Assembly (NCBI RefSeq): GCF_034092395.1
Contig: NZ_CP139301.1
Location: 1,302,001-1,366,000 of the forward strand
DNA from: Prochlorococcus sp. MIT 1307
Lineage (GTDB): Bacteria; Cyanobacteriota; Cyanobacteriia; PCC-6307; Cyanobiaceae
Reading direction: 5' to 3'
Length of the DNA stretch: 64,000 nucleotides
Positions 1-64,000 of the stretch are shown here, piece by piece (the first letter of the stretch is position 1; every line of letters starts with the position of its first letter). Under the pieces are notes generated by a model that made no database searches, had not been told where the DNA came from, and worked only from the letters and a program-made list of their open reading frames with translations. The translations under genes and the position numbers were made by a program.

Positions 1-292
1 GAACCATAGAACAAAAACCCAACCATATGACATTCCTAGTTGTGGCAGTGTTTTTAGGAATCCAGAACCACTAAAAGCAGGAAAGCTTATTGAAAATTTA
101 GGTTTAAAAGGACACCGTATTGGTGGTGCAGAAATATCCAAACTTCATGCAAACTTCATAGTCAATAGAGGAGAAGCCACAGCTCAAGATATCTCTCAGC
201 TAATTTCTTATATCCAAAAAACAGTGCAAGAAGCACATGGATTTTTACTTCATCCCGAAGTAAAACAACTCGGTTTTGATAAAAACACCTAA
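1..292 (+). CDS. murB: UDP-N-acetylenolpyruvoylglucosamine reductase MurB, C-terminal part
   Basis: The gene enters from the left edge; about 96 C-terminal residues are visible. MurB is a cytoplasmic FAD enzyme that reduces UDP-GlcNAc-enolpyruvate to UDP-MurNAc for peptidoglycan. The visible part carries the SCGSVFRNP segment, equivalent to the family GSxFxNP motif with the catalytic serine, then [13 protein letters not shown] and a final HPEVKQLGF, all typical of the MurB C-terminal domain. It is followed after 24 bases by ybaB on the same strand. The start, the FAD domain and any upstream murC partner lie outside the window. Confidence 0.93.
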
Positions 293-316
293 TCTGCCTA
301 TTGGTCCACAAAAAAC

Positions 317-664
317 ATGGCAGCATTCGGCCTTCCAAATTTCGGACAGTTAACAGAGGCTTTTCGCAAAGCCCAACAAATTCAGCAAGATGCACAAAAA
401 CTCCAAGAGGAACTAGAAGCGTTGGAATTAGAAGGCAATAGTAAAAACGGAAAGGTGAGTGTCTGGCTATCTGGCAATCAGGAACCAGTTCGCGTTCAAA
501 TAGAACCTTCTCTTCTTACGGAAGGTCAAGAAGCCACCGAACAAGCAATTCTTGAAGCATTGCAAGCAGCATATGAGAATTCCACTACAACCATGAAAAC
601 TAAAATGGAAGAGCTCACAGGAGGATTAAACCTCAACTTACCCGGCATGAATGATGAGAACTAA
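317..664 (+). CDS. ybaB: YbaB/EbfC family nucleoid-associated protein
   Basis: The product has 115 residues, the usual size of this DNA-binding, nucleoid-associated family. The N-terminal half is a predicted coiled coil rich in Gln, Glu and Lys ([19 protein letters not shown]). The middle holds the family pattern [18 protein letters not shown] and the end a [11 protein letters not shown] tail. The family forms dimers shaped like tweezers. It starts 24 bases after murB, so co-transcription is likely. Its last 32 bases overlap the 3' end of the convergent rsgA gene. In most other bacteria ybaB sits next to dnaX or recR, so the murB neighbourhood is a lineage feature. Confidence 0.92.
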
Positions 665-1577
665 TCATTTCCTCAAGTAATTTCCTATATTGACTATATC
701 TTTCCCAGTTCTTATCAATTCCACACCCAGGCTCATCTCTATGCAAACAATCACGAAAGCGACAAATAGTCCCTTTCAATTGACATCGGAGTTCTGGAAA
801 TAAAGTTTGCAATTTAATAGGGGAAATTAATAAATTAGGCATACTAAAGCCTGGAGTATCAGCAATAAAAATATCTTTTTCTATAGCATAAAGTTGAACA
901 TTACGAGTGGTATTCCTCCCACGCTGCAATTTGACTGAAAGTTTACCAGTTACAATTGATTCGTTAGGCAAAAGATATTTCAGAAAGCTACTTTTACCTA
1001 CTCCAGAAGGTCCACAAAGAACAGCCAGTTTAGTAGATTTAAGTTGACTTTTAAAAGTATCAAGACCTTGACCATTTTCTACAGAAACTGGTATTGCATT
1101 ATACCCCCAACCTGTTATACGCATAATCAACTGATTAAGTTGAGCAGCATTGACTAAATCGCTCTTAGAAAGAATTAATCCAACACGCAAAGAACTTTTT
1201 TCAGCAGTCAACAAAAAACTACTAGCCTGCTCAAAATCTAATAAAGGATTTTTGACTGAAAGAAATACAAAAACATCGGTAACATTCGCTACTGCAGGCC
1301 TACTTAAAAAACTTTCTCTAGGCTCTAAACTACTAATAACAGCTCTATGCGAACTCCAATCAATTGACTCAACAAAAACAATATCTCCAACATAAATAGT
1401 ATCGCCATGATGGGTTAAACGTCTACGCAGTGTACAAAGTAAACGAATATTCTGATCAAGAATCAAGCCATCAACGGAAAAGGGTTGAAGTTTGGAGAAG
1501 TCAATCTCAACTATATAATAATTAGCCTTAATGGAAACTACAATACCCTTAAATTGAGTCAATTCATCTAGCGCCAC
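633..1577 (-). CDS. rsgA: Ribosome small-subunit-dependent GTPase RsgA
   Basis: A circularly permuted GTPase of 314 residues that acts in 30S subunit maturation. In order: an N-terminal OB-fold (about 1-75), then G4 as LSKSD, the P-loop GPSGVGKSS near residue 190, the G2 segment RGRNTTRN, G3 as DTPG, and a C-terminal zinc finger with the Cys-x4-Cys-x-His-x5-Cys pattern in [14 protein letters not shown]. The G4-G1-G3 order is diagnostic. The start is GTG and overlaps the end of the tusA-like gene by 14 bases, which suggests translational coupling at the end of the grpE-dnaJ cluster. The 3' end overlaps the convergent ybaB by 32 bases. Confidence 0.94.
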
Positions 1578-1812
1578 AAATCACCAATAATCTTACCCAT
1601 GTAGATTGCTTATGTAAAACTTCCACACAATGGCCTTCATTCTTAAGTCCAGCCATAACAATCTCTTCAGGTTCTCCAATATCTAGTAAAACTTCCAAAC
1701 AATCTTTAGGTGATAAATCTTCAATAGCAAGTCTGCAGCGAACAAAATTTACAGGGCAAGGAGTGCCACGCAAATCAAGAACTGCTCTAGAGGCAGGAGC
1801 TGAAGGTATCAT
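1564..1812 (-). CDS. TusA/SirA-like sulfurtransferase
   Basis: A small protein of 82 residues with the TusA fold signature [14 protein letters not shown]; Cys19 in the CP motif is the expected persulfide carrier. TusA in other bacteria relays sulfur for tRNA thiolation or molybdopterin synthesis; the partner here cannot be seen. The ATG overlaps the dnaJ stop as ATGA, and the gene's 3' end overlaps rsgA, so it lies inside a tightly coupled run grpE-dnaJ-tusA-like-rsgA. The usual second proline of CPxP is replaced by Asn (CPVN), so it may be a paralogue with another role rather than true TusA. Confidence 0.8.
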
Positions 1813-2942
1813 CCATTTTGTCCAAATAATCTCGAAAAAAGACCACTGTTATGATGATGATTTTGTGGGCCTTTAGCTGAATAATGTGCAGCCAACTTTT
1901 CTAACAATATCCGCTCTTCTTCTGAAAAACGTTTTGGCAAGGTAACATTAACAACAACAGATTGATTGCCTCTTGCAACAGGATTACCTAACTTTGGAAT
2001 ACCTTTATTTTCTAAAGTCAAAACCGAATTAGGCTGAGTACCTATAGGAATTTCTAAAGTTTCAGGACCATCAACAGTATCAACCTGAATTGTATCTCCA
2101 AGTATTGCTTGCAAGTAACTGATATTAACTTCAGTATGAATAGTTAATCCATCACGTCTCAACTTTGGATGGTTCTTAACTTTCAGAAAAACATAAAGAT
2201 CACCTGAAGGACCTCCTCTAACTCCAGCATTTCCTTCACCAGAAACTCGCAAACGCGTGCCTGTATCAACTCCTGCAGGAATATTAATACGCAACTTTTT
2301 CCTTACTTGTTTAACACCTTGACCACCACAAGCACCACATGGATCTGCAATAACCTGGCCAGTTCCAGAACAACCAGGACATTCTGCTACCTGCGTAAAG
2401 CTTCCAAAAGGTGTCCTTGTGGCTCTCCTGACCTGACCAGCACCTCCACAAGTACTGCAATTTGTAGGTCCGCTACCTGCTCTCGCTCCAGTCCCCCTGC
2501 AACTATCACAGGTTTCTAGATGAGGGATTTTTATCTCCCTTTCTTGGCCAAATACAGCTTGTTGAAATTCAATTGTCAAGTCATAGCGAAGATCATCACC
2601 TTGCTGAGGCCCTCTACGCTGTGAGCGAGCACCACTCGCGCCTGCACCACCAAAACCACTAAAAAAGGTCTCAAAAAGATCAGCAAATCCACCCATGTCG
2701 CCCATATCGGGCATCCCTCCTCCTCCTCCCAAACCAGCCTCTCCAAACTGGTCATAACGAGCACGTGTTTGTGGATCCCCAAGTACTTCATATGCACGGC
2801 CTATTTCTTTGAAACGATCTTCAGCTCCAGGGTCTTTATTGATGTCGGGATGATACTGACGTGCCAAACGGCGATAAGCACGTTTAAGAGTGTCGCCATC
2901 AGCATCCCTGCTGACACCTAATTGCTCGTAAAAATCTGCCAT
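1809..2942 (-). CDS. dnaJ: Chaperone DnaJ (Hsp40, type I)
   Basis: A full-length type I DnaJ of 377 residues. It has a J domain (about 1-70) with the HPD motif in QYHPDINKD, a Gly-rich linker with GGGGG and many Gly/Phe repeats (about 72-110), four zinc-binding CxxCxGxG repeats ([32 protein letters not shown]) and a C-terminal substrate-binding region. It stimulates the DnaK ATPase through the J domain. ATG 2942 is preferred to the TTG one codon upstream. It lies 43 bases after grpE and overlaps the next gene by four bases. The dnaK gene at 42.3 kb is the likely partner, so the chaperone set is split across the origin. Confidence 0.96.
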
Positions 2943-2985
2943 CAACCCATCAACCCCATTTCACCGTAAAGGCCAAACGCATCAA

Positions 2986-3762
2986 TCATGACTCCTCAGC
3001 CTGAGAGTCCTCGTCCAAACTAGTCGGAACTTCTTTGGAAGTCTCAACAGATGGATCAGGCTTTTCATCTTGTGGGCCTGGACCCATAGAAACCTTTACC
3101 AAAGCATGCCTCAAAACCCTTCCATTTAGGTGATAACCGCGCTGTAACTCCTCAACGACTATGTCTTCCGAATGCTCATCACTGGGCTCCCTAAGAACAG
3201 CTTCATGAAGAGTGGGATCAAACAATTGACCAACCACCCTCATTGGAGCAACTCCTAATTGCTTTAGAACATCTACAAGCTGCTTATAAAGACCTTGATA
3301 ACTTCTATGAAGAGCCTGTGCTTCTTCCCCTTGTGGATCAAGTTGCTGTCTAGCTCTATCAAAATTATCAACCACAGGGAGGATTGCACTCAAAGTGCTA
3401 CAAGTGAGCTGCAATCGAAGGTCATCCTGATCACGACTTTGACGCTTCCGAAAATTATCAAAATCTGCTGCAATCCTGACGTACTGACTTCTAAGCGTGT
3501 CGTGCTCTTTCTCTAATTGCTGCAAACGTGCTTCGTTATCAGCTGGTTGACTCAGCTTTTCGTCAGAATTATCTGCATCAGCAGCGGAAGAGTCCTCTCC
3601 CAAGTCGTGAATGTTGTTGTGTTGTCCTTGTTCAGTCCCAATCTTCACATCAGAAGTATTTCCAGGCTCATCATCAGCATTCAAATGAATATCTGCCCCC
3701 TCTGAGGCTTCTGAGCCATGATTGGAAGATTCTTGAGAGGAGGCAGAGACTTCTTCACTCAT
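2986..3762 (-). CDS. grpE: Nucleotide exchange factor GrpE
   Basis: GrpE releases ADP from DnaK. The protein has about 258 residues from ATG 3762, longer than the roughly 200 of E. coli because of an acidic, Ser-rich N-terminal extension of some 80 residues. Next comes a long coiled coil ([20 protein letters not shown]) and the family core [14 protein letters not shown], then the beta domain with FDPTLHEAV and the closing [21 protein letters not shown] three codons upstream is an alternative start. No CIRCE operator (TTAGCACTC-N9-GAGTGCTAA) is visible in the 210 bases upstream. It is the first gene of the chaperone cluster. Confidence 0.94.
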
Positions 3763-3981
3763 GAAAGGCACTGTTACTCATTCTTATCAATACATCTTGA
3801 AGGGCAAAGTGGTTATCAGACAAGTTACGGAAGCCCGCACCTTCTTTCTATTTGAGTAATTAGACAAGCCGCAAATGATGGAAAATGGAAACAATCAAAA
3901 TCTTTGATCTTCAAGCTTATTTGAAATCACATTACAATAAATTATAAAAAAGCGCAAAATATTATTTGATTAATAAAAAAT

Positions 3982-5277
3982 TTAATTACAACAACTATTT
4001 GCAATAGCTCTACCTGCCAACCAACCACTAGTCCAACAATGTTGAAAATTAAAGCCACCAGTGACGCCATCTACATCTAATATTTCACCAGCAAAGTACA
4101 AACCTGGAAGCAAACGACTTTCCATGGTTGCAAAATTCACTTCTGCCAATTTTACACCTCCAGCAGTAACAAACTCTTCTCCATATGGGCCTCGTCCACA
4201 AACAGAATAATAATTGAATAGTAAATTATTACATAAGCGCTGTTGTTGCAAAGAAGAAACATCTGACCAACGAATATCTATGTTAATTCTTGATTGTTGC
4301 AAGAGAATTCGCCATAAGCGTGTTGGCAATTCTTTAAAAGGTTTAGCATTCGCCAAAGTGCTCCGAGCAGCCTTATATCGAAATTTCTTAAACAAATCAT
4401 TTACAAAATCACTACTTTCATTTATCCAATTTACTTGCAATCTAGCTTTATAGGTGTCTTTGTTCAATTCGTGAGCAGCAAAAGCTGATAGTTTAAGAAT
4501 TGCAGGGCCACTTAAACCCCAATGAGTAATCAAAACAGGTCCAGTTTGATAAAAAGATTTACCTCCAGATAATAATTTCAACCGAACGTTTTTTAAAGAA
4601 AGGCCTGAACAATTTTTCAGAAAATTTTCCTCTAATGATAATGAAAAAAGAGAAGGAACTGGCATAAAAACTGTATGGCCCAAGCAAGAAGCAATCTTTC
4701 GTCCACTTGGATGCCCACCAGTTGCAACTAAAACTCTTTGTGTTTCAAGAATCTGACTATCTTGAAGGTAAACAAGAAACCCTTTTTCAGGCAAATATTC
4801 AACTCTGATAACTGAACTTTTAGTAAAACAATTAACACCAGCTGCTACTGCAGCATTCCTTAAGCACGAAACCACTTCAAAAGAAGAATTTGATACAGGA
4901 AACATCCTGCCATCTTCTTCAGTAATTAATTCCAAGCCTTTTCTTTTAAACCAATCAACTACATCACCAGTCGCAAAACGACTAAAAGATCCCAATAAAG
5001 GCAAATGCCCCCGTGGATAATTAGTCACTAATTCATTAGGCTCCCAACACTCATGGGTCACATTGCACCTGCCACCTCCACTAATACGAACTTTCTCAAG
5101 TGTCTTTGCAGTGGATTCCAACACACACACTGAATCAAGGCCATTTTCAGCAGCTGTAATCGCACCCATAAAACCAGCAGGGCCGCCGCCAATAACAATC
5201 AAATCAATTTGATGGCTGGAAAGTAAGGGCAACTCCGTTATTGCAATAGCGTTTACCTGTGGGTCTTGGGCCGTCAT
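3982..5277 (-). CDS. HI0933/BaiN-type NAD(P)/FAD-dependent oxidoreductase
   Basis: An aminoacetone-oxidase-like flavoprotein of the HI0933 family. The N-terminal dinucleotide site is IDLIVIGGGPAGFMGAI; the family segment VRISGGGRCNVTHE follows, and the C-terminal FAD motif is GLYFAGEILDVDGVTGGF with the end SGWLAGRAIA. Its substrate is unknown. The start is uncertain: ATG 5277 overlaps the end of the upstream msrB by 74 bases, a TTG at 5232 would reduce this to 29, and the frame is open further upstream. The residues before IDLIVIGG are not family-like, so a late start is likely. It may be co-transcribed with msrB. Confidence 0.85.
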   Translation of the reverse strand: MTAQDPQVNAIAITELPLLSSHQIDLIVIGGGPAGFMGAITAAENGLDSVCVLESTAKTLEKVRISGGGRCNVTHECWEPNELVTNYPRGHLPLLGSFSRFATGDVVDWFKRKGLELITEEDGRMFPVSNSSFEVVSCLRNAAVAAGVNCFTKSSVIRVEYLPEKGFLVYLQDSQILETQRVLVATGGHPSGRKIASCLGHTVFMPVPSLFSLSLEENFLKNCSGLSLKNVRLKLLSGGKSFYQTGPVLITHWGLSGPAILKLSAFAAHELNKDTYKARLQVNWINESSDFVNDLFKKFRYKAARSTLANAKPFKELPTRLWRILLQQSRINIDIRWSDVSSLQQQRLCNNLLFNYYSVCGRGPYGEEFVTAGGVKLAEVNFATMESRLLPGLYFAGEILDVDGVTGGFNFQHCWTSGWLAGRAIANSCCN

Positions 5278-5710
5278 TGAAGACATGTCCCTGATGTCCA
5301 CCACAGCGAAGACAGTGATACTCCGTTCGTGGAACAATCAGTTTGTAATCTACTTTTGTAGCGATAGAATTCGGTAAAGAGTCCCAAAAACTTGGCCAAC
5401 CAGTACCACTTTCAAATTTTGTAGAAGAAGAAAACAAAGGAGCATCACAACCTGCACAGAAAAAAGTCCCCACTCGTTTTTCATCATTCAGCAAACTCGA
5501 AAATGGTGGCTCAGTTCCTTCCTCACGAAGTACTTTGTACACAGGAGCCGAAAGACGCTTTCGCCAATCTGCATTGCTCAAAGACCAAGAAGCATCTCCT
5601 GCCTTCGATGCTGCCAAAGCATTGAAAGGTTTTAATAACAATCCAAAAATGCTGGTAAATAAACCCATCACAAAAAAACGTCGATTAACAAATAACAAAA
5701 CACGCTTCAT
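5204..5710 (-). CDS. msrB: Peptide-methionine (R)-S-oxide reductase MsrB, probably exported
   Basis: The SelR domain covers about residues 45-168. Two zinc-binding CxxC pairs are seen (FFCAGCDAPLF and YHCLRCGGHQGH), with the GTGWPSF segment and the catalytic cysteine in KRYCNNGVAL, where most relatives have RYCINS. It reduces Met-R-sulfoxide in proteins. From ATG 5710 the product begins with a basic, hydrophobic stretch containing NRRFF, a long apolar core and an ALAA cleavage-like site, so a Sec- or possibly Tat-dependent export to periplasm or lumen is inferred. A TTG 12 codons upstream is an alternative start. The 3' end overlaps the next flavoprotein gene. Confidence 0.9.
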   Translation of the reverse strand: MKRVLLFVNRRFFVMGLFTSIFGLLLKPFNALAASKAGDASWSLSNADWRKRLSAPVYKVLREEGTEPPFSSLLNDEKRVGTFFCAGCDAPLFSSSTKFESGTGWPSFWDSLPNSIATKVDYKLIVPRTEYHCLRCGGHQGHVFNDGPRPTGKRYCNNGVALTFQPSN

Positions 5711-5778
5711 AAAAACGAAAAGTTCTATTCGTACTTTTCTAATCAAGAAATAGTCACCTATGAAGACAGAATAATGCG

Positions 5779-6783
5779 ATGGTTAATAAATCCTCACTAC
5801 TAAGTATCAAAGCACAACGCTTCAGCGTTGCTCCAATGCTCGACTGTACAGACAGTCACTTCAGAGTGCTCATGAGGCTCATCAGCAGAAAAGCATTTCT
5901 TTATACAGAAATGGTGGTAGCGAATGCTTTGCACCACACTAATCGTAGAGAACGGCTCCTAAATTTCAATCCAATCGAGCATCCACTAGCGCTTCAAATT
6001 GGTGGAGATGATCCAAAACTCTTATCTGAAGCAGCCCAACTTGGAGAAGCCTGGGGATATGACGAAATAAACTTCAATGTGGGATGTCCTAGTCAAAGAG
6101 TGCAAGCCGGGAATTTCGGTGCTTCTTTAATGGCCAATCCTGATCAAGTTGCACGTTGTGTTGAAGCAATGACTAAAGGAAGCAAAATTCCAGTGACTGT
6201 TAAACATCGAATAGGAATTGACAATTTAGATAGTGATGAATTATTAAAAAGATTTGTAAATAAAGTCGCATCTGCAGGTGCTACTAGATTTGTAGTTCAT
6301 GCCAGAAAAGCATGGTTAAAAGGCTTAAATCCAAAGCAAAATCGAACAATTCCACCTCTTCAATATGACCGAGTTGTCAAACTCAAAAAGCAAAATCCTA
6401 ATCTTGAAATTGAATTAAATGGTGGTTTAGATACACCAAATGACTGCTTAAAAGCATTAAAAATTTTTGACGGAGCAATGGTTGGCAGAGCAGCTTATGC
6501 TCACCCTTTACTGTGGAAAAAAATCGATGAAATTATCTATAAAGAGCCACCTCGATTCATAAATGCATCAGGAGTTATCCGAGCACTTATACCTCATACC
6601 CAAAGCCACCTAGATAAAGGAGGAAAACTTTGGGATGTTGCTAGACATATCTTGCAATTAGTTGAGGGCGTACCAGGTGCTCGCACTTGGAGGAGAGAGC
6701 TCGGCATTAAAGGCCAAAAAGCTAAAGCAGAAATCAATATTTTGGAAGAAGCTGCCCAACAACTAGAAGATGCTGGGCTTTAA
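5779..6783 (+). CDS. dusA: tRNA-dihydrouridine synthase, DusA type
   Basis: An FMN enzyme of 334 residues that reduces uridine in the tRNA D-loop. The family order is complete: FSVAPMLDCTDSHFR at the start, NFNVGCPSQRVQ with the catalytic Cys, the phosphate and FMN contacts in VKHRIGID and VHARKAW, and the late NGG and GRAAYAHP segments. The KGLNPKQNRTIPPL stretch after the HARKA motif is typical of the DusA subfamily (U20/U20a) rather than DusB. It is divergent from msrB, with 68 bases between them, and its stop lies four bases from the end of the convergent RNA-binding protein gene. Confidence 0.94.
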   Translation: MVNKSSLLSIKAQRFSVAPMLDCTDSHFRVLMRLISRKAFLYTEMVVANALHHTNRRERLLNFNPIEHPLALQIGGDDPKLLSEAAQLGEAWGYDEINFNVGCPSQRVQAGNFGASLMANPDQVARCVEAMTKGSKIPVTVKHRIGIDNLDSDELLKRFVNKVASAGATRFVVHARKAWLKGLNPKQNRTIPPLQYDRVVKLKKQNPNLEIELNGGLDTPNDCLKALKIFDGAMVGRAAYAHPLLWKKIDEIIYKEPPRFINASGVIRALIPHTQSHLDKGGKLWDVARHILQLVEGVPGARTWRRELGIKGQKAKAEINILEEAAQQLEDAGL

Positions 6784-6787
6784 AAAT

Positions 6788-7573
6788 TTAACCTTCTGCT
6801 CCACCATAATCGGTATTTTCATCACCCGAAAAGTCATTGGCTCCAGGCGCAGTTCCCCTTCTCCTCCGACTACGTCCATCATCACGATCTGAAGAATCCG
6901 AATTAGAAGAACCTCCATAACTTCGATCCTCCCAACCCTTAGCACCTGAAGTGCGTTCTCCACTCCCTTGGCCACCTTGACCGCCGCCACCGTAGCCACC
7001 TTGGCCACCGCCGCCATAGCCACCGCCGCCGTAGCCACCTTGACCACCGCCGCCGTAGCCACCTTGACCACCGCCGCCGTAGCCACCTTGGCCACCGCCG
7101 CCGTAGCCACCTTGGCCACCGCCGCCGTAACCACCTTGACCACCGCCGCCATAGCCACCGCCGCCGTAGCCACCTTGACCACCGCCGCCGTAGCCACCTT
7201 GACCACCGCCGCCGTAGCCACCGCCGCCGTAACCACCTTGGCCACCACCGCCATAGCCACCTTGACCACCGCCGCCATAGCCGCCGCCGTAACCGCCGCC
7301 GCCGCCGTAGCCACCTCTTCTTGGTGCACTTCCTCGTGGTTCAGCCTTATTAATCCTGAGAGGACGACCCATCATCTCTGTACCTTGTAAGGCCTCTATG
7401 GCTGCAGCTTCAGCTGTCTCATCAGCCATCTCCACAAAAGCGAACCCTCTTTTTCGACCTGTGTCTCGTTCTAGAGGGAGAGAACAGTTTGCCACCTCTC
7501 CAAAGGGAGCAAACAATTGAGCTACATCTTCCTGCTCAGCGCGGAAGGGCAAATTGCCAACAAAAATACTCAC
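6788..7573 (-). CDS. Glycine-rich RNA-binding protein with RRM domain
   Basis: The N-terminal RRM (about 1-80) shows RNP2 as IFVGNL and RNP1 as RGFAFVEM. After the RRM come about 120 residues made almost only of Gly, Tyr and Gln in GGYGGGGQ-type units, then a Ser/Asp/Arg-rich tail. Cyanobacterial Rbp proteins of this type bind single-stranded RNA and are often linked to cold response or mRNA localisation; that role is inferred here. The start is GTG. The repeat region is far more GC-rich than its surroundings and opens long spurious frames on both strands. It is transcribed away from argH, 122 bases upstream. Confidence 0.93.
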   Translation of the reverse strand: MSIFVGNLPFRAEQEDVAQLFAPFGEVANCSLPLERDTGRKRGFAFVEMADETAEAAAIEALQGTEMMGRPLRINKAEPRGSAPRRGGYGGGGGYGGGYGGGGQGGYGGGGQGGYGGGGYGGGGQGGYGGGGQGGYGGGGYGGGGQGGYGGGGQGGYGGGGQGGYGGGGQGGYGGGGQGGYGGGGYGGGGQGGYGGGGQGGQGSGERTSGAKGWEDRSYGGSSNSDSSDRDDGRSRRRRGTAPGANDFSGDENTDYGGAEG

Positions 7574-7695
7574 TTGACTTTTGGACCTAAAGAAATGGAC
7601 CTAATTGGACCAGAAATAACATTTCAGAGTTTATAACTCAAAGAAGAATCATTTAACCTCTGCCTCAGTAGGGTAAACCCGCCAAAGCCATTTAT

Positions 7696-9099
7696 TCAGT
7701 CTTTTAAAGAATCAATGTGATCACGCCAATACACCAACTGCTCTTGAACCCGATCAAAGCCAGTCCCTCCTTCACTAATTCTTGAAGCTACAACTTGCTT
7801 TGGAGCAAGCTTTTCAAAAATATCCTCGTTAATTGAAGCGTCTATTTTTTGCCATTGTTCAAAGCTAAGGTCTTTTAACAAAATTCCTTGCTCAAGAGAA
7901 TCCTTCACTAATCGACCAACCTTTTGATATGCCTCTCTAAAAGGCACACCTTTTGCCACTAAATAATCTGCAACATCAGTCGCATTAGAAAAGTCAGATC
8001 GAACTGCAGAAGCAAGTCTTTCGGAACAAAACTCTAACCCTTCTTCAAAAAGAATTGACATGGCTTCTAAAGATGTTTTCACTGTAATAACTGTGTCAAA
8101 TAATGCTTCTTTATCTTCTTGAAAATCCTTGTTATACGCCAAAGGAAGTCCTTTTATCATCGTCAATAAACCCTGAAGATGTCCAAACACTCTTCCACAT
8201 TTACCTCGAACTAATTCTGGAACATCAGGATTCTTTTTTTGAGGCATTAAACTACTTCCAGTGGCACATCGATCAGTTAAACGAACAAATGAAAACTCAT
8301 CCGAAGCCCAAAAAATTACTTCCTCAGCCAAACGACTTAAATGTGCCATGACTAAAGAAATAGCTGCCGTAAACTCAACTGCAAAATCACGATCACTAAC
8401 AGCATCCAAACTATTTAAATAAATTTTTGCAAAACCTAAAGATTTTGCAGTAGAACGACGGTCTATTGGAATTGAAGTACCAGCCAAGGCAGCTGCCCCA
8501 AGTGGAGAAATGTTTACTCTTTTTCTAACATCTAACAAACGCTCTCTATCTCTTTGCAGCATTTCAATATAAGAAAGTAAATGATGAGCAAGAGATAAAG
8601 GTTGTGCACGTTGAAGATGTGTGTAGCCAGGAATCAAAGTATCAAGATGATTTTCTGACTGAACCAATAAGGCAACTTGCAACCGTTCTAAAGATAAATC
8701 AAGTTCATCTATACGGCGTCTTAACCAAAGCCTTATATCAGTGCCTACTTGATCATTACGACTCCGGCCAGTATGAAGTTTTTTACCAACAGAACCAACC
8801 AATTCTATTAGGCGTCTTTCCACTGCAAAGTGAACATCCTCATCAACAACGCTGACCTTAAATTTGCCCTCAGAAGCTTCTGCACGAATTCTTTCAAGGC
8901 CATCTACAAGCTTTTTTGTCTCGTCTTGAGAAATTACTTCACATTCCCCCAACATCTCTGCATGAGCAATCGATCCATCCAAATCTTCCTCTAAAAGAGT
9001 GATATCAAAAAATATTGAAGCATTAAAACGCTGAATAGCTGGGTTTAACCCATTTGAGAACCTATCGCTCCAAGCCTTAACCAACTTACCTATAAGCAA
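7696..9099 (-). CDS. argH: Argininosuccinate lyase
   Basis: Last enzyme of arginine synthesis: it cleaves argininosuccinate to arginine and fumarate. With 467 residues it has normal family length. Visible signatures are TGRSRNDQV near residue 115, the catalytic HLQRAQP segment and the fumarase-superfamily signature [15 protein letters not shown] near residue 285. The only usable start close to the N-terminus is TTG at 9099 or a second TTG five codons later (9084); no ATG or GTG lies in frame before the conserved WSDRFSNG segment. The pathway partner argG lies at 39 kb. Confidence 0.95.
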
Positions 9100-9145
9100 C
9101 CTTTCCTAATAAAGCAGTTTGCTTCCAAATTGTCAGGTAAAAAAA

Positions 9146-10543
9146 TTATTCAATAATAGGAAGAGTCAATTCATCATTGACCTTTAAAAGAACCATCGAA
9201 GCATCATCTTCTAACTGATGATCAATTCCAACAAAATGATCTAGTCGCGCAAAAAGCTTATTCAATATTTCTTGTGCTCCTAAACCATTTCTACAAGATT
9301 CCTCCAAACTTTTTATTAAACGTGGTTCATCAAAGCGATCGCCAGCAATACCAGGCGCTTCAGTTACACCATCGGTGTAATACAAAAGCACATCACCAGG
9401 TTCAAGAGTTATTGAACCACACCCATAATTTGCATCAAATTGCAGACCTATCAAAAGGCCAGGAGCATCCAAACGAGAAATACTTCTCTGTTCCGCTCTC
9501 CACAATAAGGGCGGATTATGTGCTGCGTTTGCATAACGCAACCTACGCGTACAGGGATCGAAATCTGAATAAAAAAGGGTTATGAAGCGATGAGAATGCT
9601 CCAAATCCACTTGGGCTAATTGGTTGAGATCATGAAGAATGCGATCTGGAGGTAATCCACTCAAAACTTCTGCTCTCAACATTCCACGAAGCATTGTCAT
9701 TAAAAGCCCGGCTGGAACTCCTTTGCCCATGACATCACCAATAACTAAAGCCCAACGCCCTTTTTCTCTTGTCTTCCCAATCAGCTCTGGTCGAGTAGAC
9801 ATAAAATCGTAATAATCACCACCTACTTGAAAGGCTGGTCTACAACGAGCCGCTAATTGGACTCCTTCAATTTCAGGACACCGATCAGGCAACAATTGAG
9901 CTTGAATCTCAGCGCCAATACTTAATTGCCTATCAACACTCTCATGGCGACGAATTTCTTGAAGAGTCTGATCATTTTCAATTGCTACCCCCGCAAGATC
10001 TGCAACCAATTGCAAATGGCGCCGGTGTACTTCACTTAATGAAACAGCACCCTGGGTATCAAAAACATATAAACGCCCTCTTTGTTTGCCGCGTGCAACT
10101 AAAGAAGTTGCAAAAATGTTGGCTTTAGACATATGACGTTGTACTAAACGATCCAAATCAACCAACTGTGTTGGATCTGAACCAAAGCCAATGCTTAAAC
10201 CGCCTTCCAAAGAAGCAATTTGCCTCAACAACTCTTGATTTTGATCAAAAGGCAGCGCTTGTATTTGCTCTCTCCAAAGACGACCATCAGCTTGAAAAGG
10301 TACCAACAAAGCTCCTTCTACGCCAACCAAACGAGAAGCTACAACTGGAACCAATTCAAGAAATCTGTGTAAGTTAGTAAAACTTCTGAGAGCAAAGCCC
10401 AAAGAAGACAACAATTCCTGATTACACCGCTGCTCAGTGGACAAACTATCCAACAATTCTCTAAATGAATCAGAGGCAGAATGAGCTTTCTGATTACTTT
10501 GAATCGACGCTTTTGATTGTGACCTTGATCGATTATTACTCAC
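9146..10543 (-). CDS. SpoIIE/RsbU-type PP2C protein phosphatase with GAF-like region
   Basis: About 465 residues. The N-terminal half resembles a GAF sensory domain (about 45-200). The C-terminal half is a PPM phosphatase of the RsbU/SpoIIE class with the metal-binding motifs GGDYYDF, GDVMGKGVPAG, YYTDGVTEA and EDDASMVLLKV. Such proteins dephosphorylate anti-sigma-factor antagonists, but no STAS or RsbW-like gene is nearby, so the target is unknown. GTG 10543 is chosen because GAGG stands five bases before it; the in-frame codons further upstream lack such a site. The next upstream gene is ftsY, 61 bases away. Confidence 0.9.
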   Translation of the reverse strand: MSNNRSRSQSKASIQSNQKAHSASDSFRELLDSLSTEQRCNQELLSSLGFALRSFTNLHRFLELVPVVASRLVGVEGALLVPFQADGRLWREQIQALPFDQNQELLRQIASLEGGLSIGFGSDPTQLVDLDRLVQRHMSKANIFATSLVARGKQRGRLYVFDTQGAVSLSEVHRRHLQLVADLAGVAIENDQTLQEIRRHESVDRQLSIGAEIQAQLLPDRCPEIEGVQLAARCRPAFQVGGDYYDFMSTRPELIGKTREKGRWALVIGDVMGKGVPAGLLMTMLRGMLRAEVLSGLPPDRILHDLNQLAQVDLEHSHRFITLFYSDFDPCTRRLRYANAAHNPPLLWRAEQRSISRLDAPGLLIGLQFDANYGCGSITLEPGDVLLYYTDGVTEAPGIAGDRFDEPRLIKSLEESCRNGLGAQEILNKLFARLDHFVGIDHQLEDDASMVLLKVNDELTLPIIE

Positions 10544-10604
10544 TGCAACCTCAATGCAGAAGTAAAAATGTAGCAAAAATTTTTAGACACCCACTGCAAA
10601 TAAG

Positions 10605-11939
10605 TCACCGTTTTGCTAATAAAGCTTCTACAAATTCAAAACTTTTAAAAGGTCTCAGATCCCTTATTCCTTCTCCAGCACCAATAAATCTAATAGGTAG
10701 TTTTGCTTCAGACGAAACTGCTAATGCAACCCCACCGCGAGAGGTACCATCAAGCTTGGTAATAACAACTCCTGTCAAATCTGCTGACTTAGCAAATGCC
10801 ATTGCTTGACGAAGTCCGTTTTGACCTTGACTAGAATCAAGTACTAATAAGGATTCAACTTTAGCTTCAGGAGCAAGACGATCAATAATTCGCCTAACTT
10901 TCTGCAACTCCTCCATCAAGTTATGTTTTGTTTGTAATCGCCCAGCTGTATCTACAAAAAGTAAATCAACTCCTTTAGATTTTGCAGCACCAATTGCATC
11001 AAAAACCACAGCTGCTGGATCTGCATTTGCAGTTGTATTTGCAATGACTGAAATACCACTCCGATCACCCCATATCTTGACTTGCTCAACAGCAGCAGCT
11101 CGAAAAGTATCTGCTGCTGCAATCAAAGCAGAATAACCACTCCTAACTGCAAGATTCGCCAACTTTCCAAGAGTCGTAGTTTTGCCAACTCCATTAACAC
11201 CTACAAGTAACCAAATATTTAAATTCCCCTTTTCAGGAACAAGCAAATCCGAACCACTTAATTTGATAGGAGTATCTAGCAATTCACAAAGTTTTTCTTT
11301 AAGAAAACGTAAGCCTTCATTAGCATCTACAACCTCTTCATTCAAACGCCGTCGAAGAGCCTCAAGGATTTGATCAGTTGCTTCAACTCCTGCATCAGCT
11401 CTTAATAATAATGTTTCTAAATCATCAACCACTTCAGGAGTAAGAGGATCATCTCCAAGCTTTTCTAATAAACCTGCAACAAAACTCTGACGAGACTTCT
11501 CTAATCCCTTGCGCAGTCGACCAAGCCAATCAAGTTCTTCCAAAGAGACTTCTTCTGCTTTACGGCCTTGGGCTGCAAGCACCTCTGCAGACCATGTAAA
11601 AACTTCTTCAAAGTCATCAGATTTTGAATTATCTGTTGATAAAGAAGAATTAGAAGGCTCGATTTCTTTAGATGAATCAATAAGTTCTTCATTCAAATCT
11701 TTTGAAACTTTTTTGGATGACTCTGTAAAAACTTGGGCTGAAAAATCATGAACATCAATTACATCAGAGTCGAGCTTCTTTTCTAACTCTTGCTGTTCTT
11801 TCAACTTGGCAAAAGCATCTTTTGCCCATTGCAGTGAATCTTGCTCAGCAGAAATCAATGGACTAGAAACATCCTTTTCATTTTCAACAGGATGATCCAC
11901 AGATTCAATATTTTTTCGCTTAAATTCGTCGTAAATCAT
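10605..11939 (-). CDS. ftsY: Signal recognition particle receptor FtsY
   Basis: The SRP GTPase that docks ribosome-SRP complexes at the membrane. The first 130 residues are acidic and Ser/Glu-rich with no clear fold (the A domain). The N domain follows, then the G domain with GVNGVGKTTTLGKLA, DTFRAAAVEQ, VDTAGRLQ, TKLDGTSRGG and the end FIGAGEGIRDLRPF. ATG 11939 overlaps the stop of nusB as ATGA, which fixes the start and suggests coupling. The gene is third in a DUF502-nusB-ftsY run. Confidence 0.96.
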   Translation of the reverse strand: MIYDEFKRKNIESVDHPVENEKDVSSPLISAEQDSLQWAKDAFAKLKEQQELEKKLDSDVIDVHDFSAQVFTESSKKVSKDLNEELIDSSKEIEPSNSSLSTDNSKSDDFEEVFTWSAEVLAAQGRKAEEVSLEELDWLGRLRKGLEKSRQSFVAGLLEKLGDDPLTPEVVDDLETLLLRADAGVEATDQILEALRRRLNEEVVDANEGLRFLKEKLCELLDTPIKLSGSDLLVPEKGNLNIWLLVGVNGVGKTTTLGKLANLAVRSGYSALIAAADTFRAAAVEQVKIWGDRSGISVIANTTANADPAAVVFDAIGAAKSKGVDLLFVDTAGRLQTKHNLMEELQKVRRIIDRLAPEAKVESLLVLDSSQGQNGLRQAMAFAKSADLTGVVITKLDGTSRGGVALAVSSEAKLPIRFIGAGEGIRDLRPFKSFEFVEALLAKR

Positions 11940-12577
11940 TCTGGAAAAGAAACATTGCAAGCATTTAGTAATCTTCTTAACACACCATTAATCATGCGCC
12001 GACCTTGATCATCGCTATAGCGGTTAGCAAGCTCCACAGCTTCATTACAAGCGACAGCAGCAGGTGTATGCAAATGATTCAAATCTACAAATGCAAGTCT
12101 CAATATGTCTCTATCAATACGAGGCAGTCTTTTTAATCTCCACCCTTCCATCACAGAATCAAGCCCAGCATCAATATTGATACGTTCTTCAAAGACCAAG
12201 CTCACTCGTTGCATAGCACTCATGCGAATTGCTTCTTGATCACTAAGAACTAACAAGCGTGGAAATTCCAAACTTGCAGAAATAGCATTCAAAACATGTT
12301 CCGCCTCATTTAAACCAGTAGTTAAATGATTACGTATTCGTTCAACTGAATTTTTATCCAAATCTTGTAATCCAGTTTCCAGCAAATGTTGATGCGCTTT
12401 TTCCAGGTGTCCAGCAGAAGAATCCAATCCTTCACGACAATGTTCCATCAAGCTATTTAAAGCCTTATTTAAAAGGCCTTCCAATGGTAAGGACTCTAAA
12501 TCTTGAATCTTATTTTCAGGAATCTGACCCAAAACCAAAAGAGCCATTTCTCTAGCAATAGACCTGGTTTGAATCAT
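11936..12577 (-). CDS. nusB: Transcription antitermination factor NusB
   Basis: NusB binds boxA RNA with S10 in rRNA antitermination. The protein has about 213 residues, longer than the 140 of E. coli because of an inserted helical section in the middle, as is usual in cyanobacteria. The beginning RSIAREMALLVLGQ and the C-terminal LPRIDRDILRLAFVDL and DDQGRRMINGVLRRL segments are the family core. ATG 12577 is the first ATG; a TTG at 12598 would leave only a 6-base gap to the upstream gene. The stop overlaps the ftsY start. Confidence 0.93.
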   Translation of the reverse strand: MIQTRSIAREMALLVLGQIPENKIQDLESLPLEGLLNKALNSLMEHCREGLDSSAGHLEKAHQHLLETGLQDLDKNSVERIRNHLTTGLNEAEHVLNAISASLEFPRLLVLSDQEAIRMSAMQRVSLVFEERINIDAGLDSVMEGWRLKRLPRIDRDILRLAFVDLNHLHTPAAVACNEAVELANRYSDDQGRRMINGVLRRLLNACNVSFPE

Positions 12578-12604
12578 CTCAACAAAAACATTCAACAAAC
12601 CTAA

Positions 12605-13351
12605 TCAACTTTGAGATGAAGCTGAAGGGGTTGCTGCAGTCGCTCTCAACTGAGCAAACAGACTGGAAGAACTCCGATTTGTTGACGCCTCACGCTCATC
12701 AGGATTAACTATTCCAGCAGAAATAATAGTTCTAAAAGCATCCTCCACTGAAATATTTAAATCCTTAACAGAAGACTCTGGAACCAGTGTGTACCAACCA
12801 GTCGTAGGGTTGGGAGCAGTTGGAATAAAAACGCTTAGTAATGGTTCATCCAACTCAGGTTGTAGAGAAGGACCGACCAAACCAGTAACAAAGCCGACAC
12901 TAAATAAACCTTCACGAGGGTATTCAACCAAAACAACCCTCCGAAACCTTGTCGAGTTATCTCTCAAGAAGGTCTCCAAAAGTTGCTTAAGAGTTTTATA
13001 AACCGAACCAGCGAAAGGAATACGAGAAAGAGTTCCTTCTCCAAACTCCAACAACCAACGACCTACAAAATTACGAGCCATTAGTCCTATCAACAATATT
13101 CCTAACAAAGGCACAGTCAGCCCTAAAGCAAGATTGATTAAATCCTGTAAAAGTGGATTCAGCGTGATAAAGGGATTTAATTGCTTGGGTATTGACGTAA
13201 GAAACGCCAAAACGAAACGACTAACAACAGTAGAGAGCCAAATAGTGGTGGCCAACGGGATTACAACTAGCAAGCCCGCTATGAGGTCATTTTTCAGATC
13301 TTCTTGCAGCCTTGAAGCCAGAGAAAGATCAGTTCTGGGAGAGGATTGCAC
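12605..13351 (-). CDS. DUF502 family membrane protein
   Basis: A protein of about 248 residues with two strong hydrophobic segments (about 25-50 and 68-90), followed by the conserved stretch GEGTLSRIPFAGSVYKTLKQ and FRRVVLVEYPREGLFSVGF, then FIPTAPNPTTGWYTLVPES. This matches the DUF502 family of membrane proteins, also found in plants (LCV/COV proteins); the biochemical role is not known. The GTG at 13351 is preferred; a TTG is one codon upstream. It is the first gene of the DUF502-nusB-ftsY run, divergent from queG with 240 bases between them. Confidence 0.85.
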   Translation of the reverse strand: MQSSPRTDLSLASRLQEDLKNDLIAGLLVVIPLATTIWLSTVVSRFVLAFLTSIPKQLNPFITLNPLLQDLINLALGLTVPLLGILLIGLMARNFVGRWLLEFGEGTLSRIPFAGSVYKTLKQLLETFLRDNSTRFRRVVLVEYPREGLFSVGFVTGLVGPSLQPELDEPLLSVFIPTAPNPTTGWYTLVPESSVKDLNISVEDAFRTIISAGIVNPDEREASTNRSSSSLFAQLRATAATPSASSQS

Positions 13352-13591
13352 CAAGAATCTTTTCTTGCCTTTTCCAATTTTATGTAACTAAGGTAACAAT
13401 TTTTCTTTACAAAAGAAATCTCTAAAAACATTAGTACAGCTAAGCAACACAAAAAAAAGCAATTGATTCTGTTAGCAACCGTTTAAAACCCTACTTATAG
13501 CTATGAGAAAGTAAAAAAATTACCTCAGACTCAATCAAAGAATTTTTAACAAGGCAAGATACAAAAGCTTTCATTTATGCCCTGATTCGTT

Positions 13592-14539
13592 TTGACAAGG
13601 ATCAAAACCCCATCTGAACTGAGTAAAGCACTTAAAAAAGAAGCAAAAAGCCAAGGCTTTACCCTAGTTGGGATTGCAACCATTCCAGGTAGTGATCGCA
13701 TAGCCCTCAGAACAGCAGCCTTACAAAGATGGCTTAATGCTGGACATCAAGGAGAAATGAAGTGGATGGCTGCTCCACGAAGACAAAAAATTGAAACCCT
13801 TTTAGAAGACGCAAAAAGCCTTTTGTCAGTCGGACTGAATTACTACGTCAAGGAAAACAAAGAGGCTCAAGCCTTATCAATTGCACGATATGGATGGGGT
13901 AAGGACTACCACAAAGTAATTAAACAAAGACTTAAACGTATAGGAAGATGGCTCGAAAAAGAGAGACCTAATACAGCTTGGAAAATCTGTGTTGATTCAG
14001 CACCTTTACTTGAAAAAGCATGGGCAGAAGAAGCCGGACTAGGTTGGATTGGAAAAAACAGCAATCTTATAAATCAACACCATGGTTCTTGGATGGTTTT
14101 AGGTCATCTACTCTCTACAGAACCTTTACTACCAGATACGCCAACAAAACCTCTCTGCGGAAAATGTCAAATTTGCATTGACGCTTGTCCAACCAAGGCA
14201 ATCAGTGAGCCATTTGTAATCAATTCCAACCTTTGTCTTGCTTATCACACTATTGAAAATAGAAGTGCAGCACTACCAAAAACAATTACTGCATCTTTAG
14301 GGAACTGGATCGCAGGTTGTGACATATGTCAGGAGGTCTGCCCATGGAATCAAAAAGAACTTCAAAGTTCTAAAGATCCAGCAATGCAACCAAAAGATTG
14401 GATGCTGAAGCTAACAAAAGAACAAGCACTTTCTTGGAGTGATAACAAATGGAATGAAAAACTTAATGGTTCTGCCCTCAAGCGCATTAAACCTTGGATG
14501 TGGCGCCGTAATGCCGAAGCAATACAAAGCGACATTTAG
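13592..14539 (+). CDS. queG: Epoxyqueuosine reductase QueG
   Basis: The cobalamin and iron-sulfur enzyme that reduces epoxyqueuosine to queuosine in tRNA, the last step of that modification. The product has 315 residues. Visible are the family segment VDSAPLLEKAWAEEAGLGW with IGKNS, and two ferredoxin-like clusters, CGKCQICIDACP near residue 190 and CDICQEVCPWNQ near 248. The start must be TTG 13592: a stop lies a few codons upstream and no ATG or GTG occurs in frame before conserved sequence. It is followed 31 bases later by the TPR gene. Confidence 0.94.
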   Translation: MTRIKTPSELSKALKKEAKSQGFTLVGIATIPGSDRIALRTAALQRWLNAGHQGEMKWMAAPRRQKIETLLEDAKSLLSVGLNYYVKENKEAQALSIARYGWGKDYHKVIKQRLKRIGRWLEKERPNTAWKICVDSAPLLEKAWAEEAGLGWIGKNSNLINQHHGSWMVLGHLLSTEPLLPDTPTKPLCGKCQICIDACPTKAISEPFVINSNLCLAYHTIENRSAALPKTITASLGNWIAGCDICQEVCPWNQKELQSSKDPAMQPKDWMLKLTKEQALSWSDNKWNEKLNGSALKRIKPWMWRRNAEAIQSDI

Positions 14540-14570
14540 TCCTAAGCTAAGGCAGACTTGAAGCCATGAA

Positions 14571-15455
14571 ATGGGGCTAACAAATAACTTTCTTACTCGA
14601 AATAAACTTTGGATACTAGCTTCTCTGATAGGCCTCAACGCAACTCTCTTTATACATAAACCTGCTAATTCTTTTATTCCTTATGTTTTCAACCCTAAAG
14701 CTAATAATTTAGAAGAAGCAAGCATTAATTTTGGCAAAACAGCGGCTCAATTAATTCATTTTGGTCAAATAGAAGAAGCCAATCGGTTAGCCAAGTTAGC
14801 AGTAAGGTTAAACCCAAACGATTCACGACTATGGTCGATTTTAGCTGAAGCTCAAGCTAGAAACAAATTATTCAAAGAAGCTAGTCAGTCACTAATAAAA
14901 GCTAAAAAAATTGAACCTAAAAATGCACAACTTTGGTTTGCAGATGGATCTTTAAATTTACGACAAAACAACCCAAAAAATGCAATAATAATGATCACAA
15001 AAGGCTTAACAATAGATCCAAATAATGCAAACGCATACTTCCAACTAGGAAATGCAAGAATGATGCAGTCTCAATTCATACTTGCACTAAAAGCATTTAA
15101 AAATGCAACCAAAATCAAACCAAAATTTTGGGAAGCACTGAATAATCAAGCCTTGGTGCATTATGAATTAGGAAACACAAAAAAAGCAATTATTATGTGG
15201 CGTAATGTATTAAAAATAGAAGAGAATTCTGAGCCAATGCTTGCCCTTGCATCAGCACTAAATCAAATGCAAAGCATAAGTCAGGAATCATTAGATCTTG
15301 CAAAAAAAGCTCTTAGTAAAAATCCAAATTACGTCTCATCTCAACATCAAGCAGAGCAACTTTGGGGAAAGAAGCTTAGACAAGCTGCTCAGGAACTTCT
15401 CAAACACCCAAATTTGAATGATGACGTAAAGAGAGCTTTGGCAAACTCTAACTAA
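14571..15455 (+). CDS. Tetratricopeptide-repeat protein, membrane-anchored
   Basis: A protein of 294 residues with an N-terminal hydrophobic segment (about 14-30, LWILASLIGLNATLFI) that may be a signal anchor, followed by about five TPR units (residues 50-250). Each has the 34-residue spacing with patterns such as ANRLAKLAVRLNPND and ALKAFKNATKIKPKFWEALNN. TPRs mediate protein contacts, so a specific role cannot be given. The ATG five bases upstream is out of frame and stops at once, which supports the chosen start. It lies between queG and the topoisomerase gene on the same strand. Confidence 0.85.
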   Translation: MGLTNNFLTRNKLWILASLIGLNATLFIHKPANSFIPYVFNPKANNLEEASINFGKTAAQLIHFGQIEEANRLAKLAVRLNPNDSRLWSILAEAQARNKLFKEASQSLIKAKKIEPKNAQLWFADGSLNLRQNNPKNAIIMITKGLTIDPNNANAYFQLGNARMMQSQFILALKAFKNATKIKPKFWEALNNQALVHYELGNTKKAIIMWRNVLKIEENSEPMLALASALNQMQSISQESLDLAKKALSKNPNYVSSQHQAEQLWGKKLRQAAQELLKHPNLNDDVKRALANSN

Positions 15456-15539
15456 AAGAATGGATCATGATTAAATAGTTGGAAAGAGTCAAATAGCTAA
15501 GTAGGCTGTGCGCTATTCGCCCTCTAATCCCTAATCTGG

Positions 15540-18014
15540 ATGGCCGAGGAGCGCCTACAGCCAATTTCCCTGCATCATGAAATGCAGCGCTCATACCTCG
15601 AATACGCAATGAGCGTAATCGTTGGGAGAGCTTTACCTGATGTGAGAGACGGCCTTAAACCAGTTCAAAGACGCATCCTTTTTGCGATGTATGAACTTGG
15701 ACTTACGCCAGATCGCCCATATCGAAAATGTGCTCGAGTAGTAGGAGATGTTTTAGGTAAATATCATCCACACGGTGATCAAGCAGTCTATGACGCACTT
15801 GTCCGACTAGTTCAAAGTTTTTCAAGCCGTTATCCAATCCTTGATGGACATGGAAATTTTGGATCTGTAGATGACGATCCTCCAGCAGCAATGAGATATA
15901 CAGAAACCAGACTGGCATCAATAGCTCATCAAGCATTACTCAACGAAATTGGCTCCAAAACTGTAGATTTTACTCCTAACTTTGATGGATCTCAACAAGA
16001 ACCCAGCGTTCTTCCTGCTCAATTACCTTTTCTTCTCCTAAATGGTTGTTCAGGCATTGCTGTTGGAATGGCAACCAGTATTCCTCCACATAATCTGAAC
16101 GAAATCATCAATGGAGTAATTGCGTTAATTAAAAATCCTCAACTATCAGATGAGCAGCTATTAAAAATAATTCCAGGACCAGACTTTCCGACAGGTGGAG
16201 AAGTTCTTTTAGGTACTGGTGTTCGAGAAACATATATCAAAGGTAGAGGAAGTATTCCCATGAGAGGCTTAGCACATATAGAAGAAATTCACCCTGGAAA
16301 AGGAAAACACCGTAGAAGTGCAATTATTATTACTGAATTACCTTATCAACTTAGTAAAGCCGGTTGGATAGAAAAATTGGCAGAGCAAGTTAACGAAGGA
16401 AAAATCAATGGAATTGCAGATATTAGAGATGAAAGTGATAGAGAAGGAATGAGAATAGTCGTTGAGCTCAGACGTGATAGTGAACCAAACAAAGTTTTAA
16501 CTGACCTACAAAGAAGAACTGCACTACAAAGTAATTTTGGAGCAATACTTTTAGCTCTAGTTGATGGACAACCAAAGCAACTATCACTCAAATTATTGCT
16601 TGAAAAATTTCTTGAATATAGAGAGTTAACACTGATTAGAAGAACCCAATATTTACTTACAAAAACTTTAGACCGTTTAGAGATTGTAGAAGGATTAACT
16701 AAAGCATTAAAAAATTTAAGGCCTATAATAACAACGATAGAAAACGCTAAAGATGCATTAGAAGCAAAAGCAAAGCTTGTCATCGAATTAAAAATAACAG
16801 AAAAGCAAGCAGAAGCTGTTTTAGCAATGCCTCTCAGGAAGTTAACCAACCTTGAACAAGCAAGTCTTTATAAAGAAATCAAAGAATTGATAGAGAATAA
16901 AAACCGCCTAGAATTATTACTGAAAAACAGAACACAACTTCTAGAAACTTTAATTAAAGAGTTAAAGCAAATAAAAAAACAATTTGGTAATCCAAGACGA
17001 ACTCGACTAGTAGAAGGAGGAGATAAACTATTAGCAGACAAAATTGCGCATCAAAGACCTAATGCTGAGCTCCAAAGACAACAAGCATATGCTGGCTTAC
17101 CACATGAAGGAAGATTACTCATTCAAAATGATAATCAGGTAAAAATAGTAAGTCCCCAGATTCTTGGAAGACTTCATTTAAATGAAAGTTGCGTACTTGG
17201 CGAAGAACCTGCACCTGCAAGATTGATATGGCCTATAGAAGCCAAACCAAAAATATTAGCAATCACAAAAACAGGACGAGTCGCATTAGTTAAATGGGAA
17301 TTTGCTGGCCAACAACCTGGCCTATTAGAGAAATTCCTACCAGGTGGTTTAGAAGGTGAAACCATAATAAATTTAATTCCTTTACCAGCAAATGAAAGCC
17401 TAAGTCTCGGCTTATTAAGTAGCGATGGAAGATTTAAAAGAATTCCAATAGAAGAAGTACTAGAGCTCTCTGGAAGAGCAGCGACCGTTTTAAAACTCAA
17501 AAATGGAGTAATGCTGAAAGCTGGTTTTATATGTCATCCAAATGGTGAAATAGCAATTTGCACTTCCTATGGAAGAATATTAAAGCTTTTAGTTAATGAA
17601 AAAACAATGCCTTTAATGGGAAAGTTAGCGCAAGGTCCAATAACGATGAAACCCTTTCCAGGGGAAGTAATAATAGGAGGAGTATCATGGAAAAACAGTC
17701 CTGAAAATCAATTAGTTATAATAACCAAGTATGGACAAATAAAAAAAATCAATCTTAATTATCTAAGACAATGTGAACGTGGAGATATTGGTGAAATCTG
17801 CATAAATCTCAAAAAGTCAAAAGATCTTATAGACGAAGTAGTAGATGCCTATGACAGCAAGCTATTAGGAAGTATTATCAGTAGCAAAGGTAGAAATGCT
17901 AGATTAAGTTCTAATCAGTTGAACAATGAAATTATTAATAATTTTATTCAATTAAAAGAAGATGAATATATTCAAAAAATTATTCCACTCATTGAACCAG
18001 AAAAAATATCATGA
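15540..18014 (+). CDS. Type IIA DNA topoisomerase subunit A (GyrA/ParC family)
   Basis: The protein has 824 residues. The breakage-reunion domain shows [17 protein letters not shown], the helix-turn-helix region with [12 protein letters not shown] and the active tyrosine near residue 119 in [10 protein letters not shown]. The long coiled coil (about 340-490) and a C-terminal beta-propeller follow. I do not see the canonical GyrA box (QRRGGKG-like) that gyrase needs for wrapping; the corresponding part reads [10 protein letters not shown]. That would fit a ParC/topoisomerase IV role, though cyanobacterial annotation often calls it GyrA. The 3' end overlaps the convergent purF by six bases. Confidence 0.93.
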
Positions 18015-19466
18015 CAAATATTCTCGCTCTACCCAGTCTAAATACTCATCTGTAACCGTTCCAGTAACATATTCACCAGTAAAACAAGATAAATCAAGTT
18101 CAGATACAATAGATTTTTTAATAATAGAGTTCTTTAAGTCTGGCACTTCTTGATAAATCATTTGATCAATAGACAATTTTTCTTCAATCTCTGAAATTGT
18201 TCTATTATGGGCTATTAACTCAGCTCTACTAGGCATATTAATGCCATAAACATGTGGAAATCTAACTGGTGGTGCTGCTGAAGTAAATATCACTTTATTC
18301 GCCCCAGAAAACCTTGCCATTTGGACAATTTGTTTAGAAGTAGTTCCTCTAACGATTGAATCATCTACTATTAAAATATTTTTATTTTTAAATTCTGTTC
18401 CCATAGCATTTAATTTTTGTCGAACTGATTTTTTTCTTTGTAATTGTCCAGGCATAATAAATGTTCGACCAATATAACGATTCTTGAAAAAACCTTCACG
18501 ATATTCAATACCTAATTGACGAGCAACCTGCATCGCTGCTGGTCGAGATGAATCAGGTATAGGCATTACAACATCTACTTCGCCAGATGAAATATGTTTT
18601 TTTATAGTTTCTGCTAAAGAGTCACCCATACGTAATCTTGCCTCATAAACAGAAATTCCATTCATAATGGAATCCGGACGTGCTAAATAAACATACTCAA
18701 AAGAACATGGAAAAAGCCTTGGATTATCAGAGCATTGTTGAGAATAAAATTCACCATTAGAAGTTATAAATATAGCTTCTCCTGGTTCTACATCTCTAAC
18801 AATTTGATAGTCATTGTTCTCTATTACTAATGATTCACTAGCCAAAATCCAATCTACTTTGTTGGATGAATTAACTTTTTTACCAATCACTAATGGGCGA
18901 ATACCATATGGATCCCTAAAAGCTAAAATTCCATGACCTGCAATTAAGGCGATAGCTGCATAAGAACCTTGAATTCTTTCATGCATAGACTTAACTGCAT
19001 TAAAAATATATTCAGGACAAATATCTCTTCCAGAAATTTGTAATTGTAATTCTGTTGCTAATATATTTAAAAGCATTTCAGTATCACTAGTAGAATTAGT
19101 ATGTCTTCTATCTTTAATAAAAAGATCTTTTTCTAATTCTCGAGTATTAGTAAGGTTCCCATTATGAACAAGAATAATTCCATATGGAGCATTTACATAA
19201 AATGGTTGTGCCTCTTCTTCCCTATCTGCAGCACCTTTTGTCGCATATCTGACATGACCTAAACCTATATTACCTTTTAAGGCTCGCATATCTCGAGTTC
19301 GATATGCTTCACGCACCTGACCTTTTGATTTACGCAAATGAAATACACTGCCATCCATGGTTGCAATTCCTGTTGAATCTTGACCACGATGTTGAAGTAA
19401 CAGCAAACTGTCATATATTTGCTGATTAATTTGATCTTTAGCAAGAACTCCAACTATTCCACACAT
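18009..19466 (-). CDS. purF: Amidophosphoribosyltransferase
   Basis: First committed enzyme of purine synthesis, making 5-phosphoribosylamine from PRPP and glutamine. The protein (485 residues) starts MCGIVGVLA, giving the N-terminal nucleophile Cys after Met removal. The Ntn glutaminase half has [11 protein letters not shown] and HVRYATKG; the phosphoribosyltransferase half has [10 protein letters not shown] and the PRPP loop [15 protein letters not shown]-terminal [11 protein letters not shown] segment matches the Fe-S-binding type found in Bacillus. It follows purL by 56 bases on the same strand, and probably shares its transcript. Confidence 0.96.
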
Positions 19467-19522
19467 TTAAAATCCATCTCCATTATTAATAAAGTCCAAA
19501 AAAGATAGATATAAAAAATTAA

Positions 19523-21955
19523 TCACGAGAAAATCTCCTTTTTAGAATTAACTCGACGAGGAATCGCACTCTCAAAAGAATCTCTTAAGCCTTTGAGAGA
19601 TAAGCGAATAAGCTCATGTTCACTCTGAGTAATCAATAGTTCACTCTCTAATTGAACTGTTCCTATTTTAGTAGCAGAAAGTAATACTGAATCCTTTTTA
19701 TTAACTTCACTGACAAATGTCTTCCAGGCATTCTCTTTATTAGAATCAATACTTACAATTATACGAGCACCACCTTCAGCAAAAAGCAGTCTATCTAAAC
19801 GTACTTTACTATTAGGAAGATAACAATAAGCACCTAGATCAGATGTCATACAACATTCTGCAATAGCAACAGCAATTCCTCCATCCGAGACGTCATGAGC
19901 AGAAAGAATATAACCATCTATAATTGCTTTACGTAAAAAAGCTTGGGTTACTTTTTCTAATTCCAAATCAATCTCAGGTGGCCTACCAGTTGACAATTCA
20001 TGTATTACTTCAAGATAGCTGCTAGCTCCTAAAGTGATGCGTGGATCTAATATATTATTTATCTCTAAAGGTAAGCCTAGAAGCCAAATTGAATCACCTG
20101 GATGCTTCCAGCCTTGTCCACAAATCAAATCTAAATCATTTACTAATCCAACCATTCCAATTACAGGAGTTGGATGTATAGGTTGTAACTTACCATTAGC
20201 TAGACGAGTCTCATTGTATAAGGAAACATTTCCTCCTGTTACAGGAGTTTCTAATATTTGGCAAGCCTTAGTTATACCTTCACAAGCTAAAGCCAATTGC
20301 CAATAACCAATAGAAGTATCTGGAGAAGCAAAATTTAGATTATTAGTAATCGCTAAAGGTTCAGCCCCTACACAACTTATATTTCTAGCAGCTTCAACAA
20401 CAGCTGCAACAGCTCCTCTCTCTGGATCAAGAGATACCCAACGATTAGGACAATCAACTACAGCAGCAATTCCTCTCTTTGAAGACTCAAGAGATTTATT
20501 CCCATCTTGAGGTCGTATTCGAATTATTGCAGCATCTGAAATACCAGGAGATAAAACAGTATTAGATTGAACCTGATAATCATATTGACGATAAACCCAT
20601 CGTTTAGAAGAAATTGTTGGATAATCCAAAAGTTTTAAAATAACCTCATTCCAAGTTAATTTTTGATTTAATCTTTTGTCTAGATTAATTCCAACTTTAG
20701 AAAATTGAGGTAAGTCTTTCTCATTCCAATTCCAATGTTCTTGAATATATAGCGGAGGTTCTTCTAGTAAATCATGATAATTAATTGGTGTATCATCAGC
20801 TAAAGCATTAGCTGGTAATTCAGCAACTACAGAGCCTTTATGTAAAACACGAACAATATTTTCTTTAAGAACTTTACCTACAACAGAAACATGTAATCCC
20901 CATCTAGTAAAACAATCCTTTAATTCATTTTGACAATCAGGTTTTACAACAAAAAGCATTCTTTCTTGAGATTCAGATAGTAAAAATTCATAAGCAGTCA
21001 TGCCTTTTTCTCTAGCAGGAACTAAATCAAGATTTAATTCAATACCTAAACCTCCTTTTGCTGCCATCTCAGAACAACTACAAGTTAAACCAGCAGCACC
21101 CATATCCTGAGCAGCAACTACATAACCACTTTTGAAAGCTTGAAGACAAGCTTCTATTAAACCTTTCTCCAAAAAAGGATCACCAACTTGAACTGCAGGG
21201 CGATCATCTAAAGAAGATTTTGTAAGTTCAGCACTAGCAAAACTTGCCCCTCCCATACCATCACGCCCAGTAGTACTACCGACATACATAACTGGATAAT
21301 CAATCCCGTCTGCACCTGAACAAACAATTTTTTCGGTTTCCATTAATCCAAGAGCCATAGCATTAACTAATGGATTACCTGAATAACTTGTATCAAAAGA
21401 AACTTCACCACCAATAGTTGGAACACCTACACAATTTCCATAATGTGCTATTCCTGCTACCACTCCTTCCATTAAAGAAATATTATGTTCATCATCAATA
21501 GGACCAAATCTTAAAGAATTTAATAAAGCTATAGGTCGTGCACCCATAGTAAAAATATCACGAAGAATTCCTCCTACACCAGTTGCTGCTCCTTGAAAAG
21601 GTTCTAAAGCAGAAGGATGATTATGACTTTCTATTTTAAAAGCTAATTGTTGACCTTCACCTATATCAACAACACCTGCATTTTCTCCTGGTCCAACAAG
21701 AATTCTTGATCCTTTAATTGGAAAATTTTTTAATAGACTCCTTGAGTTTCTATAACAACAATGTTCTGACCACATCACACCAAACATACCAAGTTCTGTT
21801 CGATTAGGTGGTCTATTAAGACGTCTACATATTTCTATATAATCCTCTTTTTCTAAGCCTTCTTCTTCTATTGCTAAAGAAACATCATAAGAAACCTTAA
21901 ACAAAGGACTTTCAATTAACTTTTGAAAGTTGATGTCTGAGAAATTTATAGACAT
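19523..21955 (-). CDS. purL: Phosphoribosylformylglycinamidine synthase II
   Basis: The small (PurQ/PurS-dependent) form with 810 residues. It amidates FGAR to FGAM with ATP in purine synthesis. Two AIRS-like halves are visible: the first with [25 protein letters not shown] and [18 protein letters not shown], the second with [10 protein letters not shown]-like and [15 protein letters not shown] motifs. [15 protein letters not shown] is also typical. The gap to the PRC-barrel gene upstream is three bases, so dnaN, the PRC gene, purL and purF form a compact run. It needs PurQ and PurS, which are not in this window. Confidence 0.96.
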
Positions 21956-21958
21956 AGA

Positions 21959-22747
21959 TTAAATCCAAGGATCATCCTGTTCTTCAAGACTTTTTATAGA
22001 GCTTGAAGAATATGGGAGTTCTTCAGAAGAGTCTAAATCATCCTTAGATTCTTCATCTCGGAAGTTATCATTCCAATCATCTAATGGATCCACATCAAAA
22101 GTACTTTGTATAGGTGATCGATATGGAGTGCGTTCTTCCCATGGAGGTTCTTCAAGCCAACCTTCTAATTTATTTCCTGCCTTATCTGTTAATACTTGAA
22201 ATTGTTCTTTCCAACCACGTGAACGTCTTAAAATGTCTTGACGAATACTAGAACGAGCTATAGGTAAATCATCTAATGACTTGATATTAATAGAAACCAA
22301 ACCAGGTTGTTGATCAAGAATACGATCAATAAATAAACGCCATCTACTAGTTCCTGGAATTCTTGGATCAGTACGTGAAACTAGATAATGAAGAATATTT
22401 CCACTTTTAGAATCAAAAACCAAATCAACTATAAATCCTATTACATCCCCATGTAAATTTACTATATCTGAATTTAATAAAGTAGGAATCCTATCAAGTG
22501 TAATTTGATCATGGATAGAAGGTTTACCTTTTACAAAAACTTCAGTAGTAGCTATGCCTCTTAATTGATCTAACCTCCAAACATGTCTAGATAAATTCAA
22601 ATGCGAAGGACGAGAAGACCAACCTAATAAGCGATGAACTGGAGGATGCATCCAAGCCATTAAACCAGGTCCATGGTCTAATCCTTGATCACATCTCACA
22701 CGATGTTTTAAAAGGTCACTTAATAATAATTTTTCAGATAAAGTCAA
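21959..22747 (-). CDS. PRC-barrel domain protein between dnaN and purL
   Basis: A protein of about 262 residues. Two PRC-barrel-like modules are seen, the first around LLGWSSRPSHLNLSRH and the second around LHGDVIGFIVDLVFDSKSG with KSGNILHYLVSR. The last 60 residues are acidic and Ser-rich. PRC barrels occur in RNA-processing (RimM) and photosynthetic proteins; the function here is unknown. The position is conserved in marine picocyanobacteria as the gene after dnaN (recall, not shown here). The start is probably TTG 22747, two bases after the dnaN stop, with no better codon near by. Confidence 0.75.
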   Translation of the reverse strand: MTLSEKLLLSDLLKHRVRCDQGLDHGPGLMAWMHPPVHRLLGWSSRPSHLNLSRHVWRLDQLRGIATTEVFVKGKPSIHDQITLDRIPTLLNSDIVNLHGDVIGFIVDLVFDSKSGNILHYLVSRTDPRIPGTSRWRLFIDRILDQQPGLVSINIKSLDDLPIARSSIRQDILRRSRGWKEQFQVLTDKAGNKLEGWLEEPPWEERTPYRSPIQSTFDVDPLDDWNDNFRDEESKDDLDSSEELPYSSSSIKSLEEQDDPWI

Positions 22748-22749
22748 TT

Positions 22750-23916
22750 TTAAGTACGTACTTGGACTGGCATAACTAAATAAGTAAAGCTTTGATTTTC
22801 ATCTAAAGGCAACAATACAGCTGGAGTTGTTGGTCCATTACAACATAAATTAATTGAATCTGAATCAATTGCTTTTAGACCCTCTAAAAGATATCTAACA
22901 TTAAACGCTATTTTAATAGAATCACCTGTAAATTCTGCAGGAATAGATTCAGAACCACTACCAACATCCTGAGCATCTGCAGTAATGTGTATTTCTTGAG
23001 AATTAATTTCTGTACTTATTTTGATAACATTATTATGCTGATCAGCAAGAACAGCAATTCTTTCCAAAGCAGAAATAAATATTCTACGATCTAATATAAT
23101 TGATTTTGAAAAACCTTCTGGAATCAATTGATTATAATTTGGATAAATACCTTCCAGTGTTCTACTAGTAACAACTTGATCAGAAGCCAAAAAGACAACT
23201 TGACCTTTATCACAAAAAAGACTTACAACAGCATCACTTTTCCAACCAGATATTAACCTCTCGACTTCTTTAAGAGAACGTGAAGGTAAAGTTACAGCAA
23301 AAGTTGAATTTTCATTCAAAGATTGTTCATCAAATGAAGAATCATTATCTAATGCATCATTAATATTCAGTACTGCTAGACGATGTCCATCAGTTGCTGC
23401 TGCTTTTAAAGACTTTCCATCAAAAGCTAAATGAACTCCAGTTAATAATTGCTTAGCTTCATCAGAGCTACTTGCAAAAAGGGTACCTCGAAGAGATTTT
23501 AAAAGAGCTTGAGCCTTGACTTTAAAAGATGTACCACTTTCAACTAAAGGGAGCTCCGGAAACTCATCAGCAGACATTCCTCGCATTTGGTAATTACCGC
23601 CCTTACTTTTTAATTCAACTTGTTCATTATCACCATCAAATATCAATGCAACCGGTGATTCATTGGATAATTTAGAAACAATTTCTCCAAATAACCTTGC
23701 TGGTAAAGTAATAGCTCCACTTTTTTCTACTGAAGCAGCAAAAGAAGTCTGAATACCAAGGTTAAGATCAAAGCCAGTAAGGCTTAAACGACTAGTTCCT
23801 TCATCAGCAGTAAGTAAAACATTTGCCAGTACAGGATGCGTTGGACGTGAAGCAACCGCTCTACTTACAAGCTGTAGAGCAGTATTGAGTTCAATCTGAG
23901 AGCAAATGAGTTTCAC
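22750..23916 (-). CDS. dnaN: DNA polymerase III beta subunit (sliding clamp)
   Basis: The ring-forming processivity clamp, 388 residues, with three repeats of the clamp fold. It begins KLICSQIELNTALQLVSRAV and ends LVMPVQV, typical family features; FKVKAQALLKSLRGTLFASS and AATDGHRLAVL mark the second domain. The start codon is GTG. dnaN is the first gene left of the gap proposed as oriC and is transcribed away from it, on the leading strand. dnaA is not adjacent, as is normal for cyanobacteria. Confidence 0.97.
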   Translation of the reverse strand: MKLICSQIELNTALQLVSRAVASRPTHPVLANVLLTADEGTSRLSLTGFDLNLGIQTSFAASVEKSGAITLPARLFGEIVSKLSNESPVALIFDGDNEQVELKSKGGNYQMRGMSADEFPELPLVESGTSFKVKAQALLKSLRGTLFASSSDEAKQLLTGVHLAFDGKSLKAAATDGHRLAVLNINDALDNDSSFDEQSLNENSTFAVTLPSRSLKEVERLISGWKSDAVVSLFCDKGQVVFLASDQVVTSRTLEGIYPNYNQLIPEGFSKSIILDRRIFISALERIAVLADQHNNVIKISTEINSQEIHITADAQDVGSGSESIPAEFTGDSIKIAFNVRYLLEGLKAIDSDSINLCCNGPTTPAVLLPLDENQSFTYLVMPVQVRT

Positions 23917-24120
23917 CGAGTCAACCTAACGATAAAACGAAGGGAAAGTCAGCTTACGTTTTCAGCTCAGGTTTTTCAATACAAGAATTCTAAAATCATT
24001 ACTTTCTACTGTTTTTTCTAATTTTTGAAAGAATTAAATAAAAGAGTAGTAGTAGGTGTTGAGGAATTCTAGGAAAACTAAAAAATCCCTTGTTGGAACT
24101 TGTGTTTCGGATAATTCGTC

Positions 24121-24129
24121 TGTGGAAAT
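24121..24129 (-). promoter_or_regulatory. DnaA-box-like site 1
   Basis: The + strand reads TGTGGAAAT, so the complement is ATTTCCACA, one mismatch from the cyanobacterial DnaA box TTTTCCACA. It lies in the dnaN-thrC gap. Confidence 0.55.
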
Positions 24130-24141
24130 CTCTATTGAAAT

Positions 24142-24150
24142 AGTGGAAAA
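24142..24150 (-). promoter_or_regulatory. DnaA-box-like site 2
   Basis: The + strand reads AGTGGAAAA, complement TTTTCCACT, one mismatch from TTTTCCACA. It has the same orientation as site 1 and begins 21 bases, or two helical turns, after it, just before the T-rich tract. Confidence 0.55.
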
Positions 24151-24218
24151 TTATCTTGAATTTTATTCTTTTTTTCTATTTGTACTTTTTTTAGATTTTT
24201 ATTGATCTTTTTCAGTGT

Positions 24219-24227
24219 TTTTCCTCA
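24219..24227 (+). promoter_or_regulatory. Weak DnaA-box-like site 3
   Basis: TTTTCCTCA on the + strand, one mismatch from TTTTCCACA but at a core position, and in opposite orientation to sites 1 and 2. It lies at the far side of the T-rich tract. On its own it would not be convincing. Confidence 0.3.
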
Positions 24228-24255
24228 GGGATGATACCCCTTTTTGGCTTGATTT

Positions 24256-24290
24256 CCTCAGACAGAAAAACTTTTGTCTAAGGTTTTTTT
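24256..24290 (+). terminator. Intrinsic terminator reading on the + strand inside the origin gap
   Basis: CCTCAGACA (24256-24264) pairs with TGTCTAAGG (24275-24283) with one G-U pair across a 10-base loop; seven T follow at 24284-24290. This is a good intrinsic terminator for a + strand transcript, yet no + strand gene ends here; thrC and dnaN are both on the minus strand. In the minus direction the stem is followed by AAATC and not by a T run, so it is a poor terminator for thrC. Confidence 0.6.
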
Positions 24291-24301
24291 GTTGCTTATC
24301 T

Positions 24302-25378
24302 TCAAAATCCCATTGTTTTAGCAACAGTTTTAATTTCAGGATTCAGTCCTGAATAAAAAGCAGCATCATTATTTTTAATTGCACAATCTGGATCTTTTAA
24401 TCCATTTCCAGTTAAAACACAAACAATAGTGGAGCTTTCTGGAATTTCTTCTTTACGTTTCAATAATCCTGCAACTGATGCAGCACTTGCAGGTTCACAA
24501 AATATTCCTTCTTCTTTTCCTAATATTTTATATGCATTAATTATTTCTTCGTCTGTTACATCCAAAAAGCTTCCTTTACTATTCTTTTTAGCGGCTAAAG
24601 CTTTTTCTTTATTAACTGGATTACCAATTCTTATTGCTGTAGCAATTGTTTTGGGATTTTTAATTATCTTATTAAAAACTAAAGGAGCAGATCCACTTGC
24701 TTGAAAACCCATCATTTTTGGTAATTTATTAGATTTTCCAGCTTGAAAATATTCTTCAAAACCCATCCAATAAGCACTAATGTTTCCTGCATTTCCCATT
24801 GGAATACATAGCCAATCGGGAGCATCATTAAGTGATTCAATTATTTCAAAAGCTGCTGTTTTCTGTCCATGTAATCGAAAAGGGTTTACAGAATTAACAA
24901 GTGTTATTGGATATTTTTCTGCCATTTCTTGAACAATATCTAGCGCACAATCAAAATTTCCTTTTATAGCTAATACTTCTGCTCCATAGACTAGTGCCTG
25001 CGCGAGTTTTCCCTGTGCTACATATCCATCTGGAATCAGTACAAATGCTCTCATTCCTGCTCTTTTTGCATAAGCTGCGGCAGAAGCAGAAGTATTCCCA
25101 GTGCTTGCACATATAACAGCTTCACACTTTTTTTCTTTTGCTTTGCTTATTGCCATTGTCATACCTCTATCTTTAAAAGACCCTGTTGGATTTAATCCGT
25201 CGTATTTTGCATATACCTTGATATCTTTCTGAATTAATTTTTCTATTGCTTTGATTCGAATTAATGGTGTTGCACCTTCCTTAAGTGTAATAACAGGTGT
25301 ATTTTCATTAACTGGAAGCCAATCTTTATAGGCTTCTATTAAACCTGGCCAGTTTGGAGTGAGTGATGATGAGGACAT
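24302..25378 (-). CDS. thrC: Threonine synthase
   Basis: A PLP enzyme of 358 residues converting O-phosphohomoserine to threonine. The PLP lysine lies in NPTGSFKDRGM near residue 70; the phosphate-binding Gly-rich loop GNAGNISAYW and ASTGNTSASAAAYA are also present. The length matches the shorter class of threonine synthase found in plants, cyanobacteria and many Gram-positives. It is the first gene right of the putative origin but is transcribed towards it, so it lies on the lagging strand. The gap to the next upstream gene is 52 bases. Confidence 0.95.
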   Translation of the reverse strand: MSSSSLTPNWPGLIEAYKDWLPVNENTPVITLKEGATPLIRIKAIEKLIQKDIKVYAKYDGLNPTGSFKDRGMTMAISKAKEKKCEAVICASTGNTSASAAAYAKRAGMRAFVLIPDGYVAQGKLAQALVYGAEVLAIKGNFDCALDIVQEMAEKYPITLVNSVNPFRLHGQKTAAFEIIESLNDAPDWLCIPMGNAGNISAYWMGFEEYFQAGKSNKLPKMMGFQASGSAPLVFNKIIKNPKTIATAIRIGNPVNKEKALAAKKNSKGSFLDVTDEEIINAYKILGKEEGIFCEPASAASVAGLLKRKEEIPESSTIVCVLTGNGLKDPDCAIKNNDAAFYSGLNPEIKTVAKTMGF

Positions 25379-25430
25379 GGATACTTTTAATCTTGTGTTA
25401 GGTAATGATTAATTGATGGTTATAGTCTAT

Positions 25431-26012
25431 TCATATCTTTGTTTTAGTGCTTTGAATACCTTTTAAAGGTGAATTTGAGAAAAATTCGATTAATTCAGAC
25501 ATGGATTCTACTTTGTTTAATACTTTAAACAGAGCAGGGATATTAATTGCTATTGTTTTGTTTGGATAAGATTTAAAAAATTGTATTAAATTTATTTTTC
25601 CTTCTCCCATTACTATTCCTTTTATTACGCCAGAACGAATAGCAGGAATAGATATAGATTGATCTTTTATTTTTTTTGGATGTATAATTTTTGCTATTCT
25701 AAGTATAATTACTTTTCCTATACTGCTGTACATTAATTTAGTAGTAACGACTAATGGAAGTTCAAAATTCTCATTTAAAATTTTTGAAATCTCTTCTTCT
25801 GATTGATTTGTTAATTTAATGATATTTTTTAAGGTTCCTTTGGCTTTTCCAGTATTAGCTAAATAATCTAGTGAATCTACAGAAATTGTACGACTAAAGA
25901 TTCCATATTCAAGGGATAAAGCTTCAGCTGATTTTGCTGATGGAAATGTTATTAAAAGGTTCATCGATAAGCCTAAAAACAATCCAACTAAATTCAATAC
26001 TTTATATTTCAT
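25431..26012 (-). CDS. DUF1400 family secreted protein
   Basis: A protein of 193 residues with an N-terminal signal peptide (VLNLVGLFLGLSMNLLITF, then SAKSAEA). The mature part begins LSLEYGIFSRTISVDSLDYL and continues with helical sections containing FELPLVVTTKLMYSSIGKVI and a late KTIAINIP. This pattern matches DUF1400, a cyanobacterial domain normally found at the N-terminus of putative alpha/beta hydrolases. The hydrolase part is absent here, so the protein seems to be DUF1400 alone and its function is unknown. Its ATG directly follows the stop codon of the ABC1 kinase gene, so the two are one transcript. Confidence 0.75.
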   Translation of the reverse strand: MKYKVLNLVGLFLGLSMNLLITFPSAKSAEALSLEYGIFSRTISVDSLDYLANTGKAKGTLKNIIKLTNQSEEEISKILNENFELPLVVTTKLMYSSIGKVIILRIAKIIHPKKIKDQSISIPAIRSGVIKGIVMGEGKINLIQFFKSYPNKTIAINIPALFKVLNKVESMSELIEFFSNSPLKGIQSTKTKI

Positions 26013-27890
26013 TTATTGAGGTACTCCTGCTGCTACTTTGATTAAACGAATAACACTTTTTTCTGTTATTCCTTTTGCTACTTTGATTCCCATTTTGCGT
26101 CCTTCTGGCTCTTGAATAATTCTTGGTATATGTTTCAATATAATTTGTATTTTAAAGCCTGGTAGGCTTTTAACAATACCTATTAATTCTTTTATAGGTG
26201 CTTGTTTAAGTAATAATAATTTTTTCTTTTCTTTCAAATTTTCTCGAATACCTATTCTTCTAGACCTTAATATTTTTGGTAATCTTCCATTTAATTTTTG
26301 TATTGAATTCCAACTTATAGCATCCATTTTTCTGACTATTATTTCTACAATTTCTTTTCTTAGAATTCCACCATTTTTAGAAAATAAGAAATCTAATATT
26401 TGTTCTATTAAAATTTCAATATTTAAGTCTGCTTGGCTGCCAGCACTTTTAATTAATCCTTCTAGGTTATTCCAGCTTAGAACTTTCCCATCAAAAATCA
26501 TTTCCTTTAAACTTTGACGTAATTGTGGGTCTGGATCTTCCATTAATCTTTTTGCAAAATATGGATATGCTGCGCCAAGAATTTTGAAATCTGGATCTAC
26601 ACTTAACGCAATGCCTTCTAATGTGATTAAGGATCTAATAATTAAAGCATAATATGGTGGAACTCTAAAAGGGAATTTGTACATTACATTTGAGAGATCA
26701 TCCGTAACTACTTTAAAGTCTAATTTTTTTACTCCAACTTCAAGAGCTGTAGTAAATACACTTTCAAAAGCAGGTATGATTGGTTTTAGATCAACATCCT
26801 TTGCTAAGAAGCCTAATTCCACAAAATCTTCTGAAAGCTTATTAAAATTTCTATTTACTAAATGAACGACAGCTTGAATCAGTCCAATCCTTGATTCTCG
26901 TGTCACTTCACTCATCATTCCAAAATCTAAATAACATAATCTTCCATCATTTAATGCTAAAAGATTACCAGGGTGGGGATCTGCATGAAAAAATCCATGC
27001 TCTAATAATTGTTGAAGACTACAATTGACGCCTATTTCTACCATTTCATCTGGGTCAATACCTAAGTTTTTAACTGCTTTTAAATTCGTTAATTTAACGC
27101 CTTCAATCCATTCCATGGTTAATACTCTTCTACTTGTAGCTTTTTTATAAATCATAGGAACAGCTATTTTCAAGTTTAATTTATGTAAATTTTTAAATCT
27201 TTCTGCATTAGCTGCTTCATTAAGGTAATCCATTTCTTCAAAAACTCTCTTACCTAGTTCATCAATTAAAGCTACTAAATCACTTCTTATTAATTTTATG
27301 TTTTTGTTCAGCCATAATGCGATATTTCTTACAATGTATAGATCCAGTGTTATTTGTTCTCTTAATCCAGGTCTTTGTACTTTGACTGCAACTTTTTCTC
27401 CTGTTCTTAGAGTACCTTTATGAACTTGTCCTAAAGATGCTGCTGAGATTGGTTCTTTATCTAGATTTTTGTATATTTCTTCCACAGATACTCCTAAGTC
27501 TTCTTCAATACATGCCATAGCTAATTCACCATCAAATCCAGGTAATTGATCTTGAAGTTGTGCCAGTTCTTCCAAGACTACTTTTGGAATAATGTCTGGC
27601 CTAGTAGATAAGGCTTGGCCACCTTTAATAAAAGCCGGTCCTAGTTCAACAAGCAGTTCTGTGAATTCTTTAGCTCGTGACTTAGCTTTATCCTTATTAT
27701 TTAATTGTCCAGTATATTTATCTATTAATACTCCTACTAGAAACAAACCTATTGGTATTAATGTTTGCCACAGTCTACGTAATAAACGTAATGGATGTCC
27801 TTTGTAGATATTAGTAATCGTTTTTGGATCATATTCGAGTAACCCTGCGGCCTCGATGAAATCACTTAGTTCTTCTGCCATAGGCATCAT
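26013..27890 (-). CDS. ABC1/AarF/UbiB-family atypical kinase
   Basis: The protein has 625 residues. The Ala-rich loop is AASLGQVHKG, the nucleotide Lys lies in VAVKVQRPGL, and EEMDYLNEAANAERF, FHADPHPGNLL and YLDFGMM give the other catalytic motifs of the ABC1 family. In cyanobacteria and plastids such proteins regulate quinone, tocopherol and lipid metabolism; in others UbiB assists ubiquinone synthesis. A hydrophobic segment near residue 38 may bind the membrane. The C-terminal third is helical and not family-specific. It is divergent from recN, and DUF1400 follows immediately. Confidence 0.9.
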   Translation of the reverse strand: MMPMAEELSDFIEAAGLLEYDPKTITNIYKGHPLRLLRRLWQTLIPIGLFLVGVLIDKYTGQLNNKDKAKSRAKEFTELLVELGPAFIKGGQALSTRPDIIPKVVLEELAQLQDQLPGFDGELAMACIEEDLGVSVEEIYKNLDKEPISAASLGQVHKGTLRTGEKVAVKVQRPGLREQITLDLYIVRNIALWLNKNIKLIRSDLVALIDELGKRVFEEMDYLNEAANAERFKNLHKLNLKIAVPMIYKKATSRRVLTMEWIEGVKLTNLKAVKNLGIDPDEMVEIGVNCSLQQLLEHGFFHADPHPGNLLALNDGRLCYLDFGMMSEVTRESRIGLIQAVVHLVNRNFNKLSEDFVELGFLAKDVDLKPIIPAFESVFTTALEVGVKKLDFKVVTDDLSNVMYKFPFRVPPYYALIIRSLITLEGIALSVDPDFKILGAAYPYFAKRLMEDPDPQLRQSLKEMIFDGKVLSWNNLEGLIKSAGSQADLNIEILIEQILDFLFSKNGGILRKEIVEIIVRKMDAISWNSIQKLNGRLPKILRSRRIGIRENLKEKKKLLLLKQAPIKELIGIVKSLPGFKIQIILKHIPRIIQEPEGRKMGIKVAKGITEKSVIRLIKVAAGVPQ

Positions 27891-27962
27891 GGCTTTAGTT
27901 TTAGTACCCCTTCTAAACCACGCTAAGACCCGCTAGCCTTTATTTGGCTATTGGTACTTTCA

Positions 27963-29651
27963 GTGCTGGTCGGTTTACGCCTTCAGAATATCGCCTTACT
28001 GGATTGTCTAGAACTGACTTTTGAGGAAGGATTTACAGTTCTTACTGGTGAAACAGGGGCTGGGAAATCAATTCTTTTAGATGCTTTAGACGCTTTATTT
28101 GGAGGTAGTCAATCGGTTGCGTTAACTCGTTTGTTAAGCCCTGGTGCAAAGTACGGTCATATAGAAGCTTCCTTTTCAAGAAATGATTCAATTGATTCTT
28201 GGTTAAAAAATGAAGATTTTGATGCTGATGACAGTGATTTATTGATAAGCAGGGAATTGCGTTTAAAGGAAGGGCGTTTAATTAATCGGTGCAGGGTTAA
28301 TGGAGTTGTTATTAATCGTCATCAGATTGCGTCTCTTCGACCCTTATTGATTGATTTAACTGTTCAGGGCCAGACTCAACAGTTAGCTTCTACCACTAAT
28401 CAACTTGTTTGGTTAGATAGGTTGGGCTCTATTAGAGTAAAAGAAGCTTCAGACAAGGTTAAATGTAGTTGGCAAATTTGGCATCAAGCCTTTTTAGCAC
28501 TTGAGAAAGCCAAAATAGACTCGGATAAATTTAAAAAAGAATCAGAGGATTTAGAGAGTTTATTAGAAGAATTGGAAGATGCACAATTAGATGATCCTTT
28601 AGAAGATTCTAAACTGGAAAAAGAGCAAGATCGCTTAGTTCATGGTGTGAAACTGCGTGAAGGTCTGGAAGATTTGTTTTTCAAGCTTCAAGAAGGTTCC
28701 GACAACCATCCTTCTTTAGTTGATCAATTAGGAATCTCTTTAAATTTACTGAAGGACATGACTAAATTGGACTCTGATTTAATTGTTTATTTAAATAAAA
28801 CTTTTGATTTGCATTATAATTTAGAAAATCTAATTAGTGAACTAAAGCAATACAGCTCCATGTTGGAGACTGACTACTCCACTTTGGAGGAGGTTCAAGT
28901 AAGACTTTCTATTTTAAAGAAATTGCAGCGTCGCTATAATCTTACTTTGCCAGAATTGTTGGAACGTAGAGAAGAGTTGCGTCTTTCACAAAGGTCTAAT
29001 GATATTGAAAAATTACTCAAAAAATTAGCATTAGAAGAATCATTAGCCCGTGAAAAACGTGATCAAAATAATTGTGCATTAACAAAGATTCGTCAAGATG
29101 TAGCTTCTCAATTTGAGAATCACCTAATGAAATATTTGAGGCTTCTAGGGCTGTTAAATGTTCGTTTTGAGGTTCAATTCAATCCTTCTATGCCTAATGA
29201 GAAAGGTGCTGATACTGTGCAGTTTTTATTTTCTGCTAATCCAGGTCAAAATTTAGCGCCACTTATGGATGTTGCTTCAGGCGGTGAAATGTCTCGCTTT
29301 TTATTGGCTTTAAAAACAGTTTTATCCCAAGTAGATGGTTCAAGTACTTTGTTTTTTGATGAAATTGATGCAGGAGTTAGTGGCCGTGTCAGTGGAGCTA
29401 TTGCAACTGTTTTAAAGGATTTAGCCGGTTCTCGTCAGGTTTTTTGTGTGACACATCAACCTTTGGTAGCTGCAGTAGCGGATCATCATTTTCGGGTTGT
29501 TAAATCTGTAGAAAATGGAATAACAAATTCTCAAGTTATATCTCTTTCAAATTTAAAGGATCGTCAAACAGAATTAGCCGAGCTTGCAGGTGGGAATTTT
29601 GAAGAAGCTAGACTTTATGCAGCGAGTTTGTTGGAACAGCAAGCTGCCTAA
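27963..29651 (+). CDS. recN: DNA repair protein RecN
   Basis: An SMC-like ATPase for double-strand break repair. Head motifs are at both ends: Walker A in TGETGAGKSILLDAL near residue 30, and the signature DVASGGEMSRFLLAL with Walker B LFFDEIDAGVSG near residues 445-475. The middle is a long coiled coil (about 160-390). GTG 27963 is chosen because the product then begins with LVGLRLQNIALLD, where the family begins; a TTG four codons upstream is possible. It is followed 46 bases later by uvrA, so two repair genes are adjacent on the leading strand. Confidence 0.93.
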   Translation: MLVGLRLQNIALLDCLELTFEEGFTVLTGETGAGKSILLDALDALFGGSQSVALTRLLSPGAKYGHIEASFSRNDSIDSWLKNEDFDADDSDLLISRELRLKEGRLINRCRVNGVVINRHQIASLRPLLIDLTVQGQTQQLASTTNQLVWLDRLGSIRVKEASDKVKCSWQIWHQAFLALEKAKIDSDKFKKESEDLESLLEELEDAQLDDPLEDSKLEKEQDRLVHGVKLREGLEDLFFKLQEGSDNHPSLVDQLGISLNLLKDMTKLDSDLIVYLNKTFDLHYNLENLISELKQYSSMLETDYSTLEEVQVRLSILKKLQRRYNLTLPELLERREELRLSQRSNDIEKLLKKLALEESLAREKRDQNNCALTKIRQDVASQFENHLMKYLRLLGLLNVRFEVQFNPSMPNEKGADTVQFLFSANPGQNLAPLMDVASGGEMSRFLLALKTVLSQVDGSSTLFFDEIDAGVSGRVSGAIATVLKDLAGSRQVFCVTHQPLVAAVADHHFRVVKSVENGITNSQVISLSNLKDRQTELAELAGGNFEEARLYAASLLEQQAA

Positions 29652-29697
29652 AAGGTTCGCTATCTATTTAGACTGATAGGTTGATTCTTTATCTTCT

Positions 29698-32685
29698 ATG
29701 GTGCGCCCTAAAGGAAAGGAGATAGATAAGCGCTTGGGCGGTTCTACTACTTTGACTGGAGAGTTGTTAGAGGACGTCATCAGAGTTCGTGGTGCGAGAC
29801 AGCACAATCTGAAAAATATTGATTTAACCCTTCCACGAAATCAATTAGTTGTATTTACAGGAGTTAGTGGAAGTGGTAAGAGTTCATTGGCCTTTGACAC
29901 TATTTTTGCTGAAGGACAACGTCGGTATGTTGAAAGTCTTTCTGCTTATGCAAGACAGTTTTTAGGTCAGGTTGATAAACCTGATGTTGATGCCATTGAA
30001 GGCTTGTCTCCTGCTATATCCATTGATCAGAAATCTACGAGCCATAACCCACGTTCAACTGTTGGCACTGTCACTGAAATACAAGATTATCTACGTTTAT
30101 TGTTTGGTAGAGCTGGAGAGCCTCATTGTCCAGAATGTGAGCGACATATTCGACCTCAAACCATTGATGAGATGGTTGATCAAATTCTTACGCTCCCTGA
30201 AGGCACTCGTTATCAGTTACTTGCTCCTGTTGTAAGAGGAAAGAAAGGTACTCACAGTAAATTGTTGAGAGGCCTTGCTGCTGAAGGCTTTGCTCGCGTA
30301 CGTATTAATAAAGAGGTTCGAGACTTATCAGATAATATTGAACTTGATAAGAACCATTCTCATACTATTGAAGTAGTTGTTGATCGCTTAATTGCTAGAG
30401 AGGGTATTCAGGAGAGATTGACCGATTCATTACGCACTGCTTTGAAACGTGGAGAAGGATTGGCATCTGTTGAAGTAGTGCCTAAAGCAAATGAAATGTT
30501 GCCTAATGGAGTAGATCGCGAAAGATTGTATTCAGAAAATTTTGCTTGCCCTGAACATGGAGCAGTAATTGAGGAGCTTTCTCCAAGATTGTTTTCTTTT
30601 AATAGTCCATATGGTGCTTGTTCTGATTGTCATGGCATTGGCCATCTTAGAAAGTTCACGATGGAAAGAGTTATTCCTGATCCATCTTTACCTGTGTATT
30701 CTGCCGTTGCTCCTTGGAGTGATAAAGATAACTCATATTATTTTTCGTTATTGTATTCTGTTGGAGAAGCCTTTGGTTTTGAGATAAAAACTCCTTGGAA
30801 TCAATTAAGCAAAGAACAACAAAAGATTTTGCTTCATGGAAGTATTGAACCCATTCTTATACAGGCGGATAGTAGATATAAAAAGACTACCGGATATTCG
30901 AGGCCTTTTGAAGGGATTTTGCCAACTTTAGAAAGACAATTAAAGGAAGCTAATGGTGAATCAGTTCGTCAGAAATTAGAGAAATATTTAGAATTAGTGC
31001 CTTGCCCTAGTTGTGCAGGAAAAAGATTACGTGCAGAAGCTTTAGCAGTAAAAATAGGCCCGTTTAGTATTTCTGATCTAACATCAATAAGTGTTGATGA
31101 AACACTTAACGCGATAGAAATGTTAATGGGCGTTGGAGTTGCGGAGGGCTCTGCTCCACTTTTAACATCAAGACAAATGCAAATTGGAGATTTAGTTTTA
31201 AAAGAAATAAGATTGAGACTTCGCTTTTTGTTAGATGTGGGACTTGATTATTTGAGTTTAGATAGACCTGCAATGACTTTGTCTGGAGGAGAAGCCCAAC
31301 GCATACGTTTGGCGACTCAAATTGGTGCAGGATTAACAGGAGTTCTTTATGTATTAGATGAACCTAGTATTGGTTTGCATCAAAGAGATAATGATCGCTT
31401 ATTAGCCACACTCAAACGATTGCGAGACCTTGGTAATACTTTGGTTGTTGTAGAACATGATGAGGAAACTATTCGGGCTGCAGATTATTTAGTAGATATT
31501 GGGCCTGGTGCAGGTGTGCATGGTGGTGAGATTGTTGCTCAAGGATCTTTTGATCAATTGCTGACTGTTAAAAATTCTCTGACAGGTCAATATTTAAATG
31601 GTAGTCGTTTTATTCCAACTCCAAAAAAACGACGAGAGGGAGGTAAGAGAAAATTGCGTTTAATTGATTGTGATTTGAATAATCTCAAAAATATTAATGT
31701 TGATTTACCGCTTGGTAGATTAATTGCAGTTACAGGGGTTAGTGGAAGTGGAAAAAGTACTTTAATTAATGAGTTATTACACCCTGCTTTGAACCATAGT
31801 TTAGGATTAAAAGTGCCTTTTCCAAAAGGTCTTGGTGAGTTGAGAGGTATACAAGCAATTGATAAGGTCATTGTTATTGATCAATCTCCTATAGGTAGGA
31901 CACCACGTTCTAATCCTGCAACTTATACGGGTGCTTTTGATCCAATAAGACAAATATTTGCTGCTTCAATCGAAGCTAAGGCTAGGGGTTATCAGGTAGG
32001 ACAGTTTAGTTTTAATGTAAAAGGAGGTCGTTGTGAAGCTTGTCGAGGCCAAGGAGTAAATGTAATTGAAATGAATTTTTTACCTGATGTTTATGTGCAG
32101 TGTGAGGTATGCAAAGGTGCACGGTTTAATAGAGAAACATTACAAGTGAGATATAAGGGTTTTTCAATAGCAGATGTTTTAGAGATGACTGTTGAACAGG
32201 CTGCAGATGTTTTCTCTGCAATACCTCAAGCTGCTGATCGATTACGTACTTTGGTAGACGTAGGGCTTGGTTATGTCAAGTTGGGTCAACCTGCACCTAC
32301 TCTTTCTGGAGGTGAGGCGCAGAGAGTAAAGCTTGCAACTGAGTTGTCACGTCGAGCGACTGGTAAAACTCTTTATCTCATTGATGAGCCGACTACTGGC
32401 CTTAGTTTTTTTGATGTTCATAAATTAATGGATGTTATTCAACGGTTAGTTGATAAAGGAAATTCGATAATTGTGATTGAACATAATCTTGATGTGATTA
32501 GATGCTCTGATTGGATTATTGATTTAGGGCCAGAAGGAGGAGATCGTGGAGGTGAAATTATTGTTGAAGGAACCCCTGAAGAAGTTTCTGAGCATCCTAC
32601 GAGTCATACTGCTCGTTATCTAAAAAAAGTTTTAGCTCACCATTTGTGTAAATCTTCTACTAATGATCCATTAGAAGTTTCTTAA
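29698..32685 (+). CDS. uvrA: Excinuclease ABC subunit A
   Basis: The damage-recognition subunit of nucleotide excision repair, 995 residues, somewhat longer than the usual 940-970, mainly through an N-terminal extension. Two ABC ATPase modules are visible: GVSGSGKSSLAFDTIFAEGQ and later GVSGSGKSTLIN, with signature motifs MTLSGGEAQRIRLATQIG and TLSGGEAQRVKLATELS. Zinc-binding cysteines appear in CPECERH, in CPSCAGKRL and in the pair CEACRGQG / CEVCKGARF. ATG 29698 is immediately followed by a GTG, so the exact start is not certain by one codon. Confidence 0.97.
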   Translation: MVRPKGKEIDKRLGGSTTLTGELLEDVIRVRGARQHNLKNIDLTLPRNQLVVFTGVSGSGKSSLAFDTIFAEGQRRYVESLSAYARQFLGQVDKPDVDAIEGLSPAISIDQKSTSHNPRSTVGTVTEIQDYLRLLFGRAGEPHCPECERHIRPQTIDEMVDQILTLPEGTRYQLLAPVVRGKKGTHSKLLRGLAAEGFARVRINKEVRDLSDNIELDKNHSHTIEVVVDRLIAREGIQERLTDSLRTALKRGEGLASVEVVPKANEMLPNGVDRERLYSENFACPEHGAVIEELSPRLFSFNSPYGACSDCHGIGHLRKFTMERVIPDPSLPVYSAVAPWSDKDNSYYFSLLYSVGEAFGFEIKTPWNQLSKEQQKILLHGSIEPILIQADSRYKKTTGYSRPFEGILPTLERQLKEANGESVRQKLEKYLELVPCPSCAGKRLRAEALAVKIGPFSISDLTSISVDETLNAIEMLMGVGVAEGSAPLLTSRQMQIGDLVLKEIRLRLRFLLDVGLDYLSLDRPAMTLSGGEAQRIRLATQIGAGLTGVLYVLDEPSIGLHQRDNDRLLATLKRLRDLGNTLVVVEHDEETIRAADYLVDIGPGAGVHGGEIVAQGSFDQLLTVKNSLTGQYLNGSRFIPTPKKRREGGKRKLRLIDCDLNNLKNINVDLPLGRLIAVTGVSGSGKSTLINELLHPALNHSLGLKVPFPKGLGELRGIQAIDKVIVIDQSPIGRTPRSNPATYTGAFDPIRQIFAASIEAKARGYQVGQFSFNVKGGRCEACRGQGVNVIEMNFLPDVYVQCEVCKGARFNRETLQVRYKGFSIADVLEMTVEQAADVFSAIPQAADRLRTLVDVGLGYVKLGQPAPTLSGGEAQRVKLATELSRRATGKTLYLIDEPTTGLSFFDVHKLMDVIQRLVDKGNSIIVIEHNLDVIRCSDWIIDLGPEGGDRGGEIIVEGTPEEVSEHPTSHTARYLKKVLAHHLCKSSTNDPLEVS

Positions 32686-32957
32686 GTAGATTGAGAGAGA
32701 TTTTTTGTTTGGCAGAAGATTTTCCTCAAACCTAAATGGACATATATTTCATGATTTGTTTATATTTCAAGCCTTTTGAGGGTGGTTTTCTTTGCATTTC
32801 TCCATAATTTGTTTGGAAGATTTAAGGACTTTAAAGGTTAAAAGCCCTTTTCTTGCAGTCAATTTGGCAAAATCCTAAAAAATTGTTTTTGATTTTATAA
32901 GTCTTTCTTTAGGTTTGTGAGGCTAAAAATCTCCTAAAAGCTCCTTCAACTCCTCAT

Positions 32958-32963
32958 AGGAGG
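32958..32963 (+). promoter_or_regulatory. Ribosome binding site of the sucrose-phosphate synthase gene
   Basis: A perfect AGGAGG, unusual in this window where most genes lack a clear site. It stands 11 bases before ATG 32975 but only two before the upstream GTG 32966, which favours the ATG. Confidence 0.7.
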
Positions 32964-32974
32964 TTGTGAATGAT

Positions 32975-35095
32975 ATGGGCTTCAAGCTTCTCCATCTGAA
33001 CCTACATGGTTTGATCAGGGCTCATGATTTGGAGTTAGGTCGAGATGCTGATACAGGAGGGCAAACACTTTATGTTTTAGAGCTGGTTAAGGGATTGGCC
33101 TCTCGTCCAGAAGTTGATCAAGTTGATTTAGTAACAAGGTTGATTCAGGATCGTCGAATTTCTGCTGATTATTCTCAGCCAATAGAAGTCATTGCTCCTG
33201 GGGCCAATATTCTTAGGTTTCCTTTTGGTCCTAAACGATATCTGCGTAAGGAGCTTTTATGGCCTTATTTGGATGATTTAGCTGATCAGTTAGTTTCTAA
33301 GCTTTCTTCGGAAGAGCAACGTCCTGATTGGATACATGCACATTATGCAGATGCTGGATATGTAGGCTCTTTGGTAACTAGACGTTTAGGCATACCGTTT
33401 GTTTTTACAGGACATTCACTCGGCCGGGAGAAACAACGTCAGCTGATAGCTGCTGGTATTGATCATGATCAAATTGAACAGTCTTATTCGATTAGTCGTA
33501 GAATTGATGCTGAGGAATTAGCCTTAGCTCATTCAAATTTAGTAATCACCAGTACTCGTCAAGAAGCTGAACATCAATATAAGAGATATGGTAATTATGT
33601 TAATGAGAAAGCCAAGGTAGTTCCTCCTGGGGTTGATGCAACTCGCTTTCATTCAATTCAATCTGATTCTGAAATTAAAACTGTTGATAAATTGTTGTCT
33701 TCTTTTTTGAGACACCCTGAGCTACCACCACTTTTAACTATTTCTAGGGCGGTTCGAAGAAAAAATATTCCTGCTTTGGTTGAGGCTTATGGTCGATCAC
33801 CTGTACTACGTCAAAGACATAACCTTGTGCTTGTTCTTGGTTGTAGAGAAGATCCTCGTCAGTTAGAGAAGCAACAACGTGAGGTGTTCCAGCAGATTTT
33901 TGATTTAGTTGATCGTTATGACCTTTATGGTCAGGTTGCATATCCTAAACATCATCGACGGGATCAAATTCCTGCAATTTATAGATGGGCGGCTCATCGC
34001 CGTGGTTTATTTGTGAACTCTGCGCTTACTGAGCCATTTGGCTTGACTTTGTTAGAAGCTGCAGCGTGTGGTTTGCCTATGGTGGCAACTGATGATGGTG
34101 GGCCAAGGGATATTTTAGCTCGTTGTAAAAATGGCTTATTAGCAGATGTAACTGATTTAGAATCACTTCAAGACTCGCTTGAGGAAGGTGGTTCAGACTC
34201 TCATAAGTGGGAGCGATGGAGTCAAAATGGCATTGAGGGTGTAAGTAGACATTTCAGTTGGGATGCTCATGTTTGTAATTATCTTGCATTGATGCAAGAC
34301 CAATTGAAATCGTTTAATTCTTGTAGTCGTGTTCTCCAAGAAGATCAAAAGAATAGTCCATTAGGAGAACGCTTGTTAATTCTTGATTTAGATAGCGATT
34401 TGGAGCTTGCAGATACAAATAGTTTGATAACATTAAGGCAAAGTTTAAAAACTTTTGGCCTAGAAAAACAAAACAAAATAGGAGTTTTGACTGGTCGCTC
34501 ACTGAAAGCAGCACGTAAACGTTATTCGGAACTTCATTTACCAGAAGTTACTGTTTGGATTTGTTGTGCTGGTACAGAAATTTATTATGGCAAAGAAGAG
34601 CAATCCGATCTTTTTTGGCAATCTTCTATAGGAGTTGATTGGGATCGTTCTGGAGTTGAACTAGCTTTGTCAGCTCTTAAAGATCATTTAAAACCTCAAG
34701 AAAGACAACATCAAAGTAATTACAAGATTAGTTATTTATTAAGAAAACCTAATGTCGCTATTCTACCTTTGGTTAGAAAGAGATTAAGACAGCAAAGTCA
34801 GGCTGCACTTCCCTACTTGCGATGTCATTGGTATTTAGATGTTATTCCGTTGAGGGCGTCTCGTACAGAAGCTATTCGGCATCTTGCAATTCGTTGGGGT
34901 TTGCCTTTGGAGAAGATTTTTGTTGTAGCTAGTCAACAAGGCGATGCGGAATTAGGACGTGGTTTAACCTCTGCTGTTGTACCTTTCGAACATGATCCAT
35001 CTTTAGATGAATTACGTTCACAGCAGCGTGTTTTTTTTGCTTCTAGTTCAAAGAATAGTTTTTTAGATGGATTGAAATATTATCGGCTTTTTTAA
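32975..35095 (+). CDS. sps: Sucrose-phosphate synthase with C-terminal HAD-like domain
   Basis: Makes sucrose-6-phosphate from UDP-glucose and fructose-6-phosphate. The GT-B glycosyltransferase covers about residues 1-460, starting with FKLLHLNLHGLIR, then GRDADTGGQTLYVLELV, GHSLGREKQRQL and the donor-site segment ALTEPFGLTLLEAAACG. A HAD-type domain follows (about 470-706). Its motif I is LILDLDSDLEL, so the DxD is kept but not the following Thr, and the late motif reads ASQQGDAELGRG instead of GDSGND; it may be inactive. Sucrose is a compatible solute and metabolite in marine picocyanobacteria. The 289-base gap upstream holds the promoter region and nothing else I recognise. Confidence 0.92.
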   Translation: MGFKLLHLNLHGLIRAHDLELGRDADTGGQTLYVLELVKGLASRPEVDQVDLVTRLIQDRRISADYSQPIEVIAPGANILRFPFGPKRYLRKELLWPYLDDLADQLVSKLSSEEQRPDWIHAHYADAGYVGSLVTRRLGIPFVFTGHSLGREKQRQLIAAGIDHDQIEQSYSISRRIDAEELALAHSNLVITSTRQEAEHQYKRYGNYVNEKAKVVPPGVDATRFHSIQSDSEIKTVDKLLSSFLRHPELPPLLTISRAVRRKNIPALVEAYGRSPVLRQRHNLVLVLGCREDPRQLEKQQREVFQQIFDLVDRYDLYGQVAYPKHHRRDQIPAIYRWAAHRRGLFVNSALTEPFGLTLLEAAACGLPMVATDDGGPRDILARCKNGLLADVTDLESLQDSLEEGGSDSHKWERWSQNGIEGVSRHFSWDAHVCNYLALMQDQLKSFNSCSRVLQEDQKNSPLGERLLILDLDSDLELADTNSLITLRQSLKTFGLEKQNKIGVLTGRSLKAARKRYSELHLPEVTVWICCAGTEIYYGKEEQSDLFWQSSIGVDWDRSGVELALSALKDHLKPQERQHQSNYKISYLLRKPNVAILPLVRKRLRQQSQAALPYLRCHWYLDVIPLRASRTEAIRHLAIRWGLPLEKIFVVASQQGDAELGRGLTSAVVPFEHDPSLDELRSQQRVFFASSSKNSFLDGLKYYRLF

Positions 35096-35096
35096 A

Positions 35097-36278
35097 TTAA
35101 TCGGAATTAATGTTTCCTTGAATTACTTCAATGTTTTTAGCTGCACGGTCTGCCTTACTTCTGGCTTTCTCAATAGTTTCGTCGAATGCTACTGTTACAC
35201 CCATTCGCCGTCCTTTTCTTGCATTAGGCTTGCCAAATATAAAAACCTTGGTGTTTTTTTCTGATAGTGCTTTATCTATACCTTTATAAGAAACATTAGA
35301 ATAAATATCTTGAGATAAGATTACCCTACTTGCAGCTGCTTTTTGATGAGTAATTTCTGGAATTGGAAGCCCAAGAATTGCTCTAAGATGCAGTTCAAAT
35401 TCATTCATATTTTGGCTAATTAGAGTTACTAAGCCTGTGTCATGAGGCCTAGGGGATAATTCTGAAAAAATGACTTCATCTTGAGAAATAAAAAATTCAA
35501 CTCCGAATAATCCAACCCCACCAAGATTATCTGTGATAAGTTTTGCTATTGATTGTGCTTTTTTTAGATGTTTTTCATTTAGCTCTGCGGGTTGCCAGCT
35601 GCATTGATAGTCTCCATTATATTGTTCATGACCAATAGGTGAACAATATACTGTTGATCCATTATTTAAACGAATTGTAAGTAAAGTAATTTCTAGTTCA
35701 AATTTTATAAATTCTTCTATAATTACAAGAGTTGATTTTCCTCTAGCTCCTTGGATGGCATTTTGAAAGGCCTGTTCAAGATCAATTTCTTTTTTTACTA
35801 AGCTTTGACCTTTACCAGAAGAGCTCATTGCAGGCTTAATAAATACTGGGTATCCAATATTTTTTGCCGCCTTAAATAGTTCATTTTTGTTAGAAGCATA
35901 TGCAAATTTTGCTGTTTTTACCCCTAATTCTTTAGATGCTAAGTTTCTGATTTTCTCGCGATTCATAGTGATTGCTGTTGCCCTAGCTGTTGGAATAATT
36001 TGTATTCCATCTTCTTCAAGTTCTTTTAATGAATCAACTGCTAGGGCTTCGATTTCAGGAATAACAATATCTGGATTGTATTGACGGATTTTGTCTTTTA
36101 AGATTTTTGGGTCGCTCATATCTAATACCTCTTTCAGATCAGCAACTTGCATAGCTGGAGCATTTTTATACCGATCACAAGCAATTACTTTGCATCCCAA
36201 CCTTTGAGCTGCAATAGCAACCTCTTTGCCTAGTTCTCCACTGCCAAGGAGCATTAATGTTTTTGGAAGTATGTTCAT
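35097..36278 (-). CDS. purT: Formate-dependent GAR transformylase (phosphoribosylglycinamide formyltransferase 2)
   Basis: An ATP-grasp enzyme of 393 residues that forms formyl-GAR from GAR, formate and ATP in purine synthesis. It begins with the nucleotide-fold MLLGSGELGKEVAIAAQRLG, has the ATP-grasp core in YPVFIKPAMSSSGKGQS and the metal-binding region FGVEFFISQDEVIFSELSPR with PHDTG. It lies on the lagging strand, convergent with sps, whose stop is one base away. The two genes have no terminator between them that I can see. Confidence 0.95.
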   Translation of the reverse strand: MNILPKTLMLLGSGELGKEVAIAAQRLGCKVIACDRYKNAPAMQVADLKEVLDMSDPKILKDKIRQYNPDIVIPEIEALAVDSLKELEEDGIQIIPTARATAITMNREKIRNLASKELGVKTAKFAYASNKNELFKAAKNIGYPVFIKPAMSSSGKGQSLVKKEIDLEQAFQNAIQGARGKSTLVIIEEFIKFELEITLLTIRLNNGSTVYCSPIGHEQYNGDYQCSWQPAELNEKHLKKAQSIAKLITDNLGGVGLFGVEFFISQDEVIFSELSPRPHDTGLVTLISQNMNEFELHLRAILGLPIPEITHQKAAASRVILSQDIYSNVSYKGIDKALSEKNTKVFIFGKPNARKGRRMGVTVAFDETIEKARSKADRAAKNIEVIQGNINSD

Positions 36279-36342
36279 GACAAAAGAGAGATAACTTTAC
36301 TTTTAGGAAATTGGAATAACATAAACATATGTGTTGATTTCC

Positions 36343-36621
36343 TTAACTGCTTTCTAAGGTGTAATTAGATTTGTCAATTTCAGCTTCAGAGATCAAAGTA
36401 AGTTGTCGAACAGGAGGCTCTTCATTTATGAACCCCCATGATTTGAAGATTTTTGGATCTGGGTGACTAATGAGTTGAATATTTTTTCTTTTTTTTAATC
36501 TAAAACCCTGTTGAGCCATTTTTCGCATAAGTTTTGCTGACTCTTCAAAACGAGAAGCCATAGCTTCTAAACTTGCACAATCACTAGTAAGTCCAGTTTC
36601 TTTCCATGTGAAGTAGCTCAT
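36343..36621 (-). CDS. Small conserved-type protein of unknown function
   Basis: A protein of 92 residues beginning MSYFTWKETGLTSDCASLEAM, with a helical ASRFEESAKLMRKMAQQGF stretch and a basic RLKKRK patch around residue 43. There is no signal peptide or membrane segment. I recognise no domain. It is 12 bases after mraY on the same strand, so co-transcription is likely, and coding composition matches its neighbours. The length and the complete ATG-to-stop frame argue for a real gene. Confidence 0.7.
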   Translation of the reverse strand: MSYFTWKETGLTSDCASLEAMASRFEESAKLMRKMAQQGFRLKKRKNIQLISHPDPKIFKSWGFINEEPPVRQLTLISEAEIDKSNYTLESS

Positions 36622-36633
36622 TGTATATATTTT

Positions 36634-37755
36634 TTAGGGAGTAGGGCGTAAAAGCAGCCCAATGAGTACTAATCCTAAAGTCACTAACCAAAAATTTCTC
36701 ACTATTAGTCTTTCATTGTTTCCAGCTAATTCGTAATGATGGTGAAGTGGAGCCATCTTAAATACTCGATTACCTTTGCCAGCGATTTGTTTTGTCAGTT
36801 TAAAAACCCATACTTGAATAATTACAGAGAGGGATTCAATAAGAAACACACCGCCCATAATTAGGAGTGCCCATAAACTATTTGATAGAAGTGCAACTCC
36901 AGATAAAGCTGCTCCTATTGCGAGAGAACCTGTATCTCCCATGAATACTTTAGCTGGGTTTCGATTGTGAAAAAGAAAGCCAAGCCATGCTCCTGCCATG
37001 GCCATACAAAAACATATAATGATTGGGTTATTTGGGTTGTCGCGAAGTATCAGTTGAATAGCTAAGCCAGTAAATACCAATGCACTACATCCGCTTGCAA
37101 GACCATCAAGGCCATCAGTGAGATTAGTGGCGTTACTTTCTGCTAGCAATACAAAAAGTGCAAGAGGCCAGACCCAAATCCCAATATCAAGAGAGATGTC
37201 AGAAAATAAATAGATTTTGGTATTTATCCATTCTTGCCAGCTTGCCCAATTTAGAAAAAGGATTCCTGTAATGGCCTGAAGAGCAAGTTTCTCTTTTGCT
37301 TTTAGCCCAGCGTTTCTATTCATTGTTAGGCTGCGCCAATCGTCAAGAGCACCTATTAGCATGAAGGCTAGAGTTAAGAAACTAATAGCTAAAAGTTGTT
37401 GCTTGTTTGACCCATTAATTGGGATTGAATTCCCAATTATTAGAGCAATAGGTATTATTAAAATTCCACCCATTGTTGGTGTTCCAGATTTTTTGTAATG
37501 TTTTTGTGGCCCTTCTTCTCTTATGATTTGTTTTAATTTGAGAGCTCTTAATTTTGGGATTCCATAGTGACAGATTATTAGTGAAATTAATGTTGATAGG
37601 AATAGTGGCAGGCTAAGTAAATTGGTTGACAAATAGTAGTCTGTTGAAAAACTTGCTGCAAATATTAGGCTAGTTAGTAAGGCTGAAGAAACTTTTCCAT
37701 CAGTCTTGTCCTTTTTGATTTTTATCTTAGTGGTATGGTTATTTGAATTCCTCAA
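36634..37755 (-). CDS. mraY: Phospho-N-acetylmuramoyl-pentapeptide transferase
   Basis: An integral membrane enzyme with about ten hydrophobic segments that transfers phospho-MurNAc-pentapeptide to undecaprenyl phosphate, forming lipid I. Diagnostic motifs: [13 protein letters not shown] near residue 88, the DDWRS loop, [27 protein letters not shown] and the HHHYEL near the C-terminus. It has 373 residues; the first 25 are polar and basic. The start appears to be TTG 37755, since no ATG or GTG is in frame before the first membrane segment. It is divergent in position from murB at the window start, so wall genes are scattered. Confidence 0.95.
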
Positions 37756-37810
37756 GGCAAAGATTTAGGTTGTCTTAGTAATTAGTTGATTAACAAATAA
37801 CTAAGCAAGC

Positions 37811-38086
37811 TTAGTCTTCCCAATTTTCTTCGGTTTGCTCATCATCAGTCTTGTAATCTTCTTTTTCTCCCATCAAAGCTGATAATTCTTCTTCTTCTAC
37901 AGTGCTGACTTCTTGAGAAGCTGATTCTTCATCCGCAATGAGTCTTCCACTGGCTTCTAGCCAGGTCAATAAATCCGGTTCCTCCCTTAATGGCAAGATC
38001 GGAGCGGGTTCTGTTCTTCCGTAACGTGTGAGGGCAGGGTTGATGCCGTCGAGTGAACTAAGGTCCACTTTTTCGAGGGCGCTCAT
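37811..38086 (-). CDS. DUF3134 family acidic protein
   Basis: A protein of 91 residues. The conserved part is NPALTRYGRTEPAPILPL and LLTWLEASGRLI, which I recognise as the cyanobacterial DUF3134 pattern. The last 40 residues are almost entirely Glu, Asp and Ser. The function is unknown. It starts 51 bases from the divergent small membrane protein gene, so a shared promoter region is likely, and it stands 55 bases upstream of mraY. Confidence 0.75.
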   Translation of the reverse strand: MSALEKVDLSSLDGINPALTRYGRTEPAPILPLREEPDLLTWLEASGRLIADEESASQEVSTVEEEELSALMGEKEDYKTDDEQTEENWED

Positions 38087-38137
38087 TAGTAAGGATTTAA
38101 AACCAATTACTCAACATAATGCATTGAGATCTCTTTT

Positions 38138-38344
38138 ATGTTTCTGTTGACTTCTAAGTTGTTCATAATGACGCTTACTTGGGCGTTTGCTTTGATGCTG
38201 AGCTTTGGTTTGCGCGCTTGGGGTGCACATCATCCAGACCCTTTTATTATTCGACCTTATTTGGTTTTTGGGCTTCTTTTTGGACCTTCGATTGTTTTAG
38301 GCTTTTGGTTGTATTTTGTTGGTTTTAGAAAGGTTGAGCTATAG
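38138..38344 (+). CDS. Small membrane protein of unknown function
   Basis: A product of 68 residues (or 58 from the second ATG at 38168). Two hydrophobic segments, TLTWAFALMLSFGLRAWG and YLVFGLLFGPSIVLGFWLYF, flank a polar AHHPDPFIIRP loop, giving a hairpin membrane protein. No family is recognised. The gene is followed 11 bases later by a strong intrinsic terminator, which supports it being expressed as a short single-gene unit. Confidence 0.65.
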   Translation: MFLLTSKLFIMTLTWAFALMLSFGLRAWGAHHPDPFIIRPYLVFGLLFGPSIVLGFWLYFVGFRKVEL

Positions 38345-38355
38345 CTTGGGTCATT

Positions 38356-38394
38356 AAAAAAACCGATCCCTTCTTAAAGGGATCGGTTTTTTTT
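38356..38394. terminator. Strong bidirectional intrinsic terminator
   Basis: CCGATCCCTT (38363-38372) and AAGGGATCGG (38377-38386) form a perfect 10-bp stem with a 4-base loop. Seven A precede it and eight T follow, so it can work in both directions; the A and T runs also extend the stem. It ends the small membrane protein gene on the + strand. Confidence 0.9.
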
Positions 38395-38400
38395 GATTGA

Positions 38401-38580
38401 TACTGCTGGAAGCATCTGAGATTTAGCGCCTGGGGCCATGCTTTCAGGTGTTGGGCTTGTCTCCTAAGGGCACCTAAACGATGCAGAGGAGTTACGACTG
38501 GCTTGACGTACTCATTTGTCTTGCCAGACGAAGAGCCTACAAATAGGTTAAGACTGTTGGAGCAGGAGCATTAATTCAGT
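38401..38580. ncRNA. Candidate structured non-coding RNA (GC-elevated segment)
   Basis: This stretch lies between a terminator and argG and shows no coding frame worth reporting. Thirteen successive 10-base blocks from 38411 to 38540 hold 68 G+C of 130 by hand count, about 52 percent, clearly above the AT-rich surroundings. Several complementary pairs can be seen: GCATC 38412-38416 with GATGC 38480-38484, CGCCTG 38427-38432 with CAGGTG 38445-38450 (one G-U), CTGGC 38498-38502 with GCCAG 38523-38527, CCTA 38536-38539 with TAGG 38544-38547, and CTGCT 38403-38407 with AGCAG 38561-38565. The strand is not known. It lacks the core motifs of RNase P RNA, tmRNA and SRP RNA that I know, so this is a candidate only. 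Confidence 0.35.
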
Positions 38581-39012
38581 TTGCTTCTATTGATTCTCAG
38601 GTGGCGTGTCGTCCATTGGGACACCTCCATGTTCGATGTAATAAGAATCGTTCAATTAGCTCAAAAAAGCAATCAGCTTTTACACGCATTGCCTTCTGAC
38701 TTTATTTTGTGCAGAATTTATAATGGCTTGCTTAGTAATGGCTATTGTAAGTGTACGCAACTTTTCACCTTTATTTTTAGTCGTTTTTTCTTGGGTACTG
38801 TCAAGAGATACTTGATGGAATTCACAAAGGGAAAGACGATTTTTATCAATCAGATACTACGAAAAAGAGTTTTATCCTATGCCACTTATCCAGGTAATCG
38901 TTTAGTGGATGTTTTCATTATTGAATTTGTCTTCTGCCATAGTGTTCCTTCTTCCTAGATTTTGGATTCAAATTGTTTTCTGGGCAAGATAATGATAGGC
39001 AGACCTTAAAAC
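38581..39012. other. Gene-free stretch upstream of argG
   Basis: About 430 bases of ordinary AT-rich sequence. One frame (38629-38958, ATG, 109 codons) is open on the + strand but its translation is Cys-rich with no recognisable pattern and no ribosome binding site, so I do not call it a gene. A short hairpin GTGTC / GACAC near 38606-38624 is present. The argG promoter should lie here; I see no clear sigma-70 box pair. Confidence 0.5.
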
Positions 39013-39033
39013 TTGTTATCCAGGAGTTTATTG

Positions 39034-40251
39034 ATGGGACGTGCTACGAAAGTTGTTCTCGCCTATTCGGGTGGAGTTGACACTAGTGTTTGCATTCCTT
39101 ATTTGAAGAAGGAATATGGGGTTGAGGAGGTCATTACCTTTGCTGCTGATCTTGGGCAGGGAGATGAGCTTGAGCCAATTCGACATAAGGCTATAGCTGC
39201 AGGTGCTAGTGAATCTTTAGTAGGTGATTTGATAAAGCCTTTTATTGAGGATTTTGCATTTCCAGCAATTCGAGCTAACGCTCTTTATGAAGGCCGTTAT
39301 CCACTTTCGACTGCATTAGCGAGACCACTTATTGCTAGTAGTTTGGTTGATGTCGCTAGGAAGGTGAAAGCAGATGCAGTTGCTCATGGTTGTACTGGAA
39401 AAGGTAATGATCAGGTGCGTTTTGATGTGGCGATAGCTTCTCTTGCTCCTGAATTAAAGGTTTTAACACCTGCCAGAGAATGGGGAATGAGTAGAGAGGA
39501 GGCAATTGCTTATGGAGAGCAATTTGGAATTCCAGCACCTGTCAGTAAAAAATCTCCTTATTCAATTGATCTAAATTTATTGGGAAGAAGCATTGAAGCC
39601 GGCTCTCTTGAGGATCCAATGCAGACTCCTCCTGAAGAAGTTTTTGCTATTACATCTTCAATTGATAATGCCCCTGATAAACCACAAGAGATTGAAATCC
39701 TTTTTGATGCTGGTAATCCAATAGCTATTGATGGAGAATCTTTAGACCCTGTAGCTTTGATACGTAAAGCCAATTTATTGGCGGGCACCCATGGTTTTGG
39801 TCGTCTGGATATTATTGAAAATAGAGTAGTTGGAATTAAAAGTCGTGAGATTTATGAAACACCTGGATTACTTCTATTGATTAAGGCTCATCAAGAACTA
39901 GAGAGCTTGACTTTGTCAGCAGATGTTCTACGCATCAAGCATCAATTAGAGAGAGAATGGTCGGACTTAGTTTATAAAGGCCTCTGGTTTACTTCTTTGA
40001 GAACAGCTTTAGATGGCTTTTTTGAACGTACTCAAAGTCATGTGAATGGTCTTGTAAGGATTCGCTTACACAAGGGAAATGCAATTATTTTGGGACGTAG
40101 TTCTATTACAAATAGTCTTTACAGGCCAAGTATGGCTACTTATGGCTTGGATGATCAATTTGATCATAAGGCTGCTGAAGGATTTATATATATATGGGGA
40201 TTGCCTAGTCGTATTTGGGCTGCAGTTAAAAACGCTCAGAAGATAAATTAA
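39034..40251 (+). CDS. argG: Argininosuccinate synthase
   Basis: Joins citrulline and aspartate with ATP to argininosuccinate in arginine synthesis. ATG 39034 is chosen since CAGGAG lies seven bases upstream and the product then begins [18 protein letters not shown], the family N-terminus with its PP-loop SGGVDTS. Other signatures are [13 protein letters not shown] and [15 protein letters not shown]. Length is 405 residues, normal for the family. It lies on the leading strand. Its TAA stop overlaps that of the convergent rpsF gene. argH is at the other side of the origin. Confidence 0.96.
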
Positions 40252-40682
40252 TCTTTCTTTTCTTCTTTCTCTTCTTCTTTCTCTTCTTCTTTCTCTTTAA
40301 CAGTTTCTTTGTCTTTAGTTTCTTCTTTTTTGTCTTTGGTTTCTTCTTTTTCCTCAGTTCCTGTGACTGCTCTAGGAGTTGGAAGTGGACCGTTTTGCTT
40401 CACAGTTAGATAGCGAATTACATCTTCACTAAGCCGCATCGCTTTTTCTAAAATTTCTACATGCTGGCCATCACCGTTATGGCTTAACTGCACATATATA
40501 CCTTCTTTGTGTTTTGAAATGGGGTAAGCCAATCTACGTTTCCCTCGCATTTGGCTATCTAAAACTTCTGCTCCAGACTCAGTGACTAGCTCGCTGTATT
40601 TTGTGAGGTGGCTGTCAACTTCTTCCTCAGGTATATCCGGGCGCAGGATATACATGGTTTCGTAGTAAGGCTGATTAGTCAT
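40248..40682 (-). CDS. rpsF: 30S ribosomal protein S6 with acidic-basic tail
   Basis: The S6 fold covers residues 1-105: [16 protein letters not shown] at the start, [10 protein letters not shown] for the RNA-binding strand and ending [12 protein letters not shown]. After it come about 36 residues composed nearly only of Lys, Glu, Asp and Thr in near repeats (EETKDKK-type), which the E. coli protein has only as a short Glu tail. S6 binds 16S rRNA with S18. It stands alone, without rpsR. Two small hairpins lie in its leader. The nucleotide sequence of the tail is TC-rich on the + strand and repeat-like, so its length may vary between strains. Confidence 0.95.
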
Positions 40683-40697
40683 AAGATTCCGACTAGG

Positions 40698-40749
40698 ACT
40701 AAAGGCTCATTCAAATGAGCGACGGAGTATCCACAATATCTCTTTGTGG
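40698..40749 (-). promoter_or_regulatory. Paired hairpins in the leader of rpsF
   Basis: GCTCATT and AATGAGC form a compact hairpin (40705-40720) that is framed by ACT 40698-40700 and AGT 40726-40728 across an internal loop with CCG on the 5' side of the transcript. A second hairpin, CCACAA 40731-40736 with TTGTGG 40744-40749, lies next to it. They stand between the end of the Tic20-like gene and the rpsF start. They could be the upstream gene's terminator, without a T run, or an S6 leader; not decidable by eye. Confidence 0.35.
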
Positions 40750-40760
40750 TGATCTGTTAA

Positions 40761-41222
40761 TTAAATCTGCATTCGAACTGCCTCACTAATTCCTGGTAGA
40801 TCAGGTTCTTTTCCTTGAATGCACTCTCCAAAAGCAAAAATGACTATGCTGAGAACTGCTATCAATACAGTGCTTGAAAGGGTATTAACTATTAGTCCTG
40901 AGCCTAGGGGACGAATGAGGACTTGAAATGCATAACTGATTAAAATGAGTGCGATATCTATTAGGAGTGCTTGAAGTGTGTTGAAACGCAGAAAATAAGG
41001 GATTTTGGGATTTCTAGCAACGGCAAGGAAGAGGACAAAAAATAAAATCAAGTTTCCAAAAGGAATTGCTTGTTGAAGAATGATTAATGGTAATGCTGGC
41101 AGTGCTAGCCATTGTAAAAACGGGAAATCAGTGAATAGAGATCTGCCGAAAGGTAGAGCATCGCTCCAGGGCAGCATATAAACCAAAAACCCTATTAATT
41201 TTTGCCATATAGGAATGAGCAT
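40761..41222 (-). CDS. Tic20-like membrane protein
   Basis: A protein of 153 residues with about four hydrophobic segments. The pattern MLPWSDALPFGRSLF near the start, followed by PFLQWLALPALP and FFVLFLAVARNPKIPYFLRFNTLQALLIDI, is the signature of the Tic20/Ycf60 family. In plastids Tic20 is part of the import channel; the cyanobacterial relatives have no proven role. It is read on the minus strand 24 bases after aroE and 78 bases before rpsF, so aroE, this gene and rpsF could be one unit. Confidence 0.82.
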   Translation of the reverse strand: MLIPIWQKLIGFLVYMLPWSDALPFGRSLFTDFPFLQWLALPALPLIILQQAIPFGNLILFFVLFLAVARNPKIPYFLRFNTLQALLIDIALILISYAFQVLIRPLGSGLIVNTLSSTVLIAVLSIVIFAFGECIQGKEPDLPGISEAVRMQI

Positions 41223-41246
41223 ATCGTGTCCTTTAAATATTGAATC

Positions 41247-42146
41247 TTAAGTCGTTAAATATTTTTCTGCTGCTAATCTCATTAAATCTACGGGGATTTT
41301 ATCATTTTTACTCCATAATCTTAAAGAAGCAGCTCCTTGCTGGATAAGCATTTCGAGCCCATCAATTATTTCACAACCGTGTTGCTTGCCTAAAGTTAAC
41401 CATGCAGTTGGTCTTGGAGTATATATTAAATCATACAGTATTGTTTTTGGTCTTAGATGGTTCCAAATCTTTTCGCCAAGAGGTAATTGACTTAAATGGT
41501 TATTTGAAATATTGCTTGAGCTCATTCCTACAGGAGTGGTATTAATTATTAACTCTGCTTCTTCTACTAAGCGGTCAATATTTTTGCTTGTTGTTAGCAA
41601 GCCTTTTAAAAGGGTTGAATTAGTCTCTGATTCTAAAATATTTTTTTTGAAATAAGTTAAGCAATTATTTAAAGAATATTCTCTTCTTGCTATTACAGTG
41701 ATTTGACTGATATTTAGATTTTGTAGGCCTGCTATGACAGCTCTTGCACTGCCTCCACAACCCAACACAATTGCTTTGCTTTGATTCCAATTTTTTCCTT
41801 TTAGTGGCGCAAGAAAACCTTCTACATCGGTATTCATTCCATCCCACCCACCTTCTTTATTTGGGATCAAAGTATTTACTGCTCCAAGTCTTTTTGCTAG
41901 GGGACTAATGTTGTTGCAGCTTTTTATAATATTCTGTTTGTGTGGGATTGTGATATTCAAACCTTGGCAATTTAGGTTGAGTAATGTTTTTGCGATTACT
42001 TCTAAGTTTTTTGCTTCACATGGCATGGCTAAGTAGCACCAATCAAGACCCATGTCTTTCATCGCTGCGTTGTGCATTACAGGTGAGAGTGAGTGATTTA
42101 CTGGTTGGCCGAGTAAGCCAACGAGTTTGGTGTTTCCGCTAATCAT
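41247..42146 (-). CDS. aroE: Shikimate dehydrogenase
   Basis: NADPH-dependent reduction of 3-dehydroshikimate in the shikimate pathway, 299 residues. The substrate site NHSLSPVMHNAAM and GLNITIPHKQNII (with the catalytic Lys) stand in the first 70 residues; the Rossmann motif VLGCGGSARAVIAGL is near residue 130 and the late NTTPVGMS and DLIYTPRPTAWL segments are present. It is divergent from dnaK with 132 bases between them. The DAHP synthase of the same pathway is at 52.7 kb. Confidence 0.95.
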   Translation of the reverse strand: MISGNTKLVGLLGQPVNHSLSPVMHNAAMKDMGLDWCYLAMPCEAKNLEVIAKTLLNLNCQGLNITIPHKQNIIKSCNNISPLAKRLGAVNTLIPNKEGGWDGMNTDVEGFLAPLKGKNWNQSKAIVLGCGGSARAVIAGLQNLNISQITVIARREYSLNNCLTYFKKNILESETNSTLLKGLLTTSKNIDRLVEEAELIINTTPVGMSSSNISNNHLSQLPLGEKIWNHLRPKTILYDLIYTPRPTAWLTLGKQHGCEIIDGLEMLIQQGAASLRLWSKNDKIPVDLMRLAAEKYLTT

Positions 42147-42275
42147 TTAGATCTTTCAGATCTGTTCATTTATCAGGGTGCCGTTCTTGCTGTTCGGGAA
42201 CCACCCCTCGCCTCTAAGTGGGCTCAATGCCGAGGATGTTCCTATTCATGTAAAGACAAATTTAGGAGTTGGTGA

Positions 42276-44189
<1,914 letters not shown>

Positions 44190-44286
44190 CTTTTCTAGTC
44201 TTTGAACATTAATTGTCTATTCGAGGGATTTTATTGAGTCACTTTTAATTAACTAAAGTATGGTTGTTGGAGATTTTATTTCTTTA

Positions 44287-45378
44287 TCAATTATGGATTT
44301 TGTTGACTTCGTTAACTACCCATTCTGCACTTGCTGGAGCAAGTAGAATTCCGTTCCGGTAGTGGCCTGTGGCAATAATTAATCCAGGTTCTAGATTTTT
44401 GAGGATTGGGGCAGGGCAATTGAGTGGTCTTCCTCGCAGACCAGACCAATGGTTGATTATTTCTGCTTCTTTTAACCAGTCAGGAGCAGTACCATTCATC
44501 GATTTCATTTGCTCTAGCTTCTCTTTGCTTGCCACAGTCCCTATTTCTAGAGTGGCTCCCATTAAGAGGCGATTCTGATTGTAGGGGATTAGATTTATTC
44601 CTTCGTGAGAAAGGACTGCTGGCCAACCTGACCAATTTTTTTGATCTGATTTTAATTTTAGATCTATAACTTGACCAAGAATTGGGGTGATAGGAACGTT
44701 ATAACCTAAAGGCTTCAATAGGGCTTCACTACTTAGAGGAGCACAAATGATAATAATCTCCTTTGCTATTTTTTTTTTATTTGATAGATGAAGATACCAT
44801 TGTCGAGGTTTTGTAGATGATCCTCGTTTGATTTCAATTACTCGCTTACAAATTATTTGTACATTTAACTTCTCTAATGCACCTAGTAGACATTTTTGGA
44901 GTTGTAGCGGATTGATACGTCCATCTTGAGTTGAAATCAACCCTCCATATTTATGAGTCGGCAATAATCTATCAAGTTTTTTCTCAGGACTGATTGGAAA
45001 TATTTCTAGACCTAGACCTTGTCGCTCATTTATTAGTTTTTCCATTATGAATGCTTCTTTTTCTGAGCTAGCTAATTGCATCAATGGTTTATTTAAAGCA
45101 AAAGGGGTTTCTGGAGTATTTAGCAAGGTGCTCCATTCTTGCCATAGCTCCATACTTCGTTTTCTCATTCTCCAGCCCCGCCCACTAGACTTTCTGAAAA
45201 CATATCCCATTAGTACGCCGAGAGATGCGGTGGTGCCATTCAGTGGAAGTTGGCTATTGGTTGGTTGCTTTTTTAATAGTGGATCAATGATTACTACTTT
45301 GTGACCATGTTTTGCTAGATACCATGCTGTGCTCGCTCCTACAGCACCACTCCCAATCACAGCAATTTCTTTAGTCAG
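44287..45378 (-). CDS. DAO-family FAD-dependent oxidoreductase (glycine/D-amino acid oxidase type)
   Basis: About 363 residues. The FAD site is IAVIGSGAVGASTAWYLAKHG at the very N-terminus, the rest follows the DAO fold, with GLLMGATLEIG- and WSGLRGRPLNCPAP-type segments and the final IIATGHYRNGILLAPASA, where the family has HYRNGxLLAP. The substrate is unknown; ThiO-like glycine oxidase is possible. The start is unusual: the frame has no ATG, GTG or TTG before the FAD motif except GTG 45360, which would cut the first beta strand. CTG 45378 has GAGGA six bases upstream and gives a normal N-terminus. Confidence 0.85.
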   Translation of the reverse strand: MTKEIAVIGSGAVGASTAWYLAKHGHKVVIIDPLLKKQPTNSQLPLNGTTASLGVLMGYVFRKSSGRGWRMRKRSMELWQEWSTLLNTPETPFALNKPLMQLASSEKEAFIMEKLINERQGLGLEIFPISPEKKLDRLLPTHKYGGLISTQDGRINPLQLQKCLLGALEKLNVQIICKRVIEIKRGSSTKPRQWYLHLSNKKKIAKEIIIICAPLSSEALLKPLGYNVPITPILGQVIDLKLKSDQKNWSGWPAVLSHEGINLIPYNQNRLLMGATLEIGTVASKEKLEQMKSMNGTAPDWLKEAEIINHWSGLRGRPLNCPAPILKNLEPGLIIATGHYRNGILLAPASAEWVVNEVNKIHN

Positions 45379-45572
45379 TGTATTTCCTCAGATTTTTGAG
45401 TTGTTTTTATTATGATCCGTCTCAATTGGTTTAGTTGAATGGTAGTGCTTGTCTTTAAAAAGATATTAGTTTTTTCAGTGAAGTTTCTTGAGCTTAGTCA
45501 CAGTAATTTTGCAGCTCATTTATTCAGAATGGTTTACCGTTGCTAGACGTTGAGATTATTTTGAGATGATAG

Positions 45573-46928
45573 GTGATTAATTGCTGTTTTTGCATGCATG
45601 TTCTTGCTTGGCTGCATAAATATCGTCCGGTTGCCTCAAATCCATTGGGATGGATTTGTTTTCAGGGAGGCTTGTTTTTTTTGCCTTCTAGTGCCTTTAT
45701 ATCAGGTTTGTTTTTATTGCCTGCATTGGTGTTGGGGAGTTTGAAAAGGAAGGATTCTTATTGGGCTGATTTCTGGAATTATCCTTTTTTGGGCACTGCG
45801 ATTTTGATGATTGTTGGTTGTTTTCGTGCTCAGTCGGGATGGTTGGCTTGGATAGGTCTTGCGAATTGGTTGCCATACTTTTGGAGTTTTTGGGCTTTTC
45901 AGCCTTATCTAACAACTTCTGTCTCAAGAAGACGCGCAGGACTTTGGCTAGTTACAGGAACTGTACCTGTAGTCATTACAGGTTTTGGCCAACTTTGGTT
46001 GGGTTGGCATGGACCTTGGCAAATGTTGAATGGTTTGGTGGTTTGGTTTGTAGCTCCAGGTGGACAACCAAATGGACGTTTGTCTGGCTTGTTTGATTAC
46101 GCCAATATCACTGGTGCTTGGTTAATGATCGTTTGGCCATTTTGTTTGGCAGCCTTGCTACAACCATTTTTACAACGTCTACGTCGTAATGTCATATTCA
46201 TATTGGCAGTGAGTATTGTTGCATCATTATTTCTAACTGATTCTCGTAATGCTTGGGGTGGTTTGTTTTTAGTTATACCTTTTGTTTTAGGCCCTGCTCA
46301 ATGGATTTGGCTTTTTCCTTTCCTTCTTGTGATTTTTATTCCTTTGGGCCTTGCAGTTATACCTGGGGTGGAGACAGAGCTTCAGATGATGGCACGAAGA
46401 ATTGTGCCAGAGAATATTTGGGCTCGATTAACTGATTTAAAGCATGCCGAGCAGAGGTTTGTCGCGAGTGCACGTTTGCCTATATGGAAGGAAGCCATAA
46501 CGCTTCTGGCTGAAAAACCATGGTTTGGTTGGGGTGCTGCTGCTTTTCCTGTGCTTTATTCATTGCGAAGAAACTATTGGCCTGGACATGCTCACAATTT
46601 GCCTCTTGAGGTGGCTGTAAGTCATGGTTGGCCAGTAATGCTTTTGATCGTGGGTGTAGTCCTAGCTTTATTAATTACAGTGGTGAGACGAGGTGTTTTG
46701 ACTGTATCGGATAAGAATAGTCATTATTTAGGAACTTCTATTTTTGATAGAGCTTGGTGGGCGGCTACTTTTGCTCTGATATTTTGGCATGGGTTTGATA
46801 TTCCTTTATTTGATAGTCGTCTTAATATGGCTGGTTGGGTTCTTTTGGCGGGTTTACGTTGTCTAGCGATTTCTTTAAATTCAATTAAACAATCAGTTCA
46901 TTCAGACTTTGTTTCTGATGCTGAATAA
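45573..46928 (+). CDS. O-antigen ligase / IctB-like membrane protein
   Basis: A protein of about 451 residues with roughly 10-12 hydrophobic segments. The C-terminal half carries the Wzy/WaaL-type segment RLPIWKEAITLLAEKPWFGWG and the periplasmic loop PGHAHNLPLEVAVSHGWP. IctB, once called a bicarbonate transporter in Synechococcus, belongs to the same family, and O-antigen ligases are close relatives; the role here is unresolved. Starts are GTG 45573 or ATG 45594, neither with a ribosome binding site. Its last 44 bases overlap the convergent radical SAM gene. Confidence 0.8.
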   Translation: MINCCFCMHVLAWLHKYRPVASNPLGWICFQGGLFFLPSSAFISGLFLLPALVLGSLKRKDSYWADFWNYPFLGTAILMIVGCFRAQSGWLAWIGLANWLPYFWSFWAFQPYLTTSVSRRRAGLWLVTGTVPVVITGFGQLWLGWHGPWQMLNGLVVWFVAPGGQPNGRLSGLFDYANITGAWLMIVWPFCLAALLQPFLQRLRRNVIFILAVSIVASLFLTDSRNAWGGLFLVIPFVLGPAQWIWLFPFLLVIFIPLGLAVIPGVETELQMMARRIVPENIWARLTDLKHAEQRFVASARLPIWKEAITLLAEKPWFGWGAAAFPVLYSLRRNYWPGHAHNLPLEVAVSHGWPVMLLIVGVVLALLITVVRRGVLTVSDKNSHYLGTSIFDRAWWAATFALIFWHGFDIPLFDSRLNMAGWVLLAGLRCLAISLNSIKQSVHSDFVSDAE

Positions 46929-48607
46929 GGATCTCTGGCTTCAGTGGACCTTGAAGGTGTGACCAAGGGAGGACTGTTGATGTTTCCCAATTCTCATGAA
47001 TGACATTCTCCCATGTAGGTAATTTTGGTAATGTGCGCTGTTCATTTTCTGGAATGCTTTTATTCTCTTCTTGCATTGCTCGATAAGCATTTTTCCAACT
47101 ACTAAAACTTTGGTGAGATCCTCGTACTTGAGCTATGACAGGAGCAAGGCGACGGTCACCACGAGAAATTAATGCTTGAATAAGACTCCATCTGTAGCTC
47201 TCAGGACGAAAGTTGATACCATTTGGTTTTAACCGCTTTGCAAGTAGTCTGAGCCTTTTATCAGCTTCTGGCCGTACTCCATGCCATTGAAAAGGTGTAT
47301 GAGCTTTTGGTACAAATGTGCTTACACCAAGGGTCAAGCGGAGACCAGTGATTTTTCTTTTTACTCGCAACAATAGATCTGCAGTTGCTTCAATATCTTC
47401 CTCCTCTTCTTTTGGGAGCCCAACCATTCCATAAAGTTTGAGGTTTTTTAAACCACCATCGACTGCATATTTTGCTGCCATAAAAATTTCTTCTTCTGAT
47501 AGCTTTTTGTTTACTATTTTGCGCATTCTTTCACTACCACTTTCAATCGCTATTGTTAGTGATTTGCATGCATGACGAGAAAGAATTTTTGTCATTTCAG
47601 AATTGACTGTTGCTGCACGCACTGAGCTCACACTTAGGCGAATGTCATCAAAGGAATCTTGATTAAGCCAATTCAATAAGTCAGAAAATTGGGGATGTTG
47701 AGTTACAGATGCACCTAGTAGCCCTATTCGTTTTGTAGCATTAATCCCTTTTTCCACTGCAGGAATTAGTCCATCTTCTAGTGATGAACTTCGGAATGGA
47801 AGTGTTAGGTAGCTTGCAAGGCAGAATCTGCAAAGTTCAGGGCAGCTTCGAACTGTTTCAACCATATGAATGTTAGGCCAAGCTGCATCTGGAGTAATTA
47901 CTGTTGAATGACTAAGAGTATTGCCTTGCCATGTTTGTTTACTAATTGACTGAGGAATATCTGTTTGAATTGGTTGAATTGCTTTGAGTGTTCCATTAGA
48001 GGTGTATTTAGGAATATATAATTGAGGCACATAAATACCTGGTATGCGAGCTAAATTTTTCAATTTATCTACTCGAGGTAGATGTCTCACTTTTTGAATT
48101 GTGTCAATGAAAGTTGGCAATAGGTTTTCGCCATCTCCTAGAAGAACAACATCTAGGAATGGGGCTAATGGCTCGGGATTTGCAGTGAGTACTGGACCAC
48201 CACCAAAAACAATCGAATCTTTATCTTTTCTTTGATGACTCCAGATAGGGATCTGTTGCTTTTCCAAAAGATCCAGCAATATAGGACCATCTAATTCCCA
48301 GCTAAGTGAGAGTCCGAAAAGATCGCAATTTTGATATTGACGTTCTTGTTGATCTGTAAAGAGTCTTCGGACATCAACGTCTGACCTTTGTGCAAGTGTT
48401 GTCCAAATAACTTGATAGCCAAGACTTGTTATGCCAATTGAGTAGGTGCTTGGAAATGCAAGTACAGTTTTTAGGGCGCCAGGTAATGGCGTGGTAGGAG
48501 TAAAAAGTAGGGTTTCGTTGTTCAGCTTTAGTTTGGAGGGATGAAGGATAATATTTGAAAAGGGTGTCTTGTTAAGGATTAAACAATGCCTTTGTGATGT
48601 AACTCAT
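46885..48607 (-). CDS. B12-binding-type radical SAM protein, 5' end apparently frameshifted
   Basis: The main frame is open from 48603 to 46885 with the radical SAM cluster motif CPELCRFC in the middle, preceded by a B12-binding-like domain (FGGGPVLTANPEPLAPF) and followed by GLLGASVTQHP and LYGMVGLPKEEEED. Coding similarity in the main frame reaches back to about 48480 (LAFPSTYSIGITSLGY), yet that frame has no ATG, GTG or TTG between the stop at 48604-48606 and 48279. In the next frame an ATG at 48607, five bases after the clcA stop, starts 11 codons and ends CCT TAA C. Skipping one T at 48574 joins both into one reading frame of about 573 residues. Sequencing error, mutation or +1 frameshifting are all possible. 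The function is unknown. Confidence 0.75.
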
Positions 48608-48612
48608 TAGGT

Positions 48613-49980
48613 TTATGAACTTTCTTGTTTGAGGTCTATATCTATTTGTCGTTCATATATGGAATGTTCGTTAAATAGGCGAGCAATTAAAAAACTTGTG
48701 ATGCAGCTTATAAGAAGGGGTTTAAGAATTAGTAGATCTTTTGTGAGTGCAAATGCAAGAAACATTGCTGTTATTGGTGTGCGTGAACAGGCTGATACAA
48801 AAGCTCCCATTCCTGCAAATACGAAGCTGCTAGGTACATGACCTGTAATTGCCTCTACCCCATCACCACAAACTAAACCAATTGACCCTCCTAAAATCAG
48901 CATCGGATAAAATAAACCCCCTGGCGCTCCAGAAGCAGCAGCTAAACCTGTGGTAATAAAAAGTACAGCAAAGATAGTTAATGCCATTGATATATTGATG
49001 TTTCCTTCTGCAAGAATTGTTTTTAGCTTCGTTATTTCATGAAATTCATTTGGCAGATAGGCATATATTCCTCCAAGACAAATACCACATAAGCTCATTT
49101 TCAGTATTAATCGATTGTGAAACCAGTTTTTTCCTATTTGCAGCATGATCAGAACATAGCGGCAATAGAGTTCGGCTAAACATCCAATAATTATTCCTAG
49201 TACAATTAAATATCCAAGATCTATTGGTAGAAAACTGACTTGGGGTGAGTATTCACGTTGCACTTGAAACCCTAAGTTGCTGTCAAAGCCTCCAGCTGTA
49301 GGGTCTAGTCCTATAGCTTGTAGTATGTCAGCCCATGTGTCAGCCCAAAATGTTGTAACGACTACTAATAGGAGTACTACTGGTCTTGCTGAATTCAATA
49401 ATTCTTCTATTACATAGATAAATCCTCCTATTGGAGCACTGAATATGGCTGCTAGGCCAGCACCTCCCCCAGCAGCAACAATGACTCTTCGAAAGGAAAT
49501 AGGAGCTTTTAATAATTGCGCCATTTTCCAGGCAACAGACCCTCCCATTTGTACAGCTGGTCCTTCGGGTCCCAAAGGAAAACCACTACCGATAGCCATA
49601 ATGCCTGCAAGTAGTTTGACTAGCCCGACACGTAGTCCCATAGGTACTTTTCGATGACGGAGAAAGGCCATGATGTGACTCACTCCTGAACCACTGGCTG
49701 CTGGGCTGAATCTGGTTATTAAAGAGCTGGAAAGAAGTCCTCCTATGCCACCCATGACAGGTAAAACTAACCATGTAGGCATTTTTTCTAAAAGACTAAA
49801 TCGCCAATCATTTAGAACATCAATGCCTGCTTTAAATAACACTCCGGTAAGTGCTGCACCTAAACCGGTAAGCATTAATGCAATAACTACTATTAACCAA
49901 CGTTGTTTGAGTAGTTTGCGGATGCTGTAATTTGCTTTACTTGGACGAAGATTATTATCTAAAACATTTCTTTTGTTCAT
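48613..49980 (-). CDS. clcA: CLC-family chloride channel or H+/Cl- antiporter
   Basis: About 455 residues with some 16-18 hydrophobic helices. The selectivity motifs are present: GSGVSHIMA (for GSGIP), GPEGPAVQMGG with the gating Glu, and GAPGGLFYPMLILGG (for GxFxP). A Glu in FIYVIEELLNSARP corresponds to the internal proton-pathway Glu of ClC-ec1, so antiport rather than a pure channel is likely; this is inference. The gene lies between acnB, two bases away, and the radical SAM gene, whose ATG follows its stop by five bases. Confidence 0.9.
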   Translation of the reverse strand: MNKRNVLDNNLRPSKANYSIRKLLKQRWLIVVIALMLTGLGAALTGVLFKAGIDVLNDWRFSLLEKMPTWLVLPVMGGIGGLLSSSLITRFSPAASGSGVSHIMAFLRHRKVPMGLRVGLVKLLAGIMAIGSGFPLGPEGPAVQMGGSVAWKMAQLLKAPISFRRVIVAAGGGAGLAAIFSAPIGGFIYVIEELLNSARPVVLLLVVVTTFWADTWADILQAIGLDPTAGGFDSNLGFQVQREYSPQVSFLPIDLGYLIVLGIIIGCLAELYCRYVLIMLQIGKNWFHNRLILKMSLCGICLGGIYAYLPNEFHEITKLKTILAEGNINISMALTIFAVLFITTGLAAASGAPGGLFYPMLILGGSIGLVCGDGVEAITGHVPSSFVFAGMGAFVSACSRTPITAMFLAFALTKDLLILKPLLISCITSFLIARLFNEHSIYERQIDIDLKQESS

Positions 49981-49981
49981 T

Positions 49982-52585
49982 TTATTTATTTACTGATAGA
50001 ACCTCTGCTTCTTTTTCTTGACTAATAACTCGACCTTGGTCTTTGAATCCTGGGATTTCATTGAAATTAAGATATTTGTACAATTCATTTGAAATAGGTG
50101 CGATTTTTTTTGCTGCAATGGATTGATATTCTTGAAGTGAAGGAATATGACCTAGCAGTGCACATACTGCTGCAAGCTCTGCACTTCCTAGATATACCTG
50201 TGCTCCTTTACCTAGTCGATTATTGAAGTTTCTTGTACTGGTTGAAAATACAGTTGAGTTGTCTTCAACCCGTGCTTGGTTACCCATGCAGAGGGAACAT
50301 CCAGGCATTTCCATTCGGCTTCCTGCTTTTTCAAAGGTTTTATAATGACCTTCGTCTTTCAGGATTTCTTCATCCATTCTTGTTGGAGGGCAAACCCAAA
50401 GCTTTGCTTTAGTTTTGCCCGCTCCTTCTAAAACTTTAGCTGCAGCACGATAATGGCCAATATTAGTCATGCATGAGCCTATAAAAACTTCTTGTATTGC
50501 ATTCCCAGCAACTTCACTGAGTAACTTGACATTGTCTGGATCATTTGGACATGCAAGAACTGGTTCGGTTAATTCATCGAGATTGATATCTATTACTTCG
50601 GCATAATCTGCATCTGAATCAGCAGAAATTAGTTTTGGCTTGGCCAACCATTTTTCCATTGCTTTAATTCTTCTGCTAAGAGTTTTTGCATCTTTATATC
50701 CACGTACGATCATATTTTTTAGAAGGACAATGTTGCTACGCAGGTATTCCGCAACTGTACTTTCAGACAGTTGAATAGTGCAGCCTGCACATGAACGTTC
50801 AGCACTTGCATCAGTCAGTTCAAATGCTTGTTCAAGTTTTAAATCTGGTAAACCCTCTATTTCTAATATTCTGCCATTAAAAACATTGATTTTGTTGGCT
50901 TTATCTATAGTCAGAAGGCCTTTTTGGATGGCCATCCATGGAATTGCATTCACCACATCACGAAGAGTTATGTCTGGATGCAATGACCCTTTAAATCTCA
51001 CAAGTATTGATTCAGGCATATCCAGTGGCATGGCTCCTATTGCTGCAGCAAATGCAACTACACCAGACCCTCCAGGAAACGATATGCCTAACGGGAAGCG
51101 TGTATGACTATCCCCCCCTGTCCCAACTGTATCTGGCAATAGCATTCGATTGAGCCAGCTATGAATAATTCCATCACCAGGTCGTAGTGCTACACCACCT
51201 CTTTCAGCAAAGAAGTCTGGCAATTCTTTGTGAGTTGTTAGATCTATGGGTTTTGGGTAAGCAGCTGTGTGGCAAAAGCTTTGCATTACAAGATCAGCTG
51301 AGAAGCCCAGACATGCAAGTTCTTTCATTTCATCTCGTGTCATGGGTCCTGTTGTGTCTTGACTACCTACTGTTGTCATGAGGGGTTCACAGCTTGTACC
51401 TGGTCTTATTCCTGGAAGGCCACAAGCTCGACCTACTATTTTCTGTGCTTGTGTGAATCCTTTACCAAGATCTTTTGGTTTACCTGGACGCAGAAATAAT
51501 TGACTGGGTTGTAACCCAAGCTTTTCTCTGACTTTGTCAGTTAAAGCTCTGCCAATCATCAGAGGTATCCTTCCACCAGCTTGTATCTCATCACTAATTG
51601 TTGTTGGTTTGAGCTCAAATTTCGCAACGATTTCTCCTTCTTTTTCTTCTCCTTTCGCCCTTGTAATGGTGCCCTCAAGAGGACGTATTGTAATGACATC
51701 ACCAGTCTTTAATTGACTTACATCACATTCGATTGGTAGCGCACCAGAGTCTTCAGCAGTATTGAAAAAGATTGGTGCAATTTTGCCTCCCAGAATCACT
51801 CCACCTGCGCGTTTATTTGGCACATAAGGAATATCTTCTCCTATGTGCCATAGCACTGAATTAATTGCTGACTTTCTTGAGCTTCCAGTCCCAACAACAT
51901 CTCCTACATAGGAGACTGGATGTCCTTTTCCTTTTAATAATTCGATAGTTGCAAGACCTTGCGGGTCACGAGATTCCAGCATTGCGAGAGCATGGAGAGG
52001 GATGTCTGGCCTTGTGGTCGCATGCGTTGCAGGTGATAAATCGTCAGTATTTGTTTCACCATCTACTTTAAAAATAGAGACAGTTATTTCTTCTAGAAGT
52101 GGTTTTTTAGAAGTGAACCATTGCGCATTTGCCCAATTTTCTACAACTTGCTGAGCAAAATAATTGGTTTTTGAAAGTTCCATAATCTCATTCACTGCGT
52201 CATACACCAAAAGGGTGTGACTCAGTCCATAAGATGCACATTGCGCAAGATCCTCATTTTTGTTGGTAAGAATCTCAATTAATGCTGAGACGTTATATCC
52301 TCCGATCATGGTTCCTAGAAGCCTTGTTGCTTCTAGGGGTGTTATGAGTGGACTTTTTGTAATTTCATTTGCTATAGAACTGAGCCAAGTTGCTTTGATG
52401 TAGGCAGCTTCATCAACTCCTGGGGGAATGCGATTACTGAGAAGAAAAAGCAGTTCCTCACTATCGGATTCAGGCGGATGTTCGAGTAGTTTTGTTAGTT
52501 GTTGTACTTGCTCTGCCGTTAAAGGAAGCGCGGGAATACCTTGGGCTTCACGTTTTGCAGCAAGCTCACGATAAGCACTCAGCAT
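49982..52585 (-). CDS. acnB: Aconitate hydratase B
   Basis: The 4Fe-4S enzyme that converts citrate to isocitrate via cis-aconitate in the TCA pathway. The AcnB type, 867 residues, is recognised by its N-terminal HEAT-like domain (about 1-160) followed by the swivel domain, then the catalytic domains. Cluster ligands are the Cys of RSCAGCTIQ-like and GCSLCMGNQARV segments; GSCMTNIGHYRAAAKVLEG and GTGGDSHTRFPLGI are also family-specific. It is on the lagging strand, two bases from clcA, likely one transcript. In marine picocyanobacteria the TCA cycle is incomplete, so the enzyme feeds 2-oxoglutarate synthesis for nitrogen assimilation. Confidence 0.96.
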   Translation of the reverse strand: MLSAYRELAAKREAQGIPALPLTAEQVQQLTKLLEHPPESDSEELLFLLSNRIPPGVDEAAYIKATWLSSIANEITKSPLITPLEATRLLGTMIGGYNVSALIEILTNKNEDLAQCASYGLSHTLLVYDAVNEIMELSKTNYFAQQVVENWANAQWFTSKKPLLEEITVSIFKVDGETNTDDLSPATHATTRPDIPLHALAMLESRDPQGLATIELLKGKGHPVSYVGDVVGTGSSRKSAINSVLWHIGEDIPYVPNKRAGGVILGGKIAPIFFNTAEDSGALPIECDVSQLKTGDVITIRPLEGTITRAKGEEKEGEIVAKFELKPTTISDEIQAGGRIPLMIGRALTDKVREKLGLQPSQLFLRPGKPKDLGKGFTQAQKIVGRACGLPGIRPGTSCEPLMTTVGSQDTTGPMTRDEMKELACLGFSADLVMQSFCHTAAYPKPIDLTTHKELPDFFAERGGVALRPGDGIIHSWLNRMLLPDTVGTGGDSHTRFPLGISFPGGSGVVAFAAAIGAMPLDMPESILVRFKGSLHPDITLRDVVNAIPWMAIQKGLLTIDKANKINVFNGRILEIEGLPDLKLEQAFELTDASAERSCAGCTIQLSESTVAEYLRSNIVLLKNMIVRGYKDAKTLSRRIKAMEKWLAKPKLISADSDADYAEVIDINLDELTEPVLACPNDPDNVKLLSEVAGNAIQEVFIGSCMTNIGHYRAAAKVLEGAGKTKAKLWVCPPTRMDEEILKDEGHYKTFEKAGSRMEMPGCSLCMGNQARVEDNSTVFSTSTRNFNNRLGKGAQVYLGSAELAAVCALLGHIPSLQEYQSIAAKKIAPISNELYKYLNFNEIPGFKDQGRVISQEKEAEVLSVNK

Positions 52586-52733
52586 TCCAGTAACTCCTTA
52601 TAGGGTGGGCAAGAATTGTCCAATTCTCTTCTCCACTTTCCCATGTTGAGGGAATTTCAATATTGAAATACAAGTTCTTGATGCCTTGACCTTGAAATTT
52701 TCTTAGTCTTAATAGTGCTGAATACGGATTTTG

Positions 52734-53780
52734 ATGACCACCACCTCTGATTTACATGTGGTGGAGACGAGGCCGTTGGTTCCACCAGGCACTCTTCATA
52801 GGGATTTCCCCATTGATCTTGATGCAACTCATACGGTTGCTCTTGCTAGAAAAAGAATTCAATCAATTCTTCATGGACAAGATTCACGTTTATTGGTGAT
52901 TGTTGGCCCATGTTCAGTTCATGATGTTGATGCGGCTAAGGATTACGCAAGCCAATTAAAGCCTTTAAGGGAAAAGTATGCAGAGCATCTTGAGGTGGTG
53001 ATGCGTGTGTACTTTGAGAAACCTAGGACTACTGTTGGTTGGAAAGGACTAATTAATGACCCTCATCTTGATGGCTCTTATGACATCAACACTGGTTTAA
53101 GGATGGCCCGATCGTTGTTGTTGGATTTGGCGCGTGAGGGCATGCCAACCGCAACTGAATTGCTAGATCCAGTTGTTCCTCAATACATTGCTGATCTCAT
53201 TAGTTGGACAGCGATAGGAGCGAGAACAACGGAAAGTCAGACTCATAGAGAAATGGCTTCAGGCTTATCAATGCCCATTGGATATAAAAATGGTACTGAT
53301 GGCACTGCAACTATTGCTATAAATGCCATGCAGGCTGCTGCAAGGCCTCATCATTTCTTGGGTATTAATCGAGAGGGCAAAGCTTCAATAGTTAGTACTA
53401 CGGGGAACCCTGATGGCCATCTTGTTTTAAGAGGTGGCAAGAGAGGCACTAATTATCATCTTGAAGCGGTTCAGGCTGTAGCTCAAGAACTGTCTCAGGT
53501 AGGTCTTGTTGAGAGGGTGATGGTGGACTGTAGTCATGATAATTCCAATAAGGATTATCGAAGACAGGCTGAGGTTTTGAGAGAAGTTGTTAGGCAAGTT
53601 CGGCAGGGTTCTACACATGTGATGGGTGTAATGATTGAGAGTCATCTGTTAGAGGGGAGTCAAAAGCTTGTGTCAGACTTATCGACCTTGACTTATGGTC
53701 AAAGTATTACTGATGCATGCATTGATATAAAAACAACGGCAATTCTTCTCAAAGAATTAGCAGAGTCAGTAATTAAGTAA
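52734..53780 (+). CDS. aroG: 3-deoxy-7-phosphoheptulonate synthase (DAHP synthase, class I)
   Basis: First enzyme of the shikimate pathway, condensing PEP and erythrose 4-phosphate. The protein has 348 residues from ATG 52734; a TTG one codon upstream is not preferred. Family motifs: LVIVGPCSVHD near residue 63, YFEKPRTTVGWKG near 95, and VDCSHDNSNKD near 260, with the catalytic Cys and metal-binding His. It belongs to the class I-alpha group (AroF/G/H). The stop lies in the left arm of a 16-bp inverted repeat that also contains the stop of the convergent phytol kinase gene. Confidence 0.95.
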   Translation: MTTTSDLHVVETRPLVPPGTLHRDFPIDLDATHTVALARKRIQSILHGQDSRLLVIVGPCSVHDVDAAKDYASQLKPLREKYAEHLEVVMRVYFEKPRTTVGWKGLINDPHLDGSYDINTGLRMARSLLLDLAREGMPTATELLDPVVPQYIADLISWTAIGARTTESQTHREMASGLSMPIGYKNGTDGTATIAINAMQAAARPHHFLGINREGKASIVSTTGNPDGHLVLRGGKRGTNYHLEAVQAVAQELSQVGLVERVMVDCSHDNSNKDYRRQAEVLREVVRQVRQGSTHVMGVMIESHLLEGSQKLVSDLSTLTYGQSITDACIDIKTTAILLKELAESVIK

Positions 53781-53808
53781 ATCTTCATAGAGGATTTACT
53801 TAATTACT
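53768..53808. terminator. Bidirectional hairpin holding both stop codons of aroG and the phytol kinase gene
   Basis: A perfect inverted repeat: the left arm GTAATTAAGTAAATC (53769-53783) and its exact complement (53793-53807), extended to 16 bp by A53768-T53808, around a 9-base loop. The aroG TAA (53778-53780) lies in the left arm and the stop of the opposite gene (53800-53802) in the right. There is no T run, so classical termination is uncertain, but the symmetry suits both strands. Confidence 0.75.
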
Positions 53809-54453
53809 CAACCATAACCATCCATAGGCCACTCCAATTGGCACAGTTAAGTTGTCAATACCCAATGGGCTAATTTGCTCAAGCCCCATAGCCAAACCTG
53901 CAATTAAGAGTATTGATAGTGGGCTAATCACTGAAGCACTAAATGTCATTATTAATAGGAGAACAATTATTCCTGTTAGGCCCATTGTCAATGTGCCTGC
54001 TAGTGATTTTCGCTGGCCAAAGATAATCCAATTTGAAGAATTGACTTGGCGACCTATTAAACCTGCTAAGCCGTCTCCAAATGACATCATCAGCACTCCA
54101 GCTGTCACTGCTGCTGCATGATCAGGCCACAAAAGAATTAGTAAAAAGCTAATACTGATTCCATAAGCAATAGTTCCATAACTTTGACGATTAACGTCTT
54201 CCAGAGCAGGTAATAGCCGTATTCGGTGATTAATAATTAATGCAATGGTAATAATAATTGCGACTGGAATAGCTAATTCTGCTGATATTCCTAGAAACCA
54301 AGCAAGCGGAATAACAGGACCAGTTCCAATGTGGACTATTTTTCGGCTTAACTCTTTTTGGTTCGGAAAAGAATTTCTACATATCGCTGCACCTAATAAA
54401 ACTGTGCAGATCCAGCCAATAATAATGACAATTGAGTTAGCGTTGCCTAACAC
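53800..54453 (-). CDS. Phytol kinase / dolichol kinase-like membrane protein
   Basis: A protein of 217 residues with about seven hydrophobic segments. The family core is SRKIVHIGTGPVIPLAWFLG near the start, and MMSFGDGLAGLIGR with GQRKSLAGTLTMG in the middle, matching the CTP-dependent phytol kinase (VTE5-like) group, which salvages phytol from chlorophyll breakdown for tocopherol or chlorophyll. The start is probably GTG 54453, since no ATG precedes the first membrane segment. Five bases separate it from the upstream sigma factor gene. Confidence 0.82.
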   Translation of the reverse strand: MLGNANSIVIIIGWICTVLLGAAICRNSFPNQKELSRKIVHIGTGPVIPLAWFLGISAELAIPVAIIITIALIINHRIRLLPALEDVNRQSYGTIAYGISISFLLILLWPDHAAAVTAGVLMMSFGDGLAGLIGRQVNSSNWIIFGQRKSLAGTLTMGLTGIIVLLLIMTFSASVISPLSILLIAGLAMGLEQISPLGIDNLTVPIGVAYGWLWLSN

Positions 54454-54458
54454 TAATT

Positions 54459-55484
54459 TTAGGCAGCTTGTTGATGATTAGTCATTACTCTTAGTTTCAG
54501 AATCGCTTTGGCTTCTAATTGCCTGACTCGTTCTCTAGAGACATTTATTTGACGCCCAATTTCAGCCAAGGTTAAGGGTTCTTCTCCATCCAAACCAAAA
54601 CGTAATCGCAAGATCTTTTGCTCTCGTTCATTTAATTGAGATAACCAGCCACCTAAATGTTCTTTTTGAATACTTCGGTCCATTCCTTCCATAGGTTCTC
54701 CACAACTAGGATCAGGAATCAATTCTCCTAATGTACTGCGATCTTCTTCTCCTCTTGCATGTGCATCTAATGATGCACATGGTGCACTTTGAGCTACTAG
54801 ATCTTCTAAATCTTGGGGTTCAATTCCCATTGCATGAGCAAGTTCCAAGCGGTTTGGTTGGCGACCAAATCGATGAGACAGTTCTCTGGAGATGCGTCGC
54901 ATCTTAGAAAGCTTCTCACTGATATGAATAGGCAGTCGAATAGTACGTGCACTATTGTCAATAGCGCGTGTCATGCCTTGACGGATCCACCAATAAGCAT
55001 ATGTAGAAAATTTATATCCCATTGCAGGGTCAAACTTGTCCACAGCTCTTTCAAGCCCAATAGCACCTTCCTGAACAAGATCTAATAGCTCTAAACCTTG
55101 ATTTTGATATTTCTTTGCCACGCTTACTACTAAGCGAAGATTAGCAGCCATCATTCGATCTCTAGCTCGTTTCCCCATACGAATTTGATGCCGTTGACGT
55201 GGATTTTGTTCTTCTAGGGGTACTTCCAATAATTTTTTCATTTTCTGAACGTGGTGAGCGAGTTCTATTTCTTCAGCTGGTGTGAGCAGTGGAACTCTTC
55301 CGATGCTGCTTAGATAAAAACCAATCGCATCAGTCCCTAGTCGGCCACCAGTTCGTTGGTGATTACGAGAGCCGTTCCCTCGTCGATTACTTTTTTCTCC
55401 ACGCTGTTTCTTTGTTGATGGCAACACAGCTTCTGGTGATTGTGCACTAGAAGTACCCTGTGTAGATTCCAGAGGGATCCCCAT
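54459..55484 (-). CDS. RNA polymerase sigma-70 family factor, cyanobacterial group 2 type
   Basis: About 341 residues. Region 1.2 reads AIGFYLSSIGRVPLLTPAEE; region 2 has NLRLVVSVAKKYQNQGLELL, DLVQEGAIGLERAVDKFDP and FSTYAYWWIRQGMTRAI; region 4 includes LTLAEIGRQINVSRERVRQL. The first 50 residues are basic and have no region 1.1, so it is likely a group 2 (SigB-E-like) factor rather than the main SigA. Group 2 factors are involved in stress, light and circadian responses. ATG 55484 follows a GTG. The gap to ppk is 190 bases. Confidence 0.93.
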   Translation of the reverse strand: MGIPLESTQGTSSAQSPEAVLPSTKKQRGEKSNRRGNGSRNHQRTGGRLGTDAIGFYLSSIGRVPLLTPAEEIELAHHVQKMKKLLEVPLEEQNPRQRHQIRMGKRARDRMMAANLRLVVSVAKKYQNQGLELLDLVQEGAIGLERAVDKFDPAMGYKFSTYAYWWIRQGMTRAIDNSARTIRLPIHISEKLSKMRRISRELSHRFGRQPNRLELAHAMGIEPQDLEDLVAQSAPCASLDAHARGEEDRSTLGELIPDPSCGEPMEGMDRSIQKEHLGGWLSQLNEREQKILRLRFGLDGEEPLTLAEIGRQINVSRERVRQLEAKAILKLRVMTNHQQAA

Positions 55485-55674
55485 CACCCTGGCCTCCTAT
55501 ATTTAGATTTGGCCGGAATTTAGCACTTAAAAAGGATAGTAGACATAACAAATTGGAAATCTTTCAGTAACCCTTGAAAAATATCAAAAATTTCTCAATA
55601 GCACTTAGGTAAGAATACAGTCAAAAAAACGAATTTGATAGTGGAAGATGAGGATAATCCTAGTCAGACTTGAA

Positions 55675-57810
55675 TTAAGTATTTTTGCTTTGTTGTTTAT
55701 TCCATCGCTCTATTAATTGCTGTTGAGCACATCTTATTTCTGTTTCTGGTTGGCGCTGGATAAAGCTGCCATCACTTTGCATAACCCATGCTTCTCGATT
55801 GTCGTTGAAATAAAGACTTAGGAGTTCTTCTAGTTCTTTGCTTAATTTGGGTGAGTGAATTGGTGTGACTGCTTCAACGCGTCTGTCTAAGTTTCGCCTC
55901 ATCCAGTCGGCACTTCCTAGATAAGCTTCTGGTTTGCCATTATTGGCAAACCAGAAAATTCTTGAATGCTCTAGAAATCTTCCAATAATGCTTATGACTT
56001 TAATATTTTCGCTGATTTCTTTGCGACCTGGATATAGACAACACATTCCTCTGACAATTAGGTCGATTTTTACTCCTGTGCTTGATGCTTCATATAGAAG
56101 ATTAATAATATTTGGATCTACTAGTGAATTCATTTTTGCCTTTATATGAGCATTTTTTCCGTTTTTCGCGTGTTTAATTTCTCTGCGTATTAGAGATTCG
56201 AATCTTTCCCTCAATGTTACTGGTGCTACTAATAATTTTCTATAGGATTGTTGTTTTGAAAAACCAGTTAAATAGTTAAATAACTCCACTAAATCCTGTC
56301 CTAACTCTGGCTGTGCAGATAATAAACTTAGATCTGTATAAAGTTTAGATGTTTTTGAATTATAATTTCCTGTTCCAATATGGAAATAACTTCTTAGTCG
56401 CTCTTTTTCTTTTCTTACTACTAAAGCAATTTTTGTGTGTGTTTTCAATCCAACAACACCATAGACAACGTGTACTCCTGATTGTTCAAGATGTTTAGCC
56501 CATTGAATATTATTATCTTCATCAAATCGTGCCTTTAATTCAACTAAGGCCATTACTTGCTTGCCGTTTTCAGCTGCACGTATTAGCGCGGCAATGATGG
56601 GAGAATCTTTGGAGATTCTGTATAGTGTCATCTTGATCCCCATTACCATCGGATCATCAGCTGCTTGATTTATGAATTCTTCTACTGAAGTTGTAAAAAG
56701 ATCATATGGATGGTGGAGAAGTAAATCTTCTCTGCGAATTATTGAGAAGATACTTTTGAATTCTTCTTTTTTGATGGATCCATCTTCTAATAATCCTCTT
56801 TGACTATTTTGGAGTGATTTATGAGTTACGCCTTGATGAGATTCAATTTTGAGATTAGGAAGATTGATTTTTGTCAAACTAAATAGTTCATCTAGTCCTA
56901 AGAAGCCCTGAACCTGATATAGGTCTTCTGCATTGACAGCCATCCCTTCCATTAGCAAATTCAAAATTATCTTTGGCATTTTCTCGGATACTTCAAGCCT
57001 TACTACCTCACCTCCTATCCGTCGTTTTTGAAGGCCTTGTTCAAGAGCACTCATAAGGTCATCGGCTTCAATGTCTCTTAGCTCCAGGTCGGCATCTCTT
57101 GTGACTCGAAAAAAGTAGTGCTCTTCAATTTTCATGCCAGGAAAAAGCATGTTTAAATTAAATCCAACTACTTGCTCTATTGGTATACAGATATGAATTG
57201 GCTTTGGCTCTATTTCACTGAATTCGGTAGGAATAGATATAAAGCGGTCCATAGTTTTTTGCGGTATTTTTACTCTGGCAAATTGCCGTTGATTTGTTTC
57301 AGGATCTATTATCATTGCAGCAACATTTAGGCTTAGATTGCTTACAAATGGGAAGGGATGTGCAGGATCAACAGCTAGTGGAGTGAGAACTGGGAAAATA
57401 GCTGTTTGGAAATAGTTGTTAATCCATAGTTTTTGGCGAGAATTGAGTTCTTCATAATCGAGCAGCTGAACATTTTTTTTAAAAAGGTTGCTTTTTAAAT
57501 GCTTAACATAGTGAGTTTGTTGCTTTTTTAGTAAGGGCGTTAGTACACATCTAATATCTTTAAGTTGTTGTTCAGGCGTTTTTCCATCTTCGCTTTTTTT
57601 GGTTATGCCAGCTTCTACTTGTGTTTTTAGAGAGGCTACACGAACCATAAAAAATTCATCGAGGTTGTTACTGAAGATCGCACTAAATTTTGCTTGCTCT
57701 AGTAGCGGTGTTCGTTCATCAAGCGCTTGTGCAAGAACTCTTTTGTTGAATTCGATCCAGCTCAATTCTCGATTGATGTAAGTGGTTTGTTTTTTGATAT
57801 TTTTAGTCAT
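55675..57810 (-). CDS. ppk: Polyphosphate kinase (PPK1)
   Basis: PPK1 of 711 residues makes polyphosphate from ATP. It begins TTYINRELSWIEFNKRVLAQA and shows the N domain, H domain and two phospholipase D-like catalytic domains. Autophosphorylation is expected at the His of RSYFHIGTGNYNSKT near residue 445, and the second His lies in EHSRIFWFANNGKPEAYLGS. The family length fits. It lies on the lagging strand, with 78 bases to the MFS gene. Confidence 0.96.
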   Translation of the reverse strand: MTKNIKKQTTYINRELSWIEFNKRVLAQALDERTPLLEQAKFSAIFSNNLDEFFMVRVASLKTQVEAGITKKSEDGKTPEQQLKDIRCVLTPLLKKQQTHYVKHLKSNLFKKNVQLLDYEELNSRQKLWINNYFQTAIFPVLTPLAVDPAHPFPFVSNLSLNVAAMIIDPETNQRQFARVKIPQKTMDRFISIPTEFSEIEPKPIHICIPIEQVVGFNLNMLFPGMKIEEHYFFRVTRDADLELRDIEADDLMSALEQGLQKRRIGGEVVRLEVSEKMPKIILNLLMEGMAVNAEDLYQVQGFLGLDELFSLTKINLPNLKIESHQGVTHKSLQNSQRGLLEDGSIKKEEFKSIFSIIRREDLLLHHPYDLFTTSVEEFINQAADDPMVMGIKMTLYRISKDSPIIAALIRAAENGKQVMALVELKARFDEDNNIQWAKHLEQSGVHVVYGVVGLKTHTKIALVVRKEKERLRSYFHIGTGNYNSKTSKLYTDLSLLSAQPELGQDLVELFNYLTGFSKQQSYRKLLVAPVTLRERFESLIRREIKHAKNGKNAHIKAKMNSLVDPNIINLLYEASSTGVKIDLIVRGMCCLYPGRKEISENIKVISIIGRFLEHSRIFWFANNGKPEAYLGSADWMRRNLDRRVEAVTPIHSPKLSKELEELLSLYFNDNREAWVMQSDGSFIQRQPETEIRCAQQQLIERWNKQQSKNT

Positions 57811-57888
57811 TGATTAACATGTGTTTTCGTATTAGGGGTGCTTAGAAAGTTATTTAGCATGCACTAAGAAGTGTGTGGGTGCGATCTT

Positions 57889-59142
57889 TTAATTAGATAT
57901 TGGTTGCTTTTTGTTTCTAGGTAATGCATTACCTGAGACCAAAGCAATCACAATTATTAAAAGACAAGTTGTGCCATAGAACGGACTTCTTTGCCCTAAA
58001 AGGTCATAGCAAATACCTGCTGCACTTGCACCTAGAAAAGTACCCAAACTTTGTAGCCCTTGAAGACTCCCAAGCACAGCTCCTTGACCTGTTGCATTTA
58101 ATCGTCTTGATATTAGTGCGCGTAAACAAGGTGTGACTAAGCCAGTTCCAATCGCTAAAACGCCGACAGCGTTGAAAACCATTGGAATTGAATTTTCTGT
58201 GTTAGCAAGAGTTAAAAGAATGCAGCCTGCAATAACGAATCCTATCCCTGTCAATGTGAGACGCCATTCTCCGAAACGCTTCACCAGTGGGCCAATCAAT
58301 CCTCCTTGCACGACCATTGCGACAACCCCAACTATGACAAAAGCTTGGCTGGATTGTTGAGGCGTCCAACTAAAGGCCTCTTTGAGATAAAGGACTAAAA
58401 CAGCTGTGAAGCCATTGAAGGCCATGAAAAAAACAAAGAATGCTACACATAGTCGTCTTGATAAGGGGTTGATGAAGACAAGACGGAGTTGAGTAAATGG
58501 ATTGAGTTCTCTTTTGCGTATGAAGGAGTTACGTGCCTTTTTAGGAAGGGTTTCGGGCAGTATCCATATGACTAAAAACAAGTTTATTAGGGCAAATAGT
58601 GTTGCTGCCCAAACAGGCAGCGTGACACTAAATCTTGCGAGAGCTGTGCCTAGACCAGGTCCAAGTACGAATCCCAGGCCAAAGGCAACACCTATGAGAC
58701 CGAAAGTTTTTGCACGGTTTTCGGGCGTGGAGATGTCCGCCAAGACGGCCGTAGCAGTAGCTGCAGTTCCTCCACTAGCTCCATCGATGACTCTTGCAAT
58801 AAAAAGGAGTAATAGCGGTAGGCCAGTCCCCCAAATTGGTAAGAAATTATTCCAGTTGAGGCTGACTGTTACCGCAAATAGAAACAGTCCTATTACCGAA
58901 CCGGATACGCAAGTGATAATTACTGGTTTTCTACCAAAGCGATCACTCAGAGCACCTATTAAAGGTGCTACTGCGAATTGCGAAATCGCGTAAGTTCCTG
59001 CTAAAAGGCCAAGTGTGCTTCCATTAGTAGTAAATCGTTCCAACAGAAATGGAAGCAAGGGAAAGACGATTGTTTCTCCTAGCCTGTCATTTAATAGTGT
59101 TATGAAAGCACTAAGAAGAGTAGGAACCTTGGGCAAGTGCAC
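57889..59142 (-). CDS. Major facilitator superfamily transporter, TetA/drug-efflux-like
   Basis: A transporter of about 417 residues with twelve predicted transmembrane helices. Between helices 2 and 3 it has GALSDRFGRKPVII, the MFS motif GxLaDrxGrkxxl, and there is an RFGEWRL repeat at the equivalent place in the second half. The segment FIARVIDGASGGTAATATAV matches the TetA-like drug-efflux group. The start appears to be GTG 59142. The substrate is unknown. It is divergent from the GNAT gene. Confidence 0.85.
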   Translation of the reverse strand: MHLPKVPTLLSAFITLLNDRLGETIVFPLLPFLLERFTTNGSTLGLLAGTYAISQFAVAPLIGALSDRFGRKPVIITCVSGSVIGLFLFAVTVSLNWNNFLPIWGTGLPLLLLFIARVIDGASGGTAATATAVLADISTPENRAKTFGLIGVAFGLGFVLGPGLGTALARFSVTLPVWAATLFALINLFLVIWILPETLPKKARNSFIRKRELNPFTQLRLVFINPLSRRLCVAFFVFFMAFNGFTAVLVLYLKEAFSWTPQQSSQAFVIVGVVAMVVQGGLIGPLVKRFGEWRLTLTGIGFVIAGCILLTLANTENSIPMVFNAVGVLAIGTGLVTPCLRALISRRLNATGQGAVLGSLQGLQSLGTFLGASAAGICYDLLGQRSPFYGTTCLLIIVIALVSGNALPRNKKQPISN

Positions 59143-59213
59143 AGATGTAAGTTTCTGGATTCATTTCACCATCCCACACAGCTTGTTAATTGACGTGCTG
59201 AGGTTGTAATCAG

Positions 59214-59687
59214 ATGCTGATCAAGTATGAATTGCACCCACTTCGAGCTTCTGAACATGAAGTTGTTAGGGAAGTGTATTCAGATGCAATTGAATCTCAA
59301 GGGGATCGTTTTTATACAAAAAGGCAAATTCAGGCCTGGTCTGGCTTGGCTTGGTTGCCAGGTTTTCTGGATAGATCACTGGAGGAAGGAAGAGGTTGGG
59401 TTAGTGTTGAGCAACAGCAACTGGAAGCATTTGCTGTGAGATATCCTTTAAACCGGTTGGCACTACTCTACTGTCGTGGTCGATCTGCTCGCAGAGGTCA
59501 TGCAAATGCTTTGTTAGATCGATTGGAATTAGAAGCTAGGGAAGAAGGTCAAACTGAATTACTAACTGAAGCAAGTTTTTTGAGTTATCCATTGTTATTA
59601 CGACGTGGCTGGAAACTCATATCTCCTGAAGCTCTAGAGATAGGTGGGGTGAGTTTTGATCGGTATCGTATGAAAAAAAAGCTTTGA
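59214..59687 (+). CDS. GNAT-fold N-acetyltransferase
   Basis: A small protein of 157 residues with the GNAT pattern: an N-terminal EVVREVYSDAIESQG helix, the acyl-CoA-binding segment LLYCRGRSARRGHANALLDR (a degenerate Q/RxxGxG/A) and a C-terminal FLSYPLLLRRGWKLIS. The substrate is unknown; proteins of this type act on amines or N-termini. The stop is eight bases from the end of the convergent TrpD-like gene. Confidence 0.82.
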   Translation: MLIKYELHPLRASEHEVVREVYSDAIESQGDRFYTKRQIQAWSGLAWLPGFLDRSLEEGRGWVSVEQQQLEAFAVRYPLNRLALLYCRGRSARRGHANALLDRLELEAREEGQTELLTEASFLSYPLLLRRGWKLISPEALEIGGVSFDRYRMKKKL

Positions 59688-59695
59688 ATTAAGGG

Positions 59696-60769
59696 CTATT
59701 TCTCGGCCTTTCTCAATACGTTGATTTTTTTTCTCCATGAAATTAATTCTTCGAGAGTTTGTTTTGCTAATCCTTTTCTCATAATGATATCTGCCTTATT
59801 TAGTCCTGCTTCAAGACTTTTTGCTTGGCCTGCCAACCATAAGTAGACCCCTGCATTCCAATGAACTGCTGTTTGGAAAGGGCCTTTATTTTCAAGTGCT
59901 TGTATGGCTAACTTGCGCCATTCATCTAGATTGCTCCATTCAATATCTTGACCAGAACAATCGTGATCATTTGCATGAAGGATTGTTCGTTTGAATTGAT
60001 TGTGTGTGATACGCCCTGTTATGCATGCACGACTTATTGGAAGATCTATTCCACCTTCAAGGCCTTTAATTGAAATGAGATCTTTTTCTCCAATAAGCGC
60101 AAGAGCTTTGTAGGCTCTTGCTTCGGTGGGAGGATGAACAAATCCACTTACAAGTAAATGTTCTCCTTTGTGAGCGGTCCATATGAGCTCCATGCTTGCT
60201 AATGGAGGTCGTTTGCCAAGCTCTTCTCGATAATCAATGAGACTATCTGCTAAAGGGAAGTGATCTGGTTGATGAATTAGTGCCAGTCCATTTTCATCAA
60301 AGCAAGTTTGTAATTCTTGAATTGATAGTCCTGTTAATTGAAGGCCCAGCACTTCAAATAGTTCAGCTGTAGTGAGTCCAAATTTGATAGGCATACGCTT
60401 TCCACCCTGTAATACGACTGGTTGTTTTGCACTTAAAAGCACTAGTGTTGTTAAGGGATAGATGGGTACTGTTCGGTTGCGTCCATCGAAAGGCATGCCA
60501 AAGCATATGGGCCGAGTCTGTTTTTCCTTTGACGTTAGTTTTGGTCCTAATTCTGAGTAGGCATCTATCATTCCAGCGAGTTCTTGTGCTTCCGGTCGTC
60601 GAATACGATGCGCAATCATGAATGCTCCGATTTGAGCAGGAGTGGCCTGCCCCTGAAGAATTATTTTTAGAGCCTCTGCAGACTCTTCACGGCTCAACCC
60701 ACGACTCGTATGTTCTCCACTACCAATTTTGCGGAGAAAGGTTTTAAATTCCTCTTTGCGTTCAAACAC
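59696..60769 (-). CDS. TrpD-like glycosyltransferase-family protein (YbiB/TrpD2 group)
   Basis: A protein of about 357 residues with the two-domain fold of anthranilate phosphoribosyltransferase. The N-terminal helical domain (LSREESAEALKIILQGQATP and AFMIAHRIRRPEAQELAGM) is clear, but the PRPP motif GTGGD of TrpD is replaced by GMPFDGRNR, and the substrate motif KHGN by LQGGKRMP. That suggests the TrpD2/YbiB group, which binds nucleic acid and lacks the tryptophan activity. The start is GTG 60769. It is not next to other trp genes. Confidence 0.82.
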   Translation of the reverse strand: MFERKEEFKTFLRKIGSGEHTSRGLSREESAEALKIILQGQATPAQIGAFMIAHRIRRPEAQELAGMIDAYSELGPKLTSKEKQTRPICFGMPFDGRNRTVPIYPLTTLVLLSAKQPVVLQGGKRMPIKFGLTTAELFEVLGLQLTGLSIQELQTCFDENGLALIHQPDHFPLADSLIDYREELGKRPPLASMELIWTAHKGEHLLVSGFVHPPTEARAYKALALIGEKDLISIKGLEGGIDLPISRACITGRITHNQFKRTILHANDHDCSGQDIEWSNLDEWRKLAIQALENKGPFQTAVHWNAGVYLWLAGQAKSLEAGLNKADIIMRKGLAKQTLEELISWRKKINVLRKAEK

Positions 60770-61044
60770 TTTGGGATGATGTTTTTAGGAAATCGTTCTT
60801 CAGTTCCTATTGCCGTTGTAGTAGTAGTTGCTACGAATCTTTGATTTGATGTGTGAATCAAAAAATCTGAAGATTCATATGACCTCTACAAAAAAGGACT
60901 TATTGACATTTTAATTGTTTTGAAAATGATCATTACGAAGGCCGATTATCCTCCTTTTGGTCCATTGAGATTGGCTGCGAATTGTTTTGTTATGCAGTTA
61001 TGTGTGTAGAACCATTTCCTTGGATACCTAGAGGTTTTAAATAG
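60770..61044. other. Non-coding stretch before the short reading frame and cobA
   Basis: About 275 bases, AT-rich, with no long reading frame on either strand. It probably contains the promoter region for the TrpD-like gene (minus) at the left side. I see no hairpin with a T run and no riboswitch-like conserved box. Confidence 0.4.
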
Positions 61045-61179
61045 ATGGAAATTGGTTTCAAATGGATTCCCTGTCTTGGCGCATGGTCAGTATGGTTTTC
61101 CATGGTTCAAGCTTTAGTAAGACAGGAGCTGCAATTGCAATTTTCAGCAATGCCGAATGAACTGGTCCATTGGGTATAA
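61045..61179 (+). CDS. Possible small protein of 44 residues
   Basis: An ATG-to-TAA frame coding for 44 residues, starting MEIGFKWIPCLGAWSVWF. Three Trp in the first half and a hydrophobic stretch AWSVWFSMVQALV suggest a short membrane-associated peptide, then a polar QELQLQFSA end. GAGG stands ten bases upstream. It lies in a 580-base gap before cobA. The frame is short, so chance is possible. No family recognised. Confidence 0.4.
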   Translation: MEIGFKWIPCLGAWSVWFSMVQALVRQELQLQFSAMPNELVHWV

Positions 61180-61350
61180 GCTAATCGCTTTTTCACTAAC
61201 TACTTTTGCTAAAAAATTTGGGCTTTCTCACCTTTTCTTTGCATTGATCTTTTTCTACTGACATGCTTTGTGCACACTGCGAGAAATATGATATTTCCTG
61301 GGCATTTATTCAATTTGCCTTGGATTCAAAGAACTGTTGAAACTGCTTCT

Positions 61351-62136
61351 ATGACTGAGGATAAATATGGAACTGTGTATCTCGTGGGGGGAGGCCCTGG
61401 TGACCCTGACTTGTTGACAGTTAAGGCGCAACGTTTGTTAGGGCAATGTGATGCTCTTGTTTACGACTCTTTAGTGCCTCAGGAATTACTTGAATTGGTT
61501 TCAAAGTCTTGTCAACTATATTTTGTTGGGAAGCGACGAGGCCATCATTCCATCCCTCAGTCGAAAATTAATTCTGTTCTCCGTGAAATGGCTCGCACCT
61601 ATTCTTGTGTAGTTCGTCTTAAGGGTGGGGATCCTTTTTTATTTGGAAGGGGAGCAGAAGAAGCAGCTTATTTAGAATCTCATGGAGTCCCTGTAGAAGT
61701 TGTTCCTGGTGTTACGGCTGGAATTGCGGTGCCTGCATATGCAGGAATTCCTGTTACTCATAGACGCGCGGGTTCTTCTGTCACTTTTGTTACGGGACAT
61801 GAGGGCATTGATAAAATTCGGCCTTTTGTAAATTGGCGGGCCCTTGCTTTGGCGAGTGATGGACTGGTTATTTATATGGGTCTACATAATCTTCAATACA
61901 TCGTTGATGAATTGATCGCAGGTGGATTGAATCCATCCACAACATCAGCCGTTATTCAGCAGGGCACAGTGATTGGACAGAGATGTTTAAAAGCTCCATT
62001 GCATGATCTTGTTGGAGAAGTAAAAAGACTGGAATTTGCTTCCCCTTCGATTGTGATGATTGGTCCATATATAGATTTTCAAGTGGCAACATCTGCTCCC
62101 CAACCAGCTAATGTCACGATGCCAATAACATTTTGA
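61351..62136 (+). CDS. cobA: Uroporphyrinogen-III C-methyltransferase
   Basis: SAM-dependent methylation of uroporphyrinogen III to precorrin-2, leading to cobalamin and sirohaem. ATG 61351 is preferred because it places TVYLVGGGPGDPDLLTVKA near residue 8, the family position; earlier starts (GTG 61270, ATG 61288) would add 21-27 residues without similarity. Other signatures: KGGDPFLFGRGAEEAAYL near residue 90 and GVTAGIAVPAYAGIPVTHR. Length is 261 residues from this start, that of the monofunctional enzyme. The organism needs B12 for QueG and other enzymes; this fits. Confidence 0.92.
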   Translation: MTEDKYGTVYLVGGGPGDPDLLTVKAQRLLGQCDALVYDSLVPQELLELVSKSCQLYFVGKRRGHHSIPQSKINSVLREMARTYSCVVRLKGGDPFLFGRGAEEAAYLESHGVPVEVVPGVTAGIAVPAYAGIPVTHRRAGSSVTFVTGHEGIDKIRPFVNWRALALASDGLVIYMGLHNLQYIVDELIAGGLNPSTTSAVIQQGTVIGQRCLKAPLHDLVGEVKRLEFASPSIVMIGPYIDFQVATSAPQPANVTMPITF

Positions 62137-62145
62137 TTGGCTTGA

Positions 62146-62994
62146 TCACAAAAGCTTGATCTCTAATAAAGATAGCCAAAATGCTTTTGGATTAGCATTC
62201 ATAGTTAGATATTGATTATTTAATTTTTTAATAGCTCTACAGCTAAGACTATTAATTAGTAGCCATTCATCTTTTGGAAAAGGTTGTGCATTAATTGTCT
62301 CTTCTTTGATTATTCCAGCATCTAAACCTTGTTGCCTCATAACTCCCGCTAAACACCCACTTTTTAAGGGTGGTGTTAGCCATTGATTGTTACGCTTGAC
62401 TAAAAGATTAGATGTTGTCCCACAAGATATCTCGCCGCTATTACTGAGTAATAAAGCATCGTCATAACCCGCAATATTTGCTTCTGATTTTGCTTGGATT
62501 GCTTGACCATAAGCAAATGTTTTGCATCTACTGATTTGACTATTGGCATTACGCATCTCATTACGACTAATAATCGTCGATATGCATTCGAACTGTGGTT
62601 CGCCATCATTGATTTCGAGCCAAAAACGATGACTTGACGCTTCGTTTTTATCTGTAGATATTTTGATATTTCGAGAATAATTGTCCCCTCTAGTCCAATT
62701 AAGTCGTAGTACACCATTTCTGTTGTTCAACGATAGTCGTTGTATTGCCTCATCAATCAGAGGTCTCAACCACTCTTCTGAAGGAGGTGATGCCATCCTT
62801 AATATTGATGCACTACGCTTCCAGCGATTGAGGTGATTGGTAAGCAATTGAACTTTGCCTTTGTAAATTAAAAGGGTTTCAAAAATTCCATCTCCGAGGG
62901 TTAAGCCTCGGTCACAGATTGGAATGGCCAGTTCGCTTGCATTGCCCCATACACCGTTGATCCAGGCGATGTTGTTATTTAGGTTATGGTTCAT
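62146..62994 (-). CDS. pabC: Aminotransferase class IV, probably aminodeoxychorismate lyase
   Basis: A PLP fold type IV enzyme of about 282 residues. The N-terminal CDRGLTLGDGIFETLLIYKG motif, the Lys of RCKTFAYGQAI (probable PLP Lys) and the SGEISCGTTSNLL phosphate-binding loop are present. The position next to pabB makes 4-amino-4-deoxychorismate lyase, producing p-aminobenzoate for folate, the likely role; branched-chain or D-amino acid aminotransferase is an alternative. ATG 62994 overlaps the pabB stop as ATGA, which fixes the start. Confidence 0.85.
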   Translation of the reverse strand: MNHNLNNNIAWINGVWGNASELAIPICDRGLTLGDGIFETLLIYKGKVQLLTNHLNRWKRSASILRMASPPSEEWLRPLIDEAIQRLSLNNRNGVLRLNWTRGDNYSRNIKISTDKNEASSHRFWLEINDGEPQFECISTIISRNEMRNANSQISRCKTFAYGQAIQAKSEANIAGYDDALLLSNSGEISCGTTSNLLVKRNNQWLTPPLKSGCLAGVMRQQGLDAGIIKEETINAQPFPKDEWLLINSLSCRAIKKLNNQYLTMNANPKAFWLSLLEIKLL

Positions 62995-64000
62995 TGTAAT
63001 GCCTCTAATAGGGGCATTAATTTCCATTTAAGCTCCTGAGATTCGTCAATTGGGTCAGAATCAGCAACAATTCCACAGCCAGCATTAGCTCGTAGTGTTT
63101 TGTTTTTCATCATTATGGAGCGAATAAGAATATTGCTATCGAAAGTGCCGTCCCAGTCGATATGCAATATTGAACCGCAATATGGACCTCTCGCTGTTGG
63201 TTCAAGCTCATGTAGACGTTGGCAGGCTCGTAGTTTAGGTGCACCACTAATAGAGCCTCCTGGCCAAGCAGCTTCTATTAAATCTATCCAAGTTTTATTC
63301 GGCTCTAAGTCCCCGTGGATTACTGAAGTAAGATGATGAACTTGCGAGTAACTTTCTAATCCTACTAATTGGGGAACACATATTGATCCTGGTTTGCACA
63401 CTCTTCCTAGATCGTTTCGTAGCAGGTCGACGATCATTACATTCTCTGCTCTGTCCTTAGGACTGCATACAAGCTCCATGGCCATAGCCGCATCTTTATT
63501 GCGTTCAGAATGCCGTGGTCTAGTGCCTTTGATTGGCCTTGTTTCGACTTTACCTGTTGGCTCTACTTTCAGAAAACGTTCTGGTGAAGAGGAGATGATA
63601 GCTTCATTTCTTGCTGCTCCTGCACCTATTACAACACCTCCAAAGGGTGATGGAGACTTTTTTCGGAGCCGTTGAAAAAGATCAATAGCATTTATTTTTT
63701 TTGTTAATGAGGTAGTGCAGCAGGCTGTAAGATTTGCCTGAAAAATGTCTCCACGAGCTATTAAGTCTTTTATAAGATTGACATTGCGGGAATATTCATC
63801 TTCTTTTGTAAGCCATATCCATGCATCAATGGGAATTCCATATAACTCCTTTATTTGTGATTCTTTAGCATCTTCTTGATGCATGGAAACTTGTTCTAAC
63901 CAGGTTGCAAACTTTTGGTACCGATCTTTGTTGTGGCCTTCGAGCCAGAGTTGTTGTTTGTGAACATCAAATCTCAATATAGGATCATGAGATGCAATCC
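62991..64000 (-). CDS. pabB: Aminodeoxychorismate synthase component I, N-terminus outside the window
   Basis: The chorismate-binding domain is present: GDIFQANLTACCTT, SPSPFGGVV, ISSSPERFLKV, RPIKGTRPRHSE, LLRNDLGRVCKPGSI and AAWPGGSISGAPKLRACQ. The PIKGT sequence, with Lys where anthranilate synthase has Ala (PIAGT), marks PabB rather than TrpE. Together with a PabA glutaminase it makes aminodeoxychorismate for folate. The frame is open to the right edge; the visible part covers about 335 codons. The stop overlaps the pabC start by four bases. Confidence 0.93.
   Translation of the reverse strand, partial: IASHDPILRFDVHKQQLWLEGHNKDRYQKFATWLEQVSMHQEDAKESQIKELYGIPIDAWIWLTKEDEYSRNVNLIKDLIARGDIFQANLTACCTTSLTKKINAIDLFQRLRKKSPSPFGGVVIGAGAARNEAIISSSPERFLKVEPTGKVETRPIKGTRPRHSERNKDAAMAMELVCSPKDRAENVMIVDLLRNDLGRVCKPGSICVPQLVGLESYSQVHHLTSVIHGDLEPNKTWIDLIEAAWPGGSISGAPKLRACQRLHELEPTARGPYCGSILHIDWDGTFDSNILIRSIMMKNKTLRANAGCGIVADSDPIDESQELKWKLMPLLEALQ

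Follow-up and report, generated by a model that had tools for sequence, protein, structure and literature searches.

A dnaN-thrC intergenic region as the very probable chromosome origin of Prochlorococcus sp. MIT 1307

The DNA analysed here (the window, 64,000 nucleotides) spans bases 1302001-1366000 of the single-contig genome of Prochlorococcus sp. MIT 1307 (2,032,419 bp). Within it, a gap between dnaN and thrC occupies positions 1,325,917-1,326,301 of the record, ~0.7 Mb from dnaA. By dnaN similarity, the relatives of this genome are Prochlorococcus single-cell genomes (74-81% identity), and thrC lies upstream of dnaN on the same strand in 72/80 related loci, the 8 without this order including contigs cut near dnaN. 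An earlier note, made from the sequence alone, had described the gap as free of genes, and no convincing ORF was indeed found within 23917-24301. An Rfam search of the region found no RNA, and promoter and terminator scans of it gave hits at chance level only. The features of the locus, in window coordinates, are as follows.

22750-23916, minus strand: dnaN, DNA polymerase III beta subunit (sliding clamp), GTG start; Pfam PF00712, PF02767, PF02768
23917-24301, no strand: intergenic region, very probably oriC, 385 bp, 30% G+C, with dnaN on its 5' side and thrC on its 3' side
23983-24043, no strand: AT-rich stretch immediately past the trios, where unwinding probably starts, from sequence and duplex energy
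24044-24055, minus strand: DnaA-trio array CTACTACTACTC (complement 3'-GATGATGATGAG-5'), (near-)invariant across the 14 sequences of an unanchored alignment
24056-24059, minus strand: spacer of 4 bp, ACAC, separating box from trios (at the GC-rich spacer position), from anchored loci
24060-24068, minus strand: trio-proximal DnaA box AATTCCTCA, 3 mismatches from TTTTCCACA; relatives have GTTTCCTCA or GTTTCCACA at the same place
24069-24077, minus strand: second tandem DnaA box TTTTCCTAG, 3 mismatches from TTTTCCACA; relatives have TTTTCCACT/C/G/A at this place
24121-24129, minus strand: DnaA box ATTTCCACA, 1 mismatch from TTTTCCACA, from a scan
24142-24150, minus strand: DnaA box TTTTCCACT, 1 mismatch from TTTTCCACA, from a scan
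24157-24201, no strand: T-rich tract, least stable duplex of the gap, 41.9 kcal/mol per 40 bp
24219-24227, plus strand: DnaA-box-like TTTTCCTCA, 1 mismatch from TTTTCCACA, opposite orientation, from a scan
24302-25378, minus strand: thrC, threonine synthase (PLP enzyme); Pfam PF00291

The cyanobacterial DnaA box TTTTCCACA adjoins dnaN (PMC4674748), and a dnaN-linked cyanobacterial oriC is defined by adjacency to dnaN together with boxes of this type (PMC4674748, PMC6323995). The MIT 1307 gap adjoins dnaN and carries TTTTCCACA-type boxes that are near-consensus only; there is no exact TTTTCCACA between dnaN and thrC, and the best boxes are one mismatch off. Nonetheless, the 385-bp gap has three 9-mers that differ from TTTTCCACA at no more than one position, versus 0.27 expected from dinucleotide shuffles (P ~0.0015), an above-chance cluster of near-boxes of the kind that marks a bacterial oriC, with exact boxes absent. 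Two of them, in the same orientation and 21 bases apart on the minus strand (24121-24129 and 24142-24150), are the pair already reported in the earlier note, as is the T-rich tract at 24157-24201; of the 63900 100-mers in the window, only 162 are less stable than the one at 24125. In the unanchored alignment, the ATTTCCACA box aligns with a near-invariant TTTCCACA of relatives and the inverted TTTTCCTCA site with GTGGAAAA or GGGGAAAA, while the TTTTCCACT box has a counterpart at the matching position in three loci (L049, L051, L053).

Box count alone is no proof of an origin, because a second 385-bp stretch of the window, near 54.7 kb, also has three near-boxes. These lie at 54696-55080 inside a sigma-70-family gene (54459-55487) and are probably a chance occurrence in coding DNA. 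Counting exact TTTTCCACA across the genome also failed as a locator: the 9-mer is not enriched (31 matches, backward control 35), and it is absent from the gap. One intergenic site at 627.0 kb (G000:C1:626959-627022; L129:959-1022) holds two exact TTTTCCACA 11 bp apart plus a third copy within one mismatch; an open frame that weakly matches 2OG-Fe(II) oxygenases begins ~0.1 kb further on. The exact-box pair may be a site of DnaA regulation or titration; it was rejected as an origin, there being no composition switch at that place.

The best element in the gap is one that the earlier note did not contain. On the minus strand at 24077-24044, a pair of weak DnaA boxes in tandem is followed, across a 4-bp spacer, by 3'-GAT-5' DnaA-trios (TTTTCCTAG-AATTCCTCA-ACAC-CTACTACTACTC). 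Read toward dnaN on this strand, the gap presents the inverted near-box, the T-rich tract, TTTTCCACT, ATTTCCACA, the box-trio module, the AT-rich stretch and dnaN itself. Within the AT-rich stretch, the duplex free energy of the 40-mer at 23997-24036 is 43.2 kcal/mol, compared with 47-53 for other 40-mers, the T-rich tract excepted. The box-trio module is laid out as in the basal unwinding system (BUS), in which tandem DnaA boxes are separated by a spacer averaging 4 bp from 3'-GAT-5' trios (PMC8287927). The published search program for such systems allows at most 2 box mismatches and a spacer of at most 16 bp (PMC8287927). In MIT 1307, CTACTACTACTC (24055-24044, minus strand) provides the requisite three or more DnaA-trios (3'-NAN-5', consensus GAT), and the trios lie 4 bp from the proximal box and 13 bp from the second. 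Both boxes, however, are 3 mismatches from TTTTCCACA, beyond the limit of 2 that the program sets for the better box against the species box, so the published rule would not call this module. As judged from sequence, it is BUS-like by position and homology.

In the unanchored alignment (window plus 13 relatives), no other well-conserved part of the gap is as long as this module, and the layout of two boxes, a 4-bp spacer and trios recurs at 72/81 dnaN loci. Across the 72 loci of the anchored table, the box-trio spacer is 4 bp in 71 and 3 bp in one, and the better box is within 2 mismatches in 66; the search pattern fixed part of the core in this table, and conservation of those letters is not independent. 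Independent tests come from the unanchored alignment and from the compact pattern TCCTCANNNNCTACTACTAC, which occurs once in the MIT 1307 genome (window 24046-24065, minus strand) and likewise, a single time each, in 24 further genomes of the family out of 300, none of which has its backward control. Other Prochlorococcus and marine Synechococcus loci share the layout, with TTTCCACA or TTTCCCCA as proximal box, and the trios become mixed in many Synechococcus loci. The remainder of the boxes is less constant than the trios and the proximal-box TCC.CA core, and the module as a whole is kept across marine picocyanobacteria. The proximal box of the window (24068-24060) reads TCCTCA rather than TCCACA or TCCCCA, as it does at L049-L055, L067-L069, L072, L076 and L081; by sequence comparison, box position 7 has changed in a lineage-specific way, in the genus of the window and in some neighbouring Prochlorococcus. 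One family genome (G077:C1:11-30) has this box-trio module at the very start of its contig, and its depositors probably numbered that record from this origin.

The earlier note had argued for a C-to-G switch across the gap from single 60-base lines in two minus-strand genes, and its counts are exact (purL G10 C18; purT G14 C9); single lines proved unrepresentative, however, and the excess of G over C claimed for purT is not borne out by the whole gene (G196 C217). The minimum of raw cumulative GC skew lies outside the gap, at 27938, because genes change strand at that point; raw skew was rejected as a locator. Cumulative AT skew turns at 23947. A change-point analysis of fourfold degenerate sites, in which plus- and minus-strand genes had their own base frequencies, gives the switch strong support and places its best position in the window at 24350 (2*logL gain 386), with a 2-log-unit support interval of 23850-24800 that brackets the gap. 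The coincidence of the raw minimum with the orientation flip might suggest that the switch merely reflects gene orientation or a local inversion, with boxes arising by chance, yet the switch persists among minus-strand genes alone, those at 18009-23916 (four, including purL and dnaN) differing at fourfold sites from those at 24302-27890 (three, thrC first; P = 2e-13). It also matches one of only two switches genome-wide, and the module is conserved between species. The strand-controlled, genome-wide and conservation tests thus refute this explanation, which we regard as vanishingly improbable.

The genome-wide test combined 40 sampled 20-kb stretches with the window (about 100,000 fourfold sites, 5-kb bins). 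A skew switch elsewhere had been named beforehand as the finding that would count against an origin here; the best pair on the circle consists of 1.325 Mb, the dnaN-thrC gap, and 0.335 Mb, nearly antipodal and leaving arms of 0.99 and 1.04 Mb, as expected of a bacterial oriC with its roughly antipodal second switch. By maximum likelihood, 1.325 Mb is the sole 5-kb bin within 5 log units, and support for the partner covers 0.310-0.340 Mb. The leading strand has relatively more G and T. The second strand-composition switch (G000:C1:310000-340000) is probably the replication terminus. The same data bear on placement of the origin at dnaA (record start, base about 1), with the dnaN gap being only a DnaA-regulated dnaN promoter. 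DnaA boxes can indeed serve in transcription regulation, and contig base 303 is where dnaA begins, in keeping with a common numbering convention. With a switch forced at base 0, the 2*log-likelihood gain falls to 1081, from 1624, and the gap (1.33 Mb) is still the best partner; strand bias is alike on both flanks of dnaA, and the trio module next to dnaN occurs nowhere else in the genome. An origin at dnaA is extremely unlikely in light of these results.

The initiator expected with a bacterial oriC is present: an intact DnaA is encoded (460 aa), with N-terminal, AAA+ and HTH domains (PF11638, PF00308, PF08299). Its full length bears against a third explanation, in which the gap is a historical origin with leftover skew, its boxes decaying, and initiation is now DnaA-independent or multi-site, as in Synechocystis PCC 6803. 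DnaA-independent replication arose repeatedly in cyanobacteria (PMC7198777), and the 3 mismatches in both trio-proximal boxes, with no exact box left, would fit such decay. DnaA-independent species have irregular skew (PMC7198777), however, whereas the switch at the gap is sharp and two-armed; the trios and the TCC.CA core are kept, and boxes elsewhere in the gap are within 1 mismatch. This explanation is very unlikely. There is a slim chance that, the trio-proximal boxes having drifted, opening relies instead on trios plus distal boxes, or on a relaxed recognition by DnaA; if true, the locus would be intermediate between DnaA-dependent and DnaA-independent cyanobacterial replication.

We conclude that the dnaN-thrC gap is very probably the single bidirectional chromosome origin, with DnaA presumably opening it via the box-trio module. 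The location, the single two-armed strand-composition switch, the conserved module and the intact DnaA were all computed here. The earlier placement of oriC in this gap gains support from the genome-wide switch, the module, the intact DnaA and the published dnaN/threonine-synthase location. Binding, unwinding and helicase loading are modelled on B. subtilis and S. elongatus. By this analogy, DnaA would bind the box cluster of the gap and then assemble from the tandem boxes (24060-24077) across the 4-bp spacer onto the trios (24044-24055), where its filament would stretch one strand open. The adjoining AT-rich DNA (about 23983-24043) would be opened by DnaA, with helicase loading next, and forks would travel in both directions to the terminus near 0.31-0.34 Mb of the record. 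Locating the origin matters for leading/lagging-strand and growth-rate (peak-to-trough) analyses of this genome, which is numbered from dnaA, ~0.7 Mb away.

Three known systems resemble the locus most closely. The oriC of Synechococcus elongatus PCC 7942 lies near dnaN at a GC-skew shift point and is DnaA-dependent (PMC7198777, PMC8287927), and S. elongatus DnaA unwinds its box-plus-trio element in vitro (PMC8287927). Both origins sit beside dnaN with dnaA elsewhere, and both have a skew switch, TTTTCCACA-type boxes and a box-plus-trio unwinding element, but 7/11 repeats match the consensus in PCC 7942 (PMC4674748), whereas MIT 1307 has no exact box and at best one mismatch. With the BUS of Bacillus subtilis oriC (DnaA boxes 6/7 plus DnaA-trios), the module shares two tandem boxes, a spacer of about 4 bp, 3'-GAT-5' trios and an AT-rich flank; unlike that system, its boxes are each 3 mismatches from the cyanobacterial consensus, and it is not beside dnaA. 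The 3-mismatch trio-proximal boxes are the one oddity of an otherwise already-known kind of oriC. Published work assigns Prochlorococcus origins to the gap separating dnaN from threonine synthase (PMC2836286). In picocyanobacterial records, numbering has been started 174 bp before dnaN, taken as the approximate origin (PMC7522525). Compared with the predicted Prochlorococcus oriC (PMC2836286), the gap, its flanking genes, the skew switch and the nearby DnaA boxes are the same and nothing essential differs, the MIT 1307 record being numbered from dnaA rather than dnaN. Both the location and the type of unwinding element are already known; the gap is almost certainly where chromosome replication begins in MIT 1307, an ordinary oriC, now firmly located.
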